The translations under genes were made by a program, and so were the position numbers. From a virus, in the IMG/VR virus record IMGVR_UViG_3300044699_000095, positions 1-37,369 of that record: a DNA stretch of 37,369 nucleotides; one strand, given 5' to 3'. Position 1 is the first letter of the stretch; every line of letters starts with the position of its first letter. The notes below the pieces were generated by a model. That model saw only the letters and a list, made by a program, of their open reading frames with translations. It ran no database searches and was not told the DNA's origin. Of this stretch, positions 1 to 37,369 are shown piece by piece.

Positions 1-1
1 A

Positions 2-28
2 GAAAAGAATCGAAAAGAATCGAAAAGA
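2..28. repeat. 10-bp tandem repeat at the left edge
   Basis: GAAAAGAATC is repeated about 2.6 times. The first ten bases of the window also occur at 37314-37323, near the right end. The repeat appears to lie inside the 3' end of a lysine/arginine-rich gene that begins at 37213 and crosses the junction of a circular molecule. Confidence 0.7.
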
Positions 29-32
29 TGTC

Positions 33-194
33 GTGAGTAAGGTTTCACGGATCACGCCGCAGATGTTCACAAATGCGCTTCTAGCTTGTTTCAAGCTGAG
101 CCTTGCGCCCACCGAAGAGCAGAAGCGCGCGCTTCAGCAAGACGCGAAAGCAGCATACATCAGCGCCGCAGCAGCATGTTTCAACCTGGAATAA
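33..194 (+). CDS. Small hypothetical protein (53 aa)
   Basis: GTG at 33 opens a 53-codon frame ending in TAA at 192-194, four bases before the next gene. The start overlaps a TGA at 34-36 (GTGA) that would end the gene entering from the other end of the circle, a coupling style seen across this genome. The product has a hydrophobic patch (NALLACFKLSLAP), a charged middle and an Ala-rich end. An internal ATG at 63 would give 43 aa. I do not recognise a family; its position between terminase and portal suggests the late operon. Confidence 0.5.
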   Translation: MSKVSRITPQMFTNALLACFKLSLAPTEEQKRALQQDAKAAYISAAAACFNLE

Positions 195-198
195 AACC

Positions 199-627
199 AT
201 GGCGAAATTAACCGTACTCATGGGCGCGCCCGGAGCGGGCAAGTCCACCTACGCCAAGGGTACCGGAGCGCACGTAGTGACGACGGACGCGGGGCGCGCA
301 CGCGGGCAGTCGCCCGGCGACACGCTGCACAACGCCTACCGCGAAATCAACGCAGCGCTGGCCGCGGGCAAAAACGTGGTCTTCGATACGACCGGGGCGA
401 ACCCCGCCGTCCGCAAGGCGGCCGCCACGATCGCCGCCAAGCACGGCGCGCAGCTCGCCGCGCGCGTGATCGACACGCCGGTAGGCGCCTGCCTGCAGGC
501 CCAGGCGGGCCGGGCGCGCCCGGTGGCGGCCGCGGACGTGCGCCGCATTCACGATTCGGTGCGCAAGCAGACGGCGGGATTGAAGGGTGAAGGATTCGGG
601 GACGTAACCGTCGTGAGGCGGAAGTAA
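199..627 (+). CDS. P-loop nucleotide kinase-like protein
   Basis: The 142-residue product starts with a strand followed by the Walker A motif GAPGAGKST at about residues 8-16. It continues with VVFDTTGANP, the usual substrate-side segment of the polynucleotide kinase/zeta-toxin type AAA_33 fold, and an Arg-rich C-terminal half that may act as a lid. The family phosphorylates small substrates or nucleic acid ends; the substrate here is unknown. ATG at 199 was chosen over the longer frame from 103 because the Walker strand begins immediately after it and the upstream stretch overlaps the 33-194 gene. It lies between terminase and portal on the circular map. Confidence 0.65.
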   Translation: MAKLTVLMGAPGAGKSTYAKGTGAHVVTTDAGRARGQSPGDTLHNAYREINAALAAGKNVVFDTTGANPAVRKAAATIAAKHGAQLAARVIDTPVGACLQAQAGRARPVAAADVRRIHDSVRKQTAGLKGEGFGDVTVVRRK

Positions 628-637
628 GGAATGCCGT

Positions 638-829
638 ATGAAACCGGAAATCCCAATATATCCGCAGCCGCAACTTCCCAACGACGCGCACGTAGCGCGA
701 GTGGGAGATATCGTCTGGTACGGTGACGCAGGTCCGTGTGAAATAGAGTCTGTAGATTTCGATAAAGACGCCATCACAATACGCCATCTGCCGGATGGGG
801 AGTTGTTCGTCATGGTGAAAAGTAAGTAA
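638..829 (+). CDS. Hypothetical protein (63 aa)
   Basis: A short, intact gene between the kinase-like gene and the portal gene. The protein is proline-rich at the N-terminus and then looks like a small beta barrel (VGDIVWYGDAGPCEIESV, DGELFVMVKS). No family recognised. Its spacing of 10 bases from the upstream stop and about 20 bases to the portal start fits the late operon. Confidence 0.55.
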   Translation: MKPEIPIYPQPQLPNDAHVARVGDIVWYGDAGPCEIESVDFDKDAITIRHLPDGELFVMVKSK

Positions 830-848
830 TACACCTCAGTTACAACCC

Positions 849-3013
849 GTGGCATCCAGTAAGTCCGAGAAAGACCTCATCGCGACGGCCCGCGCGCGCT
901 ACAAGCTCGCCGAGGAAGCCGAGCGCGAGATCCGCAAAGAGGCCAAGATCGACCTGCAGTTTGCTGCCGGCGAGCAGTGGGACGCCGATGACGTCCAGCG
1001 GCGCAACGCAATGGGCCAGGGCGGCAAGCGGCCCTGCCTCGTCTTCAACAAGCTCACGGGCCCGCTGAACCAAGTCGCCAACCAGGCACGCATGAACAAG
1101 CCCGACCTCGAGGCGCTGCCCGTAGACTCCGCGAGCGACCCGGCAACGGCCAAGGTGTACGAGGGAATGATCCGCCACATCCAGTACGCCAGCAAGGCCG
1201 ATCAGGTCTACGAGACGTCGCTCGACCAGTCGACGAAAGGCGGCTTCGGGTATTTCAAAGTCACGACCCGCCACTGCGGCAACAAGACGTTCGATCAGGA
1301 GATCAGGATCGAACGCATCCTGAACCCCTTCTCGGTCCTGATGGATCCCTACGCGCGCGAAGCGGACAAGTCCGATGCAAAGTACGCCTTTGAACTCGAG
1401 TGGATTTCGAAGGACGAGTACAAGGACGAGTTCGGCGACACCGAAGTCGCCAAGATGAACTTCTACGAGGGGGGCCAGAACCCAGCGCCCGACTGGATCG
1501 GCAACGACGGCGTGCTGGTGGCGCGCTACTGGTATCTGGAGATCGAAACCAAGACACTGGTGGCCGTCCAGTGGCCCGATGGCACGGTCACCAACGAGTA
1601 TCTCGAGGACATGCCGGGCGAGCTTCGCCTGGCCTCGCGTTTGCCACTGACGAGAGCGGCGATCGCATCGAACGCGAAGACCAGATCCGGCACGTGAAAA
1701 TGTGCCGGCTGAACGGCGTGGAGATCCTGGACGAGACGGACTGGAAAGGCCAGTGGATCCCGATCCTTGCCGTGTTGGGCGAGGAGATGTACATCGAGAA
1801 TAAGCGGTACTTATTCTCGCTGATCCGCTTCGCCCGCGACCCGCAGAAGCTGTACAACTTCTACCGCAGTTCCGAGGCCGAGACCGTCATGCTCGGTACC
1901 AAGGCGCCGTGGGTTGGCGTGAAGGGCGCGTTCAAAGATACGCGGTGGGCGACGGCGAACACCGTGCCGTGGGCGTACCTCGAGTACGAACCCCAGGACA
2001 TCGCCGGCAACCCGGTCCCGATGCCGCAGCGCAACGTGTTCGAGCCGCCGATCCAGGCGCTCTCCATCGGCGCCGCGCAGGCCTCTGACGACATCAAAGC
2101 GACCACTAACGTCTACGACGCCAGCCTGGGCTCGCAGTCGAACGAGACGTCAGGGATCGCCCTGCAGCGGCGCCAGGGACAGATGGAGCTGAGTAACTTC
2201 ACTTCGTCGACAACCTGAACCGCGCCATCCTGCAGTGCGGCGTGATCCTCTGCGACCTGATCCCGAAGATCTACGACACCCCGCGCCAGGTGCGGATCTT
2301 GGGCGAGGACATGCAGGAAGAGATAGTCAAGGTCAACCAGCAGTTCCAGGACGATTACGGCGAGGTGAAGTGCTACGACCTGGCCAACGGCAAGTATGAC
2401 GTCAGGCTGAAGATCGGGCCGTCTTTCAAGACGCAGCAGCAGGAGACGGCCGCGCAGGTTACGGAGTTGTCGCGTAATTTCCCGCAACTCATGACCGTCG
2501 CCGGCGACATCGTCTTCGACAACCTGAACTTCGCCGGCGCCGAGAAAGATCGCAGACCGCCTACGGCGGGCAATGCCGCCGAACCTGACCGAGGACGCCG
2601 GCAAGAAACCGCAGGAGCTGCTGGCGCAGCAGAACGCGCAGCAGGCGCAGCAGATCGAGCAGTTGACCGAGGCGCTCAACAAGTTGAGCGACGACGTCCG
2701 CGGCAAGCGCATCGAGGCGGAATCGCAGCAGCAGATCGAGATGATGAAGATCGAAAGCAGCGATCGCCAGGCCGCGCTCAAGGCGCAGGTTGATCTGGTA
2801 AAGCTGGAAGCCTCGCTGACATCGGCGGAGGATATCGCGATACTGCGCAATCAGGTGCTGCTGCTTCAGGCGCAGGTGCGCGCTATGGCGTCCGGGGCGG
2901 CCGCCGAGGCCGCAGAACCGCCGAGCCGGCGAAGCGATGGCCGGGCCGGAATGCCGCCTATGGGCGGCGTGCCGCCCGCAGCGCCGCCATGCAGCCACAA
3001 TTTTGACTTTTGA
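849..3013 (+). CDS. Portal protein, P22 gp1-like (three frameshifts)
   Basis: About 720 residues, the size of P22-type portals, spread over consecutive frames 849-1697, about 1650-2218, about 2200-2575 and 2573-3013. The portal is the dodecameric ring at the unique capsid vertex through which DNA is packaged and to which the tail attaches. Family-like segments include QFAAGEQWD, RPCLVFNKL, NPFSVLMDPYAREAD and, across a break, NFHFVDNLNRAI. The C-terminal 130 residues are a Gln/Glu/Lys-rich coiled-coil. The breaks are one-base indels: one base lost between about 1622 and 1660, one C lost at 2200 (CC read as C), one A gained near 2553 (GAAAG for GAAG). The start is GTG at 849. Followed directly by the scaffold gene, as in P22. 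Confidence 0.85.
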
Positions 3014-3016
3014 TTT

Positions 3017-3946
3017 ATGCCAGACGAAGTAACCCTTCCAGTCGAGCAAGGGACGGAAACCGCCACGGTAAGCGAGGCCCCGACAGATTTTCGGGAGTTT
3101 GCAAAGTGGCGCGAAACCGGTGAATTGCCCGAGGCGAAGGAACCAGAAACACCCGCGGCCGCGGAAACGCAGGCCAAAACTGAACCGGACTCGGAAACGG
3201 ACGACCATCAGGACACAGGGGAAGACGACGAACAGGATGACGCAGCACCTGCCAAGCAAGGCAAAGGCGGGTCACGGCAACGCCGGATCGAACGACTGAC
3301 ACGCGAAAACGAGGAGTTGAAGCGAGCACTTGCCGGGCCACCGGCAAAGCCGCAGGATAAGCCCTCCGAACCCGCGCAGCCAGCCGCGACCGGCAAGCCG
3401 AAGCTCGAGGACTTCCAAACCCTCGAGGCGTACCAGGAAGCGTTAACGGACTGGAAACTCGATCAACGCGAAAGCGACCGCAAAAAAGCGGAAGCGCGAA
3501 CGGCGGCCGAGCAAGCAGCCCGCACAGAGCAGGACAATTGGGCGAAGCGCGAGAAGGCCGCCCGCAAGGCGCACGACGACTACGACGACCTGATCGATAC
3601 GGTGAAGATCCCGGCAGGGCCGGGAGTACTCGCCGCCCGTCAGGCCATGTTGGAAGACGAGCACGGCGCCGAGCTGCTCTACTACCTGGCGAAAAACCCG
3701 AAAGAGCTGGAACGCATCGCCGGCCTCTCGCCGGCGAGTGCCGTTTTGGCGATCGGCAAACTGTCTGCCACGTTCGACAAACCCCCTGCCACTGAAAACG
3801 GGAAACCCAAGATAACGGGCGCACCCAAACCGCCACCACCGAGCGGCCGGCCTTCGAAGACAACGAGCGACACGCCAGAAGAGGCGGCGAAGCGCGGCGA
3901 CTTCCGGGCCTACACCAAGCTGCGCACGGCGGAGCGGCAGCGGTAA
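3017..3946 (+). CDS. Scaffolding protein, P22 gp8-like
   Basis: 309 residues, intact, lying between portal and coat in the classic P22 order. The protein is very hydrophilic: an acidic, disordered first 90 residues, a basic stretch (RQRRIERLTREN) starting a coiled coil, a long Ala/Glu/Lys/Arg helix at about 140-190, and a Pro-rich tail followed by a basic C-terminus. P22-type scaffolds direct procapsid assembly through a basic C-terminal helix-loop-helix and leave before maturation. Identification rests on position, composition and size rather than a signature motif. Confidence 0.75.
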   Translation: MPDEVTLPVEQGTETATVSEAPTDFREFAKWRETGELPEAKEPETPAAAETQAKTEPDSETDDHQDTGEDDEQDDAAPAKQGKGGSRQRRIERLTRENEELKRALAGPPAKPQDKPSEPAQPAATGKPKLEDFQTLEAYQEALTDWKLDQRESDRKKAEARTAAEQAARTEQDNWAKREKAARKAHDDYDDLIDTVKIPAGPGVLAARQAMLEDEHGAELLYYLAKNPKELERIAGLSPASAVLAIGKLSATFDKPPATENGKPKITGAPKPPPPSGRPSKTTSDTPEEAAKRGDFRAYTKLRTAERQR

Positions 3947-3973
3947 GGGACGCGCCACTGGAGCAAGTAGACA

Positions 3974-5188
3974 GTGGCAACTAACACACTCTTAAACGCA
4001 CAGGTCATCACCAACGAACTCCTGTTGCGGTTCAAAAACAACCTGGGCTTCAGCGGCGCGATTGCCCATACCTGGGACGACAAATTCGCCGTCGAAGGCG
4101 CTAAGGTCGGAGACACGGTCCGGCTGCGCGATGCGGTGCGGTTCACCGTCGCCAAGGCCGGGTCATTACACCCCAGGACGTCAACGAGACGGCCAAAACC
4201 CTAACCCTCAACACTCAGGCGAACGTGTCCTTCCAGTTCACGTCCGCCGAACTGACACTCTCCATCGACGCATTCCGTGACCGGTACCTCGATTCGGCGG
4301 CCGGTGGCGCTGGCCAACGCGGTCGACGTGGACGGGCTCATCATGGCCTATCAGGCGACACCCAACGCGATTGGGACGCCCGGATCGCCGCTGACCATGC
4401 TCGACGCCGCATGGCAGGCCGGCGAGGTCCTGGACCTCAACTCGACACCGATGGACGGCAAGCGGTCCATGGTGATCTCACCGAAGGTGCAGACCCTGAC
4501 GCTCAAAGCCGCGCAGGGACTGTTCCAGTCCAGTACGCAGGTCAAGAACCAGTACGAGCGCGGCCGCATGGGCACGATGGGCGGCTTCGAATGGGTGATG
4601 GACCAGAACACACCGGTCCATCAGGTGGGCCCGCTCGGGGGCGCTCCGCAGGTTGGCGCGGCATTGCAGACCGGATTCACGCTCAATACGACCGGCTGGA
4701 CGGCGGCGGCAGCGCTGCGGCTCAAAAAAGGCGACCTGTTTACGCTGCCCACCGTATTCGCGGTCAATCCGATCTCGGGTGCGGTTGGCTCCGATCTGCA
4801 AAAGTTCGTGGTGACGGCCGATACCTCAAGCGATGCGGGCGGCGCTGCGGCGATTCCGATCTACCCGCCGATCACGGCCACGGGCGCCACCAGGACGGTA
4901 AGCAACTCGCCGGCCGCGGGCGCTCCGCTGACGATCATCGGCACGGCGAACCAACTGACGGCGCAATCGATCGCGTTCCACGAGAGCGCGTTCGTGATCG
5001 GCATGGCGCCGCTCGTGGTGCCGAAGGGAATCCATTTCGGCGCTTCCCAGTCCGATCCGGACACCGGGGTTTCGATCCGTATGCTCAGTGATTACGATAT
5101 CGTCAACGACCTCTTTATCACCCGCTGCGACGTACTTTACGGCCACGCCGCACAGCGCCCGGAATGGGCCGTTCGATTGGAGAGCTAG
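3974..5188 (+). CDS. Major coat protein, P22 gp5-like (two frameshifts)
   Basis: About 405 residues after joining three frames: 3974-4160, 4160-4300 and 4300-5188. The start is GTG. The reading gives the P22 coat N-terminus (ITNELLLRFKNNLGF), then FTSAELTLSIDAFRDRYLD and VALANAVDVDGL, a conserved segment of P22-type coat proteins, and a C-terminal half with DVLYGHAAQRPEWAVRL. It forms the HK97-fold icosahedral shell. One base is lost near 4160 and one G gained near 4301 (GCCGGTG for GCCGTG). Directly downstream of the scaffold. Confidence 0.85.
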
Positions 5189-5190
5189 CC

Positions 5191-5849
5191 ATGAACGAAA
5201 AAGACAAGAACGACAAAAAGCGTGAGAGCGGGAAACTGCCGGAAGAAGAGGGCGTGGAGCGAGGATTCGCTAACCGGCACGCCGAAATCACAGAGCCCGG
5301 CCAGGTCAGACGCCAGGAAATTCCCCCGGAGATCGAGGGAGACGCCGAAGAGGTGGACCGCGAGGCCGACAGACGGCGCACCGAAGGCGTGGAGCGAGGC
5401 TTTGCCAACCGGCACGCCGAAGTGGCGGGCTCGATCATAGGCGACTTGCCGCTTCCGGCGCCGTTTACCCGGCCTCGGACTACGGCGGAACCCGAGGGCG
5501 GTTATGAGGAGGGATACCCGAAGGTCTACTTCTCGGTTTACGACCGTGTTCCGCCGATCGTCGTCAAGACCCGAACGAAGAGGCGGCCATCGATAAGGCG
5601 AACTTCATGACCATCCCGGGCGGCATCATGGAAAAGGTCGACCCGTTGCTGACCGACGCCAAAATGCGCGCGGAATGGCGTGTCGGAGACCGGGCCGCGG
5701 AGCGCAATCTGGGGCAGGATCCGGCGGCAGGAAGTAAATCGGCATACACGCCCGCGCCGGGAGAGTCCGAGCGGCGTAACCGCCCGCTGGACGAGCACCG
5801 GGAACGCGAGGCCAAGGAACGCGAGGGCAAGGGCGGAACGAGGCGCTAA
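5191..5849 (+). CDS. Hypothetical virion-operon protein with internal repeat (one frameshift)
   Basis: About 219 residues once one lost G is restored near 5569 (AAGGAC read as AAGAC); the frame then continues from VVKDPNEEAAIDKANF into MTIPGGIMEKVDPLL. ATG at 5191 has GGAG upstream and follows the coat stop by two bases. The highly charged N-terminal half holds two copies of EGVERGFANRHAE at residues 20-32 and 65-77. No family recognised. Position after the coat gene suggests a capsid-associated or head-completion role, which is inference. Confidence 0.55.
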
Positions 5850-6287
5850 ATGCCGAAACGCTCCGAGGGATACCCGCAACTCTGGGGCAACGTCAACTCT
5901 CCGCCGGTGCTGATCCATCAACCTGAGCAGGCGCAGGCCCTCGGCTCGGCCTGGCGGAGGATCGACCTGACACCGTTCCTCCCGCAACCCGCGCCACCGC
6001 TGCCAGACGTGCCGCCGGTCACGCTCTCGCCGTCCAGCGCATCGCTGGCCGACGTGGGCGGGCCGGTGCAGTTCACGGTCACAGTGACCGGCGAAGGGCA
6101 ATCGGGCACATGGACCGTCGACAAAGACTCGACTGCCGACTGGCTGACGGTCCAGTCTCCGACCGAGCCGCAAACCGAGAGCGGCGAGGTGCTTGCGGAT
6201 GTCGCTTCCAATATCGGAGGCGCCGGCCGCACGGCCCACATGTATATCAACGGCAAGACCTTCACGGTCACGCAAGCAGGTGCATGA
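5850..6287 (+). CDS. Ig/BACON-like domain protein
   Basis: 145 residues, start immediately after the preceding stop. Residues 1-40 are a short module (YPQLWGNVNSPPVLI, GSAWRRID) related to the start of the next gene product. Residues about 55-145 look like a single beta-sandwich: VTLSPSSASLADVGG, then WLTV, R-T-A and a closing FTVTQAG, the pattern of BACON/Ig-like domains that often decorate phage heads and tails and may bind carbohydrate. A surface decoration role is inferred. Confidence 0.55.
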   Translation: MPKRSEGYPQLWGNVNSPPVLIHQPEQAQALGSAWRRIDLTPFLPQPAPPLPDVPPVTLSPSSASLADVGGPVQFTVTVTGEGQSGTWTVDKDSTADWLTVQSPTEPQTESGEVLADVASNIGGAGRTAHMYINGKTFTVTQAGA

Positions 6288-6580
6288 AGCCGTCTGAAGA
6301 CTACCCGCGGATGATGTTTCACCGGACCAAAGAACCGGTGACTATTCTGTCGCGGGACGAAGAAGACGGCCTGGGTCCGGAGTGGTCCCGCATTATCTGG
6401 CAGGCGCCGCCATTCGCCGCACCAGACCCTGCGGCGGCTCCCGGGTCGGAACCGGAACTGTTTTGGAAAGGGTACGCCGAAACGGAACCGGAAGAGGAGC
6501 CTGCGGCGGTCGCGCCAACCCGGCCGGCGCGGGCTCCGATTAAGCCGCCGGCCGCACATAAGAGAAAAAAGACGCCGTAA
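6284..6580 (+). CDS. Small late-operon protein, paralogous N-terminal module
   Basis: 98 residues. ATG at 6284 overlaps the previous TGA (ATGA). The first 40 residues (YPRMMFHRTKEPVTIL, GLGPEWSRI) match in pattern the first 40 of the preceding protein: YP, then a short hydrophobic strand, PV(T/L)I, and G-W-RI. Similar short modules are common in phage small structural proteins. The rest is Pro/Ala/Glu-rich with a basic tail (HKRKKTP). Function unknown. Confidence 0.55.
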   Translation: MKPSEDYPRMMFHRTKEPVTILSRDEEDGLGPEWSRIIWQAPPFAAPDPAAAPGSEPELFWKGYAETEPEEEPAAVAPTRPARAPIKPPAAHKRKKTP

Positions 6581-6596
6581 GAGGAGCCCTAATCCG

Positions 6597-7664
6597 ATGC
6601 CCACCGCAAGCGAATTCATTCACTCTTCGATGCGCCTGATCGGCGCGATCGCCGCCGGCGAGGCGCTCGAGACGGCCGAACTGAACGATGGACTGGTGAC
6701 GCTCAACCAGTTGATGGCGTCATGGTCAACCGAACGGGTGACGGTCTATGAGATACGCCGGGACACGTTCCCGCTCACGGGCAGCCAGAGCTACACGATG
6801 GGACCCGCCGGCGTCTTCAGCGCGGCACGTCCCACGCAGATCGTCGCCGCACGGGCCTCGAGCGGCAGCTACGGCCGCGGCCTGAAGATCGTCGATGTAA
6901 ACCGCTGGACGGAGATCCTCGAGCGCGGCGGCGCGGTCAATCTGCCGATGAAGGCGTTCGTCGACTACGACGCTCCCCTTGCGACCGTCCATCTATGGCC
7001 CGTCCCGGCCGCGGGAACGACGATCGAACTCTACACCCTGCAGGAGTACACCACGTTTCCCGATGGCGTGGCGGCGCCGCCGAACGGGCCACCGCCGCCG
7101 GTCCACAATTTCACGCCGCAGCGGATGACCTTCACGATGTTCGGCGGCATGTCGTCGTTCACGATCGGGCCAGGCGGCCAACTGGCGATGCCGCGCCCGG
7201 CCAGGTGCGATGCGATCGCAGCCGCCAGCGGGACCTACCGCCGGCCGGTGGAGATCGTCTCTGCGCTCGAGTGGTCTACGATGCTCGAGCCTTCAGGCGC
7301 CGCAATCACGGTGCCGATGGAACTCTACGTCGATTACGGCTATCCCGCGGTGACGCTGAATCTATGGCCAAGTGGTGCGGCGGGCACGATCGAGGTGCAC
7401 TCGTTGCAGGCACTGCAGACCTTCGCAAGCCTCACCGACGTGATCACTTTGCCGCCGGGCTACGAGATCGCGATCCGCTACAACCTGGCCGTGGCCCTGC
7501 TGCCCGAGTATCCGCGGTCGGAAGTGGATCCCACGCTGCTGCCGCAGGCGCAGAACTACAAGGCGTCCCTGGTGCAGTTGAACACGCAGACGCAGCGGCT
7601 CGGCGGCCTGCCGCCGGCGGAAACCGCGGCCAGCGCGGAAACCCAGACTGTCCAGACCAGATAG
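6597..7664 (+). CDS. gp4-like tail accessory (head-tail adaptor) with duplicated beta domain
   Basis: 355 residues, intact. The N-terminal helices (SEFIHSSMRLIGAIAAGE, LNDGLVTLNQLMASW) and the C-terminal segment ITLPPGYEIAIRYNLAVAL are typical of P22 gp4-like head-completion proteins, which bind the portal ring and seal packaged DNA. P22 gp4 is about 166 residues; this protein is twice that because its beta domain occurs twice. Copy 1 spans residues about 57-155 (FPLTGSQSYTMGPAGVF to YTLQEYTTF) and copy 2 about 170-270 (FTMFGGMSSFTIGPGGQL to HSLQALQTF). Both copies share a W-T-E/T-ML turn, an A/L-FVDYD/LYVDYG strand and L-LWP. A second gp4-like gene lies at 9668. Confidence 0.7.
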   Translation: MPTASEFIHSSMRLIGAIAAGEALETAELNDGLVTLNQLMASWSTERVTVYEIRRDTFPLTGSQSYTMGPAGVFSAARPTQIVAARASSGSYGRGLKIVDVNRWTEILERGGAVNLPMKAFVDYDAPLATVHLWPVPAAGTTIELYTLQEYTTFPDGVAAPPNGPPPPVHNFTPQRMTFTMFGGMSSFTIGPGGQLAMPRPARCDAIAAASGTYRRPVEIVSALEWSTMLEPSGAAITVPMELYVDYGYPAVTLNLWPSGAAGTIEVHSLQALQTFASLTDVITLPPGYEIAIRYNLAVALLPEYPRSEVDPTLLPQAQNYKASLVQLNTQTQRLGGLPPAETAASAETQTVQTR

Positions 7665-7671
7665 GAGTCTC

Positions 7672-9671
7672 ATGGGCACGATCTTCAGCGACAGCAGTTT
7701 GTTTGTGGTCAACGATAACGTACAGTCCACCCTCACCGCGGCGATGGGCACCAGCGACACGGCGGTCGTCGTAGCCAGTGCGGCCGGCTTTGCGCCCAAC
7801 ATGGTCGCGACCATCTGCGACCAAACTACGAGCACCGGCAAATGTACGGCCTGGGAGCACATGCTGGTCACGGCCGTGAGCGGCAATGTGCTGACAGTGA
7901 CCCGCGCGTTCGCGGGCACCTCGGCCCGCACGCACACTTCCGGGCGCCTGGTTTCAGTCTCCATTGATAGCGTGCATCAGAAGGTCTTGAAAGATGCGGT
8001 GATCGCACTCCAGTCCACTACGGCCCCGGTTTACAACGTCAAGGGTTATGGTGCCCAGGGAGACGGCGTTACGGATGACACGGTGGCCATTCAAGCGGCC
8101 ATCAATGCAGCGGTGTCGGTTAATGGCGGCATCGTCTTACTCCCCTCCGGAAGGTACAAGATCACCGCGGATCTGATCAACACGGGAAACAATGTGCAGA
8201 TTGCCGGCAGCGGGACGTCTACCATCATCGATCCGCAGCAGGGTTCCGGCTTCGCTATTAACCTGAACGGGACGGATAACCCCGCGGGTGTGGGCAGCCG
8301 CAATACGGTGCGGGATCTTTGGATTCTCTCGAGTGCGCCGAACGGATCGCGCACCGCCATCCGGGTCAACAACCAAAACACGACAGCCATCGAGCGCGTT
8401 TACATCTTCAACACCTTCAACGGCATTGTGATCGATGGAGGGGCCACTTTCATCGTTCGCTGTTTCGGGAATAACATCACTGCATTTGGTGGAACGGGGA
8501 TTCAGCAGATCGCGGGCGGCGATGTTTACATCGAGCACAACGCCATCTTCGGCGCCTTCGGCTCACAACCCACGGCCGGGATTTCCGTGGTTGGCAGCGG
8601 CGGCACCCAGATCACCGGAAACGATGTAGGGCAGACGGGCACCGGCCTCATGGTCAACCCACCTTCGGCCTCTAACGTCATCGCCCTGAAACTGTCCCAC
8701 AATTACTTCGATTCGAACGCAAGCTATGGCGCCTTCTTCAACGCGAGCGGCAGCGGCCACATTCAACTGGTGACTTCCACCGGCGACTGGTTCGCCTCTA
8801 ACGGCATCAACGGGATCTATATAGGCGCGGGCGTGGACGGCGCCGTCTTCTCCGCGTCCGAGAGCATCCGCAATTTCGAGGACGGCATCGTCCTCGCCGC
8901 CAATGCGCAGAACGTCGAACTGAACGGATGCAATGTAGCGGGGAATAACTGGTATCGCACCAACACCGTCAATACCAACGGAACGGCCGTGACCAATGCC
9001 AGCGGCTTCGCGTGGCAGGACTATTACGCCGGCAAGACGATCGTCATCAATTCCGTCTCTTACACGATCGCGTCGGTGGCGCCCAGCGGGCAGTCTCTGA
9101 CACTTACGGCCAGCGCGGGCAACCAGACCGGCGTAACAGCGACGGTCGGCGCCGGCAATACCTACGACGGGCTGCATGTCACGGCCGACGTGAGCCACTG
9201 GAAAGTGATCGGCGGAATGTACGGGCAAACGTCCGGTCTGACGAACCAGCAGCGATTCGGGATTCAGGTCGACCCCGGCTCATCGGACTACTTCAAAATC
9301 ATCGGCCCTCGCTCGAAAACAATGTCACCTTCGGGATCCACGATCAGGCCATCGGCCTGCACCGCTACGTGCAGGCCAACGATCAGCAGGGGCCTTTAAC
9401 GGTTGCGGCCGCGGCCAGCATCATTTTGCCGCAGGACGATTCCGACCTGTACTACATCTCGGGAACGATCCCGATCACGACGATCCTGAACGGACTGTGG
9501 ATCAAGCGGACGATCCGATTGATCTTTTCGGACCCGAGTCCGGGCGGGGTAGGCGCCGGAGGCAACATAGGACGCGCGCAGACGGCGGCGCAGGGACAAG
9601 TGATCACCCTGACAACGCCGGACGGAATCACGTGGTATTTGACCCGCACTGCACAGAGGAAAACGGCATGA
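7672..9671 (+). CDS. Tailspike with pectate-lyase-like beta-helix (one frameshift)
   Basis: About 666 residues. Residues 1-115 form a probable particle-binding domain. The sequence [19 protein letters not shown] at about 124-142 is the entry signature of Pectate_lyase_3-type right-handed beta-helices, and the next 350 residues have the regular G-N-I-V rungs of such a helix. Tailspikes of this kind bind and often cleave surface polysaccharide. One C is lost near 9311 (GGCCCCTCG read as GGCCCTCG), after which the C-terminal domain continues in another frame to TGA at 9669-9671. Catalytic residues cannot be assigned by eye. Confidence 0.8.
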
Positions 9672-11023
9672 GTTTACCTGGCGGCACGATTCCCGGCGCA
9701 TCCCGTAGCCTTTGGGCAGGCCCCGGCGGCACCGGCGGCAGCATGATTAACCCGGTCTACGTGGGCCGCGGGATCCTCTATCCGGCACTGCGAAAAGCGG
9801 GCATCACGCTCGGGCCCCAGCGCACGCCTTCGGTCGCGCAGTATCAGGATGCGATCGAAGAGCTGAACCGGCTGCTCGGATCCTTGAGCTGCGACCGCCT
9901 GTTCATCTACACAAAAACGAATTCTCTCTTCCCCCTAACCGGCGCCACCAGATACACGATTGGCACTTCCGCGGACCCTGACATCGTTCCGGACTTCGAC
10001 GCGCCGCGGCCGCAGTTCATCGAAGCCGCTAACATTGTCACCGGAGACGCGGAAGCCGGGATGCGTTACCCGCTGCAAATCCTCACGGACCTGCAGCTCA
10101 AAAACACGATTCCTGGTTCTCTATACAACGACAGGGCATACCCGCTTTCGACGCTCTATCTGTGGGGCCAGCCGATGGATGGTTGCCAGCTCGAACTCTT
10201 CTACTGGCAACTCGTGCCGCAGTTTATTAGTCCGGACGATCAGGTGCTGTTACCGCCCGGATACGAGGACGCACTGGTCCTCAACCTGGCGCTGCGCATG
10301 GCGCCGCATTTCCAGAAGCGGATCGACCCGGTCCTGCGCCTGGACGCGCGCGAAGCATTGATGCGCCTGGAGTCCATCAATGCGCCGCAGCCGGTCGCGA
10401 GCCTCGGCAACTGGGGATCGTGCGGCTGCGACGATGGCGGCTCCATCGTTGTCTCGGGCGGCACTGGCAACGGCTCCGGAAGCGGCAGCGGCACGGTTGG
10501 GCCGGCAGGCCCGCAAGGGCCGCAGGGCATCCAGGGGCCGCCTGGACCGGCAGGCGCGGACGGAGCGGCGGGGCCGCAGGGTATTCAAGGCCCGCAGGGC
10601 GACGTTGGACCCGCGGGACCGCAAGGCGAGATTGGACCCGCGGGGCCGTACCTCCCGGCCGCGGCAGCCTTCTCGGGCGGCGGTAGCGCCCTAACACCCG
10701 GCACCAATCCGGGCGTGTCCCTGGTGTACTGCGTGCCAGTGGCGCGGGCCTGTACCTTGATCGCGTGGACGGTGACCGTAGACGCAGGCACGGCTGGTTT
10801 CCGGGTGTGGCGCGTGGCGGCGGGCGCCGCAGTGCCCACGGTCGCGAACTCCATCACGACGGCGGATCTGGCGATATCGACAGGGACCAACTTGAGATCT
10901 ACAAACTTCGCCAACTTCACGGGCGGAGTGGCGCCGGTGTTTGCCGCGGGGGATCTAATCGCAATCCAACTCAACGCAGCGGCGACGGCGAAGTATGCGT
11001 CGTTCTCTCTGGCGGCGCAGTAG
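9668..11023 (+). CDS. gp4-like adaptor fused to a collagen-like stalk and C-terminal tip
   Basis: 451 residues, intact, ATGA overlap with the tailspike gene. Residues about 35-270 resemble the gp4-like gene at 6597: helices with [37 protein letters not shown], then [23 protein letters not shown] Gly/Ser linker leads to about 17 Gly-X-Y triplets at about 276-326 (such as [13 protein letters not shown]), a collagen-like triple helix. The last 120 residues are a beta-rich domain ending ASFSLAAQ, probably a trimeric tip. The design suggests a protein anchored at the portal/neck that projects a fibre. Known: collagen-like segments occur in many phage fibres. Inference: the anchor-plus-fibre role. 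Confidence 0.7.
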
Positions 11024-11030
11024 GACCGAT

Positions 11031-11720
11031 ATGGCGTTTACCCTGTTAACGCATACTGGTGGCGGCCTGGGTTCTGCCGGGGGAACCAGCGCAGCCATTG
11101 ACACATCCGGTGCGGATTTTCTGGTGGCTGCGGTGATTTACGATTCGAGAGCTACTCCCACGTTCACCGATTCCAAGGGAAATACGTGGACTGCCGGATT
11201 TGCTCAAACGAACATCAGCAACGCATCCTGCCAGCCTTACTGGTGTAATCCCACTTCAAAGGGAACGGGGCACACAGTAGCCTGCGGCGGGCCATCGTCT
11301 CAGTTTTCATCGGTCTACTTTGCGGCGTTCTCCGGCGCATTGCAGGGCACGCCAAAAGATCAGGCAATCAGCAATGTGGATACATCGAGTACTTGCCAAC
11401 CGGGAAGCCTCACGCCAACGGAAAACAACGAACTGGTAATTTGCATTTGCGCTTTCGGGGTAGTGGGGAACCCAAGTATCGCGGGCGGCGGCATGATCCT
11501 GCTGGATAAGAACGGACTGTCTGCCGGGGCTTTTTACGGCGGCGGGTTGGCGTACGTTGTGCAGTCGGCGGCGGCGGCGATCAATCCAACCTGGACCTTT
11601 CCGGGTCCAAGTGCATCGGCGGCGGAAAGCGTTTCGTTTAAATCACCGGCGGCGCAGCAATACGGCCTGCCGGGCACGGCGGCGGCGGCGGGCACGGGCC
11701 AGAAGGGCTACGCCGTATGA
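11031..11720 (+). CDS. Putative tail/fibre surface protein
   Basis: 229 residues, intact; ATG at 11031 follows the previous stop by seven bases. The sequence is Gly/Ala/Ser/Thr-rich and beta-like with DTSGADFLVAAVIYDSRA and FTDSKGNTWT, a pattern I associate with jelly-roll-like domains of phage and bacterial surface proteins, followed by an Ala/Gly-rich C-terminus. No enzyme motif is seen. Lying between the fibre fusion and the gp10-like gene, it is probably a virion component; the exact role is unknown. Confidence 0.55.
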   Translation: MAFTLLTHTGGGLGSAGGTSAAIDTSGADFLVAAVIYDSRATPTFTDSKGNTWTAGFAQTNISNASCQPYWCNPTSKGTGHTVACGGPSSQFSSVYFAAFSGALQGTPKDQAISNVDTSSTCQPGSLTPTENNELVICICAFGVVGNPSIAGGGMILLDKNGLSAGAFYGGGLAYVVQSAAAAINPTWTFPGPSASAAESVSFKSPAAQQYGLPGTAAAAGTGQKGYAV

Positions 11721-13432
11721 AGATCTCACTTGCCGGGCCATCGCACACGCTGCAAAGCGTGGTTGCTGCCGCGCAGCAGTGCATCAATTGGTATCCGAGA
11801 CGCTCGCCGTAGCGGACGAACCGCGGCGTGAGGTGTTCTTCGGCCGGCCCGGCCTGAAATTCTTCGCACAGCTCACACCCACCAAGATCCGCTGCCTCTG
11901 GGCCGGCGGCGGCCGCCTCTTCGTGGTACACAACGACAAACTGTCGGAGGTCCACTCTGACGGGTCTGTCACCACGCAACCAACGGTGATGTTCCAGGGC
12001 AGCGGAAGCCCCGACCCGGCGCAGATCTTCTCTAACGGGCACCAGCTCATGATCATCACGGGCGGCCTGGTCTACATCGACAACGGCGCGGGGCCGAACC
12101 CGGTGCGGTTTTCCGAGGGCGGCACCGCATCGGCGGATGGGACGACGGCGAACGTGCACCGGCTCACCGGGCCACCGTTCCACGCGGGCATGAATGGAGG
12201 ACTCCTGCGGTTCAACGGCACGTTCTACACCGGGGTGACCGTCACCGGCCCGGACGACATGATGGTGACGCCTGTACCCGAAGCCACCTCAGAGGCCATT
12301 TGGACGATCGATTCCGGCGCAAACGTGGACGCCGTGACGGGCGGGTTTCTCGACGGCTACTTCATCATCAACCGGTGCCGCGGCCTGATCTGCCGCAGGA
12401 TCAGGATCCAGGGCGCAGTACAACATCTCCGGACTATATGACGGCACGTTCTGGGATCCCCTCGATTTCGGGGTCAAGGAGGGTTACGCCGATTTACATC
12501 AACTCGATCCTCTGCGATCACGAGGAATTGATACTGCTCGGGAAGGAAACGACCGAGGTCCACCAGAACGTGGGCGTCACGCTGGACAGCGAAGGCGTGG
12601 CGAGTTTCCCGTTTCAGCGGGTTCCGGGCGCATTCATGCGCGAGGGCTCGGTGAGCACCTTCGCGCCGTGCTCGGTAGGCCCGTACAAGTGCTGGTCGGC
12701 GGTTCGCCCAACGGCCAGACGGTGGCCTATCGGGCGCTCGGGTCCAGCCGGAACGCATAAGCAAGCACGCGCAGGAAGAGAGCTGGAATTCCGCGAACTT
12801 CAAGGTGTCCGATGCGGTGAGTTACTGCTACCTCGACGCAGGCCACCTGTTCTGGGTAATCAATTTCTGGCAGCAGCAGCAGACCTGGGTCTATGACATG
12901 ACCGAGGGCAAGTGGCACGAGCGGAACGGCTTCAACCCGGCGGTGGCTAAATGGCTGGCGAAGTCCAGTTTCATCCGCTACCAGCCGTGGTATCACGCAT
13001 TTGTCCCTGAATGGGGCCAGGGCGGCAAACACACTTGTGGGCGATCCCGCGACCGGCAAACTGTACGAGCAGTCCCTGAACTACTACGACGACGACGGCG
13101 TGCCGATTCAGTATTTGCGAGCCTTCCCGCATCTGCTGAACGAGGACCGCTATCACTTCCACCATCGTTTCGAAGCCTACATGGAAACCGGCACGGTGAA
13201 GGCCGGCGACCCGGAAATGATGTCGGACTGGATTGGAGTAACGACCGCGGACACACGTTCCTGCCCATCCCGCAGTTTCAGGGTTCCGGCGCGAATGGAA
13301 ACTTCTCCAAGCGCATCGTCTGGCGCCGCCTGGGACGAAGCCGCGACCGCGTGTACCGCGTTGGCGTGCAAGGGAAGGCCAAAGTAGCGATGACCGACGC
13401 ATTTGTCGAGGCCACGCCGGGATTCGGCGTAA
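11717..13432 (+). CDS. gp10-like packaged DNA stabilisation / tail hub protein (about eight frameshifts)
   Basis: The reconstructed product is about 570 residues, close to the usual gp10 size. It begins MKISLAGPSHTLQSV and CINWYPE, the P22 gp10 opening (HxLQS, LNxYPE). Further family segments are FNISALYDGT-like QYNISGLYDGTFWDPLDFG, LLGKETTEV, FPFQRVPGAF, RISKHAQE, FVPEWGQGG and WSNDRGHTFL. gp10 forms the hub between gp4 and the tail needle in P22. Frame changes occur near 11797 (a G lost from CCGGAG), 12385, 12490, 12689, 12741, 13027, 13233 and 13420. After the last correction the gene ends in TAA at 13430-13432, overlapping the next ATG (TAATG). ATG overlaps the upstream TGA. Confidence 0.8.
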
Positions 13433-15006
13433 TGCCGAACAGCCTGCAAATCCCCACCGTACCGGGCCGCTCTGCTTACCGGCGCCGATGGCGCGCCGGT
13501 GATCCGCGCCAACGGACCGGACTCCGAACTCGTCATGACGGAGCGGCAGTGGTACATGTTCTGGCAGAATCTCGCCGGGCAACTCAACGCGAACACGCAG
13601 ACGCTCGAGGGACTCGCGAACATCGCCACCTACGGGAATCACGCTGACCGGCCAGATCCCGGCCCGTGGCCCGATGGCGCCTTGTACGTGGAGTGGGGAC
13701 CGGTGCAGTGTCCTCTATCAGAACCAGGGCGGAATCTGGGTATATATCGCGGGCCAGATGTTCGGTACACTCTCGCCGGATCAGCGGCCCACAGACCTGG
13801 GGCCGGCCGCTGACGTGGGATTTCTCTTCCGCACCACGACTGACCCGGCGCAGGCGTTCGCCTGGTCTGGTACGGCGTGGATCGAGACTACTCCCATACG
13901 GTACGGCACCCACGCCGAGCGCCTGGCCGCGCCAATTGCCGATTCTGGGTTTCCGGCATGTTGTGGATGGAGACAGACCGCGGTTTCCGTCATCTATCAG
14001 AACCAGGGCGGCACCTGGCTCTATCTCGCCGGCACCATGTGGGACACGCTGGTGCCCGATCAGCGCCCCACCGACCTCGGCGTATTCGATGCCGGTTTCG
14101 ATTTCCGCACGACCGACCCGCCGCCGCGGGAATTCATCTGGAATCAGACGGCGTGGGTGGAAGTCACGAACATCAGCGGCGCCACGGGTTTGACTCACCC
14201 CAACGTGGTCGCGAAAGTTGGAGCAACGCCAGGCGACACTTGTTGAGGGCGGAATTACCGACGAGAGCGCCGGGAACAGCGACCGGCTGCATATCACGGC
14301 GGCGGGCGCCGTTGGCGTCGGAGTAATTCCATCGGCCGGCTGCCAACTGGCGGCGAAAGGTGGGGATATCGATCTGGCAGAATTGGTCGACGGCCGGTGC
14401 ATGGGGTGTTTTCCACGAATGAGCCAGGCGGCAAATTCGTCGATACGGCCTCCGGCATCAATTGCAGCAGGTACGGTTACACGTACCTCGGCGCCGCCCG
14501 TGCGTTCTCCTGCGCTCTGTCCGCTTATGGGGGGCTGCACTTCTATACCGGCTGATCTGGAACGCATCAATGTCGATGGATCCGGGCGCGTCGGCATCGG
14601 GATCGCTCCGTCGTATACGCTCCAACTCGTCAACGATTCGGCGGGCAAGCCTGCCACGTCCACATGGACCGTGGTATCCGATATCCGGCTGAAGCAAAAC
14701 ATCGAGGCCGTCAAGGACGATCGCCTCGCCATCCTGGAGAAGCTCGACTGGATCCGGTACGAGTACAACGGACTGGCAGACACCCCGAGCGGTCTGCCGG
14801 CCATCGGCCTGGTCGCGCAGGCGGTCGTGGAGCAAATACCGGAAGCGGTGGCGCAGCACCAAGGGCAAGCTGCGCGAGACGGACGACGAAGAAACCGACG
14901 TGTTGGCGATTGACTACCATTACGTCCTGGTACACTCGGCGCGCGCGATCCAGCAGTTGTCTGCCGAGGTGAAGCGCCTCGCCGCGCGATCGAGAAGCCG
15001 GCATGA
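13432..15006 (+). CDS. Tail fibre with C-terminal S74 self-cleaving chaperone (multiple frameshifts)
   Basis: About 525 residues after joining frames. Residues near the start (MTERQWYMFWQNLAGQL) precede two copies of a roughly 60-residue module: YQNQGGIWVYIAG with DQRPTDLGPAADVGF, and YQNQGGTWLYLAG with DQRPTDLGVFDAGF. The C-terminus carries SDIRLKQNI at about 14677-14703, the Ser-Lys cleavage motif of the peptidase S74 intramolecular chaperone, then YEYNGL, AIGLVAQ and a final helix (ARAIQQLSAEVKRL). Such chaperones trimerise beta fibres and then cut themselves off. Frame changes are inferred near 13465, 13695, 13960, 14224, two or more in 14340-14570, 14848 and 14985. Stop TGA 15004-15006 overlaps the next ATG. 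Confidence 0.75.
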
Positions 15007-15546
15007 TCCACATCGAGCGCTCATTCGACTATGGCTTGATAAAAGCGATCATGACCCACCCCGCCGTGTACCGGCACCTCACCGACGACACGGCGCCGCC
15101 GGCCGCGGAGTTTAGGCCGATCGTGAGTGACCTGATCTGGTATTTGCTGGCGTGGGACGGCGACGAGTGCTCGGACTTTGGCTGCTCCACCCGCACACCG
15201 CCGTCTGCTGGGAGATCCACACTGCTCTCCTGCCGGATGCGTGGGGCGACCGGGCGCGGCGGGCGGCGCAAGTAATGCTCGAGTGGGTCTGGACGAATAC
15301 GCCGTGCCGGCGCATCGTGACCGGCGTGCCGCAGGGGAACCGCCTGGCCTACCGTTTCGCCATTGCGGCGGGGATGGAGCAGTACGGCGTCAATGAGGCG
15401 TCATTTATCCGGGACGGCCGGATGCAGGACCAGATCTGCCTCGGCATCAGCCGGCCGCGCGATTTGCCTTTGTTCGAGGCCGCAGAAGTATCGATTCCCG
15501 GCGAACGCAGCCCGTGGCTGCATTCTCGGGTACGAAGGAGGGGTAA
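15003..15546 (+). CDS. GNAT-like acyltransferase of the tail region (two frameshifts)
   Basis: About 181 residues. The N-terminal part (MIHIERSFDYGLIKAIMTHP) and the later RIVTGVPQGNRLAYRFAIAAG followed by a YGVNEASFIRDGRM strand match the GNAT/DUF2824-type proteins often encoded beside podovirus tail genes. It is likely to acylate a small substrate or protein; none can be named. One G is lost near 15166 (GAGGTG read as GAGTG) and another base near the end, so that the gene ends at TAA 15544-15546, one base before the next GTG. ATG at 15003 overlaps the upstream TGA. Confidence 0.65.
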
Positions 15547-16453
15547 GTGCCCGCTGTCGCAATTCCAGCCGCAATCAGTTTAGGCACCAGCATCATCGGC
15601 GGGATCCAGGGATCCCGCGCGTCGAAGAAAGCCGCGCAGACGCAGTCTGACCAGGCGAACGGTCTGCGCAGGAAACTCAAGGACGTCCTCGGCGAGTACA
15701 ACCCGCGCATCGGCGCTGCGGCGGATACCGCCGCCGGCAACGTCACCGCCGCGACCGCGCGCCGGCCAGGGCCGGATCGACGACGCGACTGCGCAAGCGC
15801 TCAAGCTCCTTGTCGCCCTACATGGACGCCGGCGGCGAGAGTCTACAGACGCTGCGCGGCCTGATGGCGCCCGGCGGCGACCTCAATAAGACGTTCACCG
15901 CGGACGACATGCACGCCTACGATCCCGGGTACGCCTTCCGGATGGAGCAGGCGCAGAAGGCGCTGCAGGGTTCGCGCGGCCGCCCGCGGCGGCGCGCTCG
16001 GCGGCGGCGCGCTGCGATCGCTGGTTGTCGTCTGAGCCAGAACGTGGCTTCGAACGAGTTCGGCGCCGCCGAGGGGCGATTCCGGGCCCAGCAGGGCGAC
16101 CGGTTCAACCGGCTCAATTCCCTCGTCAATCTCGGCGCGACCACGGCGGACCGGGCGGCCGGGTACGGCACCGCGGCGCCAGCGAAGCGGCACGGCTCGG
16201 GCTCTCCGGCGCGGCAACCGCCGGCGGGTTCCAGACCGATGCGGCGGGCAGGATGGCGACGAACGCGCTGAACACCTACGGAAACATCGAAGACCTGCTG
16301 ACCGGCGGCGCCGCGGCGCGGGCAGGGGGCACGATGGGAGCGGCGAATGCGTGGAGCACTGCGCTCGGGGGAGTCGCCAATACCGCGAATCAGGTTGGCG
16401 GCTATTACCAGAAAAAGAGCTTGGCTAATTTGATGCAAACCCTGCAGCCATGA
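15547..16453 (+). CDS. DNA ejection/transfer protein (several frameshifts)
   Basis: About 300 residues. GTG at 15547 has a strong AAGGAGGGG upstream. The N-terminus (PAAISLGTSIIGGIQGSRAS) is a hydrophobic, Gly-rich helix followed by KK and Gln-rich sequence. The middle YMDAGGESLQTLRGLM, then DPGYAFRMEQAQKAL, then LSQNVASNEFGAAEGRF and RFNRLNSLVNLG, are hallmarks of the internal-virion DNA transfer protein family found next to podovirus tail genes. The end is Gly/Ala-rich with YGNIEDLL. It is expected inside the capsid and to enter the host membrane at infection. Frames change near 15780, 15985, 16030 and 16185. Confidence 0.7.
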
Positions 16454-16486
16454 CTGGGATTACGGCGGGTGACGAGGTAACCTCCA

Positions 16487-18204
16487 ATGGCAATCGATCC
16501 ATCCATTTCCCTTGGCTACCGGCCGCCGGTGATTGCGCCGCTGCAACTCGCGGACCCGCTCGAGCAGTTCGCGAAGGTGCAGACGCTGCGCAACCTGATG
16601 CAGGAGCAGCAGTCCGGGCAACTCGGGCTGCAGGCGCAGCAGTTGAAGATGCAGGAAGCGCAGCGGGCTTGCAGGACGAGGAAAAACTGCGTGCAAACCC
16701 GACCATGTCCGATGCGGAATTGATCGGCGCATTCGGAAGCCGCGCAATGCCTCTGATCAAGGGCGCGCGGCGAACAGACGCAGCAGTTCTACAAGACGGA
16801 AGGCGAACGGTACGGGCTGCTCGGTCAACTGGCCGGATCGGCGACCGATAAAGATTCGGCCACCCGCGCAATCGGTCTCGCCATCCGCAGCCGCGCCTTC
16901 GACCCGGACCCGGCAAAAAACGCCGAAATCGGCCAGCAGATGCTGGATCACTTGAACACGAACGGGTACAACCCGCCGAGTACAAGCAATTCCAGTTCAT
17001 AGCGATGAAGGCAAAGAGGCCCACGATGCGATGGCGGCCGACACAAAGCCACGCTCGAAGAGGCGGGCGTCCAGGCCGAAAACGTCCGCAAAGCCGCCGA
17101 AGCGGAACAGAAGCAGCGGCAACTGGAAGCCTCGACGCTCGGGCCAGCTATAGAGCGAGGCGCAGTTGCTTTCCAGCAGGCGCTGGCCAAGATGGACCCG
17201 AAACGCGCGGCGCTCTATAGCGGGTTCCGAAATTGGCGCGAGTTGATGATGTTCGCCAACACCCCGCATGAGCAGATCACCGCGCAGCAGGCCGCAGCTA
17301 ACGCCGCGCGCCAATCCATTCCCAACACTCCGACCGAACTGGCGATATGGATGAACGACCCGAAGCGCACGCCGGAACGAGAGGGCGAGCGGGGCAAGCG
17401 GCGATGAAAGAGTTGGAACGCCACGCCGTAGCATCCCGCCCGGTCATCAACAACATGATTCCGGGTCTGCCACCTGTCGGCGGCGGCGGGAACCAGACGA
17501 CGGGCGAAGAGTTTCTCAAAACCTTGCCCCGGGAGTCGCCGCGCAGATATCCGGGGAATGGCTGAAGGAAGGCTCACTGCCCCGACCGCGAATTCCCGCG
17601 CACCTGGGGCGGCGCAGAGGCGTGATGCACTGCTCCGTTATGACCCGGGTTTCAGCGAACAGCGGGCACAGATCCGCAAGAGTTTCACGACGGGACCAGA
17701 CGGACGGAATATCGGAGCACTCAATACGGCCATCGTCCACCTGGGAAGGCTCGGCAACACGGCGGAATCTCTAGAGAACGGAAGCTTCGTCCCTGGCAAT
17801 GAGGCATACAACTGGCTGCGCGACAAATTCGGTTCCGACAAAGTGACGAATTTCGGTCTGCTGAAAGACGCGGTGGCTGGCGAAATGGCAGCAGCCTTGA
17901 AAGGCAATGCCACGGACATTGAAATCGAAAAGATGGGCAAATCGATTCGTGCAGCTAACTCGCCGGCACAGATGCGCGGCGTTATTCAGGAGGGTATGGC
18001 AATCCTGAATGACAAGGCGAATACCTACAACGAACGGTATCACCGGGAAATGCCAGACGACCCGTGGAGTCCGATCCTGCCGAGCGCGAGGGAACAACTG
18101 CGCGCCACTCTCACGGCGGCGGCACCACAACGTATAAGGCGGGAGACACCCGCGTGATCAACGGGAAGACATACACCAGGGACGCCAGCGGGAATTGGAA
18201 ATGA
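16487..18204 (+). CDS. Large internal/ejection protein (about seven frameshifts)
   Basis: About 570 residues. MAIDPSISLGYRPP leads into LADPLEQFAKVQTLRNLMQ and a Gln/Leu coiled coil, typical of phage ejection proteins that follow the transfer protein gene. Later parts include a helical MSDAELIGAFG, GERYGLLGQLAGSA, an Ala/Glu/Gln-rich coil, NRWREL-like FRNWRELMMFA, GRNIGALNTAIVHLGRLG and a C-terminal INGKTYTRDASGNWK. The last motif, one residue short of the stop, is common at the ends of phage internal proteins. Frame changes occur near 16670, 16770, 17000, 17180, 17390, 17530 and 18125. TGA 18202-18204 overlaps the next ATG. Confidence 0.6.
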
Positions 18205-20065
18205 GTCCTCAACTGACCGATGCCGATATCGCTAGGCATGACGCCGCAGCCGGCAGAGTCCTGACCGATGCGGACATGACCAGAATTGACACCTCCGACC
18301 GTGTCATACGCGATCACCTGAAGGATGAAGGGTTTCTCGATTCCGTTTGGAACGTCGTCAAATCCCCGGTTAGCATCCTGTATTCGCTAGTCTCTGGAGA
18401 GGATGCCAAATCCGGAAGCGAGGACCGCAAACGGGCGGATGAGTTGCAGCGATCCGGCACACCAGAGCAACGGCGCGAGTTCGCTAAAGAAATCATCCTC
18501 AAAAACATCCCCGGCGCTTCGACAATCTACAAAGCAACCCATGGCAATGTGTCAGGCGCGGCGGGCGATGTCACGGGCGGGCTAGTCCTTGGCGGGCTGA
18601 TCAAGGGGAACGCAGAAGACGGCGGGCGCCGCAGGAACCATCAGAGACATTGTCACTGATCCGGCAGTCATAAAGGCAACCCGCGCTGCCATTCCCGCGA
18701 AATATAAACACGTCATAGACGCTGCGCAAGCGGTCAGGAACCGGATCTCAGCGGGGAAGAGGGGCGGCCCGGTAGAACAACCGCAGGGCGGCCACTTCTC
18801 CAACCCCTCCATCGGAAATCCTCCCGCGAACTGCCGAGCAGCCGCAGGGCGGCCACTTTCCGGCGCGATCGCCGATGGGGCCGCCACCAGCACCGCCGGA
18901 ACCCGGCCTGCCGGCGGCGGGCGCGCCGACCGCGGCCGAGTTCGAGGCCGCCGCAACACGTCCCGCGGACGTGGGAAGAATGGCACCGGCCGAAGCCCGG
19001 GCCGATTTCGAACAGCGGCGCGCCACCCGGACCCAAGGGCAACCTCCGACTCCCGGCCAACAATTCGCCGAGTCTCAGGGTTACGACTGGGCGAAACTCT
19101 CGCCCGATGACCGGCTGGCGTTAGAGCAGATTGCGGAGGCGCAGGCCAACATGGCCGCCCAGAACCTGGAAGTCCCGCCGCGGCCAGCGGCGCCACCGGC
19201 GCCCGCTGAACCTAGAACCCTGGCCGACCTGATCCCAGAGACGGAACTCGAGAGGCAACTCGGCGAATCCATCCGGCAGGCGCAGGCAGGCAAACCGACC
19301 GCAGCCGAGGTGCCGCCGCAGCCCGCGGCGCCGGTACAGAAGGCCGAAAATATCTTCGCCAAGAATGCCCGGCTGGCCAAGGCTGTGCGCGTGGCCGATG
19401 CCGCCCAGGAGGCGGGCCTCAAATCGGGCGACATCTTCCGAATGAGTCCGGCCGAATTCGCGGAGAAGGTCGGCGAGAAATCCATCAGCGCGGACACGAT
19501 GGCAATGGTGGTGGATAAACTCCGGAGACTCGAGAGCCAGGCGCCACCGGCGGCGCCCGCGCCCGCACCGGCGCCTACTGGGCCGAAGTCCACGCCACCG
19601 TCAGCTGCGCCAACCACTCTCCGCGATCTGATGCAGCCCGAGCCGCCCGCGGCCGCGGCGCCGCGCAAGTTACCATCGGACGCCAGAGTCACGTTCAAGC
19701 CTGATCCGGAGGATGCCGGAACCTGGAATGTGAAGGCGACCATCGGGAATGAGTCAATCGGGTCCATGGATCTGATCGAACGGCCCAATGATCTTGAGGT
19801 CGATCTCTCACACCTGCTGCCGAAATATCGCGGCCAAGGTTACGGCAAGGTGATGTATCAGGAAGCGCTGAAAAAGGCGCAGGAATTGGGTAAGCGCCGT
19901 CTGATCTCCGGGTCCGAGTTCACTGAGGACGCAGCCCGCGTATGGCGTTCGCTCGGTGGCGAGGAATTCACCGACGCGCACGGCGAAACGCGCTGGCGAC
20001 TTGCAGTGCCCGCGGAACCCAAGGCCGCGGCGCCGCGGCCGCGGCGAGCGAAACCCACCCGTTAA
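18201..20065 (+). CDS. Ejection-type protein with C-terminal GNAT acetyltransferase domain (frameshifts)
   Basis: About 621 residues. The N-terminus has two short repeats (LTDADIARHD, LTDADMTRID), then a hydrophobic Gly-rich helical stretch (GDVTGGLVLGGLIKG), a long Pro/Ala-rich acidic region and helices such as LIPETELERQLGESIRQAQ. The last 110 residues resemble a GNAT fold: a beta strand pair, LEVDLSHLLPKYRGQGYG, the R/Q-x-x-G-x-G acetyl-CoA loop, then helix KVMYQEALKKAQELGKR, and VWRSLGGEEF. Frames change near 18615 and 18840. The first part, after the transfer and ejection genes, suggests an internal virion protein; the enzymatic C-terminus is unusual. The gene is last before the operon terminator. 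Confidence 0.6.
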
Positions 20066-20094
20066 CCCACCGTTCCTTCTCCTCCCAACACCCT

Positions 20095-20127
20095 GCGGGG
20101 CGCCAGTCAGGCGCCCCGCTTTTTTTT
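20095..20127 (+). terminator. Rho-independent terminator of the late operon
   Basis: Perfect 10-bp stem GCGGGGCGCC / GGCGCCCCGC (20095-20104 and 20110-20119) with loop AGTCA, followed by eight T. It lies 30 bases after the last virion gene. Confidence 0.95.
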
Positions 20128-20148
20128 GCGTCTGCGCAGGCCTGGATA

Positions 20149-20177
20149 TTGACTTTGTGTTATCATTTTGATAACAT
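20149..20177 (+). promoter_or_regulatory. higBA promoter with palindromic operator
   Basis: TTGACT (20149-20154), 17-base spacer and TAACAT (20172-20177) resemble a sigma70 promoter. A perfect inverted repeat, GTTATCA-TTT-TGATAAC (20159-20175), covers the spacer and the -10 region. HigA-type antitoxins bind such palindromes to repress their own operon, so this is the likely operator. The transcript would start very close to the GTG of higB. Confidence 0.7.
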
Positions 20178-20182
20178 GAATT

Positions 20183-20476
20183 GTGAACGTGATCAGCAAG
20201 CAAGGACTCACTCGGCTGGCAGCCAAGCATCCAGGGGCTGAGGCCGAAGCGCTGAACTGGTTCCGGGTTGCCTCCGCTGCCACCTGGTCCTGCCTTGCCG
20301 ATGTGCGGAACGATTTTCCGAGTGCGGATTTGATTGGCGAAGTTCTGGTGTTCAACCTGGGACACAACCGCTACCGGCTGATTGCGACCGTGTTCTTTGC
20401 TGGCCGCGAGTTGTATGTAAAAGCGTTGATGACCCACAAAGAGTATGGTCGGGAGGAGTGGAAGAAATGGTGCTAG
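20183..20476 (+). CDS. higB: HigB-type mRNA interferase toxin
   Basis: 97 residues, intact, GTG start. The sequence follows the HigB family throughout: NVISKQGLTRLAAKHPGAEA, W-x-x-A-x-A-TWSCLADVRNDFPSAD, VFNLGHNRYRLIATVFF and the C-terminal MTHKEYGREEWKKW. HigB is a RelE-fold ribosome-dependent endoribonuclease that cuts translated mRNA until neutralised by HigA. The toxin-first order and the downstream antitoxin gene are typical of higBA. Located just after the late-operon terminator, so transcribed separately. Confidence 0.9.
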   Translation: MNVISKQGLTRLAAKHPGAEAEALNWFRVASAATWSCLADVRNDFPSADLIGEVLVFNLGHNRYRLIATVFFAGRELYVKALMTHKEYGREEWKKWC

Positions 20477-20510
20477 CGACTGCAAATACGGAAGACTGCT
20501 TTCCCGGACG

Positions 20511-20870
20511 ATGCCGAAACGCATCGAAACCGATGAGGAAATGGAGCAATTTATTGAAATCATGGAACCGCTCAGCCGCGCGATCGAGCACGGCAAGGCG
20601 ACTCCCGAAGAAAAGACGCTCCATTCACTATTGTCCACGCTGGTCAAAGAATACGATGATCGCGCCTACCCGCTACCGGCCGGTGATCCGATCGGCCTGC
20701 TTCGATTCCTTATGGAACAACGTAACCTCAGCGCCCCTGACTTGACGCCGGTCTTTGGCGCGCGCTCCATCGCATCCCTGATCCTCAATGGCAAGCGTGA
20801 ACTGAGCAAGACGCATATCCGCAAACTCGCCGAATTCTTCCGCCTGCCTCCTGCGCTCTTTTTCACCTAG
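20511..20870 (+). CDS. higA: HigA-type antitoxin, XRE-family HTH
   Basis: 119 residues, 34 bases downstream of the toxin stop. An N-terminal helical toxin-binding part (TDEEMEQFIEIMEPLSRAIE, LVKEYDDRAYPLP) is followed by an HTH: LLRFLMEQRNLSAPDLTPVFG, SIASLILNGKRELSKTHIRKLAEFF. This is the layout of HigA antitoxins that also repress the operon. Tyr-rich LVKEYDDRAYPLP is characteristic. ATG at 20511 was chosen; an upstream in-frame start is possible. Confidence 0.9.
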   Translation: MPKRIETDEEMEQFIEIMEPLSRAIEHGKATPEEKTLHSLLSTLVKEYDDRAYPLPAGDPIGLLRFLMEQRNLSAPDLTPVFGARSIASLILNGKRELSKTHIRKLAEFFRLPPALFFT

Positions 20871-20977
20871 CTCCGAAAATTGCGTCTACGCAGGCCTCAG
20901 CCCTAGCCCACATGCCCGCCCTGCCTGATCTCTTTGCCGTCTCCGCGGGTTCCGCCCTAGTTCGGCTGGAAGTTTAG

Positions 20978-21027
20978 CACCAGGCTCACCTGGTGAGCCA
21001 CCCCGCGTGGTAGGCGGGCGGGGTTTC
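20978..21027. other. Cluster of inverted repeats between higBA and integrase
   Basis: CACCAGG-CTCA-CCTGGTG (20978-20995) overlaps GGCTCACC-T-GGTGAGCC (20983-20999), and a third stem ACCCCGC / GCGGGGT (21000-21006, 21018-21024) is followed by TTCG. The last may terminate higBA transcription. Directly upstream of an integrase gene, the first two could also be a recombination or operator site. The rest of 20871-21093 shows no gene. Confidence 0.5.
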
Positions 21028-21093
21028 GCGTTCGTCTTTAACGCGCAAAATGATACACGTGGTGATGCGTGAGTGTGCTACTGGTAAGGGATC

Positions 21094-21792
21094 ATGGCCA
21101 TTCCTGACCAGACACAACAGTTCGCCACCCGGAAGGGCAAACAGGCCAAAACCCCAATAAACACAGGGGCTCTAGATGCCCGAACCGGACAAAATGGTTA
21201 TTCTGTCCGGTTAGACAAACGCCCGAAGCCTCGCCTTAAGTATATGATTGCAAACGAGATACGGGCGGTTTTGGCGGCTACTTTCAAAAACCCGCGGGAC
21301 TATGCGATATTCCGCGTCGGCTACCATCACGGGTTGCGGGCGAGCGAGATCGGGATGCTCGAGATGTCGGACTGGATGCCGGCCTCACGCATGGAGAACG
21401 ACCGGCTGTCGATCCACCGGCTCAAGAACTCGATCAGTGGCGAGACGCGCCTGGTGCCGGCGGCCGCGGAAGCTCTGCGCCGGTGGATCAAGAAGCGGGG
21501 AACTGCGCCAGGCCCGATCTTCCTCTCGCGCAAAGACAAGCCGATCTCGCGCAAGCGGCTCCACGAGCTGGCTCAATACTACGGTAAGAAGGCCGGCATT
21601 CCCGAAGATAAGCGGCACTTCCACGCGCTGCGGCACACTTGCGCAACGTCGCTCCTGAGCGAGCACGAGCTGGACATTGCGCATGTGAAGGATCACCTCG
21701 GCCACAAGAACATTCAGAACACGATGATCTACGCGCAGCTCACCGCGGCCGCGAGCGATGCGCGGTTCAATAAGATCCGCTCCTGGCGATGA
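21094..21792 (+). CDS. Short tyrosine recombinase / integrase
   Basis: 232 residues, intact. The catalytic domain is complete: Arg82 in GLRASEIGML, a Lys in the following beta turn region, H177-x-x-R180 in HALRHTC, the HLGH motif (KDHLGHKNIQNT) and nucleophile Tyr213 in MIYAQL. The first 50 residues are basic and seem too short to hold a full SAM-like core-binding domain, so the enzyme is either minimal or truncated at its N-terminus. The family integrates or resolves phage DNA at att sites. It lies just after higBA, with inverted repeats on either side. Confidence 0.85.
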   Translation: MAIPDQTQQFATRKGKQAKTPINTGALDARTGQNGYSVRLDKRPKPRLKYMIANEIRAVLAATFKNPRDYAIFRVGYHHGLRASEIGMLEMSDWMPASRMENDRLSIHRLKNSISGETRLVPAAAEALRRWIKKRGTAPGPIFLSRKDKPISRKRLHELAQYYGKKAGIPEDKRHFHALRHTCATSLLSEHELDIAHVKDHLGHKNIQNTMIYAQLTAAASDARFNKIRSWR

Positions 21793-21804
21793 AATAATAA
21801 TAAT

Positions 21805-21827
21805 AGACAAACACAACCTGTTTGTCT
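21805..21827. repeat. Perfect 9-bp inverted repeat after the integrase gene
   Basis: AGACAAACA-CAACC-TGTTTGTCT starts 13 bases after the integrase stop. No T-run follows, so it is a poor intrinsic terminator; a recombinase binding site is possible. Apart from it, I see no gene in 21793-21990, only low-complexity patches such as repeated ATGCGACRGATGCGAC. Confidence 0.6.
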
Positions 21828-21990
21828 CAAATTGTCAACAATGCGGCGAGTGTGAACATTCCGGAAATTGTGCGCTTCGCGCGCCTCAGATGCGACAGAT
21901 GCGACGGAAAACCGCCGTTAAAAACCACTGGTTTTCGCATAACAGCAATCACCGCAATAGGTTGGAGCGATTTCGATTGGAGAACGCAGG

Positions 21991-22227
21991 CTAAAAACCT
22001 CTCGCGCGAAGCGAGTTCTGTAACGCTGCCATTGCGGGCTCCGCAAATCGGATAGCCAGTTCCTGCGGCGTACAGGCCATGAACTCTTCCGAATCAATCT
22101 CTGCCACAGCGCAGACCATTGGTGACGGCGGACACGACATGCCTTCGGTCGGAAGGATTGGCCTAATCTCTACGGACCCTACGTTGCCAGCCAGCGGAAT
22201 TGCGATCACGATGCTGAACATGTTCAT
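21991..22227 (-). CDS. Hypothetical protein (78 aa)
   Basis: ATG at 22227 overlaps the TGA of the upstream terminase-small-subunit-like gene (ATGA), supporting translational coupling. The product starts with a hydrophobic strand (MFSIVIAIPLAGNVGSVEI) and ends with an Ala-rich amphipathic helix. No family recognised. Confidence 0.5.
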   Translation of the reverse strand: MNMFSIVIAIPLAGNVGSVEIRPILPTEGMSCPPSPMVCAVAEIDSEEFMACTPQELAIRFAEPAMAALQNSLRARGF

Positions 22228-22688
22228 CCCGCCGCCTTCGCGTCTTCCTCGCGCTTCACCGCGATCAGGCGCGCGCGGGCCGATTCCAACCGCTCCACGA
22301 GGTTGATCTGGCCTGTGTGCTCCTGGACGACGTGCTCGCGGTATAGCTTCGGCCGGAAGCGCTTCGCCATCGTGACGCCTAGCTGGTTGTCGTACTCGAT
22401 CTCATAGACCAAGTGGCCGTCCCTCGTCTTCATCGGCTTACCGCGCCAGTGAAGCTGGCGCTTGACGCCGTTGATCGCGCGGTCCACGAGCACGTCTTCA
22501 AGCTCCTGCCCAACCCGGTCCTGTAGCGCCTCGAATTTCTTGCGGTATTCCGGGTCGGACTCCAGGCGCCGGTAGTGCATGTTCTTGTCGATGCCCGCGG
22601 CCTTCGCCGCGGCCGTCACGCTGCCGGTGCCGGCGTAGGCCTCGAGGAACGTGGCCACGCGGGACGGCGTTGATGCTTTTGCAGGCAT
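22224..22688 (-). CDS. Terminase small subunit-like DNA-binding protein
   Basis: 154 residues, intact. The N-terminal third has a homeodomain-like HTH: VATFLEAYAGTGSVTAAAKAAGI then NMHYRRLESDPEYRKKF. The middle has ELEDVLVDRAINGVKRQLHWRG, and the C-terminal half reads YDNQLGVTMAKRFRPKLYREH, a pattern seen in phage small terminase subunits (HTH, helical oligomerisation core, then LxxxLKxxxPxxYR). Small terminases recognise the packaging site and load the large subunit. Here the gene lies far from the large terminase and on the other strand, so a role as another HTH regulator cannot be excluded. Confidence 0.6.
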   Translation of the reverse strand: MPAKASTPSRVATFLEAYAGTGSVTAAAKAAGIDKNMHYRRLESDPEYRKKFEALQDRVGQELEDVLVDRAINGVKRQLHWRGKPMKTRDGHLVYEIEYDNQLGVTMAKRFRPKLYREHVVQEHTGQINLVERLESARARLIAVKREEDAKAAG

Positions 22689-22704
22689 ATGGCGCTATTT
22701 TGCC

Positions 22705-22726
22705 TTATGATCGGAGGCGATGGCTA
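22705..22726 (+). repeat. Leader repeat, copy 1
   Basis: A 22-base segment with GGAGG, then ATGGCTA, is repeated at 22974-22995 with one mismatch. Each copy ends in a start codon, so the repeat carries the ribosome binding site and first codons of two consecutive small genes. Confidence 0.7.
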
Positions 22727-22979
22727 CACGAAGAGGATTTCTCAGTCTCCTGCTGCTTGCCGTACGGCCGCCGAAGCCGGGGCCGGCGGCCATCACGCCG
22801 CGTATCTTCGCGCCGTCCGGGCCGCGGACGCATCTGTGCGCGCCTGCGGGCCGCGTCCGGAGCTCACATTTAACCACTTTCCTCCCCTTGAACGACTGCT
22901 GGCGGAGGCGCAGAATCAAAGTAGCGGGCGGCTATTACTGCGACGTACGCGCTCGGCGTCATCCGGGTCCGGTTTATGA
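22720..22979 (+). CDS. Small hypothetical protein (about 86 aa, one frameshift)
   Basis: ATG at 22720 follows GGAGG by two bases. With one base restored within the first codons, the frame reads about 86 residues (ISQSPAACRTAAEAGAGGHH, LTFNHFPPLERLLAEAQNQ) to TGA at 22977-22979, ten bases before the next start. Uncorrected, the frame is Pro/Arg-rich and unconvincing. No family recognised. Confidence 0.35.
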
Positions 22980-22995
22980 TCAGAGGCGATGGCTA
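22974..22995 (+). repeat. Leader repeat, copy 2
   Basis: Second copy of the 22-base segment seen at 22705-22726 (21 of 22 identical). It contains the stop of the upstream small gene and the ribosome binding site and start of the next. Confidence 0.7.
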
Positions 22996-23201
22996 GTAAA
23001 CCACGAAAACGCCGGCAGCGAAAGTTGGACCCGGCCACCAAACGCGCGTTCATCTTGGTCGAGGAAGCTCTGGACGCATGGAATACTGAAGGGCCTCTCT
23101 CGACTCGGCGGATTGTCGTCTCTTCCCTTCGCGCCGCCGGGCTCGGAAAGCTCATGGTGATAGGATCTGTGCAGGATCGCAATGGACGTACCGCTCATTG
23201 A
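22989..23201 (+). CDS. Small hypothetical basic protein (70 aa)
   Basis: ATG with AGAGG two bases upstream. The product has a Lys/Arg-rich start (KPRKRRQRKLDP) and an ordered helical part (TKRAFILVEEALDAWNTEG, LSTRRIVVSSLRAAGLGK) that looks like a compact domain. It ends tail to tail with the minus-strand gene at 23195, overlapping it by seven bases, the same arrangement as at 26499-26505. Family unknown. Confidence 0.5.
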   Translation: MASKPRKRRQRKLDPATKRAFILVEEALDAWNTEGPLSTRRIVVSSLRAAGLGKLMVIGSVQDRNGRTAH

Positions 23202-23446
23202 ACTGTTCCTTCGAAACGCCGAAGCAATTCAAAAGCGTCATCAACAGGCGCTTGATCGATTGAGCGAAGCAAGGCGTCGTACTCCGCAATTATCGGGTCA
23301 AGAACTTGCTGCCGTGTTTCTGGAGGCACTGCGGGAGCAGCGAGAAGGGCAAGCGCCTGCGCAACCGCTGCCTGTTTCTGTGCAGTGATAGTCATCTTGA
23401 TCAAGGTACGTAAGATCGATTCAAAGATTTCCTGGTTATACGGCAC
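23195..23446 (-). CDS. Hypothetical helical protein (83 aa)
   Basis: GTG at 23446 is preceded by GGAGTGGGAGGAG. The protein is all-helical (NQEIFESILRTLIKMT, AAVAQALALLAAPAVPPE, DAFELLRRFEG). It is the last of a chain of closely coupled minus-strand genes starting at 23996. Function unknown. Confidence 0.5.
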   Translation of the reverse strand: MPYNQEIFESILRTLIKMTITAQKQAAVAQALALLAAPAVPPETRQQVLDPIIAEYDALLRSIDQAPVDDAFELLRRFEGTVQ

Positions 23447-23473
23447 GTCACTCCTCCCACTCCTCCGGTAAGC

Positions 23474-23549
23474 TCACTCTGCCTTCTTCCGCCCCCGCCC
23501 CCCGCCAGGCCCGCCTTGCGCGCGATCGCGCTGCGCTGCTCGGAGTCAT
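23474..23549 (-). CDS. KGG-type microprotein (about 25 aa, frameshifted)
   Basis: ATG at 23549 overlaps the TGA of the preceding gene. With one G restored in CCGGAG the product reads MTPEQRSAIARKAGLAGG and, after a miscalled G-run, RKKAE. This is the T-P-E-x-R-x-x-I-A-R-K-(A/G)-G motif of KGG/stress-type short proteins. The same motif is encoded by the duplicated segment at 23811-23873. Confidence 0.4.
23481..23543. repeat. 63-bp duplication, copy 1
   Basis: Nearly identical to 23811-23873, differing mainly in homopolymer lengths. Both copies encode the minus-strand EQRSAIARKAGLAGG segment of two separate small genes. Confidence 0.85.
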
Positions 23550-23709
23550 TTGCTCTCTTCCAACTTCCGGACCCGCTCCTCGAGCTCGCCCTGCCGGCGC
23601 AGGACGTCCGCAAGCGAGACGTCCGTCTTTTCCGTCCACTCGATCATCTTGGCGATCGCGCGGCCGCCGCCGTTGACCAGGCCGCCGATCCGGTCCAGCG
23701 GGCGCTCAT
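23546..23709 (-). CDS. Small hypothetical protein with coiled coil (54 aa, one frameshift)
   Basis: ATG at 23709 overlaps the TGA of the upstream gene and its own TGA overlaps the next ATG. Adding one C after codon 3 gives LDRIGGLVNGGGRAIAKMI, then TEKTDVSLADVLRR and QGELEERVRKLEESK, a Gly-rich turn followed by a coiled coil. Function unknown. Confidence 0.4.
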
Positions 23710-23807
23710 ATGATCAGGCGCGCGTTCACTGCGTGGAACTGCTGATTCATTTCCGTCTCTAGGGAACGGAACAGACTTTCGATGAACTGCATCTCTTCCT
23801 GACTCAT
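23706..23807 (-). CDS. Microprotein (33 aa)
   Basis: ATG at 23807 overlaps the stop inferred for the upstream gene and the TGA overlaps the next ATG. The product (MSQEEMQFIESLFRSLETEM, NQQFHAVNARLII) is a single amphipathic helix. In the uncorrected sequence it is read in frame with the 23996 gene, so a fusion is the alternative. Confidence 0.4.
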   Translation of the reverse strand: MSQEEMQFIESLFRSLETEMNQQFHAVNARLII

Positions 23808-23996
23808 TCCGCCTTCTTCCGCCCCGCCCCCCCGCCAGGCCCGCCTTGCGCGCGATCGCGCTGCGCTGCTCGGGGTGAGGTTCGCCTTACTGGCCGTGCC
23901 AGCCTTCCGCGCAATGTCGCTCCGCTCTTCCGCGGTCAGTTTCTTCGATCGTAGTTTTGCTAGCGCCACCGCTGCGGGGTTCTTTTTTTTCGCCAC
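23804..23996 (-). CDS. Small basic protein with two KGG-type repeats (frameshifted)
   Basis: GTG at 23996 in a run of eight A. Residues 1-18 are Lys-rich (MAKKKNPAAVALAKLRSKK), followed by LTAEERSDIARKAGTAS and, with one G restored, LTPEQRSAIARKAGLAGG. The repeated T-x-E-x-R-x-x-I-A-R-K-A-G pattern is that of short stress-associated KGG proteins; function is not established. First gene of a minus-strand chain, divergent from the 24098 operon. Confidence 0.45.
23811..23873. repeat. 63-bp duplication, copy 2
   Basis: Second copy of 23481-23543, 330 bases apart, in direct orientation. Confidence 0.85.
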
Positions 23997-24016
23997 GAAA
24001 ATATTTTAGCAGAAAG

Positions 24017-24058
24017 CTCACTTGCGCTATTGACTCACATGCGCATGTGAGCTATTCT
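24017..24058. promoter_or_regulatory. Regulated (possibly divergent) promoter with 18-bp palindrome
   Basis: TTGACT (24030-24035), a 17-base spacer and TATTCT (24053-24058) form a sigma70-like promoter for the 24098 operon. The spacer is filled by a perfect 18-bp palindrome, CTCACATGCGCATGTGAG (24034-24051). A partial copy, CTCACTTGCGC (24017-24027), lies upstream. On the minus strand TGCTAAAAT near 24003-24011 could be an extended -10 for the 23996 gene. A repressor dimer bound here would block both directions. Confidence 0.75.
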
Positions 24059-24097
24059 GGTTTTAGAGCCGAGGGGCTTTAAGCCGGAGAAAACAAC

Positions 24098-24361
24098 ATG
24101 GAACTCATCGATTACATCGACTACGACGAAGGGCGCGACTTTCCGCCCGCAATGACGGAAGAGCTGCCCGTCTGCGAAGGCTGCGGCAAAGAAGCCGCGT
24201 CTCTCACTTTCCAGCCTGGTTGGGAGATCTTCGCGTGCCCGGTTTGCAGTGCGGAAATAGAGGCGCAGGTGTTCGGGGAACTCAACGAATGCACCTGCAT
24301 TCGCCTCGACGTGGACTACTACGACGCGCGCGGCTGCGTTGCGCACGGGTTGGCGGCATAA
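24098..24361 (+). CDS. Zinc-ribbon protein (87 aa)
   Basis: Acidic N-terminus, then two Cys pairs, CEGC at about residue 26 and CPVC at about 46, spaced as in a zinc ribbon, and a further CTC and C near the end. First gene of the plus-strand operon behind the palindromic promoter, with CCGGAG upstream of ATG. Zinc ribbons of this size are common phage accessory proteins that bind nucleic acid or polymerase; the role here is unknown. Confidence 0.6.
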   Translation: MELIDYIDYDEGRDFPPAMTEELPVCEGCGKEAASLTFQPGWEIFACPVCSAEIEAQVFGELNECTCIRLDVDYYDARGCVAHGLAA

Positions 24362-24564
24362 TGGCACGCCGCAAAGGCATTCCCGCCGGCGCCTTCATGG
24401 CGTCCTTCTCTTCCGCCGGCCGCATCGCTGCGCCGGCGGCCAAGTGCTGCAACTGCCAGACGCAACCCGCGCGGTGGAACTCGATCTACTGCTCGGACGC
24501 CTGCGGTCGCGAGTTCCTGACCTTCCCCGAATACAACGACGAGTTTTCCAAGGAGAACAAGTAA
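24361..24564 (+). CDS. Small zinc-finger protein (67 aa)
   Basis: ATG at 24361 overlaps the previous TAA by one base. Basic N-terminus (MARRKGIPAGAF), then CCNCQTQPARW and YCSDACGREF, a treble-clef-like C-x2-C ... C-x3-C arrangement. Probably nucleic-acid binding. A second zinc protein directly after the first suggests a shared job. Confidence 0.6.
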   Translation: MARRKGIPAGAFMASFSSAGRIAAPAAKCCNCQTQPARWNSIYCSDACGREFLTFPEYNDEFSKENK

Positions 24565-24565
24565 C

Positions 24566-25288
24566 ATGTCCGACATCATCAAATTCGATTTCAACGTCCC
24601 GGTGGAAGTCGCGCTGCGCTTCACCGAACCGCGCGTCTTCCCGTCGCAGTTCGACGGCGGCGACGACCGCCACATGTTCAGCACTACGGACGGCCGTGTG
24701 ATGTACGTAACGCCGTTGACCTCGGCGCGCATCGCCTCGCTGCAGTTGGCGAAGGGCGAGTGCTTCTGGATCTGCAAGCGCAAGAACGGCCGCCTCACGG
24801 AGTTCGCCGTCTCTCGCGAGCGCATGTCCGCTGCGCCGGCGCAGCCGCAGGCCGCTCCGCGGCAGCCCGCGCCGTTCAAGACCGCACTGCCCAAAGAGCT
24901 GTACTGGAATCCGGGTGAACTCGGAAGCGAGGCTGCGCCGTCGCCGTCGCTGGAAGAGCAGCTCCGCGCCTCGATCGACATGGTGCAGCGCCGCAAGTCG
25001 CAGCCGGTGGGCGAGCTGGGCGACGGCACACTCGCGATCATGGCGGCGCCGCGTCCTGCGGTCCAGGCGACCGCCCGTCCTGTGGCCGCCGAGCGTCTCG
25101 CGCCCGCGGTTGCGGAGTTCTCTTCGCGGTTGATCATGGAGACGACAGCGTTGGTTGATATTTACGCCGCGGTGTTGAAAACCTCGTCTGAACGCCACGG
25201 CAACGCAGTAAAACCCGATGATGTTCGTAGTTTTGTTGTGACCGCCTACATCAACGCCACGAAACAGGCGGGCCGCAATGCGGCCTAA
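24566..25288 (+). CDS. Hypothetical protein (240 aa)
   Basis: Intact gene with AGGAGAA before the ATG. Residues 1-95 look like a compact beta domain (IIKFDFNVPVEVALRF, GRVMYVTPLTSARI, CFWICKRKNGRLTEF). A Pro/Ala-rich linker follows at about 95-190, and the last 45 residues form a helical domain (LVDIYAAVLKTSSERHG, VRSFVVTAYINATKQ). The fold plus linker plus C-terminal helices is reminiscent of single-strand DNA binding or partner-recruiting proteins, but no motif proves it. Confidence 0.55.
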   Translation: MSDIIKFDFNVPVEVALRFTEPRVFPSQFDGGDDRHMFSTTDGRVMYVTPLTSARIASLQLAKGECFWICKRKNGRLTEFAVSRERMSAAPAQPQAAPRQPAPFKTALPKELYWNPGELGSEAAPSPSLEEQLRASIDMVQRRKSQPVGELGDGTLAIMAAPRPAVQATARPVAAERLAPAVAEFSSRLIMETTALVDIYAAVLKTSSERHGNAVKPDDVRSFVVTAYINATKQAGRNAA

Positions 25289-25424
25289 GCCGCGGCTGGA
25301 ATCGTTCGCCAGCCTCGAGTGCTACCTCGAGGCTCTGGTCGAGTGGCACCTCGACCGCCGCTTCGCCGCCGCCGATTGCGAGTGGCTGCGCCAGGTCGGA
25401 ATCGGATGGGAGGACGAAGCGTGA
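25278..25424 (+). CDS. Small hypothetical protein (48 aa)
   Basis: ATG at 25278 lies inside the last codons of the 240-aa gene, and the TGA at 25422-25424 overlaps the next GTG (GTGA). The product (FASLECYLEALVEWHLDRRF, then CEWLRQVGIGWEDEA) is a helical, acidic protein of good composition. Confidence 0.55.
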   Translation: MRPKPRLESFASLECYLEALVEWHLDRRFAAADCEWLRQVGIGWEDEA

Positions 25425-25723
25425 GGAAACCTAAAGCCATCTCGTCCGCATTCGAGCTATCTTCAGCGTCCAGCCCCACAGGCGAAACCGCAACTCAAAC
25501 GACCCGAACGGGCCACGCTCCAGGACTCGAGCGTCGAAGCGGCCGCGCTTCCGAAACCGCAAGAGCCACGTGTTACCGGTCGGCAGATCAATCCGGGGCA
25601 TTCTCTAAACCGTACCTCAGGGCGCAAGGGAGAGTCTACGTGCGCGCGATCGCAGCGGGCTGGCCCGGCCTGCTGCTGTTCCTGCTGTTCATGCTGCTGG
25701 CGTGGACGATCGGCGACCGATGA
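25421..25723 (+). CDS. Putative small membrane protein (100 aa)
   Basis: GTG at 25421 overlaps the preceding stop. The first 70 residues are Ser/Thr/Arg-rich and low in order; the last 24 (AIAAGWPGLLLFLLFMLLAW then TIGDR) are one transmembrane helix. The neighbouring frame over 25440-25640 also reads plausibly (PAPQAKPQLKRPERATLQ), so an indel may separate a soluble gene from a short membrane gene. Confidence 0.4.
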   Translation: MRKPKAISSAFELSSASSPTGETATQTTRTGHAPGLERRSGRASETARATCYRSADQSGAFSKPYLRAQGRVYVRAIAAGWPGLLLFLLFMLLAWTIGDR

Positions 25724-25737
25724 AGGAGAATGACGAC

Positions 25738-25857
25738 ATGCTGAGATCACGGGCCTGGACACCGTACCGCGAGGTAATGCGGTACAAGCGCCTGCTGGCC
25801 CTGTCCCTGCTGGTCAATCTGATCCTGGCGGCCGCGCTGCTGCACTGCCTGCGATAA
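25738..25857 (+). CDS. Transmembrane microprotein, copy 1 (39 aa)
   Basis: ATG with AGGAG nine bases upstream. A basic N-terminus (MLRSRAWTPYREVMRYKR) precedes one transmembrane helix, LLVNLILAAALLHCLR, nearly repeated in the 21-aa gene at 26180. A small inner-membrane protein is likely; a lysis or superinfection role would be guesswork. Confidence 0.55.
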   Translation: MLRSRAWTPYREVMRYKRLLALSLLVNLILAAALLHCLR

Positions 25858-25862
25858 TTTCA

Positions 25863-26183
25863 ATGCCTATGACAATCGACGAAGCGCTGCGCGCGGCCAG
25901 CGAAGAGTACGACGAAGAAATCTCGCAATCCCGTCGCGAGCCGGGTTTCGCCAAACTCATGACGCAGTGCCTAGAGGGCGAGTACAAAGAGATCGACCGA
26001 GAGCTGCCGGTATACGTCGGCGACATCGCCTCAGCGCTCCACGTCGAGGGCAACGTGCTGCCCGGTTGGGCCTACCAGATGGCCATCATGTGCTTCAGAA
26101 TGGGCATGCGCACCCAGCGCAAACTCGACCGGCCCAGCGAACCCACATCGCTGTTCTGGCGATCGGACAAGACGGCCGTATGA
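25863..26183 (+). CDS. Hypothetical protein (106 aa)
   Basis: Intact acidic, helical protein: MTIDEALRAASEEYDEEISQ, PGFAKLMTQCLEGEYKEID, then GWAYQMAIMCFRMGMRTQRK. Six bases after the first microprotein gene, TGA overlapping the start of the second. Family not recognised. Confidence 0.6.
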   Translation: MPMTIDEALRAASEEYDEEISQSRREPGFAKLMTQCLEGEYKEIDRELPVYVGDIASALHVEGNVLPGWAYQMAIMCFRMGMRTQRKLDRPSEPTSLFWRSDKTAV

Positions 26184-26245
26184 TGACGCTGCCGCTGCTG
26201 GTCAACCTGATCCTGGCGGCAGCGCTGTTACACTGCTTGCGATGA
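26180..26245 (+). CDS. Transmembrane microprotein, copy 2 (21 aa)
   Basis: ATG at 26180 (or 26183) overlaps the previous TGA; its own TGA overlaps the next ATG at 26242. The peptide MMTLPLLVNLILAAALLHCLR keeps the membrane helix of the 39-aa gene at 25738, with about 45 of 50 bases shared. Confidence 0.5.
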   Translation: MMTLPLLVNLILAAALLHCLR

Positions 26246-26505
26246 CTCAAAGCGAAGAGACTGCTTACACCGAAGGCTCACGAATGGTGTGGCTCCAGAT
26301 GCTGCGCCGCTGCCTGAAGGAACTTGGCTATGAGGATCCGGAGGCGAAGGCGTCACTATTCGCCGTCGAGCGCGAAGAAACCCTGCAGCAGTTGCGGACA
26401 ATCTGCCGCGACTTTGGAGACAACGACTGGCCGGAGAATCTTCACCTGGGCGACGTGATCGACAAGCACCTCAGCAGGCACCTACACGCGAGGAAGAATC
26501 ACTGA
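26242..26505 (+). CDS. Hypothetical protein (87 aa)
   Basis: Last gene of the plus-strand small-gene operon, ATGA-coupled to the microprotein. Helical throughout (GSRMVWLQMLRRCLKELG, VEREETLQQLRTICRDFG, GDVIDKHLSRHLHARK). Its end overlaps the end of the convergent gene at 26499 by seven bases. Confidence 0.6.
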   Translation: MTQSEETAYTEGSRMVWLQMLRRCLKELGYEDPEAKASLFAVEREETLQQLRTICRDFGDNDWPENLHLGDVIDKHLSRHLHARKNH

Positions 26506-26705
26506 TCCTTCCCCGCCGCCCGCCATCGGTCCTCAGAACGCTCAAGCGTGCCGTCAGGCCACAGATACGCGATGGTTCCGTCCTTCAGGCACAGGTCCAG
26601 CCGGTGGCCGGTATTTCCCCTCGACCAAGCCTTCTCGATGGCGAGTTCGGGAAACCGCTCCTGTAACTCCGCGATTTTCTTCGGGCCAAGCACGCTTCGG
26701 CTCAC
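26499..26705 (-). CDS. Hypothetical protein (68 aa)
   Basis: GTG start. Sequence (LGPKKIAELQERFPELAIEK, DLCLKDGTIAYLWPDGTLE) resembles a small alpha/beta domain, ending RAAGKDQ. Last gene of the minus-strand operon that runs from about 32067. The C-terminal RAAGKD is shared with the 27142 gene. Confidence 0.55.
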   Translation of the reverse strand: MSRSVLGPKKIAELQERFPELAIEKAWSRGNTGHRLDLCLKDGTIAYLWPDGTLERSEDRWRAAGKDQ

Positions 26706-26798
26706 CGCATCAATCCAGTCTCACAGTAACTCGGGCGGTGGAACCATTCGCGGGAAATCGGTTGAATGGCCCGTGTAATTTGGCTCTACAGCGTTTCC

Positions 26799-27140
26799 CT
26801 AAGCCGCATTTACCGCCCGGTCCTTCAAGTCTCGCACTAACTCGCCGGCCCGATCAATCTTCCCCGCCGCCCGCTTCGGCGCCCGCTTCGGCGCCCAGGT
26901 TTTATCGCCGCATTCTTTCGGTAAATTCGCCTCGGTGAAAAGCGCCAGTTTCGTTACACGGCTCCCGTCGAACATCCCAGCGGCGCGAAAATCGCGCGGT
27001 TCCGCGTTCGTGTTGTCAGATTCCAGGAACTCTCCAATCGGCGTCTTTTCCCAAAAAGACCAACCGGACGACCATCCTTTCGCCAGCATGATGTATTCGT
27101 AAGTTTCCGTGTCGACCAAATACAGCCGGTTATTCGCCAT
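26799..27140 (-). CDS. Hypothetical protein (113 aa)
   Basis: Begins NRLYLVDTETYEYIMLAKGW and WSFWEKTPIGEFLE, a pattern seen in short phage proteins of unknown function. The tail contains KRAPKRAAGK, encoded by a repeated Pro/Gly-codon stretch. Intact, two bases from the upstream gene's stop. 26706-26798 holds no gene. Confidence 0.6.
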   Translation of the reverse strand: MANNRLYLVDTETYEYIMLAKGWSSGWSFWEKTPIGEFLESDNTNAEPRDFRAAGMFDGSRVTKLALFTEANLPKECGDKTWAPKRAPKRAAGKIDRAGELVRDLKDRAVNAA

Positions 27141-27141
27141 C

Positions 27142-27657
27142 TCAATCCTTCCCCGCCGCCCGCTTCGGCACGGCCTTAATCCTGCGGCTGCCGGTGCGCG
27201 CCTCGATCACGAGGCTCGCCGCGCGGGTCTTGCCGAGCAGATCTTCGAGCACGCCGATCGGCACGCTCGCCAACTCCAAAAACTTATCGAGACCGATCAC
27301 GCCCACCAGGTCGCGCATGCTGCGCACGCGGCGCTCGCGTTCCCGCGCCGAGAGGTGCAGGCGGTAGACGTGTCCTTCGATGACGCCGTTGACGTCTGGC
27401 GGCACGATGTCGAACCACGACTTGATGGCGCGCTTCAGCGTGTCGTAGCGGGCTATGTCCGGTGCGTTCACTTGCATCCTGCGGTCTAACTCGCCAAATT
27501 CATCGACCATCGCGCGTTGCTTGCGATCGACCTGAACCGCCAGTTCCATCGATGCGTTGAAGGCGACCTCTTCGGGGTGGAGTTTCTGCGGGCGGCCCCG
27601 GGGGCGTTTAGCGGGCGCGTATGCGGGCTGCGTGGCGCGGGCGGCGGGGCGTCTCAC
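27142..27657 (-). CDS. Hypothetical protein with AT-hook-like N-terminus (171 aa)
   Basis: ATG overlaps the upstream TGA (ATGA). Residues 15-25 read AKRPRGRPQK, an AT-hook-like core (RGRP) that could contact DNA. The rest is helical (LAVQVDRKQRAMVDEFGELD, RYDTLKRAIKSWFD, RSMRDLVGVIGLDKFLELA) and ends KRAAGKD. Function unknown; the hook suggests a DNA-associated role. Confidence 0.6.
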   Translation of the reverse strand: MRRPAARATQPAYAPAKRPRGRPQKLHPEEVAFNASMELAVQVDRKQRAMVDEFGELDRRMQVNAPDIARYDTLKRAIKSWFDIVPPDVNGVIEGHVYRLHLSARERERRVRSMRDLVGVIGLDKFLELASVPIGVLEDLLGKTRAASLVIEARTGSRRIKAVPKRAAGKD

Positions 27658-27875
27658 CTGAAGCCTTCAATAAAATGGCGCATCTCGTGCGGCGTACGTA
27701 GGCTGCCGACCATGTAGAGCCCCATGCCGATATCGTAACCGGGATGGTTTTGCGTTTCTGGATGCTTGGTCAGATCGGACCCGATGGATGTTAGGGCCTG
27801 GAGCAAATCGCCCATCTCGACATACTCCAGGGCGCGCTTCTTTGCGCATTTCAGATGCTCTTCACGAGTGATCAT
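27654..27875 (-). CDS. Hypothetical protein (73 aa)
   Basis: ATGA-coupled on both sides. Helical N-terminus (REEHLKCAKKRALEYVEMGD, LLQALTSIGSDLTKHPE) followed by a short Gly-rich part and HEMRHFIEGF. No family name; such short proteins are common in phage early operons. Confidence 0.6.
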   Translation of the reverse strand: MITREEHLKCAKKRALEYVEMGDLLQALTSIGSDLTKHPETQNHPGYDIGMGLYMVGSLRTPHEMRHFIEGFR

Positions 27876-28075
27876 GCGCCCTTCTGCAGTCTGCGCCGGT
27901 AAGCGATCTTCCGGGCCAGGTCGAGGATAGCCCCGTAATCGACGCTGTGCGCCTCACGGCGGCCCTTCAGGCGGATGGTGAGGTGCCGGGGCTCGAGCGA
28001 GACGACGAGGGCGTCTGTGCGTTCGTAGACGTCAGTTTCGCGGATGAGTGGAGCGCCGGGGCGTAGTTTGGTCAT
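27872..28075 (-). CDS. Hypothetical protein (67 aa)
   Basis: ATG overlaps the stop inferred for the upstream HTH gene. Beta-rich: DVYERTDALVVSLEPRHLTI, RLKGRREAHSVDYGAILDL, then a basic end ARKIAYRRRLQKGA. Function unknown. Confidence 0.6.
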   Translation of the reverse strand: MTKLRPGAPLIRETDVYERTDALVVSLEPRHLTIRLKGRREAHSVDYGAILDLARKIAYRRRLQKGA

Positions 28076-28427
28076 GCAATCGCCTTCGCAGATCTTCTAC
28101 GGATACCACAAGGCACGCGCCGGGGTGCGCTGCAACGCGCTCCAGCAGTGTCTGCTCGCCGCACCAGCAACATGCAGTCAAACCGGTCACGCCACGCCCG
28201 ATTACCAGATACTCGCCCTGCGGATGGCGAATGTGCAGCGTCCGGATGCGGTGGAGCGAGACGCCTTTCCGCCGCAGCTCCGCGACGATGGCCGCAACAA
28301 CGGCCTGGTCCTCGTCGAAGTCGCGGCCGCGGGCGGTTGTGGTCGACGCAATCACACCCGTGTTGTGCCACCACTGGATTTCGCGCGGGGTGGTGCGGGT
28401 TCGCTGGCAGAGTTCGTCGGTGGTCAT
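28072..28427 (-). CDS. MerR-like winged HTH protein (one frameshift)
   Basis: About 118 residues. The start, MTTDELCQRTRTTPREIQWW then HNTGVIAS and RGRDFDEDQAVVAAIVAEL and RRKGVSLHRIRTL, is the MerR winged-helix: helix-turn-helix, wing and a DEDQ-type helix. A second part carries CCWCG, possibly metal binding, and a hydrophobic strand (GACLVVSVEDL). Without correction the frame runs 44 bases into the next gene; with one base restored near 28095 it ends VEDLRKAIA and TGA overlaps the next ATG. Candidate transcription regulator of the phage. Confidence 0.65.
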
Positions 28428-28510
28428 CGCTTTCGCCTGCGATCCTGCCTGGCGACGTCGATCACCAGGAGCGCCAGCACGATCACCGCAACCGCCATAA
28501 TCACTTCCAT
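28424..28510 (-). CDS. Transmembrane microprotein (28 aa)
   Basis: ATG at 28510 with GGAG nine bases upstream; TGA overlaps the ATG of the MerR-like gene. The peptide (MEVIMAVAVIVLALLVIDVA, then RQDRRRKR) is one membrane helix with a basic cytoplasmic end. Too short for automatic gene calling. Confidence 0.6.
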   Translation of the reverse strand: MEVIMAVAVIVLALLVIDVARQDRRRKR

Positions 28511-28516
28511 AGCTGG

Positions 28517-28910
28517 TTACTCCTTCGCAAAGGCCCGTTGCGGCGCCATCGCTTCATCAGCGTTCAGGACGTGCCGGCCCTGTTCGACGCCAACCTTGAT
28601 CCGGCGCAGGCCAGGGAAGCACCAGAGGCTGTAGTAGTTGCTCGGATCGAGTAGCCGGCCCTCGGCCGGGTACAACTCGAACGCCTCGCACTCGGGGCCG
28701 GCGATCTGGTTTTTAATTCCCTGAAATTCGCGCCAGTCATGGCGTGCCGTTCCATCGAGGCTATTGATCCCGATCTGAATCATGCCTTCGCGCGTGCCGA
28801 ATACCGGATCGCGGGACCATCGGGCGCACGGTCACCTGGTAGACGTCGTTCTCCCAGATCTCCGGACGGTTCGTGTCGTCAACGATGCCGCTTTTGAATT
28901 TATCTAGCGT
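28517..28910 (-). CDS. Phage hypothetical, DUF7694-like (one frameshift, start unresolved)
   Basis: About 130 residues. The N-terminal frame reads LDKFKSGIVDDTNRPEIWEN and DVYQVTVRPM; after an indel near 28805 it continues DPVFGTREGMIQIGINSLDG, then HDWREFQGIKNQIAGPE and ELYPAEGRLLDPSNYYSLW. The HDWRx-x-Q-IKN-x-x-GPE and ELYPAExRL-D motifs match a widespread phage family of unknown function (DUF7694 is my recollection). No clear start codon is visible before LDKF; the frame overlaps the TAG of the upstream gene. Confidence 0.6.
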
Positions 28911-29071
28911 TCTGTGCTGCCGCTTACAGGCTCCGCGGCCGCCTCGGGGTGGACCGCGCGCCAGGCTGCGACTAGTTTGCGCCGCTCCTCGAGCATATCG
29001 CGCACGGAATAATCAACGTTGCGCCGCCGGATCTCCTCCAGCATGGCGTTTACTCTGTCTTCAGTCGTCAT
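28904..29071 (-). CDS. Small coiled-coil protein (55 aa)
   Basis: ATG at 29071 with GGAGAGG upstream. The product is helical and charged (EDRVNAMLEEIRRRNVDYSV, RDMLEERRKLVAAWRAVHPE) and ends before the DUF7694-like gene. Function unknown. 29072-29099 holds only an 11-codon frame coupled at both ends, noted under rejected items. Confidence 0.55.
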   Translation of the reverse strand: MTTEDRVNAMLEEIRRRNVDYSVRDMLEERRKLVAAWRAVHPEAAAEPVSGSTER

Positions 29072-29099
29072 AGCCTCTCCAACAGCGGCCGGCAGCGGT

Positions 29100-29351
29100 T
29101 CATGGCTCTCCTAAAAATTCGTAGATTCTCATCGGGATGCCCGTGTCGTCGGTGATCCCGTCTTCGGCGGTGCGCTTGGCGAAGAAGTGCATGTTGATCT
29201 CGCCTGCATAGAAGTGCACACCGAATGGAGAAACGTCGGTCACCCACCACGAAAATATCTGAGGAATTCCTTTCTTCTGCAGGAAGACGACGGCGGGCAG
29301 CGTCAGCTTTTCAAGGTCACTCACGGTCAACTGTTTACCTAATTCGTTCAT
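29100..29351 (-). CDS. Hypothetical protein (83 aa)
   Basis: ATG at 29351 overlaps the TGA of the HNH-like gene. Helix then beta: NELGKQLTVSDLEKLTL, PAVVFLQKKG, IFSWWVTDVSPFGVHFYAG. A longer frame to 29492 is rejected because it covers the upstream gene. Family unknown. Confidence 0.55.
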   Translation of the reverse strand: MNELGKQLTVSDLEKLTLPAVVFLQKKGIPQIFSWWVTDVSPFGVHFYAGEINMHFFAKRTAEDGITDDTGIPMRIYEFLGEP

Positions 29352-29650
29352 GACGGGCACTCCCTCAGTAATTGGAGGATGGGCCGCTCCGCATCGAGTT
29401 CGTTGGCTCTTTCCTCGCGGCGCCGCGCCAGATAGCGCTTGTAGGCCTCGGCCCAAATCGGGTAATCGAGACGCCGGTGACACGCCCGGCACAGCAGCAC
29501 GATGTCGTCGTCATCGTCGGAGAGGTGTGCCCGCTCGAGCATGCTGTAGAGCCCCATCGGGCGATCCGGGATGGCACACCGTGCGCACTCGTAGCAACCT
29601 TCCGCCAGGTCTGCCGGCCGCCGGACTCGCCAGGAATACGAATAGAACAT
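29348..29650 (-). CDS. HNH endonuclease-like zinc protein (100 aa)
   Basis: Contains CYECARC near residue 23, then ERAHLSDDDDDIVLLCRACH and RRLDYPIWAEAYKRYLA. The AH-x-S, C-x2-C-H-x-x-LD arrangement is that of small HNH nucleases, in which zinc-holding Cys pairs frame a His-metal finger, though the central Asn is not obvious and activity is uncertain. HNH proteins help terminase in some phages; here it sits among early-type genes. Confidence 0.55.
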   Translation of the reverse strand: MFYSYSWRVRRPADLAEGCYECARCAIPDRPMGLYSMLERAHLSDDDDDIVLLCRACHRRLDYPIWAEAYKRYLARRREERANELDAERPILQLLRECPS

Positions 29651-29654
29651 GGGT

Positions 29655-29864
29655 TCACCGGATGACTCTAAATTCTTCAGGGATCTGGTATTGCGGGAAC
29701 TGCAGGTTGCCCTCATTGAGCTCATTGAGAAACTGCAGCCAACCCCAGAAGGCTTGACGGTCGGTGGCGGAGCCGGCCGCAATCCCGATCGCGACAAGCA
29801 TGTTGTGGTATTCCGCCCGCGACATTTCGAGGGTGACCGTGTCGCCATGTTCGGTGTACTTCAT
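29655..29864 (-). CDS. Hypothetical protein (69 aa)
   Basis: ATG at 29864 overlaps the previous TGA. Sequence MKYTEHGDTVTLEMSRAEYH, NMLVAIGIAAGSATDRQAF, then LQFLNELNEGN looks like a small beta-hairpin plus helices. An upstream in-frame start is rejected because it lies within the neighbouring gene. Function unknown. Confidence 0.6.
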   Translation of the reverse strand: MKYTEHGDTVTLEMSRAEYHNMLVAIGIAAGSATDRQAFWGWLQFLNELNEGNLQFPQYQIPEEFRVIR

Positions 29865-30064
29865 GCGTCCTCTTTCGATAACTTCACCGCCACCGGCGCC
29901 GCTCCACTCACATAGTGCGGCCAGGAGAAATACCAACCCCGAGTGTCAAGGATATCCACGTAGACCATCCCGCAGGCGCAGGTAGCCGCCAGAGACATGA
30001 CGCCGATCGGCACGGTGGCGCCGCACGAGGGGCACTCATGGGCGCTCCAGAGCAGGGTGCTCAT
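29861..30064 (-). CDS. Zinc-ribbon-like protein (67 aa)
   Basis: CPSCGATVPIG and CACG suggest a short zinc ribbon at residues 11-31, followed by a beta-rich tail. ATGA-coupled to both neighbours. Function unknown. Confidence 0.55.
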   Translation of the reverse strand: MSTLLWSAHECPSCGATVPIGVMSLAATCACGMVYVDILDTRGWYFSWPHYVSGAAPVAVKLSKEDA

Positions 30065-30261
30065 GAGCCTGCCCTCACCGGCGCCGCCTCTCCGCTACCC
30101 TCCCCCGAGCGTAGCGAGGCCGCGGCGCCGGCCTGCGTCCCGTGCGCAAGGTCAGGATGCGTCCAGCCCTGCCCGGGCACGTACCCGTGGCCGGCGTAGG
30201 GGTGCTGCGCCCAGTCTGCGGGCGCGTGTAGGCGTTTAGCGGTGCAGGCTGCGCAGTTCAA
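30061..30261 (-). CDS. Hypothetical Cys-containing protein (66 aa)
   Basis: MNCAACTAKRLHAPADWAQH then PYAGHGYVPGQGWTHPDLAH; the second half is low-complexity Ala/Gly/Ser/Glu. Its stop overlaps the next ATG, and its start lies inside the end of the 30236 gene. Family unknown; the Gly/His/Trp-rich block is well conserved-looking. Confidence 0.5.
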   Translation of the reverse strand: MNCAACTAKRLHAPADWAQHPYAGHGYVPGQGWTHPDLAHGTQAGAAASLRSGEGSGEAAPVRAGS

Positions 30262-30727
30262 TGGATTCTTTCCTCCTTGCGGCGTTGTTCCTGCGGGGTA
30301 AATCTCGCTGTACCTGAATCTTCATCCAGTCGAACTCCATCAAGGCATCCCAGCCGTGCCGCTCGAGTTCGACGCCAAAGGCGTTGACTTCCGCAGGGTG
30401 ATCGCGTTTTACGCGGGCTGCGGCCTCCCGCCAATCCTTGAATGCGTCGATGCGTTGCTGCTTGTCATCAATGCGCGCCAACTCGGCACGCCCTCGTGGG
30501 CTCTCATAATACAGGCAGTCCCTCACGGTTTGCCAGAGCACCGCCTTGCGGGTTTCAGCGTGTTCCGCCTTGGTGGCTACTCTCAGAAGATTGGAGGCGA
30601 AAGGGGGATCAGGCGGGCCGTACTTCTGCTCCCAGTGCTCCTTCTGTTTTTTGGCGTCGATCGATTGCCGCTCTTCTCCAAGTTTCGATTGGTCGAACTT
30701 CGCACGGAATGCGCAGAGCAGGCGCAT
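30236..30727 (-). CDS. Hypothetical protein (163 aa)
   Basis: A highly charged, helical protein (FDQSKLGEERQSIDAKKQ, HWEQKYGPPDPPF, RIDDKQQRIDAFKDWREA, WDALMEFDWMKIQVQRDL). The frame stays open upstream of ATG 30727 for about 25 codons (VQEARTTWEGGWPEKGG), so the true start may be earlier or the gene may be joined to the preceding one through an indel. Function unknown. Confidence 0.55.
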   Translation of the reverse strand: MRLLCAFRAKFDQSKLGEERQSIDAKKQKEHWEQKYGPPDPPFASNLLRVATKAEHAETRKAVLWQTVRDCLYYESPRGRAELARIDDKQQRIDAFKDWREAAARVKRDHPAEVNAFGVELERHGWDALMEFDWMKIQVQRDLPRRNNAARRKESIELRSLHR

Positions 30728-30954
30728 CGTTCCGCCTTTCTCCGGCCAGCCTCCCTCCCACGTAGTTCGGGCCTCCTGAACGATCGCCGTTGCTGCTCGA
30801 GCGGCGTCCAGGGGCGGCCGTCAAAGATACCTCCCTTGCACCAGCCCTGAATGTCCATTGCTGTTGCCATTACCGCGCCCGCGGCCCTCGGGTGGCCGAT
30901 GGTTGCGAGCGACTCAGCGAGAACTAGCGCGTCTTGCACGGTGATATCAGCCAT
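30583..30954 (-). CDS. Hypothetical protein (up to 123 aa; C-terminal half uncertain)
   Basis: ATG overlaps the end of the replication-like gene by eight bases. The first 55 residues (ITVQDALVLAESLATIGHPR, AAGAVMATAMDIQGW, DGRPWTPLEQQ) look real. The remaining Arg/Ser-rich residues overlap the next gene in a different frame and are doubtful; an indel near 30780 is likely. Confidence 0.5.
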   Translation of the reverse strand: MADITVQDALVLAESLATIGHPRAAGAVMATAMDIQGWCKGGIFDGRPWTPLEQQRRSFRRPELRGREAGRRKAERCACSAHSVRSSTNRNLEKSGNRSTPKNRRSTGSRSTARLIPLSPPIF

Positions 30955-31960
30955 GCGACACCCCCCTGATCCGCATTGCTCTTTCCATCAATGATTCACC
31001 TCCGGAGCCGTTCCCGGCCACCAGTCCGCGAGCGGCTACCTGTTTTGCGATGGCCTCAATGCCGGTCCACTTCCGGATTCCTGGCGCAGACAGGACCGCG
31101 GTTTCGAACTGCGGCAATAGCTCTTCTGTGAGATGGGCGGCAATGCGCGCGAACATGCTATCTGACAGAAAGTCAGGTGGACTGGCTTTCGCCAGAACTG
31201 TGCGCAGAGTGCCGTGCCACAGGCAGGCAGGCGGAACAGAAGTGGCCTGACTGCCTGCTGGTGGGGGTGTTTTTGATACTGTTTCTTCCGGGGTAGGGAA
31301 GGTGGAGGAGGGCGAGGGTTGGGCGCTTGGAGATACGGTTCCAACATGTTGGGTGTTGGGTTTAATAGTCTGGGGGAATTTGACCGCGCCTTGAGCCACT
31401 GCTTGTACTTCCCCAAGCGGACTATTTTGATGCGATTGACCGTGGCCTCGGCGGACTCGAGTTCCTGAAAGTCCGCTCGGTCCCGGACTTTCCACTCGTT
31501 GTTGAACGCTTCGAAAAGTCCGCTCGGTCCCGGACTTTTGGACTTTTCTGAATTGTCGGTTTCGGGGTGTTTCGGGTAGGATCATCAACAGGATACAGCT
31601 TGTGGCCGTCCGGTGGAAGCACAAAGTTCAATTCACGTAAAAGAGCCACGCAATCGTGGACCCGCTGCTTCTTCACCCCGAAGTGATCCGCGCACGCCTG
31701 CTGCCCGAGCGGACTCCCTCCGATATCGTCCACGCAGTAGTCGGAATCGTTGCCCCAGGAGAGCCGCCATATCCAGGCCAGGACACGCCAGACCAGGGGC
31801 ACCTCGGGCACATGATGAAGGCTTCCATCGCGGCGTTGAAGATCGCGGTGAAGACGAGTTTCTTTCCCTTAACATCACGATGCCGCCCGTGAAACTCCGC
31901 AAAGGCCAAGGCCCAATCCGGCCCGCCTTTAGTCTCTCGGGCGGGGAAAGCGGCGGTCAT
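30947..31960 (-). CDS. Replication-initiator-like HTH protein (several frameshifts)
   Basis: About 337 residues after joining frames. ATG at 31960 gives MTAAFPARETKGGPDWALAF and GKKLVFTAIFNAAMEAFIM, then, in another frame, LVWRVLAWIWRLSWGN and the winged-helix part GQQACADHFGVKKQRVHDCV, ALLRELNFVLPPDGHKLY. A Pro/Ser/Thr-rich linker follows, then a helical C-terminus (MFARIAAHLTEELLPQFETA, WTGIEAIAKQVAARG). Helix-turn-helix N-terminus, linker and C-terminal partner domain is the plan of phage O-type replication initiators and helix-turn-helix helicase loaders. Two inverted repeats lie inside the linker region. Frame changes near 31800, 31530, 31410. Confidence 0.55.
31467..31492. repeat. 26-bp inverted repeat, copy 1
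   Basis: GAAAGTCCG-N8-CGGACTTTC with centre CTCGGTCC. Part of a three-copy set (also 31514-31539 and 31981-32006) with identical 9-8-9 geometry; read as origin-type iterons or operators of the replication gene. Confidence 0.85.
31514..31539. repeat. 26-bp inverted repeat, copy 2
   Basis: AAAAGTCCG-N8-CGGACTTTT, same centre CTCGGTCC as copy 1, 47 bases away. A further half-site GGACTTTT follows at once. Confidence 0.85.
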
Positions 31961-32067
31961 CGCACACCCCGAATCGGTAAAAAAGTCCGCTCGGGTCCGG
32001 ACTTTTGGGGCCTGCATCGAATGACCGAGTGGGTCAGGTTCCTGCCTGTCTCCGTGTCTTTGGGCAT
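31957..32067 (-). CDS. Small hypothetical protein (36 aa), first gene of the minus operon
   Basis: ATG at 32067 has AGGAG seven bases upstream and TGA overlaps the next ATG (ATGA). The peptide (MPKDTETGRNLTHSVIRC, then RPQKSGPERTFLPIRGVR) covers inverted repeat copy 3. It may be a true leader peptide or only a vehicle for the repeat. Confidence 0.45.
   Translation of the reverse strand: MPKDTETGRNLTHSVIRCRPQKSGPERTFLPIRGVR
31981..32006. repeat. 26-bp inverted repeat, copy 3
   Basis: AAAAGTCCG-N8-CGGACTTTT with centre CTCGGGTC, one change from the other copies. It lies just upstream of the replication-like gene's start, where a bound protein could both repress the operon and mark an origin. 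Confidence 0.85.
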
Positions 32068-32432
32068 ACGCAATCTCCTGGGCGCGACAAAACACGCCCG
32101 AAAACCGTTATCAATTGCGCTGGGAGGTATGGCAGAATTGAAGGGAGCCGTACCCTCCGGCGTTTGTTTGCACTTGCGGCTGCGTCATTTCTTCCCGGAA
32201 GCTTCGCAGCGGTGAGGAACTACAGAATCAACGGAGGGGACCTTCCACGGCTGTAACGCGGGGCGGGGGCGGATCGCCAATCACAACACATGGTTATGAT
32301 GGCCTGCCTGTAGTACCCAAAGTACCGAACGACCTGTTGGCCCGAAGTGTGTCGCGTTAACCTGTGAGTGGGCCGGCGCAGTATTCGAAGTACTGTGCCA
32401 GCCCTGACCAATCCATGCTTTTGGGAGCACAG
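32068..32432. other. Divergent intergenic region
   Basis: Lies between the start of the minus-strand operon and the second recombinase. No convincing gene. It holds short repeats around AGTAC (GTAGTACCCAAAGTACCG near 32310 and CAGTA-TTCGAAG-TACTG near 32379-32395) that could bind a recombinase or repressor. Promoters for both directions are expected here but no strong -35/-10 pair stands out. Confidence 0.4.
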
Positions 32433-33379
32433 ATGGCTGACCAAAGTGTACCGCTCGTATCCCTGGAACGTCTCCGGATCGAGCAGTCGAAATTTCAACA
32501 AGGCTTGATTTCCGAGAACACCGCCGCGGGTATGCCTCCGACTGGAAAGTCTTCGAAGACTTTTGCGCGCGCTACCGCCTGACGGCGTTGCCGGCGAGCG
32601 AAGAAACGGTGAGCCTCTTCCTCACGGACCAATTGAGCCGTAGCAAAATCAGCACCGCCCGCCGGCGCAAGTGGGCCATCGTCTTCGAACACCGCAGCCG
32701 CGGAATGCCGTCTCCGGCGGGGTCCGTGACGAAGGAACTTCTGCGCGGCGCCCAGCGGATCCGCGGGGAGAAGCCGCGGCAGATGCGGCCGATCACCGTC
32801 GCGCAGCTGCGCGAGATGTCCGCCGGCCTCTGTAAGGTCGGGACTCCGGTCGCATTGCGCAACCGCGCAATACTGGTGCTTGGCTTCGCCTCCTCGTTGC
32901 GCCGTTCGAGCCTTACGAGGCTGCGCCTGGCGGACGTGGAGTTGTGCCAGCAGGGTTTGATAGTCTGCGTAAACCGGGAGAAGAACGATCAGGAGGCCAA
33001 GGGGCGCCTGGTGGCCATTCCGCGGGGAAAGCACCCTCATACCGACCCCGTGCGCGTCCTCGAAGCGTGGCTGCGCGTGCGTGCCGGCACTGCCGACGGG
33101 CCGTTGTTCCCACGGCTCGATTATTCTCACGAAGGCGAGGCGCTGGACGGTCAGAGCGTGTGCCGGGTGCTCAAGGAGACGCTGAGTACCGTTGGCATCG
33201 ACGCCAGCCAGCGGGGCGCGCATTCGCTCAGGAGCGGACTCATAACGGCGGCCGCGGAGGCCAATATCAGCGCGCTGCGCATCGCTGCCTATACCGCGCA
33301 GTCGCCTGAGATCGTGCGCCTCTACTTTCGCAGGAGTGAATTGTGGCGGGGTAACGTCGCGGGCTGCGTCGGGTTGTGA
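32433..33379 (+). CDS. Tyrosine recombinase with core-binding domain (one frameshift)
   Basis: About 315 residues. ATG at 32433 follows GGGAG. The N-terminal SAM-like domain reads SLERLRIEQSKFQQGLIS, then after restoring one G near 32530 (GCGGGGTAT read as GCGGGTAT) YASDWKVFEDFCARYRL and ETVSLFLTDQL. The catalytic domain has RNRAILVLGFASSLRRSSL with the first Arg, a KNDQEAKG turn, HSLRSG (H-x-x-R at 33221) and LYFRR with Tyr at 33323-33325. This is the full-length design of site-specific recombinases, unlike the short enzyme at 21094. It may be the true integrase or a resolvase-like enzyme. Confidence 0.8.
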
Positions 33380-33438
33380 TCCGTGGATCTCGGGTTGTGA
33401 AGGTTTTCTCGTATTCACTCCGGTCAAAGAGTGCTGCT

Positions 33439-33493
33439 GAGAACCGGCCGCAGTGACCAGACGCCTGGCGGCGCCATCTACGGCCGGGTTCTC
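33439..33493. other. Long imperfect hairpin downstream of recombinase
   Basis: GAGAACCGGCCG (33439-33450) pairs with CGGCCGGGTTCTC (33481-33493), a 12-bp stem with one bulged G; the enclosed 30 bases can fold again (CCAG-ACG-CCTGG). No T-run follows. A structured RNA, terminator or attachment site are all possible. Confidence 0.55.
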
Positions 33494-33875
33494 AAACCAT
33501 TGCCCGGGGATCAGCCGAGCGAAGAGATGGTAACAGACTCGCTGCCAGCAGCACAAGATCAGAGAAATCTGAGCGGGTAGTAGTACTGGGTTGTTTACCC
33601 GAAATGGGGATCTTGAGGCGGGAGACGGTGGTGCGCTACAGTTTTTGTGCACCGCCCCTCCTTTCTTTTGCACCACCTGGAGGGTTTTTGTCCCTGCATT
33701 TCAAGCGAGAGGTGGCAGGCTTGCGAGGCTTAACGCCACCTTTCGTTTCTGAGTCTGAAATCATACTAAGTCTGCTGGATATCAATGTTTGCCCGAAGTG
33801 TGAGTCTATTCCCCTGGTGAAGCACCCCGCAAGGGCTAGCGCGCGATTAGGGAGAATACTTGGCGAAAGTAAGCG
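33494..33875. other. Non-coding stretch
   Basis: I see no convincing gene. There is an inverted repeat GGTGGTGC / GCACCACC (33627-33634 and 33670-33677) with T-rich sequence inside, and base composition is lower in GC than the surroundings. A plus-strand frame from 33604 overlaps the convincing minus gene at 33876 and has poor composition. Confidence 0.4.
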
Positions 33876-34148
33876 TTACAGCGGATCGAGCCCCCACTCG
33901 GTCGCGGTTTCGATCCAGTGGCGGATCGCGGCTTCCGTCCATAGCCTGCCAATCCTGGCGCGCAGGTTGAGAAGCATCGCGTCCGTGCCGGGGCTGCTCA
34001 TCTGATCCCACACCGGAGACATGATCCACTGGCGCAGGTAGGCCTGAATCAGCTCAATGTCGTGTATCCCGAGACGCTGCCCGCGGAGGTAACGCTTGAT
34101 GGCCGGCGGGAGCTCCGTGCTGCTCGAGTGCTGCCAGTACAGCGGCAT
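33876..34148 (-). CDS. Hypothetical protein (90 aa)
   Basis: Helical protein with LPPAIKRYLRGQRLGIHDIE, LIQAYLRQWIMSPVWDQ and LRARIGRLWTEAAIRHWIE then GLDPL, a pattern familiar from short phage proteins. ATG at 34148 has AGGGA upstream; a start at 34178 would add ten residues. Function unknown. Confidence 0.6.
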   Translation of the reverse strand: MPLYWQHSSSTELPPAIKRYLRGQRLGIHDIELIQAYLRQWIMSPVWDQMSSPGTDAMLLNLRARIGRLWTEAAIRHWIETATEWGLDPL

Positions 34149-34219
34149 TCCGATGTCCCTAGCTCTTCTCAATCCCATCTGCGGTATGCTGGACCTGACT
34201 TATACTGCGAAATCTTGGC

Positions 34220-34249
34220 AGCGGGCGTTACACGCGCCCGCTTTCTTTT
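34220..34249 (+). terminator. Rho-independent terminator
   Basis: AGCGGGCG-TTACACG-CGCCCGCT (34220-34242), perfect 8-bp stem, then TTCTTTT. It reads in the plus direction and would stop transcripts from the recombinase side before the terminase operon. Confidence 0.8.
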
Positions 34250-34267
34250 CGACTGCGCTGCAATTCC

Positions 34268-34423
34268 CTACTTGAACAGCATCGGGGCCAGAGAGGCGAG
34301 CACCCAGAATGCGAGGCCCGCCGACATCAGCGCGGGATAGTACGGATTTGGAGCGGCCCACCATCGGGACAGGGCTCCGAGGACGAACAACACAAACGCG
34401 AACACCAGACAGACGAGCGGCAT
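34268..34423 (-). CDS. Small membrane protein with two helices (51 aa)
   Basis: ATG at 34423 with AGGAG upstream, TAG at 34268-34270. The product has two membrane helices, VCLVFAFVLFVLGALS and LMSAGLAFWVLASLAPM, joined by WWAAPNPYYP. Size and topology would fit a small holin-like or superinfection protein, but no lysin gene is next to it, so the role is open. Not called by length-limited gene finding. Confidence 0.6.
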   Translation of the reverse strand: MPLVCLVFAFVLFVLGALSRWWAAPNPYYPALMSAGLAFWVLASLAPMLFK

Positions 34424-34555
34424 AACTTCAACTCCTGCTTGTGCCCTGCGGCATCAACACGGTACGATACATCCAAAGTATAGTGACACACCCCGCCGGG
34501 CCGGGGCCGGAAGAATTCTCCAAAATAGCCCGCATTCCCCTTCATCAGCCTAGTT

Positions 34556-34852
34556 GTGCCTCAATCTTCGCCCGCAAAAGTACCCGTATTCACGCAGTAC
34601 GGGATGCTCGAAATGGCCGATCCGGCACGTGTGCGCCAGCTCGCGCAGGCCACGAATGCCGAGTTCGTCATACGGCATAAAGACCGGCAGTTGATGCGGA
34701 TCAACCTCACCAGTTACGGCGAGGATTACGGGCGCCGCGGGCGCAATGGCAACCCGCAAAAAGACGTGTATAACGCCGAGAGCGACCAGAACCCGCCTCG
34801 GGTCTGGGACTTCAAGCGCCACTGCGGGGAGCGGGCGGGCGAGCACTCATGA
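34556..34852 (+). CDS. Hypothetical protein (98 aa)
   Basis: GTG start. Reads VPVFTQYGMLEMADPARVRQ, LAQATNAEFVIRHKDRQLMR, INLTSYGEDYGRRG, a possible small alpha/beta domain with a basic, Gly-rich tail. First gene of the terminase operon; TATAGT at 34479-34484 may be its -10 but no good -35 is seen. Confidence 0.55.
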   Translation: MPQSSPAKVPVFTQYGMLEMADPARVRQLAQATNAEFVIRHKDRQLMRINLTSYGEDYGRRGRNGNPQKDVYNAESDQNPPRVWDFKRHCGERAGEHS

Positions 34853-35055
34853 CCGTGGGCGACCTCAAAAAGCTGCTCGCGCCGCTCGACGATGCGCTGC
34901 CCGTCATCGTCGTGGCGCCCTGCCTGGATGAAGACGGCGACGACTGCGAGACGTGGTTCTCGGTGCGCGCGGTGACCGCCAAAATGGACGAGGACACCGG
35001 GGAAGAATACGCAAACTTTGAGTGTGACCGGTTGGATGGTTTCGAGGTTCCATGA
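34849..35055 (+). CDS. Hypothetical protein (68 aa)
   Basis: ATGA-coupled on both sides. MTVGDLKKLLAPLDDALPVI and VVAPCLDEDGDDCETWFSV; the TVGDLKxLL-x-x-LD-x-PV start is frequent in small acidic phage proteins of unknown function. Confidence 0.65.
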   Translation: MTVGDLKKLLAPLDDALPVIVVAPCLDEDGDDCETWFSVRAVTAKMDEDTGEEYANFECDRLDGFEVP

Positions 35056-35453
35056 CCGCGACTGGTGTCCAATTGTTACGCGAGCGGTTGGGCCGATTAA
35101 CGCAGGAAGAGTTTGCCGCGCATATGCACGTTACCACTCGTACCGTGGCCCGATGGGAGAATAAAAGCACTCCTCTGATTTCCCCGTTCGCACTTGAGCG
35201 ACTGTTAAGCATTGCTCGCAGTAGCGGAGAGGAAAGGGCAGCGCAAATATTCGAGCAAGCACTAGATCAGGCCTCTAAGTTAAAGCGTGGCCGAGGGTGG
35301 GTGCGACAAACCGCGAGCCCCGACCTCCCGCAGACGCCCGTAGAGCGAGTGCTGGTCGCACAATTCTTGGAGAATTACCGGCGCGGTCCGGTCCTCAATT
35401 TCATCCCGCTGCCAAATCCCTGCGGAGATTTCCTGTCTGATGACGGCTACTGA
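35052..35453 (+). CDS. XRE-family HTH regulator (133 aa)
   Basis: N-terminal HTH: ATGVQLLRERLGRLTQEEFA, AHMHVTTRTVARWENKSTP, where the second helix and R-T-V-A-R-W-E are typical of XRE repressors. The rest is a helical part (LERLLSIARSSGEERAAQIF) and a Pro-rich tail. ATGA-coupled to the upstream gene and overlapping the terminase start by 14 bases. It may regulate the late operon or act as the DNA-recognition partner of the terminase. Confidence 0.7.
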   Translation: MTATGVQLLRERLGRLTQEEFAAHMHVTTRTVARWENKSTPLISPFALERLLSIARSSGEERAAQIFEQALDQASKLKRGRGWVRQTASPDLPQTPVERVLVAQFLENYRRGPVLNFIPLPNPCGDFLSDDGY

Positions 35454-37005
35454 CGCCGAAGCTGAACTCATCGAGTTCATCGCGCAGTTTCGGGATGACC
35501 CCTACGGCTTTGTGATGGCGGCTTACCCTTGGGGCGAACCCCGAACACCGCTAGCGGATTACGCGGGCCCGGACCAGTGGCAGGCCGAGCTGCTGCAAGA
35601 GATCGGCGCCGAGGTGCGGAAGCGCGGCTTCGACGGGCTGAACGCGGTAGGGCCGATCCGCCAGGCCATTTCGAGCGGCCACGGCATCGGGAAGAGCACG
35701 ACTTCCGCCTGGCTCGCGAATTGGATCATGTCCACGCGCCCGAATTCGCAGGGCACCATCACCAGCAACACCTTCGCGCAGCTCAGTACGAAGACCTGGC
35801 CGGCGATCCTGAAGTGGACGCGCATGTTGATCACCGGCCACTGGTTCGTGGCCGGCCAGGAAAAGATCTTCGCCAAAGCGGCGCCCGAATCCTGGTTCGT
35901 GACCGCACAGACCTGCAGGCGGGAAAACAGCGAAGCCTTCCACGGGCAGCATGCGGCCCGGTCCACGTCCTGGTATCTCTTCGACGAGGCCTCGGCCATC
36001 CCTGACGAGATCTGGAACGCGGCCGAGGGCGGCCTGACGGACGGCGAGCCGATGATTTTTGCGTGGGGCAACCCCACGCGGAACACCGGCAAGTTTCACC
36101 GCATCGTCTTCGGCAGCGAGCGGGACCGGTGGAGCCAGAAGATCATCGATTCCCGCACCGCGAAGTTTACGAACAAGGCGCTGCTCGAGGAGTGGATCAA
36201 CGATTACGGCGAAGATTCCGATTTCGTCCGGGTCCGTGTCCGCGGGATCGCGCCGCGCGCCGGTGAGTTGCAGTACATCGATCAGGAGCGGGTCTGGCAG
36301 GCACAACAGCGCGCGGAGTCAAGCTTTCCAGACGATCCCCTGATTGCTGGATTCGACGTCGCCGGCCGGGGCGGGATGTTCAACCTGCCCGGGGCCAGGA
36401 GCGATGGCGGCGACAGCGGCGCCGCCCGGCGGGACAGCGGCGGTTCCGGCGCCTGGAACGTGATCGCGTTCCGCCGAGGCCTGGACGCGCGCAGCATTCC
36501 GGCAGTCCGGATCTCGGGCGAGGACACGCGCGATCGCAGCGTCATGATGGCGAAGCTGACCGAGATCCTCTCGGACAAGCGGCCCACCCACCGGGTCGCG
36601 ATGATGTTCGTCGATTCGGCCTTCGGCGCGCCCTACGTCGAGCGGCTGCGCACGATGGGCTACGACAACGTGATGGAAGTGAACTTCGGCGCGCCGTCCC
36701 ACGACCGCCACCAGGCGAACATGCGCGCCTACATGTGGAGCCGGATGAAAGAGTGGCTGCTGAAAGGCGCGATTCCCGCGGACAACATCCTGGAGACGGA
36801 CCTGACTGGGCCCGGCTACCACCTCAACAAAAGCGAGCAGCTCGTGATCGAGAGCAAGCAGGACATGGTGAAGCGCGGGATTGCGTCTCCGGACTACGGC
36901 GATGCGCTGGCGCTGACGTTCGCGGCGTTCGTGCCGCCGGTGGCGCCGGCCGCGGCGCAGGAACTGGGGCGCGGGTTCGGGGGCGGCGGTTCATGGATGG
37001 GGTGA
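35440..37005 (+). CDS. terL: Terminase large subunit
   Basis: 521 residues, intact. ATPase half: Walker A SSGHGIGKST at about residues 77-86, Walker B WYLFDEAS at about 178-185, and a coupling segment FAWGNPTRNTGKFHRI. Nuclease half: AGFDVAGRGG near 303, MFVDSAFGAPYVERL near 388 and DYGDALALTFAAF near 485 supply the acidic RNase H-like metal ligands. It cuts concatemers and drives DNA through the portal. A Gly/Ser/Asp-rich insert follows the first nuclease Asp. No frameshift, unlike most virion genes here. Confidence 0.95.
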   Translation: MTATDAEAELIEFIAQFRDDPYGFVMAAYPWGEPRTPLADYAGPDQWQAELLQEIGAEVRKRGFDGLNAVGPIRQAISSGHGIGKSTTSAWLANWIMSTRPNSQGTITSNTFAQLSTKTWPAILKWTRMLITGHWFVAGQEKIFAKAAPESWFVTAQTCRRENSEAFHGQHAARSTSWYLFDEASAIPDEIWNAAEGGLTDGEPMIFAWGNPTRNTGKFHRIVFGSERDRWSQKIIDSRTAKFTNKALLEEWINDYGEDSDFVRVRVRGIAPRAGELQYIDQERVWQAQQRAESSFPDDPLIAGFDVAGRGGMFNLPGARSDGGDSGAARRDSGGSGAWNVIAFRRGLDARSIPAVRISGEDTRDRSVMMAKLTEILSDKRPTHRVAMMFVDSAFGAPYVERLRTMGYDNVMEVNFGAPSHDRHQANMRAYMWSRMKEWLLKGAIPADNILETDLTGPGYHLNKSEQLVIESKQDMVKRGIASPDYGDALALTFAAFVPPVAPAAAQELGRGFGGGGSWMG

Positions 37006-37009
37006 GACG

Positions 37010-37159
37010 GTGAGCATTCACTACTACGACCCCAAGTGCGAAGAGTTGGCGCGGTTCTTCCTGACTACTGAAACTACCAAACCCGGCGAGGAGCAGGTCA
37101 CCCGGCTGGCCGGCAGGATCCAGCAGGCTATCGAAGAGTTTCTCGAATCTGAATTGTAA
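37010..37159 (+). CDS. Small hypothetical protein (49 aa)
   Basis: GTG at 37010 starts four bases after the terminase stop. The product (IHYYDPKCEELARFFLTTE, EEQVTRLAGRIQQAIEEFLE) is helical and acidic. Co-transcribed with terminase. Confidence 0.55.
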   Translation: MSIHYYDPKCEELARFFLTTETTKPGEEQVTRLAGRIQQAIEEFLESEL

Positions 37160-37212
37160 ATGGATGGGAAGTGTTGCGAGATAACCACAGTTTGTTGGGA
37201 GCATGTGACCTG

Positions 37213-37362
37213 ATGCAACCCGATGAACTCGACATTCCGCTCAACACGCCGGAAGGCCAGATCCTGCTCGGCGCTCGCGACGTGATCGCGGAAGAAGCGT
37301 TCGCGAGAAGTTCAGAAAAGAATAGCTGCGGATTCTTATCCGACCTAGTTTCAGTTGGTTAA
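37213..37362 (+). CDS. Late-operon small protein interrupted by the window edge
   Basis: ATG at 37213. The reading MQPDELDIPLNTPEGQILLG and ARDVIAEEAFAR is good until about 37310. In the given sequence it then continues to TAA at 37360-37362 through unconvincing residues. If positions 37314-37323 are joined to the identical bases 1-10, and one A is restored, the frame becomes KFRKESKRIEKMS and ends in TGA at 34-36, overlapping the GTG at 33. I think the last 46 bases of the window are foreign or wrongly assembled. Confidence 0.5.
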   Translation: MQPDELDIPLNTPEGQILLGARDVIAEEAFARSSEKNSCGFLSDLVSVG

Positions 37363-37369
37363 GTCGTGC

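Follow-up and report, generated by a model that had tools for sequence, protein, structure and literature searches.

Phage P22 is known to inject the proteins gp7, gp16 and gp20 (PMC8402733), and for gp16, a protein of 609 aa, no cargo enzyme is listed in a review. Models of T7 show gp16-C projecting into the cytoplasm (PMC8954989). Enzyme domains of many kinds occur in the polyvalent proteins of phages and conjugative elements; those of phages, for which injection has been proposed, were catalogued in 2017 by Iyer et al. and include RimI-like GNATs as well as ParB domains of the DdrB-like kind (PMC5512222). A GNAT-type phage protein is also known in free-standing form, namely Rac (LUZ19 Gp28), which alters the host early (PMC7552054). 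In the open-access literature, no report was found of a GNAT placed within the tail of an ejection gene of P22 type, nor of phages that exchange cargo while being nearly identical to either side of the exchanged part.

The DNA analysed here, hereafter the window, is the whole of the IMG/VR virus record IMGVR_UViG_3300044699_000095 (37,369 bases). Judged by its predicted portal, scaffold, coat, Hc3 and Ad3 connector proteins and its matches to phrog_651 and phrog_598, it belongs to a P22-related, short-tailed soil phage. The two ends of the record hold the portal (left) and the large terminase (right), an arrangement that suggests a circularly permuted and nearly complete genome. A tRNA search of the whole window returned none, a DNA search of phage records with positions 15003-20065 as query gave zero matches, and a genome scan for related prophages recovered two distant ones only. 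Related loci used for comparison are designated by L numbers. From position 15003 onwards, the genes follow each other in this order:

15003..15546, + strand, P22 gp14-type gene of head morphogenesis whose product has a GNAT-like fold (phrog_651, E 1.4e-8; 181 aa in intact relatives)
15547..16453, + strand, first ejection-block gene, P22 gp7 type, frame-broken (phrog_598, DNA ejection, E 2.5e-8)
16487..18204, + strand, second ejection-block gene, P22 gp20 position, frame-broken (matches to L004-L008 and L010)
18201..20065, + strand, third ejection-block gene, P22 gp16 position, its ATG overlapping the stop of the preceding gene, with two frame breaks

The block resembles that of P22 in gene order, in the match of the first gene to the gp7 family (phrog_598; E 5.3e-16 for the corresponding gene of L010) and in the second gene, a remote relative of the gp20 family detected as a profile match (probability 97%) to a group that includes L102 and holds phrog_2534. 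L102 is a betaproteobacterial prophage in which the same first gene is followed by proteins of phrog_2534 (released on infection) and phrog_770 (DNA transfer). The third gene of the window lies downstream of the phrog_651 and phrog_598 matches and of this remote gp20-family relative, that is, in a late-gene, virion-associated context. No match was obtained when the third proteins in the window lineage were compared by profile with the P22 gp16-like group, and neither the N-terminal part of the L010 protein nor the L016 protein matched any PHROG. Since the third proteins of the two groups are unmatched, the term gp16 slot denotes position only, and the gene is an occupant of the P22 gp16 (phrog_770) slot that is not filed as a member of the gp16 family.

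The initial annotation had named a separate GNAT gene at 15003. The GNAT-like fold of its product stands, but the gene is an ordinary morphogenesis gene of the gp14 type (phrog_651), frame-broken near 15164 in the window, whole in relatives and present in all relatives checked. As a conserved ordinary morphogenesis gene it carries no weight for the idea of injection, and its use as support for a second effector was dropped. On the other side of the block, downstream of the third gene at 20183-20870, a product of ~97 aa that is HigB-like by eye is followed by a helix-turn-helix protein matching phrog_11202 and phrog_1373, in DNA 94.7% identical to L010; the two genes are possibly a toxin-antitoxin pair of the lysogen.

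The end of the third gene, in which a GNAT-like domain with an RGQGYG loop had first been noticed, is made up as follows:

19614..19669, + strand, left-hand portion of the conserved C-terminal tail, TTLRDLMQPEPPAAAAPRK (DNA 79-87% identical to that of the L009, L019, L040, L041 and L042 tails; 75% to L010)
19651..19665, + strand, left copy of a 15-base direct repeat, GGCCGCGGCGCCGCG, that brackets the GNAT (repeat family D4)
19691..20011, + strand, GNAT acetyltransferase domain (Pfam, fold model, Foldseek, VIA-align)
about 19829-19846, + strand, acetyl-CoA loop RGQGYG within YRGQGYG, agreeing with the motif Q/RxxGxG/A
20023..20037, + strand, right copy of the repeat GGCCGCGGCGCCGCG, where near-identity to L010 resumes
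20023..20065, + strand, right-hand portion of the conserved tail, AAAPRPRRAKPTR, with the stop codon (L010 DNA identity 94.7% over 20023-20887)

Pfam family PF00583 matched at E 7.5e-7, with 29.9 bits against a curated cut-off of 20.7, and the last 132 residues alone scored 31.3 bits; NCBIfam held no family for the third protein of the window or for its GNAT. The AlphaFold2 model of the domain, built from the single sequence (mean pLDDT 76.5) and little changed by the addition of three Drulisvirus homologues, runs strand-strand-strand-strand-helix-strand-helix-strand-strand, which is the GNAT order. Foldseek returned 259 matches in the PDB at E<=0.001 (best E 7.8e-6, probability 1.00), and all 50 of the 259 that were listed are acetyltransferases or GNAT-superfamily proteins. 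By VIA-align, Z was 11.7 for the best GNAT chain (113 residues at rmsd 2.4), 11.4 for RimI, and about 11 for human GCN5 and the small GNAT YhhK (YhhK/PanZ). Profile and model together confirm the initial annotation in that the gene ends in a real GNAT domain, for which catalysis is predicted.

The third proteins of L010, L019, L040, L041 and L042 share a tail of the form TLREFMQPEPPAAAAPRKRRSKPVR, the tail motif being TLRDLMQPEPPAAAAPRK. The window reads, in one frame, TTLRDLMQPEPPAAAAPRK, the GNAT, AAAPRPRRAKPTR and the stop; with matching tail sequence before and after it and no change of frame, the GNAT is part of the third gene and is inserted within its tail. Pro/Ala-coding GC repeats recur across the gene, so that the 15-base repeat by itself says little about how the insertion came about. 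A different insert of ~80 residues, which has no Pfam match, stands at nearly the same point of the tail in L009 (about 11450-11700).

DNA of the window and of L010 is 93% identical over 18133-18277 and 94.7% identical over 20023-20887, the latter beginning with the last 42 bases of the gene. The part of L010 that lies between these two stretches codes for a 998-1000-residue protein in which a DdrB-like ParB domain is found; both gene ends stay constant, and the cargo is exchanged between near-identical phages. The gene of the window is a mosaic, resembling L010 at its start, L016 over 18295-18798 (72% DNA identity), L040 over 19353-19557 (69%) and L041 in its tail. Six close relatives carry DdrB-ParB in the third slot (L009, L010, L019, L040, L041 and L042), no cargo was recognised in L016, and the region in L012 is an unnamed one. 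In L004 (10633-12963), the third protein of the block terminates in a histidine phosphatase (His_Phos_1, PF00300, E 9.6e-21), the 1894-aa third-slot protein of L093 (3091-8775) combines ART-PolyVal (ADP-ribosyltransferase) with LPD38, that of L064 (3272-11188), over 2600 aa long, combines a methyltransferase with LPD38, and transglycosylases (cell-wall lytic domains) occupy the slot in L035, L046 and L098; many third-slot proteins of more distant phages gave no Pfam match. The presence of different enzyme domains in the same gene of near-identical phages makes this gene look like a slot for exchangeable cargo. Conservation of the GNAT fusion in relatives, a question raised by the initial annotation, was not borne out, as a GNAT occurs in 0 of about 30 related third-slot proteins: as far as these sequences go, the conserved feature is a slot holding different domains, not the fusion. 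An integrase-anchored scan found no further variant of the third gene. In L005, a fourth gene (12538-13521) directly follows the third ejection gene; its 327-aa product, ADP-ribosyltransferase-like by eye, gave no match in Pfam or NCBIfam and was not counted.

Counterparts of the GNAT itself were found in another phage family. Its best matches in 50,697 phage records (E 3e-4 to 4e-3) were internal virion proteins of Drulisvirus phages, including SFN6B, myPSH1235 and KpV48, and of phage ZH5, with 30% identity over 105 residues and the shared motifs RGxGxG, MY, SxSxxT and WRxLG; one of these records already bears an N-acyltransferase note. As in the window lineage, the GNAT is optional: its segment is present in 7/295 records holding the neighbouring part. 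Unlike in the window, it lies near residue 310-385 of a T7 gp16-type protein of 1420 aa and not in a C-terminal tail. This parallel is independent of the window, so GNATs entered ejection-type proteins at least twice. A search of viral contigs with a 396-aa part of the third gene found no other GNAT-bearing relative, a search with the GNAT alignment for further relatives returned Drulisvirus records only, and a plasmid search with the GNAT gave a single Streptomyces GNAT (E 9e-3). Among every open frame of all fetched loci, the GNAT HMM scored convincingly only for the window, Drulisvirus and L107, the Tunturiibacter phage Tunturi_5. In the latter, the hit (E 9e-11) is a 689-aa protein annotated 'portal protein' (3140-5206), which seems to contain two stretches resembling GNATs and one resembling ParB, and no portal fold; the annotation may be wrong. 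Rac shares with the window the GNAT of a phage, and would share its early action on host physiology, which is described for Rac (PMC7552054) and supposed here; its gene differs in being free-standing near the phage RNA polymerase gene and not part of an ejection protein.

The polyvalent proteins offer the nearest described kind. They too are large products of late blocks; they combine unrelated enzyme domains, GNAT and DdrB-like ParB among them, and sister cargos of the slot match PF18763, PF18760 and PF18857 (ddrB-ParB, ART-PolyVal and LPD38), Pfam models named after that work. The present proteins differ in having one recognised enzyme domain each, the window protein showing unnamed helical modules besides; in the constant ends of the gene, with cargo that differs from one phage to another where the adjoining DNA is about 94% identical; and in the position of the GNAT inside the conserved tail of a P22-type ejection gene. 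The best reading of the sequences is that the third gene fits the polyvalent kind, as an exchangeable enzyme cargo on a putatively ejected protein. We consider it probable, without pressing the point, that this is the third P22-type ejection protein, built of constant ends and exchangeable modules, and that the GNAT is a putative C-terminal enzyme cargo inserted in its conserved tail. The Pro/Ala linkers, rich in short GC repeats, are probably the crossover points at which cargo is swapped.

It is unlikely that the GNAT fold has lost its enzyme function and serves assembly or ejection as a structural or binding element, like the GNAT-like product of the gp14-type gene nearby. The same genome does have such a fold in a head-morphogenesis family, and the domain of the third gene is short, its model being without the usual N-terminal helices; however, the fold matches include compact GNATs like YhhK/PanZ, the acetyl-CoA loop is intact, and the slot carries enzyme-type domains of unrelated kinds in other phages.

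The integrity of the gene has to be considered as well, since its coding sequence is spread over three frames:

18201..~18614, + strand, N-terminal part in frame 0 (by tblastn of L010, L009 and L016, like L010/L009 in its first residues and like L016 after them)
~18610..~18837, + strand, second stretch, frame +1, between the breaks at ~18610 and ~18826 (L016 residues 132-214 match in the shifted frame)
about 18827..20065, + strand, third stretch, open throughout in frame +2 (with Pro/Ala linkers, helical modules and the conserved tail containing the GNAT)

The third protein of L016, which is encoded in one open frame, matches these stretches in order with its residues 34-138, 132-214 and 210-222, and the breaks are therefore small indels within one gene. 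A single open frame is likewise found in L009, L010, L012, L019 and L040-L042. The single gene that the initial annotation placed at 18201-20065 thus stands by comparison with relatives, but the record itself holds no single open frame for it. Both breaks lie upstream of the GNAT. Others affect the portal, coat, gp10-type, tail, gp14-type, gp7-type and gp20-slot genes; in all, breaks fall within 849-2986, 3974-5188 and 11717-18870 of the window, and annotation of the record should allow for them.

Even less likely than loss of enzymatic function is that these are real mutations of a defective prophage, and that any GNAT would be a separate short protein made from an internal start and detached from the ejection part. 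The number of affected genes, from the portal to the third gene, would agree with decay, and an ATG at 18875 would yield a protein of 396 aa. Against this, the breaks inspected are indels of 1-2 bases; two 1-base indels in the coat gene cancel each other and the first falls within a run of A, for which reason the breaks look like sequencing error. Moreover, the integrase, scaffold and large terminase genes are open, the stretch from 18827 to 20065 is unbroken, and relatives with intact genes show the same arrangement from N-terminus to tail.

If the GNAT is the cargo of an ejected protein, the third protein would be packed in the head and would leave it before or with the DNA, like gp7, gp16 and gp20 of P22. 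Given injection in P22 and the cytoplasmic gp16-C of the T7 models, a C-terminal GNAT could meet acetyl-CoA and host proteins before phage gene expression. The cargo would refold in the cytoplasm, where acetyl-CoA is found, and right at the onset of infection the GNAT may then acetylate a protein of the host, be it RNA polymerase, a factor of translation or one of defence. The cytoplasmic location of acetyl-CoA speaks against the least probable alternative, in which the ejected protein only builds a trans-envelope channel and the GNAT acts on phage proteins or rides passively, with no host target. P22 ejection proteins are indeed thought to form a periplasmic conduit (PMC8402733), but the cargo types of the slot match injected conflict proteins (PMC5512222).

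The reading as an ejected protein with exchangeable cargo can be carried further, on a more tentative footing that falls short of probable. The third gene may be a delivery cassette, in which the constant ends secure packaging and ejection, a recombination-prone linker-and-tail site trades host-acting enzymes, and the GNAT form delivers a protein acetyltransferase before phage gene expression. A cassette of this kind would resemble polymorphic toxins with their exchangeable toxin tips, but would be carried by the virion. For isolated Drulisvirus phages, it raises the question of whether an ejected GNAT acetylates host proteins before phage transcription. If the cassette reading is true, the gene would mark where this phage lineage keeps and changes its first-strike enzymes, and the slot, read across metagenomes, would list the cargos delivered at the moment of infection.
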